Positions 1 to 64,000 of a stretch of DNA of 64,000 nucleotides are shown here, one piece after another. Source of the DNA: Chloracidobacterium sp. N. GTDB lineage: Bacteria; Acidobacteriota; Blastocatellia; Chloracidobacteriales; Chloracidobacteriaceae. Location of the stretch: NCBI RefSeq assembly GCF_018304765.1, contig NZ_CP072642.1:975501-1039500 (forward strand), in the 5' to 3' direction. The notes under the pieces are model-generated. The model was not told where the DNA came from, did not search any database, and saw only the letters and a program-made list of their open reading frames with translations. A program made the position numbers and the translations under genes. Position 1 is the first letter of the stretch, and each line of letters starts with the position of its first letter.

Positions 1-381
1 CTGCACGGCCGGGAACTCAACCTGCTGCTGACCGGTGAAGAATCCGCGCTGTCGCTGGGGATTGACGTGCCGGCGCTGCGCCGCAACCTGATTGTCTGGG
101 CTTCGCTGGTGACGGCAGCGACGGTCTCGGCCGTGGGGGCCATCGGGTTTGTTGGCTTGATTGTGCCGCACCTGTTGCGTCTGGTGATGGGGCCGGACAA
201 CCGCCGTCTGTTGCCAGCGGCGTTTCTGGGCGGAGCGGCCTTTCTGGTGGTGGCTGACATGGTGTGCCGTCTGGCGTCTCTGTCGGACTTGCGTCCGGGT
301 GTCGTCACCTCGCTGGTCGGTGGGCCGTTCTTTCTCTACCTGCTCATCCGATCGCGGCGTGCGTGGGCGGCATCGGTGTGA
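1..381 (+). CDS. FecCD-family ABC transporter permease, C-terminal part (5' end outside window)
   Basis: Membrane permease of an iron-siderophore or cobalamin importer. The frame is open from the first base, so the gene starts upstream of the window. The visible 126 residues begin with the cytoplasmic coupling region (LLLTGEESALSLGIDV) that contacts the ATPase in the BtuC/FhuB/FecD family, followed by the family segment GAIGFVGLIVPHLLRLVMG and two more hydrophobic helices. The ATPase gene begins 6 bases after the stop, so the two form one operon. The nearby cobQ gene makes vitamin B12 or another cobamide precursor a reasonable substrate, but ferric siderophore or haem cannot be excluded from this fragment. 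Confidence 0.9.
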   Translation: MHGRELNLLLTGEESALSLGIDVPALRRNLIVWASLVTAATVSAVGAIGFVGLIVPHLLRLVMGPDNRRLLPAAFLGGAAFLVVADMVCRLASLSDLRPGVVTSLVGGPFFLYLLIRSRRAWAASV

Positions 382-387
382 AGCTTT

Positions 388-1194
388 ATGGCGGTTCTCG
401 AACTCAACGACGTGTGGTTTGAGGTTGACGGCAAGGCCATTGCGCGCGAAGTGTCCCTGTCGCCAGCGCCGGGCAGCTTTCTGGCGCTGATCGGGCCGAA
501 CGGCTCCGGGAAGACAACGGTGCTCCGGTTGCTCGCCGGGCTGTTGTCGCCAACCCGTGGGGCGGCCTATCTGGAAGGACGTGACCTGCGCGAGTGGTCG
601 CGCCGGGAAGTCGCGCGGAAGGTGGCCGTCGTGCCACAGGACACGCATCTGGATTTTGCTTTTACTGTGCGTGACATCGTGGCCATGGGGCGGCACGCGC
701 ATCTGGGGCGTTTCCAGCCGGAAGGGGCGCACGACCGCGCTGTGATTGAGCAGGCCATGGCGCGGGCCGACATCCTGGATTTGCGCGCGCGGCTGGTCAC
801 AGAGCTTTCCGGCGGAGAGCGCCAGCGCGTCCTCATTGCGCGCAGCCTGGCAACTGAAGCGCCGACCATTCTGCTCGATGAACCCACGGCCAGTCTGGAT
901 GTGGCGCATGCGCTTGAAACCTACGAGCTGTGCCGAAGGCTGGCCCGCGAAGGCAAAACCATCGTGATGGCCGTCCACGATCTCAATGCCGCCGCCCGTT
1001 ATGCTGACCGGGTGGCGGTGATGCAGGGTGGGCGGTGTGTGGCGCAGGGCCAGCCCGAAGAGGTGATGAACGAGTGCCTGCTGGCCGAAGTGTTTGGCGT
1101 ACAGGTGGAAATGTACCGGTCACGCGGCGGGTGGATGAGTTTTGTCTTTCACCTGGGGCCGGTTGCCGCTGAAGTGGCGGAGTATCCGCGCTAG
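388..1194 (+). CDS. ABC transporter ATP-binding protein (FecE/BtuD type)
   Basis: Cytoplasmic ATPase that powers the importer encoded just upstream. The 268-residue protein has every ABC element in order: Walker A GPNGSGKTT near residue 36, the Q-loop (VPQD), the signature LSGGERQR, Walker B TILLDEPTASLD and a switch histidine in MAVHDLNAA. The length and the signature are those of the HmuV/BtuD/FecE family that serves FecCD permeases. The ATG lies 6 bases past the permease stop, so expression is probably coupled. The last 40 residues are a variable tail. The substrate (cobamide, siderophore or haem) is not decided by the sequence. Confidence 0.93.
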   Translation: MAVLELNDVWFEVDGKAIAREVSLSPAPGSFLALIGPNGSGKTTVLRLLAGLLSPTRGAAYLEGRDLREWSRREVARKVAVVPQDTHLDFAFTVRDIVAMGRHAHLGRFQPEGAHDRAVIEQAMARADILDLRARLVTELSGGERQRVLIARSLATEAPTILLDEPTASLDVAHALETYELCRRLAREGKTIVMAVHDLNAAARYADRVAVMQGGRCVAQGQPEEVMNECLLAEVFGVQVEMYRSRGGWMSFVFHLGPVAAEVAEYPR

Positions 1195-1201
1195 TCCTCT
1201 G

Positions 1202-1233
1202 AACAGACCCGTGCATCGGGCAGGCCTGTTTTT
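1202..1233 (+). terminator. possible weak rho-independent terminator after the ABC operon
   Basis: AACAG (1202-1206) can pair with CTGTT (1226-1230), enclosing a second short stem CCCG/CGGG (1208-1211 with 1217-1220), and the 3' arm runs into a short T tract. The stem is interrupted by an asymmetric internal loop, so this is only a plausible terminator. The rest of the 199-base gap up to cobQ shows no further structure I can name. Confidence 0.35.
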
Positions 1234-1393
1234 GCCGTAAGTGTCTGGGGGAGCGTCGCCCGGAATGGCCGGGCTGATCGCCACAGAGGGCTGGCTTTGC
1301 CGTGGACATCATGGCTAAAAGCACGGTGGTTCTCTTTGGCAGCCCACTTTTCGGGACATACCCGGACAGACGCAGACAGAGGAGGTGTTCACC

Positions 1394-2932
1394 ATGCCGG
1401 CGCGGGCGCTGATGGTGCTGGGGACGGCATCCCATGTGGGCAAGTCGCTGCTGACGGCCGGGCTGTGCCGCATCTTCCGGCAGAACGGCTGGCGCGTTGC
1501 TCCGTTCAAGGCGCAGAACATGGCACTCAACTCGGCGGCCACACCCGACGGCGGAGAAATCGGCCGGGCCCAGGCGCTTCAGGCCGAAGCCTGCGAACTG
1601 GCCCCGACGACCGACATGAACCCGATTCTCATCAAGCCGTCGTCTGATCAGACGGCGCAGTATGTCGTTCAGGGGAAGGTTTGGCGCAACCTGACGGCGC
1701 GCGATTACTTTTCTTTTCGGGTACGGGAACTGTTCCCGCGTGTTCTGGAAAGCTACACCCGCCTGGCTGAACAGTTTGATCTCATCATTCTCGAAGGAGC
1801 CGGCTCGCCGGCAGAAATCAATCTCCGTGACTACGACATCGTGAACATGCGCATGGCGCACGCGGCCAATGCCGCCTGCCTGCTGGTGGGGGATATTGAC
1901 CGGGGCGGAGTGTTTGCCTCCCTGGTTGGAACCCTCGTCCTGCTGGACGAAGCCGACCGCGCGCGGATTCGTGGAACGGTCATCAACAAGTTCCGGGGCG
2001 ACCGCAAGCTGCTCGAACCGGGGCTGGCCATGCTCGAAGCTCATACGCAGCGGCCATGTGTGGGCGTCATCCCATACCTGCCCAACCTCAAGCTCGATGA
2101 GGAAGACAGCGTGGCGCTGGAAGACCGCCGGACACCGGCCCGCATCTGGAAGAGCTTGCCAAACACGCCGGAGCGACCGCTGCGCATTGGCGTCATCGCG
2201 CTGCCGTGGATGTCAAACTTCACGGATTTCGACGCGCTGGCCGCAGAGCCGTCCGTGGCCCTGGCCTTTCTGGAACGTCCCGAGGACCTGGCCGGGGCGG
2301 ATGTCATCATCCTGCCTGGAACCAAGCAAACCCTGCACGACCTGCGCTACCTCCGCGAACATGGCTTTGTGCCGCCGCTGCTGGCGCATGCCCGGAACAG
2401 GCCACTGGTGGGCATCTGCGGTGGGATGCAAATCCTTGGGCAGCGGATTGAAGACCCGACCGGCGCGGAAGGCGGCGGCTGGGACGAAGGGCTGGGATGC
2501 CTGCCCATTATGACCGTGCTGCGGTCTGAAAAGTGGACGACGCCAGCCGTTGGACGCTGGCGGCCGCCGACCCTGTTTGGCCGGCCGGTGCAGAACCTGC
2601 GCGCCGAAGGCTATGAGATTCATCTGGGCGAGACCGTCTATGCCCCCGGCGCTGAAGGGCTGTTCGACGTAGTGCGCGCCACCGGGGAACAGGTCGTGGA
2701 TGGCGCCGTTTCACCGGATGGACGAATCATCGGAACGTACTTGCACGGACTGTTTGATGACGACAATTTCCGGCATCACTTCATCGCGGCTGTCCGCCGC
2801 ATGTGTCATGTATCGCCGGCCGAAAGCCTGCGCAGCTACCGGCTGGAGCGACGGCAACGCCTGGACGATCTGGCGGCGGCTTTGCGTACGGCGCTTGACC
2901 TGAACCAGATAGAGCGTTGGCTCGCAGTCTGA
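1394..2932 (+). CDS. cobQ: cobyric acid synthase CobQ
   Basis: Amidates the side chains of adenosylcobyrinic acid a,c-diamide with glutamine and ATP, late in corrin ring assembly. The protein (512 residues) opens with the dethiobiotin-synthetase-like P-loop GTASHVGKS and SDQTAQYVVQGKVW. It closes with a class I glutaminase domain carrying the nucleophile Cys in GICGGMQILG (residue 342) and the His in GTYLHGLF (residue 451). I prefer the ATG at 1394 over an in-frame GTG at 1385, because AGAGGAGG ends about 8 bases before the ATG and would overlap the GTG. The neighbouring importer suggests that cobamide uptake and synthesis are grouped here. Confidence 0.96.
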   Translation: MPARALMVLGTASHVGKSLLTAGLCRIFRQNGWRVAPFKAQNMALNSAATPDGGEIGRAQALQAEACELAPTTDMNPILIKPSSDQTAQYVVQGKVWRNLTARDYFSFRVRELFPRVLESYTRLAEQFDLIILEGAGSPAEINLRDYDIVNMRMAHAANAACLLVGDIDRGGVFASLVGTLVLLDEADRARIRGTVINKFRGDRKLLEPGLAMLEAHTQRPCVGVIPYLPNLKLDEEDSVALEDRRTPARIWKSLPNTPERPLRIGVIALPWMSNFTDFDALAAEPSVALAFLERPEDLAGADVIILPGTKQTLHDLRYLREHGFVPPLLAHARNRPLVGICGGMQILGQRIEDPTGAEGGGWDEGLGCLPIMTVLRSEKWTTPAVGRWRPPTLFGRPVQNLRAEGYEIHLGETVYAPGAEGLFDVVRATGEQVVDGAVSPDGRIIGTYLHGLFDDDNFRHHFIAAVRRMCHVSPAESLRSYRLERRQRLDDLAAALRTALDLNQIERWLAV

Positions 2933-2963
2933 TCGCCCCCAAGCTTTCCTTCCCCTCGTACGT

Positions 2964-5918
2964 ATGAGATTTCGCCTCACCCGCCATCCATTTACCGTCG
3001 TCACCTGTGGCATGGCGGCCGTGGCGTTGTTTTACATCGTCTTTGCGATAGTTGTTCTGGGGCGCTACGGTGGGTATGAAAAGGATTTCGGGTGGCAGTA
3101 CAAGGTTGAAGCTGACCACTATGCCCTGGCGGCCAGGGATGAGTCCTTGCGCGAGGTGGACGGCTGGCGGCTGGTGGCCATCAATGGCGACACGCGGCTG
3201 TTTCCCATCGCCCGCGACCGGATGATATGGCTGCACCTGCGTGACATCGCACCGGGGCAGACCTACACCCTGCAGGTTTCCCGGGGGGCGGAGATGCGGG
3301 AACTGACCCTGACCGCGTCTCTGCGCTGGCAGTGGCAACTCGTGTGGCACGCGCTGGCATACGGCCTCGTCACGCTGTCGTTTGCCGGTTTTGCGCTCTT
3401 TCTGGGGTTTCTGCGCCCGGAAGACGGACTGGCGCGGCTGGCGGCGCTGGCCGCTTTTGCCACATCCGCCATTCCCTGTTTTCGCATGCTGGAACCGGTC
3501 GCGCCGTTGTTCTCAACGGTGGAGTTGACCCTGTTCTATGCCATGGTCACGTCGTACCCGATCTTCCTGGCGCTGGGGGTGCACTTCTACGCCCGTTTCC
3601 CGTCGCGCGCGCGGCTGGCTGCGGTATGGCGTCCGGTCATTGTGCTTGGCTACGTGCTTGGGGCGCTCATTGGGGGTGGGTATCGCTGGCTGGACTGGGT
3701 GACGGTGCAGGGGCGGCCGCAGGCCATCGAGTTGATGATCCGCTTCGGGACGGTTTTTTATGCCCTTGACCCACTGGCGCTGGTGTACCTGCTGGCCGGG
3801 TTTGTCGTGCTGGTTGTGGTTGTCACCGGGAACTACCGGCGTTTGAAGGAACCAGACGACCGCCGCCGAATTCAGTGGGCCGTGTATGGGACGCTGGTCG
3901 GTATTGCTCCCTTTGCCGTGTTGACCGCCGTCGAGGTGGTTTTTGGCGCGTATCGCGGGGCGCTGGCCGCCAATCCAACCTACCAGCTTCTGACCTTTTT
4001 TTCCGAGATAACCTACATCGCCATCCCGGTGACACTGGGTTACACCATCGTGCGCCACCGGCTGTTCGATGTGAAGGTCATCGTCCGGCGGGGGGTGCAG
4101 TACGCCCTGGCCAAACGCGCCCTGACCGCACTGGTTGTCGTCCCGCTGGCCTGGCTGGTGTTGATGGCCCTGCTCAACACGCACATGACCATTCGTGAGC
4201 TGTTTCTGACGAACCCGCTCTCGGTGGCGCTGGGCATCTTTGCGGCGCTGGCCCTGCGTTTCCAGGCACCATTGCAGCAGTGGATTGATCGCCGTTTCTT
4301 CCGGGACCAGTATGACCGTGAGCGGTTGCTCATCGAACTTCCCGAACAACTCAAGCAACAGACCTCGCTGGACGAGCTGACCGACCTGGTGACGCGGGAG
4401 GTCACAACCGCACTCCGCCCAAAAACTTTTCGTCTGGTGTTTCTCTCCACGGCAGTGGGTCAGGAAACCCTGGCGGAAACCCAGAAGCCAAGCCGGTATC
4501 TGTCGCTGCCGGAGCGTTCTCCGCTGGCGGACTACATGCAGTTGGCGACGGGGGCCCAGGAGGTGCCGCTGCCGCCGGAAGTGCAGCTCAGTGCGTTTGA
4601 ACTGTCCATTCTTGAACAGGTGCAGGCTGCCTTACTCGTGCCGATGAAGAATGCCGATGGGCGGCTCGTCGGTCTGATGATGCTGGGGGAAAAACAATCG
4701 GAAGAACCCTATTCGGCGCTTGACCGTCAGACGCTGCAGGCCATCGGCGCACAGGTTGGCATCATTCATGACAACACCCGGCTCCGGGCACACGTGGAAC
4801 GGGCTGAACGGATGCGCCGCGAAGTGCTGGCACGCCTGGACGAACAGGAAATCAACCTGGTCAAGGAATGTCCGGTGTGCGGCCGGTGCTACGATGCCAA
4901 CGTCAACCTCTGCGCCGATGACCGGGCGGAACTCACCCTGTCTCTGCCGGTCGAGCGGGTCATCGAAGGGAAGTACCGCCTGGACAGCCTGCTGGGAAAG
5001 GGCGGGATGGGCGCGGTCTATCTGGCCCACGATCTGCGCCTCAACCGGTCGGTGGCCGTCAAGGTCATTCTGGCGCACCTGTTTGGCGATCCGGCGGCGC
5101 TGCGCCGTTTTGAACGCGAGGCGCGCACGGCGGCGGCGCTGCGCCATCCCAATCTGGTGGCCGTGTACGACTTCGGGCGCACCGGGGCCGGGGGCGCGTA
5201 CCTCGTCATGGAAGTGGTGCGGGGACGCTCCCTGCGGGCCGAACTGCGCCAGCGCGGACGACTGGACGGCCCGACGGCGGCGCTCTGGTTCGACCAAATC
5301 TGCGAGGGGGTCAAAGCCGCCCATGCGGCCGGGATCGTTCATCGTGACCTGAAGCCCGAAAATGTGGTCATCTGCCGTGACGAAGGGAGCCTGCCCCTGA
5401 TCAAGGTGCTCGACTTTGGGCTGGCCAAATCCAGCCTCGAAGATGAGCAGACCATCACGCGCCCCGGCATGGTGATGGGAACGGTGGGCTACATGGCGCC
5501 GGAACAGGCCATGGGGCGTGAAGCCGTCGCCGGCAGCGACATCTTCTCGCTGGGCGTCATGCTGGTCGAGGCCGTGACGGGTGAGGTGCCATTCCCGCGC
5601 CGCAACTTCAGCGAGTATGTCGTCGCTGTCAGAAACCAGGCCATGCGTTTGTCTTTGGGGGCGACACCGGAGGCGCGGACGCTGGAGCGTATCGTGCGCC
5701 GTGCCCTGTCACGTGAGCCGGAAGACCGGTATGTATCGGTTGCCGAGTTTCAGGCGGCTGTCATCCCGGCCCTGCGGTTCTATGCGGTGCATCCAGCCGC
5801 CGCGCCAAAACCTGCCTCAGCCGACGATATGCCAACTTTGCCCGCTCTCCGCCATCTGGAAAATTCCACCCACGCTCCCACCCTCGCCGAACCGGCCGCG
5901 CCGGACATCAAGCCATAA
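2964..5918 (+). CDS. membrane receptor-like Ser/Thr protein kinase: PDZ-like, multi-TM, GAF-like, zinc ribbon, kinase
   Basis: A 984-residue transmembrane kinase. Residues 12-35 form a first membrane helix. Residues 50-125 look like a small PDZ-type extracytoplasmic domain (DGWRLVAINGD). Residues 130-410 contain about seven more helices. Residues 450-620 resemble a GAF domain. A short Cys cluster, CPVCGRCYD with Cys 636, 639, 642 and 650, then leads into the kinase. Catalytic residues are intact: Gly loop GKGGMGAVY, Lys 700, HRDLKPEN (Asp 795) and DFG (Asp 817), so it should be active. The kinase is C-terminal to the sensor, the layout of bacterial sensor histidine kinases. Its 3' end overlaps selB tail-to-tail by 11 bases. 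Confidence 0.92.
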   Translation: MRFRLTRHPFTVVTCGMAAVALFYIVFAIVVLGRYGGYEKDFGWQYKVEADHYALAARDESLREVDGWRLVAINGDTRLFPIARDRMIWLHLRDIAPGQTYTLQVSRGAEMRELTLTASLRWQWQLVWHALAYGLVTLSFAGFALFLGFLRPEDGLARLAALAAFATSAIPCFRMLEPVAPLFSTVELTLFYAMVTSYPIFLALGVHFYARFPSRARLAAVWRPVIVLGYVLGALIGGGYRWLDWVTVQGRPQAIELMIRFGTVFYALDPLALVYLLAGFVVLVVVVTGNYRRLKEPDDRRRIQWAVYGTLVGIAPFAVLTAVEVVFGAYRGALAANPTYQLLTFFSEITYIAIPVTLGYTIVRHRLFDVKVIVRRGVQYALAKRALTALVVVPLAWLVLMALLNTHMTIRELFLTNPLSVALGIFAALALRFQAPLQQWIDRRFFRDQYDRERLLIELPEQLKQQTSLDELTDLVTREVTTALRPKTFRLVFLSTAVGQETLAETQKPSRYLSLPERSPLADYMQLATGAQEVPLPPEVQLSAFELSILEQVQAALLVPMKNADGRLVGLMMLGEKQSEEPYSALDRQTLQAIGAQVGIIHDNTRLRAHVERAERMRREVLARLDEQEINLVKECPVCGRCYDANVNLCADDRAELTLSLPVERVIEGKYRLDSLLGKGGMGAVYLAHDLRLNRSVAVKVILAHLFGDPAALRRFEREARTAAALRHPNLVAVYDFGRTGAGGAYLVMEVVRGRSLRAELRQRGRLDGPTAALWFDQICEGVKAAHAAGIVHRDLKPENVVICRDEGSLPLIKVLDFGLAKSSLEDEQTITRPGMVMGTVGYMAPEQAMGREAVAGSDIFSLGVMLVEAVTGEVPFPRRNFSEYVVAVRNQAMRLSLGATPEARTLERIVRRALSREPEDRYVSVAEFQAAVIPALRFYAVHPAAAPKPASADDMPTLPALRHLENSTHAPTLAEPAAPDIKP

Positions 5919-7797
5919 GGCGGGTGTTGCCATACCGCCGGGTGACGCCGGTTTGGTCAAGCCATTCGAGCAGGGGAATGGCGTACTTGCGCGGCAGGTC
6001 GAACAGCACCTTGAAAGCCCCCACATCGAGGGTTTCACCTTTCGTTTTTGCCTGCCGCAGGCGCGCCAGCAGTTCGGACGCGGCTTCAGCGTGCAGAAGA
6101 AAATCCCCGACCCGCACGAGCCGCCCTTCGGTCAGGAGCAGTTGAACGTCGGCCAGTACGTGCCCTTCCGGGCGGCTGGTCAGACGGCACAGGTCAGGCA
6201 GGGTCGGCATGTGCCATCCGGCCTGGCGGCAGAGCTGTTCCACGGTCTGTTTCAGCGCCGTATCAGCGGCAGAAAGTTGAATCTGGTGACTGGCCAGCCG
6301 CATCGTCCGCGCATCCGCGAAGACGCGCTGCTCCCGGACGAGCTGGGCCACAGCCTGCTGGAACACTTCGGCCGGCAGGTCGTGGGCCGTTCGCTGCCGG
6401 ATTTCCTCCCGGGGCAGATCAGGTTGGCGGGGCCGTTCCCGGTGGAGCATTTCGAGCGTCATAGTGATGTTCTGACAGAGCTGGTCGAGGGCTGTCTGTG
6501 CGACCAGACGCCGGGCCGGGCCAAGGAAGACACACTCCGGGGTGCGGCGGGCAAAGGCTTCCAGTTCGGCATCGCTGTCGCCGGTCAGGCTGGCCAGTTC
6601 GGCAAGCGTCAACCCGGTCGCGCCAGTGCGCCGGACAAATGCCATCCGCCGCTGGTCGCCGCCAGCCGCCAGTTGTTTCAGCAATTCATCTGTCTGCCGC
6701 CAGCGGCCGCGCCGGCGCGGTGGATGGGCATCGAGAACCTTGCCGCCGCCAATGGTTGTCGCCGGTGAGTAGCGCCGGAGAATGAACCGGTCATCGGGCA
6801 GGGCCAGCAGAGGCGCTTCCAGCCGGAGTTGGGCAAAACCGACGTTGCCGGGGGGCAGCTCGCGCCGACCGTCGAGCAACGTCACCCGCGCCATGACTTC
6901 GCTGGTGCCGTGGTGCAGGCGTACGCGGGCGTCATCCGTCAGAGGGGAGGGCGCGGTGGCCAGCAACTCAAGCTGTACGTCAAGGCGCGACGTTGGATGG
7001 AAGCGGTGCAGTGGTGTGACGACATCACCCCGGCGCAGGTCGCCAACCTCCAGAGACGCGAGATTGAGGGCCACCCGTTCCCCGGCGCGGACTTCCTTGC
7101 GCGCGACGCCGTGGACTTCAAGCCCGCGAATCCGTGTGACGAGTCCGCCCGGCTCGATGCTGACTTCTTCCCCAACGGCGAAAGTTCCTGAAATCAATGT
7201 TCCTGTGACAACCGTTCCAAAGCCCGGCCGGGTGAAGATGCGGTCAATGGGCAGCCGTGGCGGACGGGCGACCGCGTGGGGGCGGACAGTTGCCGCTTCG
7301 CCGGCCAGCGCCTGAAGCAACGCCTCGCATCCCGCGCCAGTGCGGGCACTGACGGCCACGACCGGTTTGCCGGCCAGAAAGGTGCCCTGGGTGAAGCGGG
7401 TGACATCATCCCGGATGAGCGCCAGCCAGTCGGGTTCGACCAGATCGCACTTGGTCAGGGCAATGACGCCGTGGGAAAGTCCCAGCAACTGGCAGATGGC
7501 CAGATGCTCAACGGTCTGGGGCATGACGCCTTCATCGGCTGCAATGACCAGCAGCACCAGGTCAATGCCGTGGGCTCCGGCGAGCATGTTTTTGATGAAC
7601 CGCTCGTGGCCGGGCACATCCACAAAGGCAAACCGCCAGTCCCGGTAATTCAGGTGGGCAAACCCCAGGTCAATCGTCATGCCGCGCCGCTGCTCTTCGG
7701 GCAGCCGGTCCGGGTTGGTGCCGGTCAATGCCTGGACAAGCGAAGTTTTGCCGTGGTCAATGTGGCCGGCCGTGCCGATGATGACGCTGCGTTCCAT
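5908..7797 (-). CDS. selB: selenocysteine-specific translation elongation factor SelB
   Basis: GTPase that delivers Sec-tRNA(Sec) to UGA codons marked by a SECIS element. The G domain is complete: [16 protein letters not shown] (G1), the G2 region [25 protein letters not shown] (G3) and TKCD (G4). Next come EF-Tu-like domains 2 and 3, then a long C-terminal part (from about residue 400) of winged-helix repeats that bind SECIS RNA, separating it from EF-Tu and eIF2-gamma. The 629-residue length is typical. Presence of selB implies the cell makes selenoproteins. selA, selC and selD are not in the window, and no in-frame UGA gene was recognised here. The nearest upstream gene on the same strand ends 36 bases away. 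Confidence 0.96.
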
Positions 7798-7833
7798 GCT
7801 GACTGTCCACGCCTGCCAAAGAGGCAGGGGGGC

Positions 7834-8373
7834 TTATTTGAATCCGGCCTGGCGGGACGGAAGGCGCAGGGAGTTGGCAATGACCCCAACCTCCCGGTCG
7901 TAGCGGGCGCGGTTGTTCACCGGATAGACAAACTCAAAGCCAACCTGAAGCGATGGGCGGACAATTTTTCTGAGGTAGAAAATCCGCGTGCCATCCGATT
8001 CGTAGCCCGACACGACGAAAAAGCCCCTGCCGACCGTACGGTATGTGATCTGCCGCCGGTTTTCCGCGCAGCGGCGGAGTTCTTCCCGCAGGGCGCTGGC
8101 AGGTGTTTCCCCAAGAACGTTGTACCCGCCCCAGACGCGCAGTTCGGCATCGTCTCCGCCGGTGAAGACCTGCCCATCGCCGTTGTCGGATTCACCTTGG
8201 GGGGTGAAGTCGGCCGGGTAGGCAATACGATAACCAAAGCGGGCATTGGTGTAGGTCTGAAAACCCGCTTGTGCCGGGGTAAGTGCGGTTGTTGTGGTGG
8301 GGGCCAGCGTCAGGACCCAGCCGAACCACACCAGCCCGACAAGCCAACGCGCTGACTTGATGGCTGATTTCAT
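7834..8373 (-). CDS. putative secreted protein of unknown function
   Basis: About 179 residues. The frame stays open further upstream, but the ATG at 8373 is preferred. It is preceded by GGAG at about 10 bases, it starts a basic-plus-hydrophobic signal peptide ([20 protein letters not shown]), and it avoids overlap with the next gene. The mature part begins with [11 protein letters not shown] and contains NGDGQVF, a pattern seen in small secreted bacterial proteins without a known role. It may share a transcript with selB, but nothing connects it to selenium use. Function unknown. Confidence 0.7.
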
Positions 8374-8392
8374 CACGGTGACTCCGGTGAGT

Positions 8393-9475
8393 TCAAAGAG
8401 GACGGCGGTCCCGATGCCATGGCCCCTTGAACCGCATGGCATTGGCAATGCTCCGTCCGGGGTTGAGAAAACTGCGTACCATCCCGCGCCAGAACCGGTT
8501 TCGGACGCGGTTTTCAAAGCGTTGAATAAGGTACTTGTCCAGTGCATCCTCGCCCATCAACCACAGCGTGCCGACAGTGGGTGTAATGACCAAATCCACA
8601 TAGGCCATCGGGCTTTTCCCGTCCGGCCGGGGCGCCCGTCCGACGTTGCCCAGCGAGGCTTCGCTGATGGGTCCCAGCTCGAACTGCGTGCTGTAGGCGG
8701 CTGACCAGACCATCGCTTTCAGGCGGCTTTTCCAGTAGGTCTTGCGGGTGGGTTCGAATTCGAGGTAGCGGCCGCGCGGATCATTCTGAATCTGGATATA
8801 TCCCGACGCCGCACCCATGATGGGGTGTCCGATGTAGTTGACCAGAAACGGGTCCCCGTCCCGCCAGCCGCGCAGGTTGCGAACGGACTGAAACCAGTCC
8901 CGGAAAAAGGGGCCTTTGATTTCCTTGCGCGTCCCGTCCTCGGTGGCAAAGCGCAGAATATGTTGCAGGCTGTTGAACAGCGCCGCCTGCCGCAGGGCCT
9001 CACCCCACTGAAAGCGGTCTTCCGGGGCCTGTCCATCACCTTTTGCCGGGGCCTCATCCGGGTCCGTTGCCGGGGATTCATCTGTCGCTCCCTCACTGGG
9101 GCCTTTGGGGTTGGAAGCCGGTGGCTTCAGGTATCCCTTGGTCTCCGGGGATGGCTCCAAAGACTTCTGAGGGAAGCTGGCGACAGGAAAGACCAGCCTT
9201 GTGGGCGGATTGGAATGGGCGGCGTACGAAGAAGCAACCGGTTCAGGCGTGGAAGGGATGTCTTTGGGCGACCAGCCGATGTGCAGCGGCTTGATGTCGT
9301 CTGATGTCTCCGAATGGGGCGGACTGTCCTGGGCCAGCACCGAAGGCGTCAACACCAGACAGCATGCCATGACGAACCCCCGAGCACACCTCCGGGCTCG
9401 TCGTTTGGATGCTCTATGTAAGACAGAAGTTACATAAGGGTAAGACTTCAGTTTCACGCCAATGTTTCCCTCCAT
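8393..9475 (-). CDS. putative exported protein of unknown function (possibly DUF3943-like)
   Basis: A 360-residue protein with a basic N terminus and a hydrophobic stretch ending in VLAQD, probably a signal peptide. Residues 45-150 are a low-complexity Pro/Ser/Glu-rich linker. The conserved-looking C-terminal half contains NYIGHPIMGAASGYIQIQ and a repeated aromatic pattern that, from memory, resembles the DUF3943 family of outer-membrane-associated proteins; I could not test this. The start could also be an internal Met at residue 36. The gene ends 19 bases before the next secreted-protein start, so the pair is probably cotranscribed. It is divergent from the TonB receptor gene with about 50 bases between starts. 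Confidence 0.65.
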   Translation of the reverse strand: MEGNIGVKLKSYPYVTSVLHRASKRRARRCARGFVMACCLVLTPSVLAQDSPPHSETSDDIKPLHIGWSPKDIPSTPEPVASSYAAHSNPPTRLVFPVASFPQKSLEPSPETKGYLKPPASNPKGPSEGATDESPATDPDEAPAKGDGQAPEDRFQWGEALRQAALFNSLQHILRFATEDGTRKEIKGPFFRDWFQSVRNLRGWRDGDPFLVNYIGHPIMGAASGYIQIQNDPRGRYLEFEPTRKTYWKSRLKAMVWSAAYSTQFELGPISEASLGNVGRAPRPDGKSPMAYVDLVITPTVGTLWLMGEDALDKYLIQRFENRVRNRFWRGMVRSFLNPGRSIANAMRFKGPWHRDRRPL

Positions 9476-9525
9476 AGCTTGTTCTCAAACTTTTCGTTTT
9501 GGCATCAAAGGAGAAAAAGACGCCT

Positions 9526-12522
9526 ATGCCGTCTTGCAAGCGTTCTCCCCGGAGACATCTTTTCTTCGCGCGCCTTCATCATATTCAACTGGGCTTCTGG
9601 ATGGTTGGGATGCTGATGGGGTGCTTTTCGTTTGTCAGCGCCCAATCGGAATCCGGCAGCGCCGGCATCGAAGGGATTGTTTCAGAGGCATCTGGAAACC
9701 CCGTCGCCGGGGCCACAGTCGTCATCAAGAATAAAGAAACCGGCTATACCCGAACTGTGACGACAGACGCCAAGGGGCGCTATGTTGCGGGTGTGCTCCC
9801 GGTGGGGCTGTATGACATCGAGGCCACGCTGTCCGGCGGCAAGCCCGGACGGCAGCTCGTCAAGCTGACGGTCGGCAACACCGAGCGGGTGGACCTCACG
9901 CTCGAAACCGAAGGCATCCAGGAAGTCATCGAAGTTACTGCTGACCAGGGCATTGTGGACGTACAGGAATCCGCCTCCGGTCTCAACATCAGCGAGCGGG
10001 CGATTCGTGAGCTACCTGTGCGCGGACGCAACTTTGCTGAGTTTTTCCAACTCCAGCCGGGCGTGATGCAGGAGCAGGACCGCAGTGGTCTGGTTGTCGC
10101 CGGGCAGCGTTCAATCAACTCCAATGTCGCCGTGGATGGCGCTGACTTCAACGACCCGCTTCAGGGGAATCAGCGCGGCGGCAATGAAGCCGTGTTCTTT
10201 TTCCCCCAGTCGGCTGTTCGTGAGTTTCAGGTGGTGCGCGCTGGCGCCAGCGCGGAAATCGGACGCACCAACGCCGGCTTTCTCAACGTCGTGACCAAAA
10301 GCGGCACGAACGAGTTTCACGGTGAAGCCTTTTACTTCAACCGCAACCGGTTTCTGACTTCACCGGACGCCTTCGGACGCGATCTGGACAACCTCCAGAA
10401 TCAGTTTGGCGGCAGCTTTGGCGGCCCGATCAAGCGCGACCGCGCCTTTTTCTTCACGGCTATCGAGCAGAACTTTCTGCGCGTGCCGTTCGTGGTGAGC
10501 TTCAACGTCCCGACCGGACAGACGCTGCCGCAGGTGCTGCGCGACCTCGAAGGCGAAAAACGCGGCAGCAACAACCCGACGGCGCTGTTTGTCCGGGGCG
10601 ATTACATTCTCAACAGCCGCAACACGCTCAACACCCAGTACAACTACACGCGGCTGCAAGGTGACAACTTCAATTTTGAAAATGCCCGCCAGACCAGGGC
10701 TGAATCGGTCAACTACTCCCGCCAGAACCGGAGCCACGGCTTCAAGACCAGCCTGGTGACGGTGGTGACGGATCGGTTCGTCAACGAACTCCGGGGGCAG
10801 ATCGCCGGTGATGACCGCGATGAAGTGCCCAACTCGCTGGATTCGCAGATTGACATCGCCGGCGTCGGCACGGTGGGGGGAGACAACGGCCGGCCGCGGA
10901 CGTTCCGTACGCGCCGTTTCCAGCTCTCCGACAACGTCAGCTTCAACGGCGGGCGGCATCAGTTGCGCTTTGGTTTCGATCTGAACATCAACCGCGTGCA
11001 GCAGCAGCGCGCCGCCGCCATTCAGGGGCGGTATGGTTTCACCGGGGGGAACGCCCTGCTCAACTACACCCGCGCCCTGACCGGTGTGAACACCATCAAC
11101 CGCTACCGGGGCTTTCTGCCGGGAACGCCGCAGGAGCCGGCGACCTTCCGGGGTGTCCAGCAGGAGATTGCCGCTTTTATCACCGACAAGATTCGGGTCT
11201 TTCCGACCCTGACGCTTACCGTGGGGCTGCGCTGGGAAGGGCAGTTCAATCCGCAACCGGCCTCACCCAATCCCGACATTCCTGAAACCCAGCGCATTCC
11301 CAACGATCTCGAACAGTGGCAGCCGCGTCTTGGGTTGGCCTGGAACATCAACGGCGACAAAAAGACCGTCGTCCGCGCCTCGGCCGGGTTGTTTACGGCG
11401 CGCACGCCGGCGACGCTGTTCCAGCGCGTCAACACCGAAAACGGCATTGCCAACCTGGCCATAGACACCAACAACATCCCTTCCGGCTCACGCCGCAACG
11501 CGCTGCTGGCGGCCATCTTCCCGTCCTTCCCGCGTGCGATCACGACGCTGCCGGCCGGTTTTGCGCCGATTGACTTCCCGCAGCGGGTCTATGGCTTTGC
11601 CCCTGACTTCCAGAATCCCCGTTCCTTTCAGGCGTCGCTCACCATTGAGCGGCAACTGTTTCAGCACTGGAATGTGACGCTTGGGTTCATCCGCAACTCA
11701 ACCTGGGATTTGCAGCGGCGCGTCAACCGCAACCTGCCACCGCCGGGCAGCCCCGGCCACATTGTCGTCGGAAACTCCGGCTATGTGTTCTTCAACACGG
11801 CGTTCCGTCCGATTCAGATTCTGAACGGACGCAACTACGGCCCGATTCTCATCAACGAATCATCGGCGCATTCGAGTTACAACGGCGGTGTTCTCACCGT
11901 CACCCGACGCTATGCCAACCGCTTCCAACTGACAGCCAACTACACGTTCTCGCGGACGATGGACGATGACTCCAACGAGCGGAACTTCAATCAGGAGTTC
12001 GCCATCAACCCCTTCAACCTCAAGCTGGAGCGCGGGCCATCCAAGCAGGACATCCGGCACAACTTCAACCTGAGCGGCCTGGTGGACCTGCCCTATGGCT
12101 TCATCGTAAGCGCCATCATTGTCGCCCGGTCAGGACTGCCCTACACGGCCATCATCGGGGATGATGTGAACAACGATGGCAATGACAACGACCGCGCCAT
12201 CATCAATGGCGTCGTTGTCGGACGAAACAGTTTCCGCCAGCCCAACTTCTTCAATCTCGACCTGCGGGTGGCCAAAGGCTTCCGGCTTGGTGAAACCAGG
12301 CGGCTCGATGTTCTGGCGGAATTCTTCAACGTGACGCGCAACACGAACAAGAACTACGACGTGGATGCCATTGCCATCGTCGAAGGCCCGCGGCCGTTAT
12401 CCAACGGCACGCTTTCAACCGCCGCGCTCAACCCGGCTGGCTTTCTGCCCTACAGTGCGCCCTCGACCGCACGTTTTGGCGGCCCACGGCAGGTACAGCT
12501 TGGCGTTCGCTTTACGTTCTGA
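9526..12522 (+). CDS. Oar-type TonB-dependent receptor with N-terminal carboxypeptidase-regulatory-like domain
   Basis: Outer-membrane receptor of the large acidobacterial Oar/OmpA-like type; substrate unknown. A TTG at 9499 is in frame, but the ATG at 9526 follows AAAGGAG and begins the signal peptide (cleavage near VSA-Q). The mature protein starts with a beta-sandwich regulatory-like domain (GIEGIVSEASGNPVAGATVV). Next come a plug domain (NISERAIRELPVRGRNFAEF, VTKSGTNEFHG) and a C-terminal beta-barrel ending in Phe (VQLGVRFTF). Length about 998 residues. No TonB box was identified with certainty. It is the only gene on its strand until 16090, so it is probably transcribed alone. Confidence 0.9.
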   Translation: MPSCKRSPRRHLFFARLHHIQLGFWMVGMLMGCFSFVSAQSESGSAGIEGIVSEASGNPVAGATVVIKNKETGYTRTVTTDAKGRYVAGVLPVGLYDIEATLSGGKPGRQLVKLTVGNTERVDLTLETEGIQEVIEVTADQGIVDVQESASGLNISERAIRELPVRGRNFAEFFQLQPGVMQEQDRSGLVVAGQRSINSNVAVDGADFNDPLQGNQRGGNEAVFFFPQSAVREFQVVRAGASAEIGRTNAGFLNVVTKSGTNEFHGEAFYFNRNRFLTSPDAFGRDLDNLQNQFGGSFGGPIKRDRAFFFTAIEQNFLRVPFVVSFNVPTGQTLPQVLRDLEGEKRGSNNPTALFVRGDYILNSRNTLNTQYNYTRLQGDNFNFENARQTRAESVNYSRQNRSHGFKTSLVTVVTDRFVNELRGQIAGDDRDEVPNSLDSQIDIAGVGTVGGDNGRPRTFRTRRFQLSDNVSFNGGRHQLRFGFDLNINRVQQQRAAAIQGRYGFTGGNALLNYTRALTGVNTINRYRGFLPGTPQEPATFRGVQQEIAAFITDKIRVFPTLTLTVGLRWEGQFNPQPASPNPDIPETQRIPNDLEQWQPRLGLAWNINGDKKTVVRASAGLFTARTPATLFQRVNTENGIANLAIDTNNIPSGSRRNALLAAIFPSFPRAITTLPAGFAPIDFPQRVYGFAPDFQNPRSFQASLTIERQLFQHWNVTLGFIRNSTWDLQRRVNRNLPPPGSPGHIVVGNSGYVFFNTAFRPIQILNGRNYGPILINESSAHSSYNGGVLTVTRRYANRFQLTANYTFSRTMDDDSNERNFNQEFAINPFNLKLERGPSKQDIRHNFNLSGLVDLPYGFIVSAIIVARSGLPYTAIIGDDVNNDGNDNDRAIINGVVVGRNSFRQPNFFNLDLRVAKGFRLGETRRLDVLAEFFNVTRNTNKNYDVDAIAIVEGPRPLSNGTLSTAALNPAGFLPYSAPSTARFGGPRQVQLGVRFTF

Positions 12523-12554
12523 TTCCCGTCTGGCAGGGATGGGCGGCTTTCCGT

Positions 12555-14123
12555 TCAGTCTGACGGTGGCTGCCTCTCCTGCTCCAAGGCGTGCATGACG
12601 CGCAGCACAAGGTCTTCCCGCCAGTGGCGCGCCACGACCTGCACGCCAACCGGCAGGCCGGCGCTGTCACGCTCAACCTCGCGGGCTGTGCGCTGGGCCA
12701 GATCAACCGTGTCCGGCCGGTCGCTTTCTTCGTTGGGTCCGACGGCTGTCCACGGCACAACGCCGGCCGGCATACCAAGCAGGTTGTAAAGCGCCGTGTA
12801 ACTGACGGCTTCTGTTGTGTAGGCGCTTGCCCCGTGCGTCAAGGCCGGCAATCCGTCGGTCGGGCAGAGCAGCACGTCGCAGCGTTGCTCATCAAGTCTG
12901 GCCAGAAATCGCTCGCGGTATTGCTTCTGGGCTTCAATAAGCTGCCAGTACCCGGTGGCCGTCCGGGAACGTGCCGCCCGCAGCAGCCGGGCCGTGGCGC
13001 GCTGTCCGGCAATGTCAGCGATGCGGGCCAACATGTCACGGGCCACGTTTGGCAGCCGCACCAGAAGCAGGTAGGGCCAGAGAGGCGTCCAGATTGGTTC
13101 GTCCGCGAGCAGGTCGCGCGCGTAGCGCAGGTCATCGGCCAGCAGGATGCCGATAAACAGCCCAAAGGCTTCGGCAACGTCCGGCGGCTGCCAGGGGATG
13201 ACCTCTGCGCCGCGCCGCTCAAGGGCATCGGCGGCTTCCCGGATGGCGCGCCGGATGGCCGGCGCAGGACGGAACAGCCCGTTGTCAAGGTAGTAGCCGA
13301 CGCGCAGCCCCTGAAGCGTGGAGGCGGTTTCCGGCTCTGTCCAGGGAACGGGTGGAACGGCCAGGTCGCGGTTGGTGTCTTGTCCGTTTGCCGTCAGGAC
13401 GCGCATCGCCAGCACCAGGTCCTCCACGTGGCGCGCCATGGGTCCCGGCTGGCAGACAATGGCCTCCATGCCGGGGAACACCTCGGCGTGGCCCTGCATC
13501 GTCAACCGGTGAGCGGTTGGCTTGAGAGACGCGATGCCGCAGGCGTGGGCCGGAAGGCGTAGGCTGCCGCCAATGTCACTGCCCAACCCAAGCGGCGAGC
13601 CGTAAGCGGCGATGATGGCAGCCTCGCCGCCGCTGCTCCCGCCGGGTGCCCGGCGCATATCAAGTGGGTGCACCGTCCGTCCGTACAGTGGATTCTCACA
13701 CTCATTCGCCATGGCGATCTGCGGCAGGTTGGTCTTGCCCAGGACAATCGCCCCGGCCTGACGCAACCGGGCCACAAGTGGCGCATCCTGGTTAGCCTGG
13801 CTGTAGGCGCGTTGTGTCAGTCCAAGTGTGGTTGGCGTCCCGGCCAGATCGAAGGATTCCTTGATGGTGATGGGCAGCCCGTGCAACGGTCCGAGTGGCG
13901 CGCCCTGGGCGCGGCGGGCATCGGCCTCGTCGGCAGCGCGCTGGGCATCCTCGAAGCACGTCACCACGACGGCCCTGAGCTGTGGGTTGACTGCCTGGAT
14001 GCGTTCGATGTGGGCATCCACGACGGCGCGTGCCGAAACCTCGCCCGACGCCAGGCGGCGGACAAGGTCGGTGGCGCGCATCTGAACCAGTGGGTTTTCC
14101 GGCTGGGGAAGCCGTTCGGTCAT
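12555..14123 (-). CDS. amidase signature family hydrolase
   Basis: Hydrolyses a carboxamide bond. The 522-residue protein carries the Ser-cisSer-Lys triad of the family: Lys 88 in GLPITIKESFD, the cis-Ser in APGGSSGGEAA (163/164) and the nucleophile Ser 187 in GSDIGGSLRLP. It resembles the fatty-acid-amide-hydrolase and general amidase branch. GatA, the tRNA-dependent amidotransferase subunit, is less likely because no gatB or gatC is adjacent. It lies 45 bases downstream of the SPFH gene on the same strand and may be the last gene of that operon. Substrate unknown. Confidence 0.9.
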   Translation of the reverse strand: MTERLPQPENPLVQMRATDLVRRLASGEVSARAVVDAHIERIQAVNPQLRAVVVTCFEDAQRAADEADARRAQGAPLGPLHGLPITIKESFDLAGTPTTLGLTQRAYSQANQDAPLVARLRQAGAIVLGKTNLPQIAMANECENPLYGRTVHPLDMRRAPGGSSGGEAAIIAAYGSPLGLGSDIGGSLRLPAHACGIASLKPTAHRLTMQGHAEVFPGMEAIVCQPGPMARHVEDLVLAMRVLTANGQDTNRDLAVPPVPWTEPETASTLQGLRVGYYLDNGLFRPAPAIRRAIREAADALERRGAEVIPWQPPDVAEAFGLFIGILLADDLRYARDLLADEPIWTPLWPYLLLVRLPNVARDMLARIADIAGQRATARLLRAARSRTATGYWQLIEAQKQYRERFLARLDEQRCDVLLCPTDGLPALTHGASAYTTEAVSYTALYNLLGMPAGVVPWTAVGPNEESDRPDTVDLAQRTAREVERDSAGLPVGVQVVARHWREDLVLRVMHALEQERQPPSD

Positions 14124-14168
14124 GACTTCATACCTTGTTCTTCATCCGCCGCTCCGACCATCATCAGA

Positions 14169-15206
14169 TTAGCGCGGAACATACTGCGGCGGTGGTGCTG
14201 TTGGTGAGATCGTTCGCGCCGGTACCGGTGTCTGGGGTGAGGGGGCCGCATTGGCATTGTCGTTGCTGAATACTTCCTTGAACATTCCGATGGATGACAG
14301 CACATTCGAGGCTTCGACGGGCATGAAGACCACCTTGCTGTTGGAGCTCTGGGCCATGTCGCGCAGGGACTCGATGTAGCGTCCCATGATGAGGTAGTGG
14401 GCTGGATTGCCGGCGCTTCCCAGCGCCTGGGCCACCATCTGGATGGACCGGGCCTCGGCTTCTGCCGAACGCAGGCGCGCCTGGGCGGCACCGTCGGCGC
14501 GGAGAATCTGCATCTGGCGTTCGCCTTCGGCCCGGGCAATGGCGGCTTCGCGTTCACCCTCGGCGCGGGTGATGGCCGCCTGCTTTTCACCTTCGGCTTG
14601 CAGCACGAGCGCCCGGCGGTTCCGTTCGGCCGTCATCTGCTTCTCCATCGTCACGCGCACGTCTTCCGGCGGGTTGATGTTGCGCACTTCGACGCGCGTC
14701 ACCTTGACGCCCCATTTGTTCGTCGCCCCATCCATCACCGTCCGCAGTTTGGCGTTGATAATGTCGCGGGAGGACAGGGTTTCATCGAGGTCCATTTCGC
14801 CCATCACACTGCGCATCGCGGTGATGGTCAACTGGATGATACCACCGGAGAGATCAGAAACTTCATAGACCGCCTTGTAGGGGTCGGTAATCTGCCAGTA
14901 AATGACCGAATCCACACCGACTGTCACGTTGTCTTTGGTGATAACGGGCTGCATGGGCAGATCGGTGTACTGTTCACGCAGGTCAATGTAGTTCATTCCA
15001 ATGGGAAACCCGGTCCAGTTGACGCTGCGGGGGGCATCAATGAAAGGCACGATGATGTGGGGCCCGCTGCCAAGGATGCCAGCGTATCTTCCCAGCCGTT
15101 CGATGATGAGAACCTGCATCTGCGGCACAATGCGGATGGACTTGACCAAGATGGTCAGAACGGTGATGGCCACGAAAAGGCCGATAAACACGAGAAACCC
15201 TTCCAT
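14169..15206 (-). CDS. SPFH/band 7 (stomatin-like) membrane protein
   Basis: Flotillin or stomatin-like scaffold anchored by one N-terminal membrane helix (MEGFLVFIGLFVAITVLTIL). The band 7 domain follows (VLIIERLGRYAGILGSGPHI), with NINPPEDVRVTMEKQMTAER typical of stomatins. A coiled-coil with 11-residue AEGER-type repeats then leads to a short C-terminal tail. The start at 15206 is chosen over an upstream in-frame Met because AAGGAG lies 7 bases before it. The upstream nfeD gene on the same strand is the usual partner. Such pairs are linked to membrane microdomain organisation and quality control; the exact role is not shown by sequence. Confidence 0.93.
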   Translation of the reverse strand: MEGFLVFIGLFVAITVLTILVKSIRIVPQMQVLIIERLGRYAGILGSGPHIIVPFIDAPRSVNWTGFPIGMNYIDLREQYTDLPMQPVITKDNVTVGVDSVIYWQITDPYKAVYEVSDLSGGIIQLTITAMRSVMGEMDLDETLSSRDIINAKLRTVMDGATNKWGVKVTRVEVRNINPPEDVRVTMEKQMTAERNRRALVLQAEGEKQAAITRAEGEREAAIARAEGERQMQILRADGAAQARLRSAEAEARSIQMVAQALGSAGNPAHYLIMGRYIESLRDMAQSSNSKVVFMPVEASNVLSSIGMFKEVFSNDNANAAPSPQTPVPARTISPTAPPPQYVPR

Positions 15207-15307
15207 ACTCTGCTCCTTCCTCAGAAACGCTCTGCTGATGGCTTCAATGACTGTGTTTTTCCAATGCCTGAACCTGGCGTGACATTGCGGCAACGCGCCA
15301 GGAGCAC

Positions 15308-15808
15308 TTATTGCCGCTGGGCTTGTCTGGCGGCGCTCCAGTCTGGCAGCAGGTGTAGCGGACGCACATAGAGTTGGTTGCCTTCAATCCGTACCACTTC
15401 GCATTCTTCACCGGGTTTCAGGTGAGCTCCGCCGAGCGGCAGCGCCGTCCAGACGGTGCCATCGAGTTCCAGTTCCGCTTCGCTGCGCGGCCCCCGGCTT
15501 TCCGTGACCACGACGCCCCGTTTCCCAATCAGGCTGATGTCTCCCAGTGCCGGCAGCGCCGGTGTGGATTGTTCCAGCCATCGCTTGAAGATGCGTCGCG
15601 TGCTCACCGTCAGCAGGGTGGAAACCCCAACGAAGGTGAGCAGTTGGAAGGGAAAGCCAAAACCGAATGCAGCCACCAGGGCGGCGCTGGCGGCTCCAAT
15701 GCCGAACCACAGGGCTATGAACGTCACCGTGGAGACTTCCACCACGGCAAACAAAGCTGCGATCACCAGCCACACCGCCCACAGGTAGTCTGTTATGCCC
15801 TGCATCAT
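15308..15808 (-). CDS. NfeD family membrane protein (short form)
   Basis: 166 residues with two to three N-terminal membrane helices (LWAVWLVIAALFAVVEV, then GIGAASAALVAAFGFGF) and a C-terminal OB-fold of the NfeD type (IGKRGVVVTES, LKPGEECEVVRIEGNQLYV). It lacks the ClpP-like protease part of long NfeD proteins, as is usual when paired with an SPFH gene, which follows after 101 bases. Two consecutive ATGs (15808, 15805) follow AAGGGG at a good distance; a GTG at 15811 is less likely. Probably partners the stomatin-like protein in the membrane. Confidence 0.88.
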   Translation of the reverse strand: MMQGITDYLWAVWLVIAALFAVVEVSTVTFIALWFGIGAASAALVAAFGFGFPFQLLTFVGVSTLLTVSTRRIFKRWLEQSTPALPALGDISLIGKRGVVVTESRGPRSEAELELDGTVWTALPLGGAHLKPGEECEVVRIEGNQLYVRPLHLLPDWSAARQAQRQ

Positions 15809-16013
15809 CACCTGACCCCTTCTTTGCCTGCCCTATACGCCGGCGCCCATCAGAATGTTTTTGCGTTCACCCAATCCAGGGAAGACAGAGAAGTGTAACA
15901 CGCTTTTGTGAGTCACATCACCAGAACACAACGTTGGCGTGACCAGTCCCGAATCCGACCACCCGAAAATCCCCGGGAAACGCCGGATGCCCGGCGTCCG
16001 TGGGAAATCGCAC

Positions 16014-16042
16014 TTGACGTTTCAGCCGGCGGGGCGTAAGAC
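16014..16042 (+). promoter_or_regulatory. candidate sigma70-type promoter for the efflux operon
   Basis: TTGACG (16014-16019) is followed after 17 bases by TAAGAC (16037-16042). The -35 is good and the -10 is poor, so this is tentative. Transcription would begin around 16049, just before the palindrome at 16060-16079, a position where a bound repressor would block elongation or initiation. Confidence 0.35.
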
Positions 16043-16059
16043 TCGGTTTCAAACGAATG

Positions 16060-16079
16060 TTTCAATCAAATGATTGAAA
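16060..16079. promoter_or_regulatory. perfect 20-bp palindrome, likely TetR-family operator
   Basis: TTTCAATCA and TGATTGAAA form perfect 9-base arms around a 2-base centre, 10 bases before the ATG of the TolC-like gene. A further TTTCAAA half-site-like stretch lies just upstream (16047-16053). Size and symmetry fit a TetR-family dimer site, and a CecR-like TetR gene is the third gene downstream. The palindrome is visible directly; the regulator assignment is inference. Confidence 0.6.
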
Positions 16080-16089
16080 TGGTGAGCTT

Positions 16090-17967
16090 ATGAACATTCC
16101 TCGTTACTGCACATGGGCCGGGCTGGCGCTCATCATGGTTGCCATGACAACCTCCCTGACGCGCGCCCAGGATGAACTGCCGGCTTCCAGTCCGGCTTCC
16201 GGCGAACTGGCACACCAGGCCATTGCCGGCATCGTACGGACGGCGGCGCAGGCGCCGGCCGCATCCGCAACGACGCCCGATCAGGACCTCATCGAGCAGG
16301 CACGTCGCCAGATCGCCATCGAACCACGGGTGGGCGTCGTGCCGGGGCTGAGCCGTCCACTGGCGTTGCGCGAGGCCATTCTTATGGCGTTGCGGGCCAA
16401 TCCAGACGTGGAAATTCAGCGGATTGCCGTACAGCAGGCGGCATTTGATGTCAACCGCACCAAGGGGTTTTACGACGTGGTGCTGACAAACCAGTTTGCC
16501 TACTCGGCGCTCCGCAATCCGGCCGTCAATCCCTTTGCCGGAGCCGATGAAAACGGAGCCGTCGAGATTCGCGCGGCACAAAACACCTTTGCCTTCACCA
16601 AGCCGCTGATGACCGGCGGGCGCGTCGGGGCCGAGTTCACCGTGGCGCGGCAGGACACAACCAACATCTTTGCCGGGGTCAATCCGCTGTTCAGTTCCCA
16701 GTTGACCTTCACCTTCACGCAGCCGCTGTTTCGCAACTTTCGGACAGATGAATCCCGCCGCCAGATTGAACTGGCCAAAAAGCGGCTGACGCTGTCGGAT
16801 TCGCAGTTCCGGCAGCGCGTCATAGACATCGTGGCGCAGGTGCAGTCAGCGTACTGGGATTTGGTCTTTGCCCGCCGCGAAGTCGAAATCCGCGCTGAAG
16901 CCGTGGCGCTGGCGCGCATCCAGCTTGAACAGAACCGGCGCTTCGTCGAGGCCGGTACGGCGGCTCCCGTAGAGATCGTATCGGTCGAAGCCCAGCTCGA
17001 ACAGCGCCAGGAAGAGTTCCTGCTGGCGCTGGAAAATCTGACGCGCGTGGAAAATGGACTCAAGTCCCTCATCCTTGACCAGCGCCAGGCGCCCCTGTGG
17101 CAGGAAGCCATCGTGCCCACTGAACAGGTCAACCTCGAACCGGTCAACATTTCACTTGATGAAGCCGTGCGGGCCGCGCTCGCCAAGCGGCCGGAAATGG
17201 AGCAGTTCGACATTCAGAAGACAGCCAACGAGATTGACATCCAGTTTTTCCGCGACCAGCTCCGTCCGCAGTTGGATTTCGTCGGTTCCTACAGCTTGCA
17301 GGGGCTGGCCGGGACGCCGCTCCCCATCACGACCAATCCTTTTGCCGGTGGTTTCAATACGGCCGTGCTGGAAAGGTTGAACCTCCTTTCGGCGCAGTCC
17401 GGGCTGGGGCCCGTCATCGTGCCGCCGCCGGCCAACCAGACACCGGGCGTGTTCATCGGCGGGTTTGGGCGCAATCTCAGCAATCTGTTCACCAAGAACT
17501 TTTATGGCGTGCGGGTTGGCGTCAACATGAGCTTCACGCTCAACAACCGTACGACCCAGGGCGCGCTCGGCCGCGCTCTGGCCCAGGACCGGCTCATTGC
17601 CGCCCAGCGCCAGCGTTTTGAAACCCAGGTGGAAACGGAAGTGCGTAACGCGCTTCAGTCCGTGCAAACGGCGCTGCGGCGGGTGCAGGCGGCGCGGGCC
17701 TCACGGGTGGCGGCCGAGGCGCAGTACGCCAGCGAAATGCGCCGCTATCAGGTGGGTGAGTCCACGAACTTCCTCGTGCTTGACCGGCAAAATGCCCTGT
17801 CTGCGGCGCGGGGACGGGAAGTGCGCGCTCTGACGGACTACAACAAGGCGGTCGTCGCCCTTCAGCGGGCGATGTCCACCACGCTGGACGCCAACAGTCT
17901 GACCGTCAAGCCGGCGGATGGGTCACGTCCGGCGGATGTACATCCCGATGTCGAGCCTACGCCCTGA
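16090..17967 (+). CDS. TolC-family outer-membrane efflux protein
   Basis: Outer-membrane channel of a type I export or drug-efflux route. The 625-residue protein begins with a signal peptide (cleavage near TRA-Q). Two repeats of the outer-membrane efflux fold follow, rich in long helical segments such as VIDIVAQVQSAYWDLVFARREV (about residues 250-270) and a matching C-terminal one (VQTALRRVQAARASRVAAEAQ). The N-terminal motif LALREAILMALRANPDVE is typical. No membrane-fusion protein is encoded next to it. The MFS gene starts 10 bases after the stop, so they are cotranscribed. Probably controlled by the palindrome upstream of its start. Confidence 0.92.
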   Translation: MNIPRYCTWAGLALIMVAMTTSLTRAQDELPASSPASGELAHQAIAGIVRTAAQAPAASATTPDQDLIEQARRQIAIEPRVGVVPGLSRPLALREAILMALRANPDVEIQRIAVQQAAFDVNRTKGFYDVVLTNQFAYSALRNPAVNPFAGADENGAVEIRAAQNTFAFTKPLMTGGRVGAEFTVARQDTTNIFAGVNPLFSSQLTFTFTQPLFRNFRTDESRRQIELAKKRLTLSDSQFRQRVIDIVAQVQSAYWDLVFARREVEIRAEAVALARIQLEQNRRFVEAGTAAPVEIVSVEAQLEQRQEEFLLALENLTRVENGLKSLILDQRQAPLWQEAIVPTEQVNLEPVNISLDEAVRAALAKRPEMEQFDIQKTANEIDIQFFRDQLRPQLDFVGSYSLQGLAGTPLPITTNPFAGGFNTAVLERLNLLSAQSGLGPVIVPPPANQTPGVFIGGFGRNLSNLFTKNFYGVRVGVNMSFTLNNRTTQGALGRALAQDRLIAAQRQRFETQVETEVRNALQSVQTALRRVQAARASRVAAEAQYASEMRRYQVGESTNFLVLDRQNALSAARGREVRALTDYNKAVVALQRAMSTTLDANSLTVKPADGSRPADVHPDVEPTP

Positions 17968-17977
17968 GCCACTTCCA

Positions 17978-19294
17978 ATGAACACCATGCGTGGTTGGCT
18001 TCAGCGCCCGTTTCTGCGCCAGTGGGCGGCTGACTGGTCGCCGCTGCGGAGACGTGCCTTCCGTCTCTACTTTGGCGGACAGGCCGTGTCGCTGCTGGGC
18101 ACCTGGATGCAGATTACGGCGCAGTCGTGGGTGGTATGGGAACTGAGTCACTCGATGCAGGCCCAGGGCGTTGTGGCACTGCTCGGTTCCTTGCCACTGA
18201 TACTGTTGGCACCGTGGGCCGGCGCGGCGGCTGACCGTTTCGACCGCCGGAAACTGCTCATTCTGGCGCAGGTGGCCGCGATGCTGCTGGCCTTTGCGCT
18301 CGCCCTGCTGGTGCAGACGGGGTGGATTCGGCTCTGGCACGTCTATGGACTGTCGTTTCTGCTTGGCGTCGTCGCGGCGGTTGAAATGCCGGCCCAACAG
18401 GCTTTCATCGGCGATCTGGTCGGGATGTCCGAAGTTCGCAAGGCGTTGGCGCTCAACGGCATTATCGTCCAGCTTGGGCGGACGGTGGGCCCAACGCTTG
18501 CCGGCTGGGCGATTGCCCACATCGGCGTGGCCGAAGCCTTCTGGGTCAATGGGGTGAGTTTTCTCGCGGTTATTGCCAGCCTGCTGGCCATCCGCAGCGT
18601 CACCACGGAGCGGGCTTCCCAGACCGGCGCCAGTCCGGGTGGTTTTGGTGAGGCCGTCCGGTATCTGCGCTCCCAACCACGCCTGCTCGATCTGCTGGCG
18701 TTCACCATGCTGGCCGCCTTTTTCGTCCTGTCGAACCTGACGATTTACCCGGCCCTGGCCACGGTTGTCCTCCGTGGGGATTCCCGCACCCTGGGCTGGC
18801 TGCTGGGGGCTTCGGGGGTGGGGGCGCTCATTGGCTCCGTGCTGGTGACGCACCTGAGCCGGGCCATTCCACGGGTGGGGGCGGCGCTGGTCGGGTGTAC
18901 GGTGTGGGCCGGCGTCATGGTGGTGTGCAATTCGTGGAGTCGTACGCTCCCGACGGCGGTTTCGTGTATTGTGGCAACGGGGCTGGCCGTTCCCTTCATT
19001 TTCACGACGGCCAACGGATTGACGCAGATGCTCGCTCCAGTGCAGATGCGCGGGCGGCTGTTGAGCATCCTGCTGATGGCCGGCTTTGGTCTGCAACCGG
19101 TTGTGGCGATTGGCATTGGCTGGATTGGGGACCGGTTTGGTCCGTCCCGGGCCCTGCTCGTCAACGGTCTCTGCCTGATTGGCGGCGGACTGCTGATGCT
19201 GGGGCGTCCCGGACTCCTGGGCTGGCAGGTCGGCGTGGCGGCGGCCACGGGGGAAACCACACCGTCGGGCGTGGCACCGGTTCGGCCCGCGTAA
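17978..19294 (+). CDS. MFS transporter (MFS_3/EntS-like exporter)
   Basis: A 438-residue inner-membrane carrier with about 12 helices. It belongs to the branch that opens with FRLYFGGQAVSLLGTWMQI and AQSWVVWELS, as in the EntS and macrolide-efflux group. The loop between helices 2 and 3 reads AGAAADRFDRRKLL. The frame is open to 17918 inside the TolC gene, but the ATG at 17978 gives the normal short N terminus and avoids overlap. It likely exports a small molecule, with the TolC-like channel completing the route or acting separately. Followed after 70 bases by the TetR gene. Confidence 0.92.
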   Translation: MNTMRGWLQRPFLRQWAADWSPLRRRAFRLYFGGQAVSLLGTWMQITAQSWVVWELSHSMQAQGVVALLGSLPLILLAPWAGAAADRFDRRKLLILAQVAAMLLAFALALLVQTGWIRLWHVYGLSFLLGVVAAVEMPAQQAFIGDLVGMSEVRKALALNGIIVQLGRTVGPTLAGWAIAHIGVAEAFWVNGVSFLAVIASLLAIRSVTTERASQTGASPGGFGEAVRYLRSQPRLLDLLAFTMLAAFFVLSNLTIYPALATVVLRGDSRTLGWLLGASGVGALIGSVLVTHLSRAIPRVGAALVGCTVWAGVMVVCNSWSRTLPTAVSCIVATGLAVPFIFTTANGLTQMLAPVQMRGRLLSILLMAGFGLQPVVAIGIGWIGDRFGPSRALLVNGLCLIGGGLLMLGRPGLLGWQVGVAAATGETTPSGVAPVRPA

Positions 19295-19316
19295 ATCCGC
19301 CAAATGGCGTCAACTC

Positions 19317-19330
19317 CGGGCGCGCGCCCG
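19317..19330. repeat. 14-bp fully self-complementary GC sequence
   Basis: CGGGCGCGCGCCCG lies between the MFS stop and the TetR start. It could form a small hairpin, but there is no T tract, so a terminator is not supported. It may have no function. Confidence 0.3.
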
Positions 19331-19364
19331 ACATTCTGATCTGGAACCATGGTTGTGAAGCGCG

Positions 19365-20192
19365 ATGCATGAACCTGTGAAATCTATGGCTCAAGCCAAC
19401 GCCGGCCGTCAGGCTGTGGACGCTGTCAACACACTCAAGCCGCCGAAACGGAAGGCAAAACGCGCGGCCGAGGGCGAAACAGCCGATGCCAAGACCCGCC
19501 TGCTGGTGGTGGCGGAGCGGATGTTCGCTGAGCGGGGCTTTGCCTGTACGAGCGTCCGCGATCTGGCCGCCGAAGCCGGCGTCAACATTGCGGCTGTCAA
19601 CTATCACTTCCGCAGCAAGGAAGAGCTGTACCTGGAAACCCTGCGTTATGCGATGCGGCGCTCAAAGGACATCACTCCGCGTTTTGCGCGCATTCTGCGG
19701 CAGGCCCAGCAGGTGGGCACGCCAGAGGCCGCACAGCAGGGCATTGTGCACTTCATCGAGACCTTCATCAGCCATCTCTATGGTCAACCGGCCGGAACAG
19801 ACTACTCGGCAGCGTTGATGTCGCACGAGATGCTCCATCCGACCGGCGCCCTTGACATCGTGGTGCAGGAATTCATCCAGCCCCGCTTCGAGATTCTCAT
19901 GGCGCTGATCCGGCTGGCGCGCCCCGATCTCAAGCCGGACCTCGATGTAGCTTTCCATGCCTTCAGCATCGTTGGGCAGTGCCTGCACATGCACTTCTGC
20001 CGTCCCATCGTTCTGCAACTGACGGGAGAAGGGAAGCTGACGGCGCGTTTCCTGCGTCGCATGGCGCGGCACATTGCCGGGTTTTCCATCAGGGGGTTGG
20101 CGGCGGTGCCGCCGCGGCTGGCGGGGACTCCGGGCGCAGGTGGGGAAACAGAATCACATCCCGAATCGAACGCTGATTCGTCAGCAGCATAA
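19365..20192 (+). CDS. TetR-family transcriptional regulator (CecR/DUF1956-like)
   Basis: Dimeric repressor of 275 residues (268 if the ATG at 19386 is used). A basic N-terminal extension (KPPKRKAKR) precedes the helix-turn-helix ([20 protein letters not shown], then [11 protein letters not shown]). The ligand-binding half has [13 protein letters not shown] and [13 protein letters not shown], close to the DUF1956 C-terminal domain of CecR, which controls efflux genes in Enterobacteria. It is third in the TolC-MFS operon and probably represses it through the palindrome at 16060-16079. The last 34 residues are a low-complexity tail that overlaps the 3' end of lysS by 104 bases on the opposite strand. 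Confidence 0.9.
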
Positions 20193-21612
20193 CCAGCCGG
20201 TCAATGCCGATGCCTTCGCCGGCCGTGGGCGGCATGCCGTAGGCCAGCGCCCGAACAAAATCTTCATCGAGCGGCATGGCTTCGTCATCTCCCGTGGCGC
20301 GCGCGGCCAGTTGCTGCTCAAAGCGCCGCCGTTGTTCGTCGGGATCGTTGAGTTCGGTAAAGGCATTGGCGCATTCCATGCCGCCGATGAACAGCTCGAA
20401 GCGATCCACAAAGTTCGGGTCGTCGTCAGCGTGGCGGGCCAGGGGACTCAACTCGGTCGGAAAGCGCGTGATGAAGGTCGGCTGGATAAGGTGCGGCTCG
20501 GCGACGTGTTCAAAGAGTTCGCCCAACCGTTTGCCATAGCCAGCCGTCGGGGCCACGGGCAGATGGAGACGTTCCATGGCGCGCGTTACGCCATCAAGGT
20601 CGGCTAAGTCGGCTAGTTGCGGCCGGTCAGGCGTTGGCCAGTAGGCGATGACGGCTTCCTGCATGGTCAGCCGACGCCAGGGGCGGGCAAAGGAAATCGT
20701 GGCGTCGTTGTAGGTGATGGTTTCTGTCCCGCACGTCTGGGCGACGACTTCGGTGATGAGTTCTTCCGTCAGCGCCATGAGGTCTTCGTACGTGGCATAG
20801 GCTTCGTAGAACTCCAGCATGGTGAACTCCGGGTTGTGCCGCGTCGAAAGCCCTTCATTGCGGAAGTTGCGGTTGATTTCATAGACCTTTTCAAAGCCGC
20901 CGACGATCAGCCGCTTCAGGTACAGCTCCGGTGCAATGCGCGCATAGAGCGGCATATCCAGCGCGTTGTGATGGGTGATGAAGGGGCGCGCCGTCGCCCC
21001 AGAAGCGATGGGCTGGAGCATGGGCGTTTCCACTTCGAGATACCCACGGGCATCAAAAAAGCGCCGGATGGATTGAATAATCCGGGCGCGCTTGACAAAC
21101 ACCGCCCGCACGTCCCGGTTGGCCATCAGATCGGCGTAGCGCCGCCGGTAGCGCAGCTCGATGTCGTGCAGACCGTAGTGCTTGTCCGGTGGCGGGAGCA
21201 GCGCCTTGGTGAGAAAGGCAAGCTGTTCGGTATGAACGGACAACTCGCCGGTTTTCGTCCGAAACAGTTTGCCGGCAACGCCGATGAAGTCTCCGAGGTC
21301 AAGCCGTTTGAAAAGCAGCCATTCGTTTTCCGGGAGTTCATTCTTGCGAAGATAAGCCTGGAGCGTGGTCGCACCGTCGGTAAAGCGGATGAACGCCGCT
21401 TTGCCCATGAGGTTGATGGCCTGAACTCGGCCGGCAACCCGGACGGCAATGGCTTCCTGTTCCAGCACGTCAGCCGGGCAGGCGCCGTAGCTGGCGACAA
21501 TATCGCTGATGCTGTGCGTGCGGGGGTAGCCGGCCGGGTAGGTGGCAAAACCCAGCGCGGCAATGTCGGCCAAGTGCTGGCGGCGTTGTCGGGTGTATTC
21601 GTTGTCTTCCAT
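20089..21612 (-). CDS. lysS: lysyl-tRNA synthetase, class II
   Basis: Charges tRNA(Lys) with lysine. The 507-residue protein has the N-terminal OB-fold anticodon-binding domain ([19 protein letters not shown]). The class II core follows: motif 1 in [19 protein letters not shown], motif 2 in [12 protein letters not shown] and [16 protein letters not shown], motif 3 in [11 protein letters not shown]. The family normally ends just after [12 protein letters not shown]; here a 12-residue Pro/Ala tail continues ([12 protein letters not shown]). The sigma factor gene is 30 bases upstream on the same strand. Confidence 0.97.
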
Positions 21613-21642
21613 GGTGTGTCGTCAACCGGCGGGTGGGCGGGG

Positions 21643-22359
21643 CTAAGTGCCAATCACTTTCATCCGCCGCAGGATACGGGCCAGCTCGATGCGCCCCCGG
21701 TTGATGCGGGATTTGACCGTGCCTTCCGGGATTTGGAGCTTTTCGACGATTTCCTGGTAGGTCATTTCTTCGATGTCGCGCATGATGACGCACTGCCGCA
21801 GGTCGGGTGAAAGCTTTTCGATGGCCTGCATAATCTGAAGCGACTGTTCCTGGCGCTCGATGCGCTGCTGGGGATGATCGGTCCGGCTTTGCAGGTGGTG
21901 AACATGCACCTCCAGGTCTTCACCGCCTTCGGTGGGTTGCCGCTGCCGGCGCCGGTAGTCGTCAATGATGAGGTTGCGCGCCAGGCGCAGAAGCCAGTTT
22001 GGGAAATCGCCGACCTCCGGGTTGTACTGATCGAGCGAGCGATAAATCTTCAGAAACACTTCCTGGGTCAGGTCTTCCGCCTGCTCGTGGCGTCCGACGA
22101 ACTTGTAGGCCAGGTGATAGACCCGCCGGGAGTACTGGCGGACAAGATACTCCCACGCGGCGGGTTCGCCAGCGCGGCAGCGTGCGGCCAGCTCAACGTC
22201 CGCCGCCCGGTTGCGGGCCGCCTGAGCCGGTGCTGGCAGGCCCTCTTCCAGAGCTTCCAGCGCCTCACGCTGCTCTGCCGGAAGATCATTCACGTCATCG
22301 GAAGCATCTGCGGCCGGGCCAGACGGCATAGCCGGATGGGTTGTCTCTGGTGAGGACAT
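21643..22359 (-). CDS. ECF-type (sigma-24-like) RNA polymerase sigma factor
   Basis: About 238 residues. A 60-residue acidic, Pro-rich N terminus precedes region 2 (QAEDLTQEVFLKIYRSL, FPNWLLRLARNLIIDDYRRR) and region 4 (MTYQEIVEKLQIPEGTVKSR). Both regions are RpoE-like. The ATG at 22359 is preferred over an in-frame TTG at 22395; neither has a strong ribosome-binding site, so the N terminus is uncertain. No anti-sigma gene is adjacent. The next gene downstream is lysS, 30 bases away, so its promoter may also drive lysS. Confidence 0.92.
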   Translation of the reverse strand: MSSPETTHPAMPSGPAADASDDVNDLPAEQREALEALEEGLPAPAQAARNRAADVELAARCRAGEPAAWEYLVRQYSRRVYHLAYKFVGRHEQAEDLTQEVFLKIYRSLDQYNPEVGDFPNWLLRLARNLIIDDYRRRQRQPTEGGEDLEVHVHHLQSRTDHPQQRIERQEQSLQIMQAIEKLSPDLRQCVIMRDIEEMTYQEIVEKLQIPEGTVKSRINRGRIELARILRRMKVIGT

Positions 22360-22491
22360 CAGACAAAACCGTACGGCGCTAGTTTCTGGGGTCAAAGGTC
22401 ATGGCGAAGTTACGCTTTTTGGGGGTGCAAGTCAAAACCCCGGCGCTTGGACGGAGGGCTTCCGGCAGGTATTGCTGGCTGAAAAGCACAC

Positions 22492-22521
22492 GAAAAAAGG
22501 CGATGGGGAATACCCATCGCC
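22492..22521 (-). terminator. rho-independent terminator of the second TonB receptor gene
   Basis: On the minus strand, a perfect 9-bp stem GGCGATGGG/CCCATCGCC with a 5-base loop (arms at 22513-22521 and 22499-22507) is followed directly by TTTTTT. It sits 28 bases after the receptor stop codon. This is the clearest intrinsic terminator in the window. Confidence 0.9.
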
Positions 22522-22549
22522 TGATCGGAAAGCTGACGTTGTTTGGCCT

Positions 22550-25500
22550 TCAGAAGGTATAGCGCAGGGCAAACTGCATGATGCGTGGTGGACCCTGAGT
22601 TGCGGTGAAACGCCCGAAGTTTGGACCCGGCGCGCTGGTCGTCGAATCCTGTGGAATCTGATAGTTGACCGTCTGCGCTCCGGTCAGCGACGCCGTATTC
22701 GTCGCGTTGAAGACTTCCCACCGGAACAGCAGCGTCTGTTTCTCGCTCCACGGCATGCGGAAGTACTTGCCCAGCCCGAAGTCGAGCGACACAAAGCCGG
22801 GATCGCGCAGGATGTTGCGTCCACCCGTTTCGCCAGCGCGCGGGTTGCGGAAGGACTGCGATGCCGCTACCGGATCGCGGAACAGATTGGGTCGCCCACC
22901 GGCTCCGTTGCGGGTCGGCGAGGAGGAAATGGGACGAATGGGGACGCCGTTGCTCTGGACGTTCCAGTTCGTCGCCCACCGCCGCCCGTCAAAGGGGGCA
23001 TCCACGGGCAGCCCGGAGTTCCACCGGAAGATCGTCGTCAACTGCCAGCCGCCGATGAAGGCATCGGCCCACCGGGGGATGTCGGAAGCGAAGGCGCGGC
23101 CGCGGCCCACGGGGATGTCCCAGATGGAGTTGAAGTTGATGATGTGGCGGGTATCGAAGTCCGAAAACGACCGGTTGTCGCGGGGCCGAATCGGGTTGAG
23201 GATGAAGGCGCTGCCAAACTGCCCGAAACGCTGGAGACCGGAGGCCGTATCGAGTGATTTGGACAGCGTGTAGTTGAAGTCCCAGGTAAGCTGGTCCTTG
23301 TACCGCTGGCGTACGGAAACCGTGAAGCCGTGGTAATCCGAAGTGGCGACACTGCCCCAGGCAGAAAGCGTCCCGTATTGGGGCTGGAAGAAGATCGGCG
23401 TGGCCGGGCGGCCGTCCGTACGGAAGAAGAAGTTGGCGTAATCAAAGGCCAACTGGAGCGTCGTCCAGTCACTTCCGGCAATGCCGTCAATGACGCCAAT
23501 GCCGGGGACGGGAATGCGCGCAATCGAGGCATAGACAGCCTGAGCCGGCGTCAGGCCCCGGAACGCATCCTCATCGCCAACAAAGAAATCGCCCAGCGCC
23601 CCGATGAGGTCCACGCCCCGGAACAGGTTGGTGAAGTAGGGCAGGTTGGGCACCGCCGACAGCGGCGCATTGCGGTCACGCAGGTCAGCCAGGATGCCGG
23701 CCACGGTGTACCAGTCCTGCCCGGATTGCGGGTCGCGCAGGTTGTTGAGTGCCGCAATATCCCGCGTGGCCAGAAGGTTGCGGCCAATGCGCCCGATGTA
23801 GGAGGCTTCGACATACAGCCCGGCCGGCAGCTTGCGCCCGATGGTCGCATTGAAAACGTGGTTGTAAGGGGCGCGCACCGTGGCATCCAGCGACAGCTCG
23901 ATAGCCTGAAGGCGACCGAACGTGGAGGGCTGCTGGCGCGGGAAGGTGAGCTGGCCCGGAATCGTGATGAGCGGCAGCCCGCGCACCTGCTGACCGACGC
24001 CGGTGATGAGTGGGCCGGGGCGCGTGGTGACGTTGAACGAGTTGGCCGGGGTCAGCGATTGCGAGGCAAAGCCCAGTGTGTTGTTGCTGTCAAACTGGAA
24101 CGCAATCTGCGTTCCGTAGTAGTCGTTGATCAGCCCGTAACCGCCCCGCACGATGGTATCGCCTTCATTGCCCAGCAGGCGTTTCCAGAAGCCGCCTTCA
24201 GCGCGTGGCGACCAGGCAACCGCGAAGCGGGGTTGCCAGTTGTTCCAGTCAATGTCGTAGTTGCCCGGCTTGCCGTTGGCCGGCCCGGCCAAATCCACCA
24301 CGATCCGTTCGTTGAAGGGCACGCCGGTTTGCATCCCCTGCAACCGTCCGCGGAAGTAATCCCCCAGTGGAACGGTCGTGCGGGCCTGGAGACCGTTTTG
24401 TTCATAGACCGGACGGCTGACGCTGTAGCGGATACCGTACGTGAAGGTCAGGTTGGGGCGGATTCGCCAGGTATCCTGCAGGTAGCCTTCGTATTCTTCA
24501 GTCGCAATGTCGCGTCGAACCGGGACGCCACTGTTGAGAAGTGAGCCATCGCGTGTGAAGTTGAAGTTGGCCGAGTACTGCGAGGCCCGTCCGATGAGCG
24601 CCGACATCGCCACCTGTACCGGGCTGCGGAAGCCCGTGCTGATGGGAAAGCCGGCCGCAATGATGGGGTTCGACAGGACGGCGCCGCTCTGTTGATAGAA
24701 CGAGAAGTTCGCAATGACCGAATCAAAGGAGCGGGCCGCGTTGTTGACCTTGTTCCGAATGATGCGGACATTGCCGCCAAACTGGAACGAGTGACTGCCC
24801 TTGATCAGGGTGAAGTCATTGACCACGTTATACACCGGCGATACGCGCGACAGAGACCGCAAGAAGGCAAAGGGCTGGAACACATCGCGCAGGTTGAGCG
24901 AGTTTTGGTTCGAGTCCCCGCCAAGGGTGAACGCGTTGCGTGTGATGCCAAAGCGGAACACGTTGATTTTGTTGCCGGAAATCGTCCAGGTATGGCTGGC
25001 GGCGAGTCCGGTGGGGTGTTGCCACGCGGTTGGCGTTGGCGTATCGGGAAATTGCTGTGCGGGAGACTGGAGCGTGCCACGGGCACTGTTGTCGTACTGG
25101 TAGTTGAGGCGTACCGACGCCACGTGTTTGTTCTGGCGGTCAATGTTCCAGTCAAACCGTGCAATGCTTGTGTTTTGTCGAACAGGCAAGGGGGCGTTGA
25201 AGGTAAATCCGCCTGTGTTGAGACCATCGCCGACCTGGTCGTTGTTGACCGGGTAACGTTGCGCCGCCTGGGCCATCAACTGGAGCGTGACCGGGTTGAG
25301 TCCGACCGCCGGGAAGATGGCTTCCAACTGCGGGCGGGTCAGCGTGGTGATTCCACCGCTGGCATTGACAAAGCGCAGGATGCCCTGCCCCATAGTGGGC
25401 CGGGGGACCAGCCGGGTCACGGGTGTACCCTTGGCTTCGCGCAGTCCCTCGTAGGTGAAGAAGAAAAAGAAACGATCCTTGACGACCGGGCCGCCGATGG

Positions 25501-26359
25501 CGCCACCAAACTGGTTCCGGATAAGCTGCGGACGGGGGGTTCCGGCCAGGTTGTTGAAGAAGTCGTTGGCGCTCGTGATCGTATTGCGATGGAAATGAAA
25601 GAGCGTGCCGTGGAACTCGTTGGTTCCGCTTTTTGTCACCAGGGAGATTTGGGCGCCGGAGGAGCGCCCCTGGTTGGCATCGGCATTGACCGTCGTGACC
25701 CGGAACTCGCTGACCGAATCGGGTGTGGCGCGCAGCACCGGGGTGAAGGCAAACCCGTTGACCTGATCGTTGACATCCACGCCATCGAGCGTGATGTTGG
25801 CCTGATCGCTGCGTCCGCCAGCCACATAGCCATCAGCCGTGACCCCTGGCTGCAAACTCAGGAGCGCGGCCACGTTCCGCCCCTCCAGGGGGAGTTGTTT
25901 GATCTGCTGTTCGACGAAGTTATTGCCCAGGCTGGCATTCTGGCTGTTGATGACGGCATCCAGTGAACTGGCGGAAACTGTGACGACTTCATCCGCTCCG
26001 CCAACTTCAAGGGCAACGGAGACATCCGTGGTCTTGTCCACGAGGCCCTGGATGTTCTCGACGATTTTCTTTTTGAAGCCACTGGCTTCGATGGTCAGGT
26101 TGTAACGCCCGGTAATGAGGTTGCTGAAGCTGTACGAGCCGTTGTTGTCGGTGGATTGGGTGCGGGACGTTCCACGGTCAGCATCGGTCAGTGTGACCGT
26201 TGCGCCGGCAATGACGCGCCCCTGTTCGTCCCGGACGGTGCCGGAAATGCCCGTGGCGCCGGATTGCGCCAGGGCCGGAACCAGGCTCCACACCAGAAAC
26301 GCGCAGAGCAAAGCCACTCGTTGCATCCAGGCATCGGCGTAGTGAGGTTGTTGTGACAT
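22550..26359 (-). CDS. large Oar-type TonB-dependent receptor
   Basis: A 1269-residue outer-membrane receptor. The signal peptide ends near PALA-Q. The regulatory-like beta-sandwich (GISGTVRDEQGRVIAGATVT) is followed by a plug (FVEQQIKQLPLEGRNVAALL, LVTKSGTNEFHGTLFHFHRN) and a long barrel ending in Phe (MQFALRYTF). It is about 270 residues longer than the receptor at 9526, mostly in the barrel, which suggests larger extracellular loops. AGGAG lies 10 bases before the ATG. It has its own terminator (22492-22521), so it is probably a single-gene unit. Substrate unknown. Confidence 0.9.
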   Translation of the reverse strand: MSQQPHYADAWMQRVALLCAFLVWSLVPALAQSGATGISGTVRDEQGRVIAGATVTLTDADRGTSRTQSTDNNGSYSFSNLITGRYNLTIEASGFKKKIVENIQGLVDKTTDVSVALEVGGADEVVTVSASSLDAVINSQNASLGNNFVEQQIKQLPLEGRNVAALLSLQPGVTADGYVAGGRSDQANITLDGVDVNDQVNGFAFTPVLRATPDSVSEFRVTTVNADANQGRSSGAQISLVTKSGTNEFHGTLFHFHRNTITSANDFFNNLAGTPRPQLIRNQFGGAIGGPVVKDRFFFFFTYEGLREAKGTPVTRLVPRPTMGQGILRFVNASGGITTLTRPQLEAIFPAVGLNPVTLQLMAQAAQRYPVNNDQVGDGLNTGGFTFNAPLPVRQNTSIARFDWNIDRQNKHVASVRLNYQYDNSARGTLQSPAQQFPDTPTPTAWQHPTGLAASHTWTISGNKINVFRFGITRNAFTLGGDSNQNSLNLRDVFQPFAFLRSLSRVSPVYNVVNDFTLIKGSHSFQFGGNVRIIRNKVNNAARSFDSVIANFSFYQQSGAVLSNPIIAAGFPISTGFRSPVQVAMSALIGRASQYSANFNFTRDGSLLNSGVPVRRDIATEEYEGYLQDTWRIRPNLTFTYGIRYSVSRPVYEQNGLQARTTVPLGDYFRGRLQGMQTGVPFNERIVVDLAGPANGKPGNYDIDWNNWQPRFAVAWSPRAEGGFWKRLLGNEGDTIVRGGYGLINDYYGTQIAFQFDSNNTLGFASQSLTPANSFNVTTRPGPLITGVGQQVRGLPLITIPGQLTFPRQQPSTFGRLQAIELSLDATVRAPYNHVFNATIGRKLPAGLYVEASYIGRIGRNLLATRDIAALNNLRDPQSGQDWYTVAGILADLRDRNAPLSAVPNLPYFTNLFRGVDLIGALGDFFVGDEDAFRGLTPAQAVYASIARIPVPGIGVIDGIAGSDWTTLQLAFDYANFFFRTDGRPATPIFFQPQYGTLSAWGSVATSDYHGFTVSVRQRYKDQLTWDFNYTLSKSLDTASGLQRFGQFGSAFILNPIRPRDNRSFSDFDTRHIINFNSIWDIPVGRGRAFASDIPRWADAFIGGWQLTTIFRWNSGLPVDAPFDGRRWATNWNVQSNGVPIRPISSSPTRNGAGGRPNLFRDPVAASQSFRNPRAGETGGRNILRDPGFVSLDFGLGKYFRMPWSEKQTLLFRWEVFNATNTASLTGAQTVNYQIPQDSTTSAPGPNFGRFTATQGPPRIMQFALRYTF

Positions 26360-27077
26360 GCCCAGACCACTCCTCTTTCAATGTAAAGTCATCCAAGCCA
26401 GCCAGCCGCCCAGGACTGGCGCAGCACCTGTCCCCATGCGAGCTGACGTGGTTTTCCAACTGTGCTGATTGGTTTGTCTTGTAACACACGTTTCACGCGA
26501 TGGAAACCGAAAATGTGGCGGTGTCGTCGCGCCGGGTGGCCGTCCGAAGCCTGCTCAACCACCCCTGCCATGGGGGCTGACCGTCGCCGCCGGCAAGGCG
26601 TGGCGGCCCGTACCATGTCCCGGCGTCTTCCAAACCGCATTGGATTGAAGCCGAAATGTTCTGGATTCAAGGGGTTTGCCTGGGCGTACGGTTGACACTG
26701 GCAGCCCATTGTGAATAGGGTTGGCCACATCATCGGTTGCCCACCGGATTTCCATTGTTTGTCTGTCACATCCCATAGCCCCACCAATCCACAGCCCCAT
26801 CAATGGATTACTTCCTGCATTGCACTCACCGGATTTTCAAAACCAGCCGGAGCTGTGCCCCTGGTGTTTCGATGGAGGCCTCCAGCCAAAGGCGCAGAAA
26901 ATCGCTTTACCAGGGTAGTGTCGGGAAGATTCGGGAAGTCAGCTCTTTAGCCACATACCAGCAGATACGGCCGTGAGGGCTGGATAGAACAGCCTTCAGG
27001 GGGGCTTTTTTCCAGACTTTGTTGACTGGAAGGGACTCTCTTGTTCCGAAAGAGTAAAACGCTAGTCCGTCAGTACC
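26360..27077. other. 718-base stretch without a recognisable gene
   Basis: Lies between the divergent starts of the second TonB receptor and the broken glycosyltransferase. The short frames here show no family motifs or convincing start sites. It must hold the receptor promoter (minus strand) and the glycosyltransferase promoter, but I could not fix either; a TTGACA at 26692 has no good -10. A short hairpin-like stretch followed by a T run occurs near 26980-27012 but its stem is poor. Confidence 0.6.
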
Positions 27078-28008
27078 ATGAGTTTTGGGTTCGTCATGCT
27101 TTCCCATCGGGTGGAAGATTGGGAATTGCTGGCGCGGCTGTTGCCACGCCTGCGGGAACTTGGTGATGTTGAGATTGCTCTCCACCACGATACCTATCAG
27201 TCTCCGGCTGACCTGTCGCTGGTGAAACGGTATGGGGTCCGGCTTCTGCCGCCCGTCCGGCAAACCCGCTGGTCACACATCAGCAAGGTCTTTGCCATCA
27301 TCCGCGGGCTGGAGTGCCTGTTTCGTTTGCCGAAACCGCCGGTGGTATGCCACGCTGTCCCCCACCTGCTATCCCATCAAACCGGCGTCAGTGATCGCCA
27401 ACCGGCTCAATCAGCTCACTGCCGATTTCTACGTAGATATGCGTCGGGTGGATTTTCAGTCCAGTGGTATCGAGCTTGACAAACATGTTGAGGATGCCGT
27501 GGCCCGGCGCACCATTGGCGTAATACCCTTCATCTCCCGGCGCGGGCAGTTCTACTGGCGTCCGCTCCGGGTTCGTCGCCCGCGTGCGGTCATTCCCTTT
27601 GGGGAGAATTTCCGGCTTTATCACGGTTCAGACTGGTTTGTGCTGGGGCAGCGGGCCGTTGCCTATCTGCTCAACCTGAATGTCTGGGAACACCCGGTCG
27701 TGCAGTTTTACCTGACGGCCTACCCACAAAACCGCCCCCAAGCCCCTTCACCCGTGGAAACCGTCATCCAGAGCCTTCTGGGAAATGCCAGCCAGCTTCG
27801 TGGTCAGTACCGTAACTGGCACTACATTGACTGGCGGGGAACGACCGATTGGCATCCCCGGCTTCTGACCGAGCAGCACTGGCCTGAACTTCTGGAATCA
27901 GACGCGCTTTGGGCGCGGAAGCTGGACCTTGAGTGCAGCGCCGGGCTACGGCGGCGTCTGGATGCTGACCTTCTGGACGCAGGGAAAGCACATCTCTCCG
28001 CACGCTGA
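27078..28008 (+). pseudogene. frameshifted core-2/I-branching (GT14)-like glycosyltransferase
   Basis: Two frames together read as one glycosyltransferase. From the ATG at 27078, frame 1 encodes the N-terminal part (MSFGFVMLSHRVEDWELLAR, then VEIALHHD) up to about 27345. The continuation lies in the +1 frame up to the stop at 28008, with SPTCYPIKPASVI near the junction. The family-like C-terminal motifs are HYIDWRG, HPRLLTEQHWPEL and ALWARKLDLE. In the GT14 family, DW followed by HP and FARKF is a hallmark. The shift falls near 27340-27360 (LPKPP then WYATLSP) and equals one extra base or two missing. No slippery heptamer is evident. It could be a real pseudogene or a sequencing error. Confidence 0.75.
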
Positions 28009-28118
28009 CAGATGCCGTGTGAACACCGCTTCCGGTCTGGAACAGCCGATGCATCTTCCCTCACCTGGCAGGCAGACATAGATTACGGCCGGCAAGCTCT
28101 CCGGGTTGGGGAAGACAG

Positions 28119-29543
28119 GTGTCAGGCGACGTGCTCCAACTTGAAAATGTGGTTCTGGCCGGGCGATACCGCATCCGCTCGCGCCTGGTGACAGGGAGCC
28201 GCTCCGGGATTTTCCTGGCGCTCGATGACGTCAGCCAGCAGTTGGTCGTGATCAAGGCTTTTCCGAGGCCAGGTTCCGCACCGGGTCCTCCAGCGCCCAC
28301 GGTCAACGGACCGGACTGGCGACAGACGCGGTTTCGGCTGGAAGGTGTTTGGCTTGATCGCGTCAGTCACCCGTACATCGTGCTGCGGCTGGACAGCGGG
28401 AGTGCCCACGACCCGGCGGGCTGCCCCTTTGATTACCACGTCCTTGAGTACCTTGCAGGCGGCACGCTGGCTGCGCTGAGCCACGCCTGGCAGGGGCTAT
28501 CGTTGCTCAAGACCGTGAACCTGCTGCGGCAGGCTGCGGCCGCCCTGACCCACTGCCATGCCTTGGGCGTCATCCACGGCGATGTCGTGCCGGAAAATCT
28601 GCTGCTGACCGGTGATCACCGGACGGTGAAACTCGCTGACTTCGGTTCCGCCACTGGTGATGATGAGCCAGCGGCCATGGATGAAGGGAAGTTCACCGGG
28701 TGGCTGTCCCGCTATGCGCCACCAGAAGCCCGGCTGGGGGCCGGACTTCCGCTTTCGGCCGCCGCCGATGTCTATGCGCTGGCCAGAACCTTCCATGCCG
28801 CACTGACGGGCGATCCTTTCCTCGAAAGCCAGACGCCAATCCAAACGCTGCCCCCCAAGCTGGCGACGCAACCCGGTGCAGAGGCACTGTTGCAGGTTCT
28901 CCAGCGGGCCACGGCGACGAACGTCACGGACCGCTACCCCACTGTGGCGGCGTTCTGGGCGGAAGCAGAGCAGGCCGTGGCGGCGATGCCGGCAACCGAT
29001 GCGCCGCCGGTCATGCCGGTGGCCATACCGGCCGCAGCGGTGGCTCCCATTCAAGTAGCTTCCGACGACCCACCGGCTGCCACTGACGAAGCCGATGACC
29101 CGACTGTTGTGACCGGTGCTGCCAGGGAAACGTTATGTGATGTTGCCTCTCCGGCAGAGTCACCGTCGCCGCTGACGACCCGCCTGATTGGTGTCGGGGT
29201 TGTCGCGGCGGTTGTGCTCCTATTCATCGGCAGTCTGGTGGCGCTGTATCGGCTGGCGCGCGCGTCGGCCCGCGCACACTGGTATGGACAGTCTCCGCCA
29301 GCCGCTTCTGCGCGCCCGCTGTTTCAGGTCAGGGTGTTGCGGCCGACCAAGGCCTACGCGACGCCGACCGAAAACCCAACCCCGCGTGACTGGCTGGGCG
29401 AACTGCCAGCCGGGGTCGAAGCCGATGTTCTGGAAATCAGCGGCCGGTTTTACCGGGTGCGTCCGCAGCGGTGGGGGCGGCGCAGGTCTTCGTCTGTGAA
29501 CGAAGGCTGGGTACTGCGGGAACACATGGACGGCGGGTTGTGA
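28119..29543 (+). CDS. atypical Ser/Thr kinase-like membrane protein with C-terminal SH3-like domain
   Basis: A 474-residue protein starting at a GTG preceded by GGGGAAG. The kinase fold covers residues 16-290 but is unusual. The Gly-rich loop is degraded (VTGSRSG), the catalytic loop is HGDVVPEN (Asp 155) instead of HRDLKPEN, while Lys 46 (VVIK) and DFG (Asp 174) remain. It may be a weak kinase or a pseudokinase. A Pro/Ala linker leads to one membrane helix (about 356-380). The outside part is a small SH3-like module (FQVRVLRPTKAYATP, FYRVRPQ, GWVLREH) that may bind cell wall. No operon partner on its strand. Confidence 0.8.
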   Translation: MSGDVLQLENVVLAGRYRIRSRLVTGSRSGIFLALDDVSQQLVVIKAFPRPGSAPGPPAPTVNGPDWRQTRFRLEGVWLDRVSHPYIVLRLDSGSAHDPAGCPFDYHVLEYLAGGTLAALSHAWQGLSLLKTVNLLRQAAAALTHCHALGVIHGDVVPENLLLTGDHRTVKLADFGSATGDDEPAAMDEGKFTGWLSRYAPPEARLGAGLPLSAAADVYALARTFHAALTGDPFLESQTPIQTLPPKLATQPGAEALLQVLQRATATNVTDRYPTVAAFWAEAEQAVAAMPATDAPPVMPVAIPAAAVAPIQVASDDPPAATDEADDPTVVTGAARETLCDVASPAESPSPLTTRLIGVGVVAAVVLLFIGSLVALYRLARASARAHWYGQSPPAASARPLFQVRVLRPTKAYATPTENPTPRDWLGELPAGVEADVLEISGRFYRVRPQRWGRRRSSSVNEGWVLREHMDGGL

Positions 29544-29593
29544 CAAGGCAGGCCAAGGGAGTCTGGGAACTGCCCCCGGCCTACGGCGGATGC

Positions 29594-29611
29594 CCATACG
29601 GACCCGTATGG
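29594..29611. repeat. 8-bp inverted repeat between convergent genes
   Basis: CCATACGG and CCGTATGG flank a 2-base centre in the 78-base gap between the kinase-like gene and the Crp/Fnr gene, which converge here. There is no T tract on either side. It could be a protein site or an RNA hairpin common to both 3' ends. Confidence 0.4.
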
Positions 29612-29621
29612 CGCAGGCGTG

Positions 29622-30269
29622 TCAGGCTGTGACAAGGAACTGGCGCAGTTTTTCGACGTGCGGACTGACTTCACTTCGCCGATAGTCAATCAGCCCCTCC
29701 TCACGAAACTGGTTCATGATGGTGGTGATAATTTCACGGGAGGTCCCAACCATCTGTGCCAGTTCCTCGTGGGTGAGGCGAAGCCGCTCCAGCCCGGAAT
29801 CGCTGCTCGATTTGAGCAGCACCCGCGCCAGGCGGCGCGTCGTGTTGTCAAAGGCCAGCGTTTCGATCTGCTGCTGGGCTTCTGACAGCCGTTTGCAGAA
29901 CAGGGACAGCATATCCAGCAGCGCTTTTGGATTTTCACGCAGCATGGCCAGGAAATCGTGAACCCGAATGGCCAGCACGCGCGTCGGTTCCATGGCTACG
30001 GCCTGGTCGCTGCGGCGGTCATCCACCTCGCAGAAACACAACTCGCCAAAAATCTCACCGGCGCGGTGAATGCTGATGATCTTTTCCTTGCCGTCGTCCG
30101 AGACGCGCGTGATCTTCACGCTGCCTGAAAGGATGTAAAAGATGTGGTCGGCTGGATCATCGAGATGATAAATCGTTTCGTTCCGGTGATATTCCCGCTC
30201 GCCACTGACGACGCGGATTTCGTTGAGCTGGCCCTGAATAAACTCCGCAATCGGGTCAATCGTGCTCAT
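29622..30269 (-). CDS. Crp/Fnr-family transcriptional regulator
   Basis: 215 residues. The N-terminal cyclic-nucleotide-binding-like beta-roll spans about residues 20-130 (IFYILSGSVKITRVSDDGKE, GEIFGELCF). The C-terminal winged helix-turn-helix is LTHEELAQMVGTSREIITTI. The phosphate-binding arm RxS of true Crp proteins reads DRRSDQAVA, so cAMP-type binding is possible but unproven. There is no N-terminal Cys cluster for an FeS centre, so it is not FNR itself. It lies downstream of tatA on the same strand with a 137-base gap. Targets unknown. Confidence 0.93.
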   Translation of the reverse strand: MSTIDPIAEFIQGQLNEIRVVSGEREYHRNETIYHLDDPADHIFYILSGSVKITRVSDDGKEKIISIHRAGEIFGELCFCEVDDRRSDQAVAMEPTRVLAIRVHDFLAMLRENPKALLDMLSLFCKRLSEAQQQIETLAFDNTTRRLARVLLKSSSDSGLERLRLTHEELAQMVGTSREIITTIMNQFREEGLIDYRRSEVSPHVEKLRQFLVTA

Positions 30270-30406
30270 GGCTGAACTACCTCGGCGCTGATAGGCAGGA
30301 ACATACCCACCGGGGAACTGAAGCCACCCGGCGGGCCTGACAATCTGGAAACAACTCTTGAACGTGCGGGGACGCCGAAACTATTGTCACTGAAGGAAAT
30401 CTGGAG

Positions 30407-30604
30407 TCACAGCGACTCTTTTTCCTTGGGGGGCAGGGCGGTAAGCTCCTTACGCTTGGCTTCGTCAGGGTCCTCGTTGATGGCTTTCTTGAAGTTGCGG
30501 ATGCCTGTGCCCAGCCCGGTGAAGAGTTCGGGAATCTTCTTCGTCCCAAACAGCAACACCACGACCAGCCCAATCAGGAGGATTTCCCACATACCAAGGT
30601 TCAT
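30407..30604 (-). CDS. tatA: twin-arginine translocase subunit TatA/TatE
   Basis: A 65-residue membrane protein with one N-terminal helix ([20 protein letters not shown]), the FGTKKIPE hinge and an amphipathic helix ([16 protein letters not shown]), then a charged tail. It polymerises to form the pore for folded Tat substrates. tatC is not adjacent, so this is a solitary copy. A strong promoter lies 48-76 bases upstream of the ATG. Confidence 0.95.
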
Positions 30605-30651
30605 AGCGTGGCCAACTCCTCGCGCTGCCGGAAACCGGCTAGAGTAAGTGC

Positions 30652-30680
30652 ATACTAAGAGTGTGTTGGAATACTGTCAA
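30652..30680 (-). promoter_or_regulatory. near-consensus sigma70-type promoter of tatA
   Basis: On the minus strand, TTGACA (30680-30675), a 17-base spacer, then TAGTAT (30657-30652). The -35 is perfect and the -10 matches four of six consensus bases. The predicted start is near 30645, giving a leader of about 40 bases before the tatA ATG. This is the best promoter match I found in the window. Confidence 0.75.
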
Positions 30681-30695
30681 TTCAACCATGACAGT
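30673..30695. promoter_or_regulatory. inverted repeat covering the tatA -35 box
   Basis: ACTGTCA (30673-30679) and TGACAGT (30689-30695) form perfect 7-base arms with 9 bases between. The left arm contains the -35 element of tatA, so a bound regulator could compete with RNA polymerase or, for galU on the other side, act from upstream. Confidence 0.45.
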
Positions 30696-30924
30696 TGTGT
30701 AACAGGTGCGCCACCGCCTGCACCGGCGGTCATAGGGGTGCCGGAAGGTAGCCGGGGACGCCGTGACCACACCACACAATGCCTGTGGCGGATTTTCACT
30801 CGCACGGTCCGGGCGGATTGGCGTATCGTCAGTGAACACCAAAGCTGCTTTGGGGGCTGTGCCCCATACCGTCGCCGACCGGATGCGGAGACTGGCGGCC
30901 ACTGACTCGCTGAGAACCATCACC

Positions 30925-31788
30925 ATGAGGAAAATCCGTAAAGCCATCTTTCCTGCCGCCGGGTTGGGGACCCGTTTTTTGCCGGCGACGAAAGCCCAAC
31001 CCAAGGAAATGCTGCCGCTCGTGGACAAACCGCTCATCCAGTACGGCATCGAGGAAGCCATTCTGAGCGGCATCGAACAGGTCATCATCGTCACCGGGCG
31101 CGGGAAGAACGCCATTGAGGACCACTTTGACATTTCCTTCGAGCTGGAGCAGTTGCTGCGTGAGAAAGGCAAACTCGATCTGCTCGAACAGGTTCAGGAA
31201 ATTTCCAAGATCAACGTCTCGTACGTGCGGCAAAAACAGGCCCTGGGATTGGGCCACGCCGTGCTCGTCGCCCGCGAACTGGTGGGCGACGAACCCTTCG
31301 CCGTGATTCTTGGGGACGACATCGTGGACTCCAAAGTGCCCTGCCTGCGCCAGATGATCGAGGTGTATGAACGTTACGGGCGCTCCGTCATCGGAACCGC
31401 CCGCGTGGAAGGCGAGGCCATTTCCCGCTTCGGCGTGCTGGCCGTGGACCCTATCGAAGACCGGGTCTATAAAATCCGCGACATGGTTGAAAAGCCACCC
31501 TTTGCCGAAGCGCCATCCAACCTGGCCATCATCGGTCGTTACATTCTCATGCCGGAAATCTTCGACGTGCTGGAAAAGACACCCAAAGGTGCCGGCGGAG
31601 AGATTCAGCTCACCGACGCCATGCGCCTGTTGCTCAAAGAGCAGGCCATGTATGCACACGAGTTCCACGGCGTCCGTCACGATGCCGGCGACAAGCTCGG
31701 TTTTCTCATCGCCACGGTCGAGTTTGCGCTTCAGCGTCCAGACCTCGGCCCGGAGTTCCGCGCCTATCTCAAGTCACTCACCCTGTAA
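30925..31788 (+). CDS. galU: UTP-glucose-1-phosphate uridylyltransferase
   Basis: Makes UDP-glucose from UTP and glucose 1-phosphate for polysaccharide and envelope synthesis. The 287-residue protein begins with the nucleotide-binding signature PAAGLGTRFLPATKAQPKEM. It carries VDKPLIQYGIEEA, KQALGLGHAVL and VILGDDIVDS, and the C-terminal GGEIQLTDAM and YDAGDKLGF-type region (HDAGDKLGF). The start at 30925 matches the family N terminus; the ribosome-binding site is weak. It probably supplies precursors for the exopolysaccharide machinery implied by the BY-kinase elsewhere in the window. Confidence 0.96.
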   Translation: MRKIRKAIFPAAGLGTRFLPATKAQPKEMLPLVDKPLIQYGIEEAILSGIEQVIIVTGRGKNAIEDHFDISFELEQLLREKGKLDLLEQVQEISKINVSYVRQKQALGLGHAVLVARELVGDEPFAVILGDDIVDSKVPCLRQMIEVYERYGRSVIGTARVEGEAISRFGVLAVDPIEDRVYKIRDMVEKPPFAEAPSNLAIIGRYILMPEIFDVLEKTPKGAGGEIQLTDAMRLLLKEQAMYAHEFHGVRHDAGDKLGFLIATVEFALQRPDLGPEFRAYLKSLTL

Positions 31789-31846
31789 CCCCGAAATCCT
31801 GAAACTGGTGTGCCCGGCGGGTTGCCGACGTGAACCGCTGTGGGTA

Positions 31847-34042
31847 ATGCCACGCCCTGTCACCATGCCCCTGCACCGAACCGTGAACTGGAAACGAATC
31901 GTCAGAACCGCCCGTCCTACACTCCGACGGAGACTTGCCCTGTGGGGCATGGCTTTCGTCGTAGCGCTCATCTCCCCGGCCTGGCTCTTTGCACAGACAC
32001 CGCCGGCCGCGGCCAAGCGCCCCATCACCCACGAGGACGTGTGGCTGATGAAGCGCGTCGGCGCGCCGGTTCCCAGCCCCGATGGGTTGTTCGTTGTGTT
32101 TTCCGTCGTTGCCCCGGCCTACGATCCCAAAGACCAGTCCAGCGACCTGTGGCTGGTACGCGGCGATGGCAGCGCTCCGCCCCGGCAGTTGACGTTCACC
32201 AAAGCCGCGGAATCGGATGTGGCCTGGAGTCCTGACAGTCGCCGCATTGCCTTCGTCACGAAGCGGGAAGGCGATGAAGTCAACCAGGTCTATCTTCTGG
32301 ATGTGGTCGAGGGCGGAGAAGCCCGGCGGGTGACCTCCCTTTCGACGGGCGCGAGCGCCCCACGCTTCAGCCCTGACGGGAAGACCCTGCTGTTTTCGAG
32401 CGTGGTCTTCCCCGGCGCGCTCACGGACGCCGACAACCAGCGCATCGCCACTGAACGGAAAAACCGGAAGTACAAGGCACGGGTTTATGACGGCTACCCG
32501 ATCCGGCGCTGGGACCACTGGCTGGACGATACGCAGACCCACCTCTTCGTACAGCCGCTGGAGAAAGGCGCGCCGGGGCGGGATGTGCTGGCCGGAACAA
32601 AACTTGTCGCGGAACCCGGGTTTGGTGGGCGCGGCACGAATGCCGCCGACACGCTCGATGCCGTCTGGACGCCGGACGGCGCGGCCATCGTGTTTACGGC
32701 CACCATCGAGCGCAACCAGGCTGCCTATGCTCCCGTTGAAACACACCTGTATGTGGTGAGCGCCCAGGGCGGTGAACCGCGCCGCCTGACCAGCCCCGGT
32801 CACACCTACAGCCGCCCCCTGTTCGCCCCGGACGGAAAGAAACTCTATGCCTTGTGTTCGCCGACCACTGACGGCAAGGTGTATCACCTTGAACGTCTGG
32901 CACGCTTTGACTGGCAGAATGGCCAACTGGTGAACGAGTCGCGCCCGGCAGAAGGCTTTGACCGTTCCGTGGAGTCTTTTGGTCTGACACCGGACAGCCA
33001 GACCGTGTACGTGACGGCGGAAGAGGCCGGACACGAAAAGCTCTTTCGCATCCCGGCACGTGGCGGCCCGGCACAGCTTGCCTTTGAGGTGAAACTCGGC
33101 TGCTACACGAACCTATCCATTCCCCCGCAGGCCGCGAGTCCACTCCTGTTTGCCAACTGGGAAAGCGCCGTCAATCCGGCCGAAATCGTACGGATTGACC
33201 CCGACGCCGGGCGGCACGTGGCGTTGACCAGCTTCAACGTGGCGGCGGCGGCGCAAATTGACTGGCAACCGCTGGAGCACTTCTGGTTCACGAGCCGGGC
33301 CGGCAAGCGCATCCACAACATGCTCGTACTGCCGCCGGACTTTGATCCCAAACGCCGTTATCCCATCTTTACTTTCATCCACGGCGGCCCCCACACCATG
33401 TTCCGCGATCAGTTCTTTCTGCGCTGGAACTATCATCTGCTGGCGCAGCCCGGCTATCTCGTTCTGCTGACGAACTACACCGGCTCGACCGGTTTTGGGG
33501 AAGCCTTTGCCCAGGCGATCCAGGGCGATCCCTTCGGAACCTGCGGGAGTGAAATCACGGAGGCCGTGGACGCGGTGGCCAAAGCGTTCCCCTATGCCGA
33601 TGGCGAACGGGTGGCGGCCGGCGGCGCCAGCTATGGCGGCCATCTGGCCAACTGGTTGCAGGCCACGACAACCCGCTACAAGTGCCTCATCTCGCACGCC
33701 GGGCTGATCAATTCCGAGTCGCAGTACGGAACGAGTGACACCAGTTACTTTCGCGAATTGGCCAACGGCGGGCCCGTCTGGGAACAGAATGAAACCTGGC
33801 GCAAACAGAATCCCATCCGGTACGCGGCTAATTTTCAGACGCCAATCCTGCTGACGATTGGCGAGAACGATTTCCGCGTTCCGCTCAACCAGACCCTTGA
33901 AAACTGGACGATTCTCCAGCGCCGCCGCATCCCCAGCCGGCTCATCGTGTTTCCCGAAGCCAACCACTGGATTCTGCGTGGTGACGACAACAAGTACCTT
34001 TTCCAGGAGGTTCACGCCTGGCTGGCAAAGTATCTGCGCTGA
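31847..34042 (+). CDS. secreted S9-family prolyl oligopeptidase/acylaminoacyl peptidase
   Basis: Exported peptidase of about 731 residues. An arginine-rich N terminus and a hydrophobic stretch (LALWGMAFVVALISPAWLFA) form a signal peptide. Residues 50-450 form a beta-propeller of WD40-like/TolB-like blades (SPDGLFVVFSVVAP, WSPDSRRIAFVTKREGDE). Residues 470-731 are the alpha/beta hydrolase domain with Ser 595 (GGASYGGH), Asp 675 (GENDFRVPL) and His 707 (ANHWI). It probably removes dipeptides or acylated residues from peptides in the periplasm. The start is either 31847 or the ATG at 31865; neither has a strong ribosome-binding site. Confidence 0.93.
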   Translation: MPRPVTMPLHRTVNWKRIVRTARPTLRRRLALWGMAFVVALISPAWLFAQTPPAAAKRPITHEDVWLMKRVGAPVPSPDGLFVVFSVVAPAYDPKDQSSDLWLVRGDGSAPPRQLTFTKAAESDVAWSPDSRRIAFVTKREGDEVNQVYLLDVVEGGEARRVTSLSTGASAPRFSPDGKTLLFSSVVFPGALTDADNQRIATERKNRKYKARVYDGYPIRRWDHWLDDTQTHLFVQPLEKGAPGRDVLAGTKLVAEPGFGGRGTNAADTLDAVWTPDGAAIVFTATIERNQAAYAPVETHLYVVSAQGGEPRRLTSPGHTYSRPLFAPDGKKLYALCSPTTDGKVYHLERLARFDWQNGQLVNESRPAEGFDRSVESFGLTPDSQTVYVTAEEAGHEKLFRIPARGGPAQLAFEVKLGCYTNLSIPPQAASPLLFANWESAVNPAEIVRIDPDAGRHVALTSFNVAAAAQIDWQPLEHFWFTSRAGKRIHNMLVLPPDFDPKRRYPIFTFIHGGPHTMFRDQFFLRWNYHLLAQPGYLVLLTNYTGSTGFGEAFAQAIQGDPFGTCGSEITEAVDAVAKAFPYADGERVAAGGASYGGHLANWLQATTTRYKCLISHAGLINSESQYGTSDTSYFRELANGGPVWEQNETWRKQNPIRYAANFQTPILLTIGENDFRVPLNQTLENWTILQRRRIPSRLIVFPEANHWILRGDDNKYLFQEVHAWLAKYLR

Positions 34043-34086
34043 AATGCTTTACACAGTGTTCACGCGCCAGTGATTATCTGGGGGCC

Positions 34087-34671
34087 ATGAAGCTGCTGGT
34101 GTCACGCATCCTGTCCGATGTCTTTAATCCGCTCGTCAATGCGGTGGTGGCGTTTCTCGTCATCATTGCGACGGACCCCAATGACCACGGGGCGAGTAAG
34201 CCCCTGGCGGCCATCGTGGCCGTGCTCTTTGCGGCCGCTCTGCCCCTGTTGGCTTTGCTGGTGATGAAGCAGCGCGGACTCATCACCAACGTCAACATTG
34301 ACCGTCGGGAGCAGCGGACGCGCCCCTTCATCCTGGGCATCCTGTGCTATGCGGTGGGTTTCTGCTTTCTCAAGCTCTTTCACGCGCCACGGCTGGCCCA
34401 GGGGTTGATGTTTTGCTATGCGGTCAATACGGCGGTGATCCTGGCCATTACGCGCTACTGGAAAATCAGCGTCCACGCGACAGGCATCAGCGGCCCGCTG
34501 ATGGCGCTCTACTACCAGCTTGGGGCGGTTGTGCTGCCGTATTTCAGCCTCATTCCCCTTGTTTGCGCCTCGCGGGTGGTGATGAGAAAGCATACGGTCG
34601 GGCAGGTCGTGGCTGGCACGGCCCTTGGCTTGACGGCAACCGCTGCGCAAATCAATCTGCTGTTCCGCTGA
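34087..34671 (+). CDS. PAP2-like integral membrane protein
   Basis: 194 residues with five to six membrane helices. The segments KISVHATGISGP and SRVVMRKHTVGQVVAG sit where phosphatase PAP2 proteins carry SGH and SR...H...D, but the acidic residue of the last motif is Gln and the first is not canonical. It may therefore be a divergent PAP2-type lipid phosphatase or only share the fold. The loop NIDRREQRTRPF is reminiscent of polyprenyl-handling membrane enzymes. It starts 44 bases after the S9 peptidase stop; serC follows after 100 bases. Confidence 0.7.
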   Translation: MKLLVSRILSDVFNPLVNAVVAFLVIIATDPNDHGASKPLAAIVAVLFAAALPLLALLVMKQRGLITNVNIDRREQRTRPFILGILCYAVGFCFLKLFHAPRLAQGLMFCYAVNTAVILAITRYWKISVHATGISGPLMALYYQLGAVVLPYFSLIPLVCASRVVMRKHTVGQVVAGTALGLTATAAQINLLFR

Positions 34672-34771
34672 CGGGCGCTCTCCCGCTGTCTTCCCCCCTG
34701 GCGCTGACCCGGACCCCTCCGGAATTGAGCCGGGCGCGAAATCCTGAGTTTTTTCGGAAAGCTGAACAACG

Positions 34772-35854
34772 ATGAAACGCTGTCACAATTTCAATGCCGG
34801 GCCGGCCGTGCTGCCCGTGCCCGTACTCGAACGCATCCGGGAAGAAATGCTCTGCCTGCCGGGCGTCGGGATGTCGGTTCTGGAAATCAGTCACCGCTCC
34901 AAGACCTTTGAAACCATCCTGTCCGAGACCGAAAATCGCCTGCGCCGTCTGCTGAATGTGCCGGAGACGCACCACATTCTGTTTCTGCAGGGTGGGGCCA
35001 GCTTGCAGTTCAGCATGGTGCCGCTCAATTTTCTGACCAGGGACGGTGTTGCCGACTACATTGTGACCGGAAGCTGGTCGGAAAAGGCCGTTGAGGAAGC
35101 CCGGAAAATCGGGCGGGTCAATATCGCGGCCACAACAAAGGAAGAGAACTACGCCCGGATTCCGAACCAGAGTGAACTACGGCTCGACCCCCAGGCGGCT
35201 TACGTTCACTTTACGTCCAACAACACGATTTTTGGCACGCAGTGGCCGACGGAGCCGGAAGTCGGGACGACGCCGCTCGTGTGTGATGCCTCGTCGGATT
35301 TCCTGAGTCGTCCGCTGGATGTCAGCCAATACGCCCTTTTGTACGCCGGGGCCCAGAAAAACGCCGGCCCTGCCGGGGTCACCATCGTCATCGTGCGTGA
35401 GGACTGGCTGGAGCGTATTCCCGGGGGGCTGCCGACGATGCTCGACTACCGTACGCATGTGAAGCATCGGTCGCTGTACAACACGCCGCCCGTCTTTGCC
35501 ATTTACGTGGTGGGACTGGTGCTGGAGTATCTCGAAGCCCAGGGGGGGCTGTCCGCCGTTGCGGCGGCCAATGCCGAAAAAGCCGGGAAGCTCTATGCCG
35601 CCATAGACAGTGGCAGCTTTTACCGGGGCACGGCAGCGCGCAACTCCCGTTCGCTGATGAACGTCTGTTTCCGGCTCCCCAATCCGGGCCTGGAAGCGGT
35701 TTTTCTCAGGGAAGCCGCGGCCAACGGGTTTGAAGGGCTGCCGGGACACCGTTCGGTGGGCGGCATCCGGGCTTCGCTCTACAACGCCCTGCCGATGGAA
35801 AGCGTCCTGGCGCTCATTGATTTCATGCGTGATTTCGCCCGTTGCCACGGATAG
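34772..35854 (+). CDS. serC: phosphoserine aminotransferase
   Basis: PLP-dependent enzyme that converts 3-phosphohydroxypyruvate and glutamate to phosphoserine; it may also act in pyridoxal phosphate synthesis. 360 residues, the family length. The N terminus FNAGPAVLPVPVLE and SHRSKTFE, the phosphate-binding GGASLQFSMVPLNFL, the PLP lysine in YAGAQKNAGPAG (Lys 196) and NTPPVFAIYVVG are diagnostic. serA is in the same window at 53570-55159 but is not linked in an operon. Confidence 0.97.
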   Translation: MKRCHNFNAGPAVLPVPVLERIREEMLCLPGVGMSVLEISHRSKTFETILSETENRLRRLLNVPETHHILFLQGGASLQFSMVPLNFLTRDGVADYIVTGSWSEKAVEEARKIGRVNIAATTKEENYARIPNQSELRLDPQAAYVHFTSNNTIFGTQWPTEPEVGTTPLVCDASSDFLSRPLDVSQYALLYAGAQKNAGPAGVTIVIVREDWLERIPGGLPTMLDYRTHVKHRSLYNTPPVFAIYVVGLVLEYLEAQGGLSAVAAANAEKAGKLYAAIDSGSFYRGTAARNSRSLMNVCFRLPNPGLEAVFLREAAANGFEGLPGHRSVGGIRASLYNALPMESVLALIDFMRDFARCHG

Positions 35855-35919
35855 GCTGGCGGGCCGGCGGTGGGGTCAGTGGGGGGCTGTCCGGCGCGGG
35901 AGAGGTAATCTATTGTATC

Positions 35920-35948
35920 TTGACGGCTTGCGGTTGCCCGTTTACGCT
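35920..35948 (+). promoter_or_regulatory. candidate promoter of the Fur-family gene
   Basis: TTGACG (35920-35925), 17 bases, TACGCT (35943-35948), about 90 bases before the ATG at 36039. The -10 matches only three consensus bases, so this is tentative. Confidence 0.3.
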
Positions 35949-36038
35949 TCGCAACTGGGAATCTTCTGAATTGACCGCACCTGTGACGGCACTGCTGCCG
36001 ACCGGCCGGACCGCCCGATTTCAAGCGAGGTACAAGCG

Positions 36039-36479
36039 ATGACGTTTGATGAGGCTCTGAGCGTACTCAAGAAACGTGGGCAGAAGATGACGCCACAGCG
36101 GTCAACGGTGTTGCGCATCCTCATGGAATCGGCCCGTCCGCTGACGGCCCAGGAAGTGCACCGGGAAGTGACGAAGCTGCATCCCCACGTCAGTCTGGAT
36201 ACGGTGTATCGCAATCTGACCCTGCTGACCGACGTGGGGCTGGTTCACCAGTCCAATCTGCAGAACCGCGATGTGGCACGCTTTGAGTTCCAAGGCAATG
36301 AGCACCGCCACTACGCCATCTGCCTCAACTGCCACAAGACCATCCGCCTCGACTGGTGTCCGGTCGAAACCAAGCTCATGACGCAGGCGCTGCGCAAGCA
36401 GTTTGCCATTGTCAAGCATGCGTTCGAGGTCTATGGCTACTGCGCCGAGTGCCACTTCGCGCTTTCGGCTTCCGCCTGA
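36039..36479 (+). CDS. Fur-family transcriptional regulator
   Basis: 146 residues. The N-terminal winged helix (KMTPQRSTVLRILMESARPL, VSLDTVYRNLTLLTDVGLV) is followed by a metal-binding dimerisation domain with NEHRHYAICLNC. Two Cys pairs, CLNC and CAEC, form the structural zinc site. Whether it senses iron, zinc or peroxide (Fur, Zur or PerR) cannot be told: the His-rich stretch HRH fits all three. The neighbouring minus-strand gene encodes a DUF3299 protein and is convergent. Confidence 0.94.
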   Translation: MTFDEALSVLKKRGQKMTPQRSTVLRILMESARPLTAQEVHREVTKLHPHVSLDTVYRNLTLLTDVGLVHQSNLQNRDVARFEFQGNEHRHYAICLNCHKTIRLDWCPVETKLMTQALRKQFAIVKHAFEVYGYCAECHFALSASA

Positions 36480-36525
36480 GTTGCCGCTGCCGGAGTTGCC
36501 GCGCCACCGGTCCGGCCGTTCCCGG

Positions 36526-37074
36526 CTACTCGATGTCGCGGTCGTCGGCCAGGTCGCGGATGGCTGTGGCCTGAAGCCGTAACAGGCTGGTGACGTAACC
36601 ATCTTCCCATTCCGGCCCAACCGACAGGGTGCCCCGGACAAGCACCGGCTCTCCATAGTTTTTCAGTTTCATCTTCCCGGCGCGAACCAGAATCATGTGC
36701 TGGAGCATGGGTGGCGCGCCAAAGCAGCAGCCATTGGCCGACTGGGTCAGGAGAAACTCGGTCTCTCCGGTGGAGCTATACAGCGGCAGGGCGAAGCCGG
36801 CAATCTCGACCTGCCTGCCGTCGAGCGCCTGAAGTGCCGCTGGAGGCGGCACCGGTGTCGTGGCCCGGGGGTCAAAGTCATAGTTGAGGTTTTTGATGTA
36901 GTCGAAGCGGAGGCGGATGACATCCCCCTGAACGTCCAGCGGCCGGCTTGCACTGGATGACGGCCGGGATGCCGGCTGTGGGGCCAGCAGGCTCCCGGCG
37001 ACCATCAGCAACAGCAGCCCGCCCAGCCCCAAGTAAGGTGCGTGTGCGCGCAGGTATTCGGAAAAGCGAGACAT
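36526..37074 (-). CDS. DUF3299 membrane-anchored protein
   Basis: 182 residues. One N-terminal membrane helix (YLGLGGLLLLMVAGSLLAP) is followed by a periplasmic domain containing GRQVEIAGFALPL and the signature NGCCFGAPPMLQHMILV, characteristic of DUF3299. The two adjacent cysteines in CCFG may bind metal, and such proteins occur near metal-homeostasis genes, but no function is established. It is 46 bases upstream of the hemL stop on the same strand and converges with the Fur-family gene, whose stop is 46 bases away. Confidence 0.85.
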   Translation of the reverse strand: MSRFSEYLRAHAPYLGLGGLLLLMVAGSLLAPQPASRPSSSASRPLDVQGDVIRLRFDYIKNLNYDFDPRATTPVPPPAALQALDGRQVEIAGFALPLYSSTGETEFLLTQSANGCCFGAPPMLQHMILVRAGKMKLKNYGEPVLVRGTLSVGPEWEDGYVTSLLRLQATAIRDLADDRDIE

Positions 37075-37120
37075 CCGTCATCCCCAGCCGTGGCAGCCTG
37101 TCCGGGACGTGCCACTGGTA

Positions 37121-38440
37121 TCAGGCGTGGGTGAGCTTGTCCAGGGCCCGCTCCGCTGCTGCCAGTGTCACTTCAACGACCTCATCCGTGTGGGCCAGCC
37201 CCATGAAGGCCGCCTCGTATTGTGACGGCGGCAGGTAAACCCCTTCGTGCAGCATGGCGTGGAAGAAGCGCCCGAAAAGCGCCGTGTCGCTCTTGGAGGC
37301 CGAGTCCCAGTCGGTGACTTCGCCGTCGGTGAAAAAGATCGTGAACATCGAGCCCACCCGGTTGAGCGTCACCGGAAAGCCCGCCTTGCGGATAAGCTGG
37401 AGCAGCCCTTCGGAAACCTTTTTGGCCTGCCGGTCAAGCTTTTCGTACACGCCGGGTTGCTGGAGCAGGCGCAGCGTGGTGAGTCCGGCCGTCATGGCAA
37501 CCGGGTTGCCAGACAGCGTGCCCGCCTGATAGACCGGGCCGGCCGGGGCAACGCAGTCCATGATGTCGGCCCGTCCGCCATAGGCTGCGGCCGGCAAGCC
37601 CCCGCCCATGACTTTTCCCAGGCAGGTCATATCCGGCAGGACACCATAAAGCTCCTGGGCGCCGCCGCGCGCCAGCCGGAAGCCGGTCATCACTTCATCG
37701 AAGATGAGAACGGCGCCGTGCTTTTGGGTCAGGTCACGCAGCCCCTGCAAGTAGCCCGGTTGGGGGGGGACGCAGCCCATGTTGCCCACGACCGGCTCGA
37801 CGATGACGGCCGCAATGTCATTCGGATATGCCGTAAACGCCGCCTCGACGGCCGCCAGGTCGTTGTAAGGAACCGTAATGGTCTGCTGTGAAATCTCGGC
37901 CGGTACACCCGGACTGTCCGGCAGCCCCAGCGTCGCCACGCCGGAGCCGGCTTTGACCAGAAAAGCATCCCCGTGACCATGGTAACAACCGACGAACTTG
38001 ACGATTTTGCGGCGTCCCGTAAAGCCGCGCGCCACGCGGATGGCCGCCATGGTGGCTTCCGTCCCGCTGCTCACCATGCGGACCTTTTCGATGGAAGGCA
38101 CGAGGGAAACGATGAGTTCGGCGATTTCGACTTCGAGTTCCGTCGGGGCGCCGAACGACGTGCCGCGCTCGATGACCGAGCGGATGGCCGCCAGGACTTC
38201 CGGGTGTGCGTGTCCCAGAATCATGGGCCCCCACGAGCCGATGTAGTCCACGTAACGTTTGCCATCCACATCGGTCATGTAGGGGCCGTGGGCCGAGCGA
38301 ATGAACAGCGGCGTCCCACCCACGCCCCGAAAGGCCCGAACAGGACTGTTGACACCGCCGGGAATCACGGCGCGGGCTTGCTCAAAAAGGGTTTCGGAAC
38401 GGCTGGGACTCACTTTTTCAGTTTCCATCGTGATTGGCAT
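37121..38440 (-). CDS. hemL: glutamate-1-semialdehyde 2,1-aminomutase
   Basis: PLP enzyme of the C5 route that makes 5-aminolaevulinate for haem, chlorophyll and cobamides. 439 residues. Key parts are [18 protein letters not shown], the substrate region [27 protein letters not shown] and the PLP lysine in [11 protein letters not shown] (Lys 276). The start at 38440 restores the usual length; the ATG at 38428 is an alternative, and the frame stays open to 38563 without family similarity. It fits with bchM and cobQ in the same window. Confidence 0.96.
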
Positions 38441-38522
38441 GGTCGCTTTGCATTGAGGAACAGGAAAAAGGTCTTGGGGTTCAGCGTGGTTGTGGTGAAT
38501 CCGAAAGGGAGAGCACCGAATG

Positions 38523-38547
38523 GCCACGGCTACCTTATGACCGTGGC
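38523..38547. other. hairpin in the 189-base gap upstream of hemL
   Basis: GCCACGG (38523-38529) and CCGTGGC (38541-38547) form a perfect 7-bp stem with an 11-base loop, about 80 bases before the hemL ATG and in its probable leader. No T tract follows on either strand, so a terminator is not supported. Confidence 0.35.
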
Positions 38548-38629
38548 GCACATCAACCTTCACCGTTGCTGACAGCTTTTAGCGCCAACCCGTGTGCGAG
38601 TCAAAGGGCGGACGAAGAGTGGCTCCGGC

Positions 38630-40171
38630 TCACGGAGGGGGCGCCATGGTCGCCTCAAGAGCGTGCAGCAGCTCTCTGGCGCTGGCGTCCCGCCCCTCGG
38701 CCAGTTCCAGACCGCGCCGCAGTTCGTTGCGCGCCGCTTCGGCCTCTCCAACGGTAATGTACGCACGCCCGGCGCAGTAGCGCACGTCGGGCTGCTCCTT
38801 GAGCGCCTCTGGCAGCCCGGCGTACCGTTCGAGCAGTTCGAGCAGGCGGTCCGTGCCCGGCTTGGTGGCTGTCTGGTTCACCGGGCGCAGGTTGCCGGGG
38901 TTGTCACTCCGGGTGAGTTCGTTTCCGATCAGAAACTGAGTTTCATCGGCCAGGGTGGTCAGCAGGTTCTCGAACGTGTCCGCCGAGGCACCTTCATACT
39001 GGTCAAAAGCCGTCCGGTAGGCCGCCAGAGCCGCCGGTTTGTCACCTTTGAAACTGAGTGCAATGGCCAGGTTTTCATACGCCAGTGGGTAGAGTCCCTG
39101 ACGGAGAGCAATGGCTTTCCGAAACGCCTCGATGGCGGCATCGAGTTCCAGGGTGCCCTTGAGCTGACTGCGCAGCAACCGGACGTTGCCCAGGTTCAGG
39201 TAGGCCTCCGGGAAGTTTGGCTGCTGCCGGACGGCCGTCTGGAACTCCCGGATGGCCGCATCGTACGCCGCCCGCTTCTCGTACAGCCGCCCTAGGTTGT
39301 AGTGCGCCAGAGCGTAGCCGCCTTCCGGTTCCCGCTCGCCCGGCACGGGTTTGCCCAGGGCGGCCCGAAAGGCCTGTTCGGCGCGGTCCAGATCGCCCAG
39401 CGCCTCATACAGCAGCCCCAGGTTGTTCCGGGCTTCACGAAACTGGGGGCGCAGCGTGATGGCTGTCTGGTAGCTGGCGATGGCGGCTTCCAGATCGCCA
39501 CGGTGCGACTGCGCCATGCCCAGATTGAAGTGGGCGTTGGCCAGCCGTGGGGAGATGGTGAGCGCTGCCTGGTAGGCCTGGATGGCACGGTCAATGTCGC
39601 CAGCGCGATAGCAGGCCACCCCAAGGTTGACCTGTGCGGCTGCATCCCTGGGGTTGAGGGCCAGAACGGCCAGGAACTTGTCACGTGCGTCCGCTTCCTG
39701 TCCCAGTTCCAGAAGGGCATGTCCCCAGCCGGCAAGGGCCTCGGTGGCTTTCGGGTTGGCTTGCAGGGCCTGCTGGTAGAGCGGGATGGCCTCCTGATAC
39801 CTGCCTTTGGCCGCCAGGGCGGCGGCGCGCTCCGTGAGCGTCGGCTGGCGCTTCGGAGGGGTGATGACCTGCTGTTCGGTGCGGGCCAGGGCCTCACCAA
39901 CCTGCTGAATGCCACGTTTCTGGGCAATTTCGGTGGGGACAACACGCAGCGCCGAAGCGCGGGCGCTGATGGTGGGGTCAATCCGCAGCGGAGTTGCCCG
40001 TGACCGTTCTGCCGTCGGGTCAATCCGCAGTGAGGATGGATTTTGGTCACTCCACCGGACGCGCCAGAACCCAGAGGTTTCGTAGCCTGTGGTGACGGTA
40101 AGAAGGCACAGTGAGGCAACGGCTGGCGTGGCCCGTGGTTTGTAAGGCATACCGCATCTTTGCTCGAACAT
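38630..40171 (-). CDS. exported TPR-repeat protein
   Basis: A 513-residue protein with a short hydrophobic N-terminal segment (ATPAVASLCLLTVTTG) that may be a signal peptide. From about residue 110 to the end come roughly ten tetratricopeptide repeats (for example AIPLYQQALQANPKATEALA and AAAQVNLGVACYRAGDIDRA), which form a protein-binding superhelix. Residues 30-100 are a Ser/Arg/Pro-rich linker with repeated SLRIDPT/PLRIDPT. The start may instead be the ATG at 40150. It diverges from the kinase-FGE gene across 123 bases. Partner unknown. Confidence 0.88.
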   Translation of the reverse strand: MFEQRCGMPYKPRATPAVASLCLLTVTTGYETSGFWRVRWSDQNPSSLRIDPTAERSRATPLRIDPTISARASALRVVPTEIAQKRGIQQVGEALARTEQQVITPPKRQPTLTERAAALAAKGRYQEAIPLYQQALQANPKATEALAGWGHALLELGQEADARDKFLAVLALNPRDAAAQVNLGVACYRAGDIDRAIQAYQAALTISPRLANAHFNLGMAQSHRGDLEAAIASYQTAITLRPQFREARNNLGLLYEALGDLDRAEQAFRAALGKPVPGEREPEGGYALAHYNLGRLYEKRAAYDAAIREFQTAVRQQPNFPEAYLNLGNVRLLRSQLKGTLELDAAIEAFRKAIALRQGLYPLAYENLAIALSFKGDKPAALAAYRTAFDQYEGASADTFENLLTTLADETQFLIGNELTRSDNPGNLRPVNQTATKPGTDRLLELLERYAGLPEALKEQPDVRYCAGRAYITVGEAEAARNELRRGLELAEGRDASARELLHALEATMAPPP

Positions 40172-40294
40172 TGTCTTTCAACGCCGAGGTGCAATATAGT
40201 TGGCGGGGCGTAGAGCGACAAGTTACATCCCGGACTGGCTCAGCGTTCCTGTCCGTTTCCGCCCGCATGGCTGCGACGGGTGTGTTGTTTTCGT

Positions 40295-42025
40295 ATGAAT
40301 GTCGAAACTGCGAGTCTGCTCGAACTCGGCGCTGTGATTGACGGAAAGTACCGGATTGATGCGCTGCTTGGGCAGGGCGGAATGGGCAAGGTGTTTCGTG
40401 TCACCCACCTTCAACTGAAGAAGACCTTTGCGCTGAAGGTCATGCTGTTCGACGTCGCCCGTAACGCCGAAGAGCGTCAGCACCGGCTGGCGCGCTTCCG
40501 GCGCGAGGCAGAAGTGCTGGCCCGGATCAGCCACCCCAACATCGTCATGGTGACGGATTTCGGGACGCTGGGCGAGGAACAGTTGCCCTACATCGTCATG
40601 GAGTTCATCGAGGGCACGACCTTGCGCGAACGCTGCCGGGAACTTGGACCGGCGCCCATCGGGTTCGCCCTCGAAGTGACGCGCCAAATCTGCGCCGGCC
40701 TCCACACGGCGCACACCCAGGGCATCGTCCACCGTGACCTGAAACCGGAAAACGTCATCCTGCAGACGTTGCCTGATGGGACAACCATGGCGCGGGTGCT
40801 GGATTTCGGCATTGCCAAACTGGCCCCCGAAGGCGGGGAAAAAAACGAAACCCTCACGCGCGAAAGTCCGGGAATCGGCTCGCCCGGCACGCCGAAATAC
40901 ATGGCGCCGGAACAAATCCTGGGGCAGCCGATTGATCCGCGCACGGACGTTTTCGCCATCAACCTCATGCTCTACGAAATGCTGGCCGGGGCACTGCCCA
41001 GCGTGCCGGTCATCCTCGCCGAGCCGAAGCCGCTCTCCCAGCTTCGGCCGGACATTCCGGCCGAACTCGACGCCATCATCCGGCGGGGCCTGGCGAAGCT
41101 CCCGGAGGAGCGCCAACCCTCGGCACTGGAGCTGAAACGCGAACTGGAGGCGCTCGAAAAAAACCTGACCCTGGAAGCCGCACTGCGTGACCGCACCACG
41201 CCGCCGGGTGGCCTTTCGACGACACCCGGTTTTTCTCCGGTCACCAAGTCGGGCAGTCCGGTACTCCCCACACTCCAGTTGGGAACGCTGTCGCCGCCAG
41301 CCCGCACCGTGGGCGTGTGGCCCATCGCCGTTGGGTTGCTGCTGCTCGTGGCCGGGGGCGGCGGATGGTTTTTCTACCCGCAAATCAGCGCCGCGCTGAG
41401 TGGTAAGCCCTCCCCCTCACCCACGACGCTGCCCGCCGACCTGCAACCCAAAATGGTACTCGTTCCAGGTGGCGAGACATTGCTCGGCACCAACCGGGGC
41501 GACAAACTCTCCGTCCCGGAGTTCAAAACGACTGTTTTGCCCTTTCGGGTGGCGCAGACGCTTGTCAACAACGCACAGTATGCGGAGTTCGTCAAACGGA
41601 CAAAGCATCGTGCGCCCACGACCTGGAACGGGCCGTCGCCGCCGGTAAGCGATCTGGACAAGCCCGTGACCGGGGTGAGCTGGGATGACGCCGATGCCTA
41701 CTGCCGGTGGCTTTCCCAGGAGACCGGCACGCGCTACCGGCTCATCAAGGAGTTTGAATGGGAATACCTGGCGCGCCAGCGTGACCGCAAGGGCGTCCGG
41801 GATTTGCTCGATGCTGGTTTTCTGGAGTGGACGGCCGACAGCCTGACGGTCTATCCCGGCGGGAAGGGGTTTGCGCCAAACCCGGCCCTGCGTATCTTTC
41901 GTGGCCGGGATGACCGTGAAAATCCAAACGAAGGTGTCACCTACCGCTTTCCTCAGAAACCGGACTTTACCAACAATCGGCTGGGCTTCCGGGTTGCGGC
42001 CGATCCCAGGGTTGGAGGGGAATGA
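40295..42025 (+). CDS. Ser/Thr protein kinase fused to a C-terminal formylglycine-generating-enzyme-like domain
   Basis: 576 residues. The kinase (19-285) is complete: GQGGMGKVF, Lys 48, HRDLKPEN (Asp 148), DFG (Asp 170) and APEQ. One membrane helix follows (about 340-360). The extracytoplasmic part (385-570) has the FGE-sulfatase/SUMF1 fold (MVLVPGGETLLG, VTGVSWDDADAYCRWL, NNRLGFRVA). The catalytic Cys pair of true formylglycine enzymes is not visible, so the outer domain is likely a binding module. The ATG at 40295 is chosen over a GTG at 40280. The next kinase starts by a 4-base ATGA overlap. Confidence 0.9.
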   Translation: MNVETASLLELGAVIDGKYRIDALLGQGGMGKVFRVTHLQLKKTFALKVMLFDVARNAEERQHRLARFRREAEVLARISHPNIVMVTDFGTLGEEQLPYIVMEFIEGTTLRERCRELGPAPIGFALEVTRQICAGLHTAHTQGIVHRDLKPENVILQTLPDGTTMARVLDFGIAKLAPEGGEKNETLTRESPGIGSPGTPKYMAPEQILGQPIDPRTDVFAINLMLYEMLAGALPSVPVILAEPKPLSQLRPDIPAELDAIIRRGLAKLPEERQPSALELKRELEALEKNLTLEAALRDRTTPPGGLSTTPGFSPVTKSGSPVLPTLQLGTLSPPARTVGVWPIAVGLLLLVAGGGGWFFYPQISAALSGKPSPSPTTLPADLQPKMVLVPGGETLLGTNRGDKLSVPEFKTTVLPFRVAQTLVNNAQYAEFVKRTKHRAPTTWNGPSPPVSDLDKPVTGVSWDDADAYCRWLSQETGTRYRLIKEFEWEYLARQRDRKGVRDLLDAGFLEWTADSLTVYPGGKGFAPNPALRIFRGRDDRENPNEGVTYRFPQKPDFTNNRLGFRVAADPRVGGE

Positions 42026-43032
42026 TGTCCACGTCGGGCACGGTGGAGTTCTACAAATCCCTCATCGGACAAACCCTCAACGACAACTACCGCGTCGAGA
42101 AGATGATCGGAAGTGGGGGGATGGGGGCTGTCTTTCTGGCCACCCACCTGACGCTGGGCAGCCCGGTGGCGATCAAGGTGCTTTCCCCGGCGCTGACCTC
42201 CGATCCTTCGCTGGTCAAACGTTTTCAGCGCGAGGCCAGGATTGGCGGCCAGCTTACACACCCCAACATCGTCCGGGTGCAGGACTTTGGCAAGACGCCC
42301 GACGGGCTGTTCTTCATGGTCATGGAGTATGTCGCCGGGGAAACCCTGGCAGCCCGGTTGTCCCGGGTCGGGAAGCTCTCGCTCGAAGAATGCCTCGCTA
42401 TTCTGGAGCCGCTGTGTGACGCGCTCGAACTGGCCCACGGCAAAAACCTTCTGCACCGTGATCTCAAGCCGGCCAATGTGCTCGTGGGGGAACTCAACGG
42501 CCGCCAGGTTGTCAAACTTCTTGATTTCGGCATCGTCAAGCTGCTCCAGTCCGACGAGCAGGTTTCCCAGTTGACGGCCGTCGGACAGGTCTTTGGGACG
42601 CCCCTCTACATGGCGCCCGAACATCTCATGGGGATGACCCTGACGCCCCAGGCGGACCTCTACAGCCTGGCCGTCATGGCGTATGAACTGCTGACCGGAC
42701 AGCCCCCGGCGCAGCATGACGACCTGCGGAAGATGCTGGAGCTGAAGATGAAGCCTCCCCCATCGGTCACGACCTATGTTGCGTCCCTGCCCACCGGGCT
42801 GGATGGTGTGTTTGCCAGGGCACTCCACGCCAACCCTGAACAGCGGTATGCCACGGCCGGGGACTTTTTCCGGGACATGCAATCCGTCCATAAGCAAAAG
42901 ACACAGGAAATGCTTTCAGCCGCCTTTGCCAGACAATCCAGCTCACTGACAGATGAAGGATCGGAACCCCCACGCCCCTCCAAAAATTGGCTGGAAGGCT
43001 GGTGGAACAAAGTCTTTGGCAAAAAATCCTGA
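42022..43032 (+). CDS. soluble Ser/Thr protein kinase
   Basis: 336 residues. The kinase domain (residues 23-285) has all catalytic elements: GSGGMGAVF, Lys 52, HRDLKPAN (Asp 147), DFG (Asp 168) and MAPEHL. The C-terminal 50 residues are polar with no membrane helix, ending in Lys-Ser. The ATG overlaps the stop of the preceding kinase gene (ATGA) and follows GGAGGGGA, so the two kinases are made in step from one mRNA. Possibly a cytosolic target or partner of the membrane kinase. Confidence 0.93.
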   Translation: MMSTSGTVEFYKSLIGQTLNDNYRVEKMIGSGGMGAVFLATHLTLGSPVAIKVLSPALTSDPSLVKRFQREARIGGQLTHPNIVRVQDFGKTPDGLFFMVMEYVAGETLAARLSRVGKLSLEECLAILEPLCDALELAHGKNLLHRDLKPANVLVGELNGRQVVKLLDFGIVKLLQSDEQVSQLTAVGQVFGTPLYMAPEHLMGMTLTPQADLYSLAVMAYELLTGQPPAQHDDLRKMLELKMKPPPSVTTYVASLPTGLDGVFARALHANPEQRYATAGDFFRDMQSVHKQKTQEMLSAAFARQSSSLTDEGSEPPRPSKNWLEGWWNKVFGKKS

Positions 43033-43090
43033 CGCTTGACGAAAACCTGGCCCTGGCAGTCAGGGACGCTGCAGGCCGATAGGGGGAAGC

Positions 43091-43534
43091 ATGTTCGAGA
43101 AAATACTGTTGGCAACGGATGGCTCTGAGACGGCGTTGAAAGCGGCCCGGGCCGCTGGCGAGTTGGCCAGCAAAACCAACGGTTCGCTCACACTGCTGTT
43201 TGTGATGGAGCCCTTCAACGAAATGGCCTACATCAGCCTGCCCGGTTACGAGCTGGGCATTGACCCGGAAAAGGTGGAGCGTTTCCAGCGGGAATCCGCC
43301 AATGCGGTTCTGGAGCGCACGGCTGAAGTCCTCAAACCGCTTGGTGTGCCCTTCATCACCCGTTATGAAATCGGCGCTCCTTCCGCGACCATCGTTTCTG
43401 TGGCGGAAAACGAAGGGTTCGAGGTCATTGTCATCGGGAGTCGCGGGCGTGGGCCAATTGCTTCGTTTTTGCTCGGCAGCGTGTGTGATCGCGTCATGCA
43501 CCGGGCGCACTGCCCGGTGTTGGTCATCAAATAG
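43091..43534 (+). CDS. universal stress protein (UspA family)
   Basis: 147 residues of the Rossmann-like Usp fold: the N terminus FEKILLATDGSETALKAAR and the nucleotide-binding C-terminal motif IGSRGRGPIASFLLGSVCDR, followed by ending HCPVLVIK. The G-2x-G-9x-G(S/T) pattern is present, so it probably binds ATP. GGGGGAAG lies 3-8 bases before the ATG. It lies 58 bases after the second kinase gene and may be cotranscribed. Confidence 0.95.
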   Translation: MFEKILLATDGSETALKAARAAGELASKTNGSLTLLFVMEPFNEMAYISLPGYELGIDPEKVERFQRESANAVLERTAEVLKPLGVPFITRYEIGAPSATIVSVAENEGFEVIVIGSRGRGPIASFLLGSVCDRVMHRAHCPVLVIK

Positions 43535-43606
43535 ACGGCCGTAACCCGGTTGGTTTCACCGTGCCGGACGTGCGTCGGCAGGGTGTGCGTGGCTGGAAGT
43601 CAGCTC

Positions 43607-44563
43607 ATGGTGATTGAGTCTCCGCCGCAATCGAAGTCGTCACCGGTACGGCCGCACGCGCGGACTTACCACCGGGCCTATCTGAACAACCTGCTGGCCA
43701 ATCATTTCCATACGCCCCTCGTGGTCATCGAGGCGCCGGCCGGGTACGGCAAGACGACCCTGCTGAGTGCCGTGACGCATCGCTCCGGGGCACAAGTCGG
43801 CTGGTTGGCACTGGATGCTGCCGATGCTGCCCTGAATACCTTCATAGCCAACGTTTGCGCGGCGCTCTACCGCCTGCCAATCGTGCCCGACTACCAGGTT
43901 CTGGATACTCAGGACATTCGTTCGGCTGTCAAGCTTGTGGTGAGCAGCATGCGCGAGTTGGGTATCGAAACCCTGGTGCTGGACAACTTCGAGCACGTTG
44001 CCGATGCCCCGGCCATCAACCAGTTGATTGAGCAGGTGGCGGCTGAGTTGCCGCCGCCCATGCAGCTCATTCTTGCGACACAGCGTGTGCCGCTCTTCAA
44101 GCGCGCCGGGCGCAGCCGGGTGACACGCCTCGATGTCACCGAGTCGGATTTGCGTTTTGACCCGGAAGATGTCGTTGGTTATTTCGCCCAAGTGGCACGC
44201 TATGAGGTTAGCGCCGATGAAGGCGGGCTGATTGTCGAGCGGACGCAGGGACAGGCTGCCGCTGTCAACCTTGTCTTGCAGGTGGCTTATGGTCTGCCGT
44301 CGTATCTGCGCATCAACTTTGAGATGTTGTTGCCTGCTGCCAGCCAGGCGGTGATGGTGTCACTGTTGCGAGAATGTCTGCGGCGCGCGCCCGTGGCCTT
44401 TGATGAAGCCATTCACCTTCTCAGGAGCGGCGCGGACACGCCAGCGAGCCAGGCACTCTATCAGTTCCTGGCGGCTGCCAACTGTCTGGTACACACCCTC
44501 GATGATGAAGTGCGCACACTGGTCATTCATCCACTGCTGCGGGAGCTTTCCACCCGCCTGTAA
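43607..44563 (+). CDS. STAND-type ATPase resembling the N-terminal domain of MalT/LAL regulators
   Basis: 318 residues. The P-loop APAGYGKTTLL (about residue 46), the Walker B-like LVLDNFEHV and a sensor region (LILATQRVPLF) match the NTPase domain of MalT-like (LAL) regulators. The usual TPR sensor and LuxR helix-turn-helix are absent: the protein ends after about one AAA lid domain. It may signal through a separate partner. The ATG at 43607 (MVIESPPQSK) follows GGAAG and is preferred over an in-frame start at 43550. The 3' end overlaps the opposite-strand methyltransferase gene by 41 bases. Confidence 0.78.
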   Translation: MVIESPPQSKSSPVRPHARTYHRAYLNNLLANHFHTPLVVIEAPAGYGKTTLLSAVTHRSGAQVGWLALDAADAALNTFIANVCAALYRLPIVPDYQVLDTQDIRSAVKLVVSSMRELGIETLVLDNFEHVADAPAINQLIEQVAAELPPPMQLILATQRVPLFKRAGRSRVTRLDVTESDLRFDPEDVVGYFAQVARYEVSADEGGLIVERTQGQAAAVNLVLQVAYGLPSYLRINFEMLLPAASQAVMVSLLRECLRRAPVAFDEAIHLLRSGADTPASQALYQFLAAANCLVHTLDDEVRTLVIHPLLRELSTRL

Positions 44564-45680
44564 ACGCTGACCGGGGAACCGGCAAGCCGGTTGGCAGTCT
44601 GTCCCCCCTAGCCTGCACGAGCACCTTGAACCGGTCGCCAAAGCCGCCCGGCACGAGAAAGTGCTTGAGTGCCAGACGTTCCTGGAGGGCTTCGCGTCCG
44701 TGCTCCGGGCGGGTTGCCGCAGCGAGCAGGTCAAGCAGCCCAAGCTGGATGAGATAGTCGGCCTGCCGCGTCAACTGAACGCAGCGCAAACCCCGGCGGA
44801 CGCCATGGCTGACCAGCGCCGAAAAGTTGACGTCGGCCGTGAGGTCCTGCTGGCCGGGGTTGGACAGCAGGTCTTCCGAGACGCGATGGCATGTGAAACT
44901 GCGAATGGTGCCCGTCGGCCGCCCTGACAGGTGTGACCCGGTATCGCCGTAGTCAATGGTGATGAGATAGCCCCGCGCCAGGGCCGCAGCGGCCTTGGTG
45001 AGCCAGTCCAGCGCGTCCAGCGCGACTTCGCACTGCTCACCTTCAGCAGGCTGGATTTCGCCCAAGGCAAGGTATGCTGCGAAGTCCTGGGGAAGCGTGG
45101 GCGTCTCCCAGATGAGACGGAGCTGACCCTGGCTGACCGACACCAGCCCTTCAAGATATTGCCCCCGGCGGCAGGTGAGCAGGTGAACCGGCAGGGCATC
45201 CACGAGTTCGTTCGAGAAGATCAGTCCGGTGATGGGGGTGCATGACAGCTCATCCAGCGTCTGCCACTTGACCTGTTCCAGGAAGGCCGCCAGCCGCGCC
45301 GCCTGGGCGGCCCGCATGGCGGGGCTGTGCTCGTCAATGACATAGCGCAGGTGACGCAGGATGTCGGGCGCATCCGTCGCCAGCGCGGTCAGGATGTCAG
45401 CCGCCAGGTCACCCGTGCCGGCGCCACATTCGACGACCGTGAAATCCGCCGGCTGCCCCAGGGCCTGCCAGATGGACTGTATCTGGCGCGCCAGCAGTTT
45501 TCCAAAATGGCCCGCGATACTGCTGGCGGTGTAGAAGTCGCCAGCGCGTCCGATGCGCTGACTGGCGGTGGTGTAATAACCGTGCGCCGGATCGTAGAGC
45601 GCCAGGGCCATGAAGTCACGAAAGGTCAACGGGCCGTGGCGGGCGATGCGGTCACGGATGACAGCTTCCAGGGAGTTCAT
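44523..45680 (-). CDS. SAM-dependent methyltransferase, MidA/NDUFAF7 family
   Basis: 385 residues. The N-terminal motif PLTFRDFMALALYDPAHGYY and the SAM-binding GAGTGDLAADIL place it in the family (PF02636) whose mitochondrial member methylates an Arg of complex I subunit NDUFS2. In bacteria the substrate is less clear. The segment LIFSNELVDALPVHL is another family hallmark. tyrS ends 23 bases upstream on the same strand, so the two are probably cotranscribed. The C-terminal 30 residues are variable and lie opposite the STAND ATPase end. Confidence 0.92.
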   Translation of the reverse strand: MNSLEAVIRDRIARHGPLTFRDFMALALYDPAHGYYTTASQRIGRAGDFYTASSIAGHFGKLLARQIQSIWQALGQPADFTVVECGAGTGDLAADILTALATDAPDILRHLRYVIDEHSPAMRAAQAARLAAFLEQVKWQTLDELSCTPITGLIFSNELVDALPVHLLTCRRGQYLEGLVSVSQGQLRLIWETPTLPQDFAAYLALGEIQPAEGEQCEVALDALDWLTKAAAALARGYLITIDYGDTGSHLSGRPTGTIRSFTCHRVSEDLLSNPGQQDLTADVNFSALVSHGVRRGLRCVQLTRQADYLIQLGLLDLLAAATRPEHGREALQERLALKHFLVPGGFGDRFKVLVQARGDRLPTGLPVPRSAFTGGWKAPAAVDE

Positions 45681-45695
45681 CGCGGTGTCCGGTTA

Positions 45696-45717
45696 CGGTG
45701 TATTCACGGTGTATTCA
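45696..45717. repeat. 11-bp tandem duplication at the tyrS stop
   Basis: CGGTGTATTCA occurs twice head-to-tail (45696-45706 and 45707-45717). The tyrS stop codon (45704-45706 on the minus strand) lies in the second copy as tyrS is read. Because 11 is not a multiple of 3, the duplication probably set the present C terminus (VVNTP). Confidence 0.6.
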
Positions 45718-46984
45718 CCACCCGCAGCAGGTGATAGGTACGCGCGCCTTTGCGCAGAACGCCATACTGCCCGCCAATCAGCCGTTCGCGGGTAATACGG
45801 CTGTGGACGGACTCGACCCGCTGGTTGTTGAAGTACAGTCCGCCCCCTTCGATGAGGCGGCGCGCTTCACTTTTCGAGCCCACCAGCCGGGCCGCTATGG
45901 CCAGATCGGACGGCACTGCGCCGTCGTCGGCAAACAGTGCCGCCGGGACCTCGGTTGAAGGCGCATCGTGAAAGACGGCAAGCAGGGTGTCCGCATCAAT
46001 GTCCGTGATGGGGGCCCCGCCGAACAGGATGTTCGTGGCCGCCAGCGCCGTCCGCAGGCCCGTGGGCCCGTGGACGAATTCCGTGACGGCCGCCGCCAGC
46101 GAACGTTGGGCTCCCCGTTTTTCCGGCGCTGTCGCCACGGACGCTTCCAGGTCGGCTATCTCCCCGGCCGACAGAAACGTGAAGGCTTTCAGGTAGTTGA
46201 TGACACTGGCATCTTCGGTGTTGAACCAGAACTGATAAAACTCATACGGAGAGGTGCGGTCATCGGTCAGCCACACGGCGCCCTGTTCGGTTTTGCCGAA
46301 CTTCGTGCCGTCGGCTTTGGTGATCAGGGGGATGGTCAGCCCGTGGACGCTGCTTCCGCGCAGGCGACGGATGAGTTCAATGCCGGCCGTGATGTTGCCC
46401 CACTGGTCGCTGCCGCCGATTTGCAGGGTGCAGTCGTAGCGGTCGTACAGTTCGAGATAGTCGCGTGCCTGAAGCAGCATGTAGCTGAATTCGGTGTAGG
46501 AAATTCCGGTCTCCAGCCGGCGCCGGACGGATTCCTTGCCCAGCATCATGTTGATGGAGAAATGCTTGCCGGTTTCGCGGAGAAACGTCAGCAGCGGCAG
46601 GTGGCCGAGCCATTCCAGGTTGTTGACGAGGCAGGCGGCATTGGCGCCGGAGAAGTCAAGGAACCGGGACAGAAGGCGCTCAATGGCCTGCACGTTGGCC
46701 GCAAGGGTGTCTGTATCCAGAAGCGGGCGTTCGGCAGCCTTGCCGCTGGGGTCGCCGATGAGACCTGTGCCACCGCCGGCCAGCGCTATGGGGCGGTGGC
46801 CGGCGCGCTGAAAGCGCACCAGGGTCAGAAGTGGCAGGAGATTGCCGACGTGCAGGCTGGGCGCCGTCGGGTCAAATCCGGCATAGACGGTGAGCGGTTG
46901 CCGCTCCGCCATGTGCTGGGGAAGATCAGGTGTGTAGTCCTGAACCAGTTGCCGCCAGGTCAGTTCATCAAAAAGGGTCGTCAT
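45704..46984 (-). CDS. tyrS: tyrosyl-tRNA synthetase
   Basis: Class I enzyme that charges tRNA(Tyr). 426 residues. HVGN takes the place of HIGH (PSLHVGNLLPL), the Tyr-recognition segment is DYLELYDRYDCTLQIGGSDQ, and KFGKT takes the place of KMSKS, as in the bacterial TyrRS of the KFGKT class. A C-terminal S4-like RNA-binding domain starts around residue 360 (AIAARLVGSKSEARRLIEGG). Divergent from the FHA gene over 275 bases. No T-box leader was recognised upstream. Confidence 0.97.
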   Translation of the reverse strand: MTTLFDELTWRQLVQDYTPDLPQHMAERQPLTVYAGFDPTAPSLHVGNLLPLLTLVRFQRAGHRPIALAGGGTGLIGDPSGKAAERPLLDTDTLAANVQAIERLLSRFLDFSGANAACLVNNLEWLGHLPLLTFLRETGKHFSINMMLGKESVRRRLETGISYTEFSYMLLQARDYLELYDRYDCTLQIGGSDQWGNITAGIELIRRLRGSSVHGLTIPLITKADGTKFGKTEQGAVWLTDDRTSPYEFYQFWFNTEDASVINYLKAFTFLSAGEIADLEASVATAPEKRGAQRSLAAAVTEFVHGPTGLRTALAATNILFGGAPITDIDADTLLAVFHDAPSTEVPAALFADDGAVPSDLAIAARLVGSKSEARRLIEGGGLYFNNQRVESVHSRITRERLIGGQYGVLRKGARTYHLLRVVNTP

Positions 46985-47259
46985 AAGGGTACAGCCGGGG
47001 TCACGTGTGAGGAGCGTGCGTATCCGCAGGGGGCAATCGGGTCAAAGGGCGATTTGTCTCCCGGATTCACTGCCATCTTTCGGCTTGTTTTGCCGATTTG
47101 AGCGTATGTATATTTACGTCCCACGGACAGATTCAGAGCAACCTGCCCTTGGGGAGAGGGCATAGCGTGCTGAAGTGGTGTATCATATCACCGATCTATC
47201 CGTCAGGTTTCTCCATTTGACACCGCCTGGCTGAGATATTCTGATCTTGTGAGACGAGC

Positions 47260-48093
47260 ATGACATCCAACAATACGGGCGAAATAACCTGCTCTGTGTG
47301 TGGCGCATCGAATGCTGCGGATTGGCTGTATTGCCAGCAGTGCGGCTCTCCGTTGAAATCCGAGCCGGCTTCCGTCGCACGCTCGGCTCCTCCCGGCGGC
47401 GGCGGGCAGGGTGGGCGTCCGGTTGACATTCCACCGACGGTCGTGGTTCCGCCGGTCGTCCCGCCAACAGTCGTCGCCCAGCCGGCGGTTCCGCCAACCG
47501 TGGTGGCACAGCCGGTCCCGCCGCCGGTCCCGCCAACGGTCATCGCCCAGCCGGTGGTTCCGCCGACCGTGGTGGCGCAGCCTGCCCCGCCGGTTCCACC
47601 GACAGTCGTGGCGCAGCCTGCCATGCCGCCGGTGCCACCCACGGTGATGTCACGCTCCCCGGCAGCCGATGGCGCGGCTGAGACGGTCATCTGTGACCAG
47701 TGCGGCAAAGTCAATCCGGCAACCAGCAGCTTCTGTGCCGGCTGTGGAGCGCCTCTGCCCTCTCCACTGATGAAGACCATCGTTCGCACGTCGGAACGCC
47801 CACCGACGCGGGTCGCCCGCCTGTGCCTCATTCAGGAAGGGGGCGGAGATGGGGAAGTCTATGAAATCAAGGGGGATGAACTGACGATTGGCCGCAACTC
47901 GGGCGACATCCGGTTTCCGCATGACGGTTACATGTCCGGGCGGCACGCCCGTATCATTCGGCGGGGTGATGAATTCATTCTCCAGGATGACAACTCGCGC
48001 AACGGCACGTTCAAGAAAATAGACGGCCCGGTGACGCTCAAATCAGGCGACATTGTGCTGATTGGCAAACAGTTGTTTCGCTTTGAGGCATAG
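47260..48093 (+). CDS. double zinc-ribbon protein with Pro-Thr repeat and C-terminal FHA domain
   Basis: 277 residues. A zinc ribbon (CSVCGASNAADWLYCQQCG) is followed by a repetitive linker of seven PPTV units (residues 57-130), a second zinc ribbon (CDQCGKVNPATSSFCAGCG, about 145-165), then an FHA domain (about 185-277) with GRNSGDI, SGRHARI and NGTF. FHA domains bind phosphothreonine. It is a cytosolic reader of Ser/Thr phosphorylation and is followed after 90 bases by a PP2C phosphatase on the same strand, so they likely act on the same signal. Confidence 0.9.
   Translation: MTSNNTGEITCSVCGASNAADWLYCQQCGSPLKSEPASVARSAPPGGGGQGGRPVDIPPTVVVPPVVPPTVVAQPAVPPTVVAQPVPPPVPPTVIAQPVVPPTVVAQPAPPVPPTVVAQPAMPPVPPTVMSRSPAADGAAETVICDQCGKVNPATSSFCAGCGAPLPSPLMKTIVRTSERPPTRVARLCLIQEGGGDGEVYEIKGDELTIGRNSGDIRFPHDGYMSGRHARIIRRGDEFILQDDNSRNGTFKKIDGPVTLKSGDIVLIGKQLFRFEA
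47428..47649 (+). repeat. Pro-Thr repeat region in the FHA protein (PPTVVAQP-type units)
   Basis: Seven PPTV units in imperfect tandem, mostly PPTVVAQP with interspersed PVP or AMP segments, encoded by related GC-rich DNA repeats. Such tracts easily expand or contract by slippage. The regularly spaced threonines could be kinase targets. Confidence 0.85.
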
Positions 48094-48141
48094 CGGGGGC
48101 AGCAGCCCGGAGACAGCGCACCACGGGGTGCGACATCGGAG

Positions 48142-48170
48142 GGCTGAAAAACCTCCAGAACTTTTCAGCC
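48142..48170 (+). other. hairpin just upstream of the PP2C gene
   Basis: GGCTGAAAA (48142-48150) and TTTTCAGCC (48162-48170) form a perfect 9-bp stem with an 11-base loop ending 13 bases before the GTG at 48184. The loop contains CCTCC, which can pair with the GAGG of the downstream ribosome-binding site (48174-48177). No T tract follows, so translational control is more likely than termination. Confidence 0.5.
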
Positions 48171-48183
48171 TTGTGAGGGATGG

Positions 48184-49911
48184 GTGACGGCTTCTGTATC
48201 CAGTCGGACAGAAACGTGGGTCTCGATTTCAGTGCGCACGGATATTGGCATGCGGCGGACTGGAAACGAAGACAATCTTCAGGTGGTTGATTTGACCACC
48301 CAGCGGCTTGGTTTGGCGGGCCGTGATTCGTCCCTGTCACCTGAAGTGGCGCAGCACCGGCTGGGCAAACTGGGCACCCTGCTGATTGTGAGTGATGGCA
48401 TGGGGGGCGCTGCGGCAGGGGAAGTCGCCAGCGAAATGGCCGTTGCCATTGTCGCCCGTGAAATGTTGCAGCAGATGGCGGCTGGTGTCCCCTCACGCGA
48501 GGCCATGCGAAAAGCGGCTGATAGCGCCAACGCCGCCATCTGGGAGCGGTCACAGAATGAAAGTGCCATCCGTGGGCTGGGGGCGACGCTGACGGCCGTC
48601 CACCTGTGCGGGCAGGAGGCCACCGTCTCACAGGTCGGGGATTCGCGGGCGTATCTCATCCGTGGAGGCACAATCCGGCAGCTTACCGAAGACCAATCCT
48701 GGGCCAATGCCGCCAGAAAGGCTGGCATGCAGGTGGTCAATGTCCCGAACAATGTCATTTTGCAGGCGCTTGGCACTCAGCGGGTTGTCAATACCGACAT
48801 CACGACGGAGGTCATTCAGCCGAATGACCTCTTTTTGCTGTGCAGTGATGGTCTTTCCAACAAGGTCGAAGATCACGAGCTGTTGAGTTATGTCACTATC
48901 TCCAGTTCGCTCGAAGCCGCGGCTGAAGGGCTGGTCAAGCTGGCCAATGACCGGGGCGGTGAAGATAACATCACGGTGGTGATTGCACGGCTTTTTACCG
49001 TAGATGATCCCGACACCATCTCGGAGTCCCGCGCCACACAACTCCTGGCGTCCACACCATCAGGAGAGAACGTGATGCCGGTGGGGGCTGGCCGGGTGAC
49101 TTCCGACCTGCTTGGCGGGCAGCCGACGCTTTCCAATTTTACCGTTACGACCCAGAACAGCCGCCCCACGCCGGCGAATGCGACCACCAACCTCGCGGCC
49201 AGCACCTCGGCCGACCAGTTGCCGGCTTTGCCGCCCTCGGCGGTGGAGACGCCCGGCCCGCCGGCGACGCCATCACGCGAGAGCCTCTCAAAAGGGGGCA
49301 AGCTCTTTGTTCTTTTGGCGCTGGCCGCCGTGGGCCTGATCGTCTTGTCCGGCCTTGCGGCCATGATTTGGGTCTTGCAGTCGCGGGCCGAGCGGGAGCG
49401 TACCGGTGGGATGGAGCCACGTCCGAATCCGGCGCTGGCCCCGATTGGCTTGCCCTCATCCACGCCGGAGACGCCCCCGCCGGCCCCACCGCCAGCCGAA
49501 TCGGACGGCGGCAGTGGCATTGGACGGGCCGATGGTGTGCTGCTGGATGAGGTCGAGAAAAAACTGGAGCAGATCGAACGGCAGGCCGCGAATGTCGAAC
49601 GCCGGCTTGGCCAAATCCCGGGCCATGACGCTGAACGTCAAAACTGTAAGAAGAAGTGCGAACAACTGGCCGCGCTCAAAGAAGCCCTGAAGCGGCACCG
49701 CCGGCAGCAGCCCAGGCCGGATGATCCTTCTGTGAGTGATATTGGAAAGGAAGTGCAGGCCATCTCGCAGTGGCTCGACACGTTGCCGGCACCGCTCCGC
49801 GAGATGAAAGCACCCGGTAACAAGCCGTCGTCTCCGGGCGCCCGTCCGGTTGACGAGCTCCAGCGCACCGTTGAACAAACCATTGAGGGCTTGACAAACA
49901 ACGCCCCGTAG
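48184..49911 (+). CDS. PP2C-family Ser/Thr phosphatase with a membrane helix
   Basis: 575 residues. The catalytic domain (15-265) has the metal-binding motifs TGNEDN (Asp 30), SDGMGG (Asp 71), LCSDGL and GGEDNITV, so it should be active on phosphoserine/threonine. A Pro/Ala/Thr-rich linker leads to one membrane helix near residue 375-395 (FVLLALAAVGLIVLSGLAAM), then a region with a coiled-coil (EKKLEQIERQAANVERRL). The GTG start follows GAGGGATGG. It is encoded right after the FHA protein and probably reverses the kinases of this window. The topology suggests a cytosolic catalytic domain. Confidence 0.92.
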   Translation: MTASVSSRTETWVSISVRTDIGMRRTGNEDNLQVVDLTTQRLGLAGRDSSLSPEVAQHRLGKLGTLLIVSDGMGGAAAGEVASEMAVAIVAREMLQQMAAGVPSREAMRKAADSANAAIWERSQNESAIRGLGATLTAVHLCGQEATVSQVGDSRAYLIRGGTIRQLTEDQSWANAARKAGMQVVNVPNNVILQALGTQRVVNTDITTEVIQPNDLFLLCSDGLSNKVEDHELLSYVTISSSLEAAAEGLVKLANDRGGEDNITVVIARLFTVDDPDTISESRATQLLASTPSGENVMPVGAGRVTSDLLGGQPTLSNFTVTTQNSRPTPANATTNLAASTSADQLPALPPSAVETPGPPATPSRESLSKGGKLFVLLALAAVGLIVLSGLAAMIWVLQSRAERERTGGMEPRPNPALAPIGLPSSTPETPPPAPPPAESDGGSGIGRADGVLLDEVEKKLEQIERQAANVERRLGQIPGHDAERQNCKKKCEQLAALKEALKRHRRQQPRPDDPSVSDIGKEVQAISQWLDTLPAPLREMKAPGNKPSSPGARPVDELQRTVEQTIEGLTNNAP

Positions 49912-50080
49912 TCCATCCGGCATCCCTGAAGCCCCAGACGTGGGCAGTGCCGGTGGAAGCCATGGCTTGAGCCGGTGGTATCTGGGATGGCATGGAAACG
50001 CAGTCCCGATAACCGGACGGCTTTGGAAGCGGTGCGGAAACCGGGAAGGGATTTCGAGATTTTCTCTGAGGTTGATGGTT

Positions 50081-51130
50081 ATGCGAAACCGTGGGTTATT
50101 GGTGGCGGTTGGTTTGGCCTGGCTCCTGAGCAGCAGCACGCTGTGGTGGTCCGCCGTGGCACAGACGCTCTCCGTGCCAGCGCATGCGCTGGGAACGGAC
50201 GACAAGGCCGCCTTCGCCATTCACTTTTCCGGCGAAATGCACGCCAATCTGGATACCTGTGGCTGCCCGGCCAATCCCAGCGGCGGACTCCACCGCCGCG
50301 TGACCATGGCGCAGGCGTTCCGCACAAACTTTGCCGAGACCCCGCTGCTGGAACTCTCTGTCGGGGCCATCTTCAACGACCAGGGGGTGTTGCTCAACCC
50401 CCCCTTCAAGGATGTCCTCGTGCAGAACGACTATGCCCTGCGCGGGTACAGCGCCTATCCCTTCGACGCGGTCAACCTGACCTATCAGGACCTGCGGGTG
50501 CTGCACCAGTATTTCACCACCCAGGCTGCCAAGCAGGCGGCCGCAGATTTTCCCGTGCTGAAAGCCTACGTTTCGGCCAATGCCACACCGGCCGTAAACG
50601 AGAAGACGCACATCGCCCTGCCACGCTTTGTCATCAAGGAAGTGAAATCACCGCACATTCCAAAGAACCACAAGCTGCGGATTGGCATCACCGGGGTGTG
50701 TGAGCAGGCGCCCAGCGAAGGCACCGGCTATGTCTGGCGTGACCCCGCCACGGCGCTCAAGGAAGTGCTCCCGGAGCTGAAAAAGCAGGCGGATGTGGTG
50801 GTTGTGCTGGCCTACCTGCCCCTCGACCAGGCCAAGACGCTGGCGACGGAACTCGAAGGGATAGATGTCATGATTGTTGGCCACACGCAGCCTTCACTGC
50901 TCACGCTGGAGACCGTGGGAAATACGGCCGTGGTCGTCAACAACTATGAAACCAAGGCGCTCGGAGAACTGCGGGCCTATGTGACCGGCGACGGCAAGCG
51001 GACGTACAGCAGCCGCTTCATCCTGCTCGATGCGACGATACCCAGTGAGCCAAACGCCCTGAAAATCGTCAGAGACGCCAAGGCGGCCATTGAGGAAGCG
51101 CGGCGCAGCATGGTGCAGGCCACGCCCTGA
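50081..51130 (+). CDS. secreted 5'-nucleotidase/metallophosphatase-like protein, degenerate active site
   Basis: 349 residues with a signal peptide (GLLVAVGLAWLLSSSTLWW, cleavage near AVAQ). It resembles the UshA/CpdB-type metallophosphatase fold: HANLDTCGCPANPSGGLHRR and, near the C terminus, IVGHTQPSLL. The usual metal ligands LxxGD and GHTH are LSVGAI and GHTQ, so catalytic activity is doubtful. The CGC motif is more typical of a subgroup found in Acidobacteria and Myxococcota. I chose the ATG at 50081 because GAGG lies 9 bases upstream; the frame is open to 49940. Confidence 0.72.
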   Translation: MRNRGLLVAVGLAWLLSSSTLWWSAVAQTLSVPAHALGTDDKAAFAIHFSGEMHANLDTCGCPANPSGGLHRRVTMAQAFRTNFAETPLLELSVGAIFNDQGVLLNPPFKDVLVQNDYALRGYSAYPFDAVNLTYQDLRVLHQYFTTQAAKQAAADFPVLKAYVSANATPAVNEKTHIALPRFVIKEVKSPHIPKNHKLRIGITGVCEQAPSEGTGYVWRDPATALKEVLPELKKQADVVVVLAYLPLDQAKTLATELEGIDVMIVGHTQPSLLTLETVGNTAVVVNNYETKALGELRAYVTGDGKRTYSSRFILLDATIPSEPNALKIVRDAKAAIEEARRSMVQATP

Positions 51131-51156
51131 TGCTCCCGCCGGAGCGCAAACATGTC

Positions 51157-51203
51157 AACCGGCGTTTCCCGGTCAATCCTTCCAGGGAACGCCGGTTTTA
51201 TTG
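51157..51203 (+). terminator. rho-independent terminator after the metallophosphatase-like gene
   Basis: AACCGGCGTTTCCC (51157-51170) pairs with GGGAACGCCGGTT (51185-51197), leaving one bulged base, and TTTTATT follows on the plus strand. It begins 27 bases after the stop codon of that gene. bchM converges from the other side. Confidence 0.8.
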
Positions 51204-51243
51204 TCCCGGCTCGCGCCCGCCAGTGGCTCACTGGCACGGAAGG

Positions 51244-51906
51244 TCATCGGCGCAATTCAACCAGAGTGGTCTGGTAAAAACTGGAGCTGATATGGACGGC
51301 GCGGTACATCCGCAGCGGCGTTTCCTGCGCCAGGCGCGAATAAAGCCGCCTGGCCTTGATCTGGGCAATGGCCGGGGAGGTGTTGCCTTTGGGAAAGAGC
51401 TTCCCGACGGCATGCATCACTTCAAAGAAGGACGTGCTGGGCGTGAAGGTGAAGTAGAGTGCCTCGCGGGTGTGGGTGCCCAGATGCCGCAGAAGTTGCA
51501 CCAGATCATCTTCCTCGTAGTAAATCAGGCTGTCCAGGCACACGATGGTGTCAAAGACCTCGGCGACGCCGTAAAAATCGGCTTCATAAAACGTGGCTTC
51601 CGGAACCCGTTCACGAGCGGCCTGGATTTCACGGGCTGAAATGTCCACACCCGTGACGCACGCGCCGGCATCTACGAGGCGACGGGCAAAAGCGCCGGTG
51701 CCACAGCCCGCATCGAGGACGGTCCGCCCCTGCCAGTGGCCGCCCCACGCCAGAATCGTGGCCATGGTTTTTTCACGGCCGGCAACAATGCTCGCCTGAA
51801 TCCGGTTTTGCGCTTCACCACGCGCAAATCGCTGCCATTTTTCAAAGCCAACGGTATCGAAGTAGTGGCGAATGCGATCCTGCGCCGTCGCGTATGAAGA
51901 TGGCAT
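51244..51906 (-). CDS. bchM: magnesium-protoporphyrin IX O-methyltransferase BchM
   Basis: SAM-dependent enzyme that methylates Mg-protoporphyrin IX, a committed step of chlorophyll and bacteriochlorophyll synthesis. 220 residues. Diagnostic segments are DRIRHYFDTVGFEKWQRFA, the SAM motif VLDAGCGTGAFARRL, VTGVDISAREIQ and FEVMHAVGKLFPKGNTSPA, the last resembling the GKLFPR-SPA stretch of BchM/ChlM. The ATG at 51906 follows GGAG; the frame is open to 51975 but without family similarity. It is divergent from a photolyase gene with 107 bases between starts, which may allow joint light control. Confidence 0.93.
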   Translation of the reverse strand: MPSSYATAQDRIRHYFDTVGFEKWQRFARGEAQNRIQASIVAGREKTMATILAWGGHWQGRTVLDAGCGTGAFARRLVDAGACVTGVDISAREIQAARERVPEATFYEADFYGVAEVFDTIVCLDSLIYYEEDDLVQLLRHLGTHTREALYFTFTPSTSFFEVMHAVGKLFPKGNTSPAIAQIKARRLYSRLAQETPLRMYRAVHISSSFYQTTLVELRR

Positions 51907-52013
51907 CGGGGTTTGCACTCCACGGCTCAAACGGTTTGAAATACACACCTCCCTTCCAGCGTCCAATCCGGGCACAGGAAAGTCAAGCCTGTGTTCAGGC
52001 GGGTAGGTCAGGT

Positions 52014-53528
52014 ATGGAAACCATCTGGATTCTGGGCGATCAGTTGGTACGTCTCCATCCGGCTTTTGAACGGGTGGAACACTCCACGGTCAGGGTGCTG
52101 ATGATTGAGTCAGCCGCCCATGCACGACGGGTGCGCTACCACAAGCAGAAGCTCGTCTTTCTCTTTTCAGCCATGCGGCACTACGCCGAAGAACTGCGCG
52201 CCATGGGCTGGACCGTGGACTACTACCGTGAACAGCCCGATTTTGAAGCCGGTCTCGTGGCCCATCTCCGCCAGCACCGTCCAAGCCGCATCTGGCTTAT
52301 GGAACCCAACGAATACGGTGTTGCCGAACTCCTGAAACGTCTTGTTGCTGCGCATGGACTGTCACTTGACATCCTGCCGACGACCATGTTCATCAGCGAC
52401 CGGGCATCGTTTGCCGCCCGGGCGCAGGGAAAGAAAACGCTCGTTCTGGAAAACTTCTACCGGCGCATGCGGCAGATGACGGGGTTGCTGATGGAACCGG
52501 ACGGCGAACCGACGGGCGGCACGTGGAACTATGACCGGGAAAATCGCCAGGTGCCACCGCCGGACCATCGGTTCCCGCCTCTGCCCCGCTATGCCCCGGA
52601 TGCCATCACCCGTGAGGTGATGGACTGGGTACGACGGGATTTCCCCGATGGTTACGGCGTCATCGAACCCTTCCACTGGGCCACGACCCGCGCCGAGGCC
52701 GAAGATGCCTACCAGGATTTCATCGAACACCGGCTTGATCTTTTTGGCCCCTATGAAGATGCCATGGTGCGCGGGCAGGCTGCGCTGTACCACACTCTGG
52801 TATCACCTTATGTCAATGTCGGCCTGCTTGATCCGCTGGTAGCGGCCAGGCAGGCCGAGCAGGCGTACCGTGCCGGAAAAGCCCGGCTCAACTCCGTGGA
52901 AGGCGTCATCCGGCAGTTCATCGGCTGGCGGGAGTTCATCTATCAAATCTACTGGCTACGCATGCCGGAAATGGCCCAGGCCAACTTCTTTGGCGACACC
53001 CGTCCACTGCCGCACTACTACTGGGATGGCGAGACGCGGATGCAGTGTCTCCGGGAAACCATCACCCAACTTCAGCAGACCGGACACACGCACCACATTC
53101 AGCGCCTTATGGTGCTGGGCAACTTTGCGCTGCTGGCCGGAGTGCTGCCACAGGCAGTCAACGAGTGGTTCTGGTTGGCGTACATAGACGCCTATGAGTG
53201 GGTCACACTGCCCAACGTGCTGGGCATGTCACTGTACGCCGACGGTGGCTTTCTGGCCACCAAGCCTTACGTGGCCAGTGCTGCCTACATCAACCGCATG
53301 AGCGATTACTGCCAGGGCTGTGCCTACAACCCGAAGCAGCGGCACGGGGAAGGGGCCTGTCCGTTCAACAGCCTGTACTGGGACTTTCTCGACCGACACC
53401 GCGCAAAGCTGTTTCCAAACCAGCGCATGCGCATGATGTACGCTGCCTGGGACAACCTGAACCCACAGGAACGCGCCGCCACACTGGCCTGGGCCGCCAC
53501 GCTGCTCACCCGTCTGGAAGAGCTTTAG
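52014..53528 (+). CDS. FeS-containing cryptochrome/photolyase-related protein (PhrB/CryPro type)
   Basis: 504 residues, the deoxyribodipyrimidine photolyase-related family (PF04244). The N terminus METIWILGDQL is typical, as are GWREFIYQIYW and GMSLYADGGFLATKPY. Four cysteines at residues 345, 433, 436 and 449 (CQGC in the third, then ACPF) have exactly the spacing of the iron-sulfur ligands in Agrobacterium PhrB (350, 438, 441, 454, from memory). It probably repairs (6-4) photoproducts in light or acts as a photoreceptor. The ATG at 52014 is the family start; the frame is open to 51894. Confidence 0.93.
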   Translation: METIWILGDQLVRLHPAFERVEHSTVRVLMIESAAHARRVRYHKQKLVFLFSAMRHYAEELRAMGWTVDYYREQPDFEAGLVAHLRQHRPSRIWLMEPNEYGVAELLKRLVAAHGLSLDILPTTMFISDRASFAARAQGKKTLVLENFYRRMRQMTGLLMEPDGEPTGGTWNYDRENRQVPPPDHRFPPLPRYAPDAITREVMDWVRRDFPDGYGVIEPFHWATTRAEAEDAYQDFIEHRLDLFGPYEDAMVRGQAALYHTLVSPYVNVGLLDPLVAARQAEQAYRAGKARLNSVEGVIRQFIGWREFIYQIYWLRMPEMAQANFFGDTRPLPHYYWDGETRMQCLRETITQLQQTGHTHHIQRLMVLGNFALLAGVLPQAVNEWFWLAYIDAYEWVTLPNVLGMSLYADGGFLATKPYVASAAYINRMSDYCQGCAYNPKQRHGEGACPFNSLYWDFLDRHRAKLFPNQRMRMMYAAWDNLNPQERAATLAWAATLLTRLEEL

Positions 53529-53569
53529 TCCAGTTGAGATGAACAGTCCGTGTGACCTGCGCCACATCG

Positions 53570-55159
53570 CTACAGGTGAATACACCGTGCCTTGAGAACC
53601 GCCGGAATCTCGTGCAGCTTGGCCATGACTTCATCAGGTACGGGTGAATCCACCTGGATGAGGGAAATGGCCGTCCCGCCGATTTCCTTGCGTCCAAGGT
53701 AGAGCCGGGCAATGTTGACGCCGCCATCGCCGAGTGTGGAACAAATCCGCCCCAGCACGCCGGGCTGGTCCCGGTTGGCACACAGCAGCATGTGCCCTTT
53801 CGGGATGGCTTCGATGGGAAAGCCGTTGACCCGTACGATCCGCAGATCGGACTCACGGAAAATGGCGCCGGCCACATCGCTTTCCCCCTGGTCAGTCTCC
53901 GCCCAGAGGGCGATAAGGCTGGCAAAGTCCTTGGCGACGCGATTTTTGGTTTCCGAGACGACCATGCCGCGTTCTTCGGCAATGAGCGCCGCATTGACGA
54001 AGTTGACCCGATTGCTCGTCCCTGAAAGCAGCCCGACCAGAATCGCCTGGGTGATGGGACGCACGTCCAGGTCGGCGACCTTGCCACTGTATTCAATGAC
54101 CAGACGGCGTACGTGACTGCCGAAGGCCTGCCCCTGAAACATGCCAAGTTTGATGCCGAGGTCCACGTAAGGCCGCAGTTCAGCCATGATCTCGGCGCTT
54201 ACCGAAGGCGCATTGACGGCGCCAAAAATGGCGCCGGTTTCAAGAAAGTCCACGATTTGTCTGGCAATCGAAACGGCCACACTCACCTGCGCTTCCGTTG
54301 TTGAAGCTCCAAGGTGGGGGGTGCAGGTGAGGTTGGGCAGTGCCAGAAGCGGATGATCGGGCGGCGGCGGTTCTTCCTCGAAGACATCGAGCGCGGCAGC
54401 GGCTACCGTGCCGTCCTGCAGGGCGGCGGCAAGGGCGGTCTCATCCACCAGTCCACCACGGGCGCAGTTGATGAGCCGGACGCCACGTTTCATCTTGCGG
54501 AAGGCGTCGGCATTGATGATATGCCGGGTTTCATCCGTCAGCGGGACGTGCAGGGTGATGAAATCGGCGCGCGCAAACAGGGTATCGAGCGCGACGAGTT
54601 CGATACCCAACTTGGCTGCGGCTTCCCGCGTCAGGTAAGGATCATAGCCAACCGTGTGCATGCCGAAGGCCGCCGCGCGCTGGGCCACGAGGCTGCCGAT
54701 GCGTCCGATCCCAACGATCCCCAGGGTTTTGCCAGACAGTTCGACGCCGACGAGCTTCTTCCGTTCCCAGCGGCCCTGCTTGAGGCTCATCGTGCCCTGG
54801 GCAATGTGCCGGGCTGTAGCCATCAGCAGGGCAAAGGTGTGTTCGGCGGTGGTGACGCTGTTACCGCCGGGAGTGTTCATCACCACAATGCCGCGCTTGG
54901 TCGCGGCCTCGACATCAATGTTGTCCACACCGGTGCCGGCCCGCCCGATGACCTTGAGGTTGTCCGCCGCCGCGATGACTTTGGCCGTCGGACGGGTATC
55001 GCTGCGCACAATAAGCGCATGGTAGGGGGCAATGAGTTCGGCCAGTTCGTCTTCTTTGAGTTCCGGCTTGACATCGAGGGCAATGTTGGGTGTCTGGCGC
55101 AAAATGCTGAGACCGTCTTCGGCCAGGTTGCCACAGACGAGAACACGGTGGATGGTCAT
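53570..55159 (-). CDS. serA: D-3-phosphoglycerate dehydrogenase (long form)
   Basis: First enzyme of serine synthesis: oxidises 3-phosphoglycerate with NAD. 529 residues, the long three-domain form. It has the substrate domain, the Rossmann domain (GIVGIGRIGSLVAQRAAAFG), the catalytic segments NCARGGLVDE and CTPHLGASTTEAQ, an intervening allosteric domain (about 320-450), and a C-terminal ACT domain (MLLCANRDQPGVLGRIC) for serine feedback. serC for the next step lies at 34772-35854. The smpB gene ends 51 bases upstream on the same strand. Confidence 0.97.
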   Translation of the reverse strand: MTIHRVLVCGNLAEDGLSILRQTPNIALDVKPELKEDELAELIAPYHALIVRSDTRPTAKVIAAADNLKVIGRAGTGVDNIDVEAATKRGIVVMNTPGGNSVTTAEHTFALLMATARHIAQGTMSLKQGRWERKKLVGVELSGKTLGIVGIGRIGSLVAQRAAAFGMHTVGYDPYLTREAAAKLGIELVALDTLFARADFITLHVPLTDETRHIINADAFRKMKRGVRLINCARGGLVDETALAAALQDGTVAAAALDVFEEEPPPPDHPLLALPNLTCTPHLGASTTEAQVSVAVSIARQIVDFLETGAIFGAVNAPSVSAEIMAELRPYVDLGIKLGMFQGQAFGSHVRRLVIEYSGKVADLDVRPITQAILVGLLSGTSNRVNFVNAALIAEERGMVVSETKNRVAKDFASLIALWAETDQGESDVAGAIFRESDLRIVRVNGFPIEAIPKGHMLLCANRDQPGVLGRICSTLGDGGVNIARLYLGRKEIGGTAISLIQVDSPVPDEVMAKLHEIPAVLKARCIHL

Positions 55160-55210
55160 AGCAGGCTTGAATCGAAGGAAGTGAAGTCCGGGGGCGTACT
55201 GTGTGGGGGC

Positions 55211-55681
55211 TTAGCTGCGTGACTTGAGTGCCGCGCGCGTTTCACGCTCAAGGTCGCGGCGACGTTCGGTTTCGCGCTTGTCATAGGTTTTCTTGCCTTT
55301 GGCAATGGCAACTTCGACTTTGGCGCGTCCGCGCTTGAAATACAGCCTGGTTGGGACGACCGTCAATCCACGTTCCTGAGTGGCTGCCGCCAGTTTGGCA
55401 ATTTCGCGTTTGTGGAGCAGCAGCCGCCGGGTGCGCCGGGGATCGTGGTTGTACCGGTTGCCGTGTGAATATGGACTGATGTGCGCTTCCATCAGCCAGG
55501 CTTCACCGTCCCGGATGACGACATAGGCCTCTTTGAGATTGACCCGGCCTTCGCGCAGGGCCTTGACCTCCGTGCCGACGAGTTCGAGTCCCGCTTCATA
55601 CGTCTCGCGGATGAAATAGTCAAAGTAGGCTTCCCGATTGGAAGCGACGAGTTTGATGCCGTCAGTGGCAGACGCGGTCAT
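55211..55681 (-). CDS. smpB: SsrA-binding protein SmpB
   Basis: Binds tmRNA and brings it to stalled ribosomes for trans-translation. 156 residues with the oligonucleotide-binding core NREAYFDYFIRETYEAGLEL, GTEVKALREGRVNLKEAYV, AHISPYSHGN and the basic C-terminal tail (KKTYDKRETERRRDLERE). The tmRNA gene is not in this window. Its ATG overlaps the last codon and stop of the upstream YhhN gene by 4 bases, so the two are translationally coupled. Confidence 0.97.
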   Translation of the reverse strand: MTASATDGIKLVASNREAYFDYFIRETYEAGLELVGTEVKALREGRVNLKEAYVVIRDGEAWLMEAHISPYSHGNRYNHDPRRTRRLLLHKREIAKLAAATQERGLTVVPTRLYFKRGRAKVEVAIAKGKKTYDKRETERRRDLERETRAALKSRS

Positions 55682-56379
55682 GAGTCCGGGTATCCTTGGC
55701 TCCCTTTCAACATCTGGTCATCCAGCATACCACCAGTGATGAGGCCCTGTGCCAGATAGTAGGTCAGCATGACCCAGAGATGGGCCAGCGGCAGGGGCGT
55801 CAGGAAACGGTTCCAGGCCAGGAGACTGTCCGAGACCATAAAGGCCAACGCTCCCGGAAACACAAGCCGGCTTCCCCGGCGCAGCGCCGCCGTGACACCC
55901 ATACTGGTCAAAACAACAGCGTAGAGCAGAATGGGAGGCTGCCAGTTGGTGGCCTGTCCCAGAACCGCGCCCAGCGTCACCCCGTAGGCTGCCACGCCGC
56001 CTGCCCGGAACAACCGGGCGCGCTGAAGCTGCGCCTCCGGCACAAAAGCCGCTATGTAGCACAGGTGCGCGATGAGAAACGCTGTCAGCCCGACCAGAAA
56101 GAACCGGTCATCCAGGGCCAGCGCCATATCGCCGAGCGCCGACCAGAGCAGCCCGTAGCCAGCGCGCCGCCCGCCGGTGGACCGGGCGGTATGCAGCAGC
56201 CACCCGGCCGCGACCAGCACCGGCAGGGCCTTCAGAAGAAAGCTGCCCGGATACGGCAGCCAGGGGAGTGTTCCCAGATAGGCCAGTGCCGACAGGCTGA
56301 AAACCGCCGGGAAGCCACGTTGACCAGGATGCCGGGTGGGGATGACCGGATACCTCTGCTTATCCGGCCTTGTGCCCAT
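55678..56379 (-). CDS. YhhN-family membrane protein (lysoplasmalogenase-like)
   Basis: About 233 residues with seven to eight membrane helices and the family pattern LLWSALGDMALALDDRFFLV and FLIAHLCYIAAFVP. Eukaryotic relatives cleave lysoplasmalogens; the bacterial role is unknown. The start is uncertain. The ATG at 56379 overlaps the BY-kinase stop by 20 bases, and in-frame ATGs at 56409 and 56451 would lengthen the overlap without added helices. It ends by overlapping the smpB start. Confidence 0.85.
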   Translation of the reverse strand: MGTRPDKQRYPVIPTRHPGQRGFPAVFSLSALAYLGTLPWLPYPGSFLLKALPVLVAAGWLLHTARSTGGRRAGYGLLWSALGDMALALDDRFFLVGLTAFLIAHLCYIAAFVPEAQLQRARLFRAGGVAAYGVTLGAVLGQATNWQPPILLYAVVLTSMGVTAALRRGSRLVFPGALAFMVSDSLLAWNRFLTPLPLAHLWVMLTYYLAQGLITGGMLDDQMLKGSQGYPDS

Positions 56380-58969
56380 TGTTGGACGAATTACCGGCTG
56401 GTGACGCATTGGAAGCCGGCGGCACGCGGTTGTCCGCCGCCCCCTGCTCATCCAAGGTTACCTTGAGCTGCTCAAAGACCTCGGATGCCGATGGAGGCGG
56501 TTTGGGGCCGCCCGCCTTGCCATCCCCATTGACACCTGCTGCCTGACTGTAGCGGTAGTAGGAACTGTAGCCGTAATAGTCATAGCCGTAGTAGCTGGAT
56601 TGTTCCTGGGTCATCCCGTTGAGAACCACGCCCAGGACGCGGGTGTTCGTTTCATCCAGCTTCCGGCAGGTGCGTTTCACAATCTCCCGTTTCGAGCGTT
56701 GGCAGTTGACCACCAGAATGACGCTGTCGGCCATCGCCGCGAGAATTGTGGCGTCGGCAAAGGAGAGCATGGGCGGCGTGTCCAGAATGACGTAGTCGAA
56801 CTTTTCGACGGCATACGCCAGCAGCGACCGCATGCGTTGGGAGCCAAGCAGTTCGGCCGGGTTGGGCGGCATCTGCCCGCAGGTAATGAGCGTCAGGTAG
56901 GGAATCGGGGAAGGCGTGAAAATTTCGCCAATTTTGCACTGCCCGGAGAGATACCGGGACAGCCCCGGCTGGAAAGTGCGTTCCTGTCCGTAGCTGTCAA
57001 ACAGCTTCTGGAGTTGCGGACGCCGCAGATCGCAGTCAATGAGCAGGACCGAGGCCCCGGTTTGGGCCAGCGAGATGGCGGTGTTGAACGAAGTTGTCGT
57101 TTTGCCTTCACCTGGCTGGCTGCTGGTGATGAGAATGATGCGGTTGCGGACATCCTCGGATGAAGAAAGCAGGATGGAAGTCCGAAGCTGGCGGTAGGCT
57201 TCCCCAATCGGCGAAGCCGAGAGGGCAAAGGCGCTGAGACCGATGTTGAAATCGGCCGGCAGCGGGCGTCCATCGGCCAGTTTGGCCAGCGCCCTGGTTT
57301 CGCCGCCATAGCTGTAATACCCGCTGCTTTTGCTGAGTTCTTTGGGCGAAACCTGGGGAATCAGCCCCAGCGTCGGGAGGTTCAGCAGCCGATCCACGTC
57401 CTCGACCGACTTGATACGGGTGTTGAGATATTCCCGCGCAAAAGCAAGACCGACACCGCCAAAAAGGGAGAGGAAAAAGGCAACGCTGAGGGTGTAGCTC
57501 ACCCGTGGGCTGATGGGCGCGCCAGGAGTGCCGGCGCGGTCCGCGACTGTGATGTTGTTGAGGTCCATGCGCAGGTTGATTTCGGTATCCTTGGTGGTTG
57601 CCTGCAACGCCTGGAGCATCTTCTTTTTGTTGTCAATGTTGTCCTGCATCATGCGCTGCATGACGCCGTCGCCGTTCTGGGTGACGACCTCGTTGCGCTG
57701 TTTTTCAACCCGCGCACGCAGTTCTTCTTCGCGTCGCTTGGCGTTTTCGTAGGCCGTTTTGATGCGAACCAGCGTGTTCGCTTTCGCTTCCTTGAGTTCG
57801 TTTTCGGCCTGGGCCAGCACCTGATCAATCTGCACCACATCGGGGTGTAGTTCCGTGTAGGTTCCGAGCAGCTCGAGACGGCGCTGTTTCAATTCGGAGA
57901 TTTTGCCGCGCAGCTTCTGCAACTCCGGGTCCGATTGCATTTCGTCGAGGGAGTCAACAGGTTGGCTCAGGCTGGCCTGGTAACGTTCTTCGGCGCGCAG
58001 GCGCTCTTTTTCAGCTTCAAGCAGGGCCTGGTTGAGTCCGGTCAGCCGGGCTACTTCCGGGTTGTCTTCCGGTTTGAGGGAGACAATTTTCCGTGTGCGC
58101 AGGTACTCCGTCAGTTTTCGCTCCTCTTCGAGAATTTCCTGCTGAAGGCGCGCGGCCGTCGAGGACAGAAACTCCTTCTGGCTGCTCCCCTGCTGGAGGC
58201 GGTCGGAAACATTGCGGCGGGCGAAGACCTCGGCCACGGTGTTGACCACCGCCTTGGTTGTTTCCGGGTCGTGGTGCTGGAAGGTAATGCGGACGAGGCG
58301 TGTGCGGGGAATGCCGTAAGCCTGCAGTCCACTGGCCAGCCGCCCAATCTGCGGCGCATAACGCTGAAGCTCGTCTTCAGCGTTGCCAGCTTCAGCCTTA
58401 CCGGCATCGGGTGTCGGGCTGGCCTCCGGCAGTTCCCCGGATTTCGTTTCACTCGGCGGTGGTGTGCGCGCCCCACGGGGAGAGCGGATGATGTCCATCA
58501 GCGCCGCGCTGAGCGTGGTGGGTCCCGTGGCCAGAAACTTTGGGTCGCGGTCGAGTTTGAGAATCTTGACGACTTCAACAAGCAGTGACGGACTCGAAAT
58601 CTTCCGAATCTGCGTGTTGAGGTAATCCGGGTCCACCGAGTAGGGCATAAAGGCAATGCGCCCGGTTGAGGAAAACTCTTTTTCCGGGGCAATCTCGATG
58701 TGGCTGGACGCCTCGTAAATGGGCTGCATGCGCGAAAGCGCCAGCCCGGTGACGGTCATCGTCAGCACGACACAGAGAATGACCGTAAACTTGTACCGCA
58801 GAATCGTCAGGAACGCCTGCCGGATTGGCTGTCCGGCATCTTCCTGCGGCAGGGTGTACTGATAGCTCCCACGCCGGCGCATGCGGTCCTGAACGGTTGG
58901 CGTGGCGAGGTCCAGCTCGGTTGCCGTCGGCGCAAGCATGACGTTGTTGTTCGGGTGGTCTTGTGGCAT
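56360..58969 (-). CDS. Wzc-type tyrosine autokinase for polysaccharide export (BY-kinase)
   Basis: 869-residue inner-membrane regulator of exopolysaccharide polymerisation and export. The N-terminal Wzz domain (helix near 60-85, HIEIAPEKEF) is followed by a long periplasmic coiled-coil region (about 260-480) and a second helix near 500. The C-terminal kinase has Walker A (SSQPGEGKTTTSFN), Walker A' (VLLIDCDLRRPQ) and Walker B (DYVILDTPP). The tail carries a Tyr cluster, YYGYDYYGYSSYYRYS, the autophosphorylation site. No wza, wzb or polymerase gene is next to it here. Confidence 0.95.
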   Translation of the reverse strand: MPQDHPNNNVMLAPTATELDLATPTVQDRMRRRGSYQYTLPQEDAGQPIRQAFLTILRYKFTVILCVVLTMTVTGLALSRMQPIYEASSHIEIAPEKEFSSTGRIAFMPYSVDPDYLNTQIRKISSPSLLVEVVKILKLDRDPKFLATGPTTLSAALMDIIRSPRGARTPPPSETKSGELPEASPTPDAGKAEAGNAEDELQRYAPQIGRLASGLQAYGIPRTRLVRITFQHHDPETTKAVVNTVAEVFARRNVSDRLQQGSSQKEFLSSTAARLQQEILEEERKLTEYLRTRKIVSLKPEDNPEVARLTGLNQALLEAEKERLRAEERYQASLSQPVDSLDEMQSDPELQKLRGKISELKQRRLELLGTYTELHPDVVQIDQVLAQAENELKEAKANTLVRIKTAYENAKRREEELRARVEKQRNEVVTQNGDGVMQRMMQDNIDNKKKMLQALQATTKDTEINLRMDLNNITVADRAGTPGAPISPRVSYTLSVAFFLSLFGGVGLAFAREYLNTRIKSVEDVDRLLNLPTLGLIPQVSPKELSKSSGYYSYGGETRALAKLADGRPLPADFNIGLSAFALSASPIGEAYRQLRTSILLSSSEDVRNRIILITSSQPGEGKTTTSFNTAISLAQTGASVLLIDCDLRRPQLQKLFDSYGQERTFQPGLSRYLSGQCKIGEIFTPSPIPYLTLITCGQMPPNPAELLGSQRMRSLLAYAVEKFDYVILDTPPMLSFADATILAAMADSVILVVNCQRSKREIVKRTCRKLDETNTRVLGVVLNGMTQEQSSYYGYDYYGYSSYYRYSQAAGVNGDGKAGGPKPPPSASEVFEQLKVTLDEQGAADNRVPPASNASPAGNSSNNGHKAG

Positions 58970-59293
58970 GGCGGTCTATCGGGAGTGACGTTGCGTGTGC
59001 GGACCAACGTCTGAAAACACAAGTGGAATGCTTGTGGCGAACCGGTCGCAAATCCAATCTTCAAACCAAAGTCAATACGAGCCAACGTTGATATGGGCTG
59101 GCCAGTGATGTCCGCAGACACACCGCAAATCGTTGCCGCTGGCCAACCTGCCCCCACTATATCGCGTTTACTCTTGGCTGAACAGCAGGATACCAACGCT
59201 CTGGCAAGCCACTGAGGAAGAACATTGTTTGACCGATGGAATTTGGTCTAGTCTGCCCGTGTTTCGTATTCCTGCCAACACTGAGAGGTGAGT
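58970..59293. other. 324-base divergent intergenic region
   Basis: Separates the BY-kinase and peroxiredoxin starts. No credible gene is present. Promoters for both genes must lie here, but only imperfect -35/-10 pairs are seen (a TTGACC at 59229 lacks a -10 at normal spacing). The peroxiredoxin ribosome-binding site GAGAGGTG is at its right end. Confidence 0.6.
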
Positions 59294-59755
59294 ATGCCTG
59301 AAACAGGTTCTCCGGCGCCGACCTTCACCGCACCGGATATGCACGGCAACCCCGTGAGTCTCGAACAGTTCCGTGGTCAAAAGGTCGTCTTGTACTTCTA
59401 TCCGAAGGACGACACGCCAGGCTGCACCAAGGAAGCCTGTAGCTTCCGCGACGCCTATGCCGACTACCGGGAGAAGGGGATCGTCGTGCTGGGCGTGTCG
59501 CTCGATGACGAAGCCTCCCACCGGGCCTTTGCCGAAAAGTACCAGCTTCCCTTTACCCTGCTGGCCGATACCAACCATGCGGTTTCAGAAGCCTACGGCG
59601 TGTATGGCGAGCAGGAGTGGCAGGGCAAAAAGTTCATGGGCCTTGCCCGCAAGACCTTTCTCATTGATGAGCAGGGCATTCTGATCAAGGTATTCGACAA
59701 GGTTGACGTCGAAAATCACAGCCGGGAAGTGCTGGCTGCCTTTGGACTGGCTTGA
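59294..59755 (+). CDS. bcp: thioredoxin-dependent peroxiredoxin (BCP/PrxQ type)
   Basis: Reduces hydrogen peroxide and organic peroxides. 153 residues. The peroxidatic Cys is residue 44 in YPKDDTPGCTKEAC and the resolving Cys is residue 49, the atypical 2-Cys pattern of E. coli BCP. The C-terminal RKTFLIDEQG is typical. The ATG at 59294 follows AGAGGTG; an in-frame GTG at 59288 is less likely. Followed after 35 bases by the FHA-PrsW gene. Confidence 0.95.
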   Translation: MPETGSPAPTFTAPDMHGNPVSLEQFRGQKVVLYFYPKDDTPGCTKEACSFRDAYADYREKGIVVLGVSLDDEASHRAFAEKYQLPFTLLADTNHAVSEAYGVYGEQEWQGKKFMGLARKTFLIDEQGILIKVFDKVDVENHSREVLAAFGLA

Positions 59756-59790
59756 TGCCCATGTCCTTCCGCTGGGGCTGAGAGGGGAGT

Positions 59791-61320
59791 ATGCGACTTT
59801 GTCTGTCTGTTCTGAATGGTTCCCTGAACGGCCAAGTCTATCGGCTGCATGATGGCGCGCTGCTTCTGGGGCGGGGGACGGATGCCGGAATCCGGTTCAA
59901 TCCGGCCGTGGACAGCATGGTGTCGTCCCGCCACTGCCTGATTCAGGCCGAGCCGGACGGATTCTACGTGGTGGACAACCAGAGTACGAACGGAACATAC
60001 GTCAACGGCCAGCGGATTCAGCGCGCCCGCCTCAATCAGGGAGACATCATCGAGCTGGGCAACCCCGGCGTTCGTTTGCAGGTTGCTTTGGAAGCGCCAG
60101 CAGCCAGCCCGGCGGCCTTTGCGCCGGGGGCGTCCACCTTCGGTCATCCGGCGGCTGCTGACGGAGGCACGGCGCGCCTGCGGGAGACGATTGGTGGTCT
60201 GGGAATGTATAACCCGGAGCGCAAGTCCCTGGCTCCCGAATCCGAGGCTTCGCCGATGGGGGCCTACATCGGCGCGGCGGTGGGCATCCTCGTCTGCCTG
60301 GTGCTGACCCTCATCGTGGCCCTCATCATGCTGTCCGAGTTGGGGATTGTCGTCGCCGTCATCGCCACGGTGGTGGCGTTTGTCCCGGCATTTTTCTACA
60401 TGCTGCCCTTTCTGTGGCTGGACCGCTATGACCCGGAACCGGTTTGGGCGCTGGCGGCGTCCTTTGCCTGGGGGGGCTTGGTGGCCGTCGTGGTGTCTTA
60501 CATCCTGAACTCACTCTTTGGAGCCATCGCTTTCAGTGTAGGGGGGGAAATTGCCGGGAACATCGTGGGGGGTGTGATTTCGGCGCCCATTGTGGAAGAG
60601 GGGGCGAAGGGACTGGGGCTGCTGCTCCTGTTGCTGTTTCTCCGCCGGGAGTTTGACGACATCGTGGATGGGGTGGTCTATGGCAGCTTCATTGCCCTTG
60701 GCTTTGCCACGGTGGAGAACATCCTCTACTACGGGCGGAGCCTGCTCGGTGGTGGGCTGGAGGGACTGCTGATCGTCTTTATCATGCGGGGCATCATGTC
60801 TCCCTTTGCCCACGTGACCTTCACGGCAATGACCGGCATCGGGTGTGGTCTGGCGCGGGAGTCCCATAATCTTGCCGTGCGCATTCTGGCGCCGCTCGGT
60901 GGCTACATCCTGGCGGTCATCCTGCACATGGTCTGGAATGGCATGGCTACCTTTTTAGGCGCTGGCTTTCTCATTGGCTACGCCTTGTTTGAAGTGCCCT
61001 TCTTCCTGGCCTTTATCGCCTTTCTCGTTTATGTTGCGCGGCGCGAGGGAAAGATTCTCCGCGAGATGCTGTCCGTCGAGGTTGCCCGCGGTCTCATCAC
61101 GCCGGAACAGTTGGCTATTGCCACCTCCACCATCCGCCGTACTCTGTGGCCGCTTCAGGGGAAGTTTGCGGCGCGCCGCGCTTTCCTCCGCAATGTCTCG
61201 AAGCTGGGACTTTCCTACTGGCACGTCCAGCGCGCCGTCGCGGCCCAGAGTGAAACCCGCAGCCTGCCGCAGATTCCACGGCTGCAAGCTGAAATCCTCC
61301 GTTTACGGGAGCAGGTCTGA
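59791..61320 (+). CDS. FHA domain fused to a PrsW-type intramembrane protease
   Basis: 509 residues. The FHA domain (1-95) has LLLGRGTDAGI, SSRHCLI and NGTYVNG, so it can bind phosphothreonine. A linker leads to eight or more membrane helices with the PrsW motifs EEGAKG (Glu 269, Glu 270), FATVENILYY, SPFAHVTF and a later His in ILHMVWNG, the presumed metal-dependent active site. The C-terminal 85 residues are cytoplasmic and helical (VARGLITPEQLAIATS). In Bacillus, PrsW cleaves an anti-sigma factor. The FHA fusion suggests proteolysis gated by Ser/Thr phosphorylation. Confidence 0.88.
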   Translation: MRLCLSVLNGSLNGQVYRLHDGALLLGRGTDAGIRFNPAVDSMVSSRHCLIQAEPDGFYVVDNQSTNGTYVNGQRIQRARLNQGDIIELGNPGVRLQVALEAPAASPAAFAPGASTFGHPAAADGGTARLRETIGGLGMYNPERKSLAPESEASPMGAYIGAAVGILVCLVLTLIVALIMLSELGIVVAVIATVVAFVPAFFYMLPFLWLDRYDPEPVWALAASFAWGGLVAVVVSYILNSLFGAIAFSVGGEIAGNIVGGVISAPIVEEGAKGLGLLLLLLFLRREFDDIVDGVVYGSFIALGFATVENILYYGRSLLGGGLEGLLIVFIMRGIMSPFAHVTFTAMTGIGCGLARESHNLAVRILAPLGGYILAVILHMVWNGMATFLGAGFLIGYALFEVPFFLAFIAFLVYVARREGKILREMLSVEVARGLITPEQLAIATSTIRRTLWPLQGKFAARRAFLRNVSKLGLSYWHVQRAVAAQSETRSLPQIPRLQAEILRLREQV

Positions 61321-61370
61321 AGCGTCCGGGATGGTGGGCGCGTGCGGCTTCTGCTCCGAAAGATTGTGCC

Positions 61371-62972
61371 ATGAACGCACAGGAGTCTGTCCCTCAGCGC
61401 CTCGATCCCGGCATCCGCGCCAACCTCCGCTATGACTTCCCGGCCGGAGTGGTGGTCTTTCTCGTGGCCCTGCCCCTCTGTCTGGGGATTGCCCTGGCGT
61501 CCAATGCGCCTCTGTTTTCCGGCATCATTGCCGGCATCGTCGGGGGGATCATCATCGCTCCGCTTTCGGGCTCAGCCCTGTCGGTGAGCGGCCCGGCGGC
61601 CGGGCTGGCCGTGATTGTGGCGCAGGGGATTGCCACTGCTGGCGACTTTCGCGCGTTTCTGGCGGCGGTCGTGCTGGCCGGACTGTTTCAGATTGTCTTT
61701 GCCCTGATACGCGGCGGTGGGTTGGCGGATTACATTCCGAACTGCGTCATCAAAGGCATGCTGGCCGGCATTGGGATCGTCATCATCCTCAAGCAGATTC
61801 CCCATGCTCTGGGACGCGACCAGGACTTTACCTTCACCGATACCCTCAGCTTTCTCAATTTCGAGGAAAGCTCAACTATCGGCGCCATCATTGCCGGCAT
61901 CTTCAGCGCCCAGCCGACGGCCGTCGGGATTACCCTGCTGTCTCTGGTGGTTCTCCTGGTCTGGGAGCATCCCCGGCTCAAGCAGATTCCATGGCTGATT
62001 TTGCTTCCCGGCCCGCTGGTGGTGGTCGTGTTGGGTCTGCTCATCAATGAGACACTGCGCTGGAGTGGAAGCCAGCTTTATCTCCGCGCTGAGGAAGCGC
62101 ACCTGGTGGCCCTGCCGGTGGCAACTGACCTCCAGAGCTTCATCGCCCAGTTCACCTTCCCGGATGTACAGGCACTGCAACGTGCCGAGATCATCAAGTT
62201 GGCCCTGACCTTGGCCGTTGTTGCCAGTCTCGAAACGCTGTTGTGCGTTGAGGCAAGCGACAAAATGGACCCCTTCAAGCGGATTTCCCAGCCCAACCGG
62301 GAACTGTTTGCGCAGGGCGTGGGCAACATGGTGAGCGGGCTGATTGGCGGTCTGCCGCTCACGTCGGTCATCGTCCGCACCACGGCCAACATTTACGCCG
62401 GTGGACGAACCCGCATGTCAGCTTTCATCCACGGCCTCCTGCTGTTGTTTGCCGTGTTTCTGATTCCAGGGCTGCTCAACCGGATTCCCATTGCTTCTCT
62501 GGCGGCCATTCTCCTGCTCGTGGGCTACAAGCTGGCCAAACCGGAACTGTTCAAAGCGATGTATGCCCAGGGCTATGCGCAATTTGCTCCTTTTGTCGTT
62601 ACGGTGGTGGCCATCGTGGCGACAGACCTTCTGGTGGGTATTGGTATCGGTCTTGTCTTTGGACTGTTCTTCGTCATCCGCGCCAACTACCGCTCGGCCG
62701 TCACGCTGGTCAGTCACGAAGACGCCTACCTGCTGCGCTTCAACAAGGACGCCACGTTCATCAACAAGATTGAACTCAAGCGCAAGCTCCAGAGCATTCC
62801 CGATGGCGCAACCCTGTTCATTGACGGCACACGTGCGCTCTACGTGGATCAGGACATCCTCGACGTGGTGAATGAATTTCGAGCTGCCGCCAGGTACCGG
62901 AATATCACCGTGAGCACGAGTAACTTCGACGAAAAAGCGCCGCGTTTGCCGCAACCTCAACCAGCCCACTAG
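61371..62972 (+). CDS. SulP-family anion transporter (probable bicarbonate/anion)
   Basis: 533 residues, 10-14 membrane helices of the SLC26/SulP fold. It begins RYDFPAGVVVFLVALPLCLG and has LSVSGPAAGLAVIVAQGI and LPLTSVIVRTTANIYAGGRT. A short STAS-like domain (about 440-525) ends the protein. Several members of this family carry bicarbonate. The carbonic anhydrase gene begins 21 bases after the stop, which supports bicarbonate or CO2 handling rather than sulfate. Confidence 0.92.
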   Translation: MNAQESVPQRLDPGIRANLRYDFPAGVVVFLVALPLCLGIALASNAPLFSGIIAGIVGGIIIAPLSGSALSVSGPAAGLAVIVAQGIATAGDFRAFLAAVVLAGLFQIVFALIRGGGLADYIPNCVIKGMLAGIGIVIILKQIPHALGRDQDFTFTDTLSFLNFEESSTIGAIIAGIFSAQPTAVGITLLSLVVLLVWEHPRLKQIPWLILLPGPLVVVVLGLLINETLRWSGSQLYLRAEEAHLVALPVATDLQSFIAQFTFPDVQALQRAEIIKLALTLAVVASLETLLCVEASDKMDPFKRISQPNRELFAQGVGNMVSGLIGGLPLTSVIVRTTANIYAGGRTRMSAFIHGLLLLFAVFLIPGLLNRIPIASLAAILLLVGYKLAKPELFKAMYAQGYAQFAPFVVTVVAIVATDLLVGIGIGLVFGLFFVIRANYRSAVTLVSHEDAYLLRFNKDATFINKIELKRKLQSIPDGATLFIDGTRALYVDQDILDVVNEFRAAARYRNITVSTSNFDEKAPRLPQPQPAH

Positions 62973-62993
62973 CCAGACCAAAGCGAGCCCCCC

Positions 62994-63674
62994 ATGACCG
63001 AGCGTTTGCCAGAGTCGTCCGTCAACGGCATGAACGAGTACCGCAAGCTGTTGCTTGCCAACAAAGCCTGGGCACAGGAAAAGCTTGACTTGCGTCCCGA
63101 TTACTTCATCCGCATGAAGGATGTCCAGTCGCCGGCCTACCTGTGGATCGGGTGTTCTGACAGTCGTGTGCCGGCCGAGGACATTACGGGCACGGAGCCG
63201 GGCGAACTGTTTGTCCATCGCAACGTGGCGAATCTCGTCATTCACACCGACATCAACCTGATGAGCGTCGTTGAGTACGCCATTGATGCGCTCGGCGTGC
63301 GCCACGTCATCATCTGTGGGCATTACAACTGCGGCGGGGTGAAAGCCGCCATGTCGCGCCAAAGCTTTGGTCTCATCAACAAATGGCTGCGCCATATCAA
63401 GGATGTGTACCGTAACTATGCCCGCGAGCTGGAGTCATTCACTGACCCGGAGGCGCGCTTCCGCCGGCTCGTCGAACTCAACACGATTGAACAGGTGCGG
63501 AATCTGGCCGAGACTTCGATTGTCCAGAAATCCTGGCTCAAGCGGAGGAGTCCCTGGCTTCACGGCTGGGTGTATGACATCCGCACCGGTTTGCTTCAGG
63601 AACTGACCTTGATTCGGCCGGGCGATTTGCCCGACGATATTTACCGTTACGAATTTCCGCCGGAGTCGCTGTAG
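62994..63674 (+). CDS. beta-class carbonic anhydrase
   Basis: Zinc enzyme that interconverts CO2 and bicarbonate. 226 residues with the zinc ligands Cys 54, His 110 and Cys 113 ([17 protein letters not shown]) and the Asp 56/Arg 58 dyad. The remaining sequence ([30 protein letters not shown]) matches the family. Gene order SulP then carbonic anhydrase suggests the pair concentrates or exports inorganic carbon. The SDR gene starts 9 bases after the stop. Confidence 0.96.
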
Positions 63675-63683
63675 GTCTCTGTC

Positions 63684-64000
63684 ATGTCATCCGTCATGCT
63701 GGTGACCGGTAGCGCCAGTGGCATCGGGCGCTACGTTGCCGAGGCGTACTACCGCGCCGGTCACCGGGTTGTTTTTGCCGACCGGGCTGTGGCGCGGGTC
63801 AATGACATCTGTGCCGCCCTCGCTGCGGAAGCCGGCGGGGAAGCTGTCCCGTGGGCGCTGGATGTCCGGGATGAGCAGGCCTGGGAAGCCGCCATTGCCG
63901 ACACCGTCAGCCGCTGGGGACAGCTCGACCTGGTGTTGAACATTGCTGGTTATCTCCACGTGGATGCGCTGCTGGCCGCGCCACTGGCGGCTGTCCATGA
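63684..64000 (+). CDS. short-chain dehydrogenase/reductase, N-terminal part (3' end outside window)
   Basis: 105 residues of an NAD(P)-dependent oxidoreductase before the window ends. The nucleotide-binding motif VTGSASGIGRYVAEAYYRAG and LDVRD, then LVLNIAGYLHVD (the NAG-type segment), are clear. The catalytic Ser-Tyr-Lys lie beyond the window. It follows the carbonic anhydrase gene by 9 bases and probably shares its transcript; its substrate cannot be told. Confidence 0.9.
   Translation, partial: MSSVMLVTGSASGIGRYVAEAYYRAGHRVVFADRAVARVNDICAALAAEAGGEAVPWALDVRDEQAWEAAIADTVSRWGQLDLVLNIAGYLHVDALLAAPLAAVH

Follow-up and report, generated by a model that had tools for sequence, protein, structure and literature searches.

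Repressors of the TetR family may occupy overlapping palindromes as dimers, as described for QacR, CprB, SlmA and DarR in the accessible parts of two sources (PMC6018408, PMC10636190). The DUF1956 protein PhlH of Pseudomonas is, according to the available part of its description, released from DNA by hydrophobic phenolics (PMC11878095). In Anabaena, the accessible account of the DevBCA-HgdD system presents a MacB-like ABC exporter with its membrane fusion protein (MFP), which uses a TolC homologue encoded elsewhere (PMC8277102).

The nearest described regulator is E. coli CecR (YbiH), which has in common with the regulator discussed below both the TetR_N and CecR_C domains and the nearest solved fold. 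PsrA (PA3006, PDB 2fbq) also has a related fold, being less similar to the regulator than CecR and PhlH; it recognizes a GAAAC-N4-GTTTC-like operator and governs a fatty acid regulon.

The window, i.e. the whole stretch of 64,000 nucleotides of Chloracidobacterium DNA analysed here, carries an operon encoding a TolC-like outer membrane channel, an MFS exporter and a CecR-type TetR regulator (Table 1). We hold it highly probable that the palindrome preceding the first gene forms the promoter-distal half of an operator read by the product of the third, a repressor that would act on its own operon, control a devC-devA-devB operon elsewhere in the genome and yield to a ligand. The following sections detail the double site, its second target and its distribution among relatives.

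The tolC-MFS-tetR operon and its upstream double site

The genes are closely spaced, with 10 bp between tolC and the MFS gene and 70-91 bp between the latter and tetR, a gap at which co-transcription of the two is likely. The order tolC-MFS-tetR and its flanking genes, nfeD and lysS, are the same in six other genomes of the genus. tetR and the convergent lysS share 104 bp at their 3' ends (window 20089-20192), and the matches of the two proteins overlap in these six genomes as well.

The initial annotation had read the third gene as a CecR-like TetR regulator, and domain analysis bears this out: the protein scores 58.2 bits for TetR_N and 79.2 bits for CecR_C (PF09209), the Pfam cut-off being 24. 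Six TetR_N proteins are encoded in the window genome, and in each of the seven genus genomes the third gene's protein alone matches CecR_C. The nearest folds to its structural model (mean pLDDT 80.9) are the Salmonella TetR structure 1t33 and E. coli CecR 9i1x, which take ranks 1-3 with probability 1.00. PhlH (PDB 7e1n/7e1l) is also among the closest solved folds and is the regulator's best PDB match. With 67.9 bits against a cut-off of 365 for the NCBIfam CecR equivalog NF008587, the regulator is not a CecR orthologue by the NCBIfam rule.

Table 1. Features of the operon and of the region preceding it, in window coordinates
Feature	Position	Strand	Remarks
-35-like hexamer TTGACG	16014..16019	+	TTGACG in 7/7 genus upstream regions
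-10-like hexamer TAAGAC	16037..16042	+	17 bp after the -35-like hexamer; TARRAn here in 7/7
Composite operator (predicted)	16047..16079	.	two overlapping sites 13 bp apart; kept in 7/7 genus genomes
Site 1, core AAACGAATGTTT	16051..16062	.	18-bp site with 0-1 mismatch to TTNAAWCANNTGWTTNAA in 7/7
Site 2 (annotated palindrome)	16060..16079	.	core 16064-16075; 18-bp site with 0 mismatches in 2/7, 1 in 2/7, 2 in 3/7
tolC-like outer membrane efflux protein (OEP)	16090..17967	+	625 aa; Pfam PF02321, E 1e-36
MFS exporter (MFS_3)	17978..19294	+	438 aa; Pfam PF05977, E 2.1e-53
CecR-type TetR regulator	19386..20192	+	ATG 19386, or 19365; start picked by alignment; Pfam TetR_N + CecR_C

The inverted repeat TTTCAATCA-AA-TGATTGAAA is separated by 10 bases (16080-16089) from the tolC ATG, as had been annotated. 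Its description as a perfect 20-bp palindrome is correct for the two 9-bp arms, but the central AA is not self-complementary and the element is strictly a 9+2+9 repeat. It is real and not a product of chance: at up to 3 mismatches no other match is found in the window and none in 100 shuffles, and in the 3.7-Mb, two-contig genome it is unique below 3 mismatches, two other places matching at 3. A search of a plasmid collection found no similar DNA. Its AT content is the highest among the 11 listed inverted repeats of the window with 9-bp arms, some of these being alternative registers of a single repeat. Further perfect inverted repeats, with arms of at least 9 bp and richer in G+C, lie at 22498, 41043, 48808 and 58360; these are perhaps terminators or other operators.

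Alignment of the seven genus upstream regions reveals four kept blocks: TTGACG, the -10-like TARRAn, a 33-bp block and a GTGA ahead of the start codon. A strict sigma-70 consensus scan of positions 15800-19450 returns 0 promoter-like sites, so the promoter call rests on conservation. From the position of the -10-like hexamer, the transcription start should lie near 16049, and the operator would therefore cover the initiation region. The 33-bp block, TTTCAAACGAATGTTTCAATCAAATGATTGAAA in the window, is composed of two overlapping TTnAAWCAnnTGWTTnAA sites spaced 13 bp centre to centre. Site 2 is the palindrome; site 1, centred 13 bp upstream and overlapping it, is absent from the initial annotation. 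The proposal that the palindrome serves as operator is well supported by the comparison, with the correction that its 20 bp are the right half only of a 33-bp double site. A scan of orthologous operons, which had been suggested as a check and in which absence of the motif would have told against the proposal, finds the composite before tolC in all seven genomes but the palindrome perfect in only two; what has been kept, as judged from this alignment, is the composite and not the perfect palindrome.

An inverted repeat this close to a start codon might also be an RNA hairpin in the tolC leader, involved in translation or transcript control, instead of DNA bound by a protein. Its arms can pair, the site-2 hairpin is present in the predicted fold of four of the seven species, and one leader (L044) folds better than its shuffles (z -3.44). 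The other six give z values between -0.40 and -1.58, two hairpins are shifted and one species (L041) loses the hairpin. Moreover, a hairpin leaves unexplained the 13-bp phasing and the presence of the motif before devC, E. coli cecR and the tetR genes of relatives, and we consider this reading very improbable.

A probable second target before devC-devA-devB

The palindrome had also been put forward as a motif for finding other targets, and here the expectation came true. The own genome was searched with the relaxed 18-bp motif at up to 2 mismatches, against a control pattern. The motif matches 12 places, 9 of them at 2 mismatches, and the control pattern 6, none at 1 mismatch or fewer. Two places are perfect: the window site and G000:C1:1104658-1104675, about 113 kb from the palindrome, before a devC-devA-devB operon. 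Four match loci were inspected, one of which (L059) is this second target. The other three were rejected as targets: L061 and L064 lie inside long ORFs, and L067 overlies the 3' end of one. The sequence of this last match, at G000:C2:770352-770369, is TTCAAACGTTCGTTTGAA, which closely resembles the motif and is itself a perfect inverted repeat.

The second operon encodes an ABC permease, an ATPase and an MFP; by Pfam, it assembles an FtsX/MacB-type permease, an ABC ATPase and an HlyD-type fusion protein (L182). The perfect site is preceded by TTGACA-N17-TAACTT and ends 37 bases before the permease ATG. It is found before devC in all seven genus genomes, with 0 mismatches in four, 1 in two and 2 in one, at 31-63 bases from the ATG. 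Its left 13-bp neighbour has degenerated to 3-5 mismatches in all seven, so this operator would consist of one strong site and a half-site remnant. Genus-wide, the motif has 22 matches at up to 1 mismatch, 17 of them in the tolC and devC operators, as compared to 2 matches in total for the control. The other five, which lie outside both operators, were set aside; one of them (G006:C5) is inside a long ORF whose start reads, by eye, like a membrane fusion protein.

The permease of the second operon is 69-84% identical to the devC products encoded next to tetR in relatives. The gene order, of which the motif search made no use, thus confirms the motif's prediction. The own-genome devCAB operon, as judged from the ORF list only, contains no outer membrane factor, and the devCAB loci of the six other genus genomes show no TolC/OMF match over 80 residues. 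Comparison of these sites suggests that one small regulator probably controls both exporter operons, and that the regulon is very probably wider than the TolC-MFS-TetR operon.

The motif in relatives and distant homologues

In family- and order-level relatives, tetR is immediately preceded by the motif, which forms arrays of two or three sites phased at 13 bp. Such arrays precede tetR in L046, L047, L048, L049 and L051, and a weaker one is seen in L053; the upstream stretch of L052 ends at a contig edge. The class-level L050 has one good site before tetR. Among more distant loci, L054 exhibits a single site that is perfect, L055 and L056 each have one with 2 mismatches, and L057 has none. In L047-L049, L051 and L052, tetR is directly followed by devC, devA and devB, while in L046 devC reaches the contig end.

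The window's TolC was searched in eight relatives. In two of them (G007 and G009), tetR stands at the head of devCAB; the homologue nearest to the window's TolC (57% and 56%, respectively) is encoded elsewhere and its gene possesses its own TTGAC element, followed by two cores 13 bp apart and a weaker third (L220, L224). The tolC-devCAB pair is thus observed in three genera, with tetR residing in differing operons. In both genomes tolC sits behind a gene that reads by eye like an RND pump, and the array appears to belong to an internal promoter of its own; one gene of the RND-like cluster may therefore be under a second regulator. For the other six relatives, the stretch examined around the closest TolC (42-48% or less) contains neither a perfect core nor a 13-bp pair (L227-L232). 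At up to 1 mismatch, the 18-bp motif is matched 20 times in G007 and 23 times in G009 and the control once in each, an excess that perhaps reflects a larger regulon or composition. In the AT-rich order-level genomes, single matches are uninformative because control counts are as high (24 against 43 in G011).

A remote set was assembled from the best 80 of 558 homologues, chosen by protein (29-41% identity in the best segment). Within 300 bp upstream, AAWCANNTGWTT occurs at up to 1 mismatch in 58 of these 80, with an average of 4.0 loci in shuffles, in a set that favours similar DNA reading since the two selection peptides include the recognition helix; 22 of the 80 have no motif there. The upstream regions contain 96 matches in 23,555 bp, versus 47 in the 656,085 bp that make up the remainder of these loci. 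Pairs within 60 bp number 41, with a spacing of 13 bp in 30 and of 26 bp in 9, while 30 rounds of shuffling produced no pair at 13 bp. As one site supplies two bases of the next, the test was repeated with the 18-bp site fixed and its flanks shuffled: a second site lies at 13 bp in 27 of 59 anchored loci (expected mean 0.155, maximum 2 in 200 rounds), and in 48 of 59 at up to 2 mismatches (mean 1.06, maximum 5). devC is the first recognized downstream gene in 31 of the 80 remote loci; because tetR-devC is common in other phyla too, we infer that in the genus tetR moved from devCAB to tolC-MFS.

These pairs bear on a simpler account, in which the perfect palindrome of site 2 is by itself the operator, site 1 a chance resemblance and the regulation purely local. 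Such an account would suit the window genome, in which site 2 has 0 mismatches and site 1 has 1, as well as the one core before E. coli cecR and a devC operator close to a single site. Across the genus, however, site 1 is better kept than site 2 (0-1 mismatch in 7/7), the 13-bp pairs of distant homologues are far above control, and the second target is conserved. We regard the single site as an unlikely explanation and retain the double one.

Sixteen other TetR upstream regions served as negatives, of which 5 belong to the own-genome TetRs outside the single CecR_C match and 11 to weak matches of the same search that are not domain-defined. They contain no perfect core and one core at 1 mismatch (1/16), and sites paired at 13 or 26 bp are absent even when 2 mismatches are allowed. 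This result touches the choice of regulator, as another TetR of the genome, and not the third gene's product, might read the operator. Six TetR_N proteins are encoded, and the tetR of the second contig lies next to devC, devA and devB paralogues, in an operon that also encodes an outer membrane factor (L183, G000:C2:540000-550000). This tetR, however, is preceded by a different inverted repeat, TGAACGCCGTTCA; no copy of the motif within 1 mismatch is present in the 300 bp preceding the domain match of any of the five other TetR genes of the genome, and across phyla the motif goes with CecR_C genes. A different TetR protein is thus a most doubtful candidate, and the operator is probably read by the CecR_C repressor of the third gene, the binding and repression being putative.

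A phylum sample, made of the 27 best-scoring loci by CecR_C alone with genus members excluded (L245 and L250 being G007 and G009 again), shows the core at up to 1 mismatch in 16 of 27 and a 13- or 26-bp pair in 4 of 27. Among its loci with an N[IV]AA[VI]NY[HY]F recognition helix, 8 of 11 have no core. Proteins with an NSALV-type helix often go with related cores at other spacings. Most of these relatives (L256, L257, L260-L262, L265-L267, L269-L271) have AAWCGnTTGATT- or AATCAnnCGATT-like cores, in pairs at e.g. 23-33 bp and not 13. The phasing is therefore a property of some CecR_C proteins only.

A broader proposal is advanced tentatively, and on balance we lean slightly against it. A CecR_C-type TetR subfamily spread over many phyla might use 13-bp-phased operator arrays, in which neighbouring dimers would share a TTnAA box and be stacked alongside one another, nearly perpendicular; cooperativity would be set by how many units there are (1 to 3 or more). 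One repressor would then unite a far-apart outer membrane channel with an ABC-MFP pair, and the regulator gene would have moved between operons in the genus.

Proposed regulation and comparison with described systems

In the mechanism that we favour, repressor dimers would occupy the two overlapping sites, 13 bp apart, over the predicted transcription start and block initiation of tolC-MFS-tetR, resulting in autorepression. The same repressor would act on devC-devA-devB through one strong site and the remnant half-site. A ligand, probably hydrophobic, would release it and both operons would be induced together, supplying the outer membrane channel, the MFS exporter and the ABC-MFP part of a tripartite pump. 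The hydrophobic character of the ligand is suggested by PhlH, which binds hydrophobic phenolics in the available part of its description (PMC11878095). The ABC-MFP pair of the second operon could be completed by the TolC of the first, the role that HgdD has for DevBCA in Anabaena.

Two points go further than the hypothesis of the initial annotation, namely the 13-bp array and the regulon split between tolC and devCAB. What was a guess about a palindrome becomes an operator code that can be tested in a widespread TetR subfamily. A shared operator also predicts the unlinked TolC with which a given DevCAB exporter works, something that sequence does not readily disclose. Neither a 13-bp-phased TetR operator nor this repeat spacing for TetR dimers was found in the literature searched, which did not cover the primary FrrA/CecR papers, and a prior description is possible.

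The closest parallel is E. coli CecR, with which the locus shares a AATCAnnTGATT-like core: AATCAAATGATT here and AATCATTTGATT upstream of E. coli cecR, where 16 bases separate core and ATG. In the accessible description of cecR-ybhGFSR, an HlyD-ABC exporter is under CecR, and an ABC-MFP exporter is likewise the predicted target here. In contrast to that arrangement, the ABC-MFP operon here lies in trans and tetR is inside the TolC-MFS operon; furthermore, E. coli cecR has one core and Chloracidobacterium a double site. As for PhlH, the available part of its description reports regulation of phlG and not of an exporter (PMC11878095), whereas the candidate targets here are exporter operons. The accessible account of Anabaena DevBCA-HgdD describes no shared repressor (PMC8277102), while here a shared operator links both loci.

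In the available accounts of QacR, CprB and DarR, two dimers occupy overlapping palindromic sites of one operator, and the two overlapping sites 13 bp apart described here are of this kind. QacR dimers are found there on opposite sides of the DNA, whereas B-DNA arithmetic, used in place of a structure, converts the 13-bp offset to 1.24 turns and 44 angstroms along the axis, which would set neighbouring dimers at about 86 degrees. Finally, unlike the pairs of QacR, CprB and DarR, arrays of three sites occur in the relatives of the regulator.
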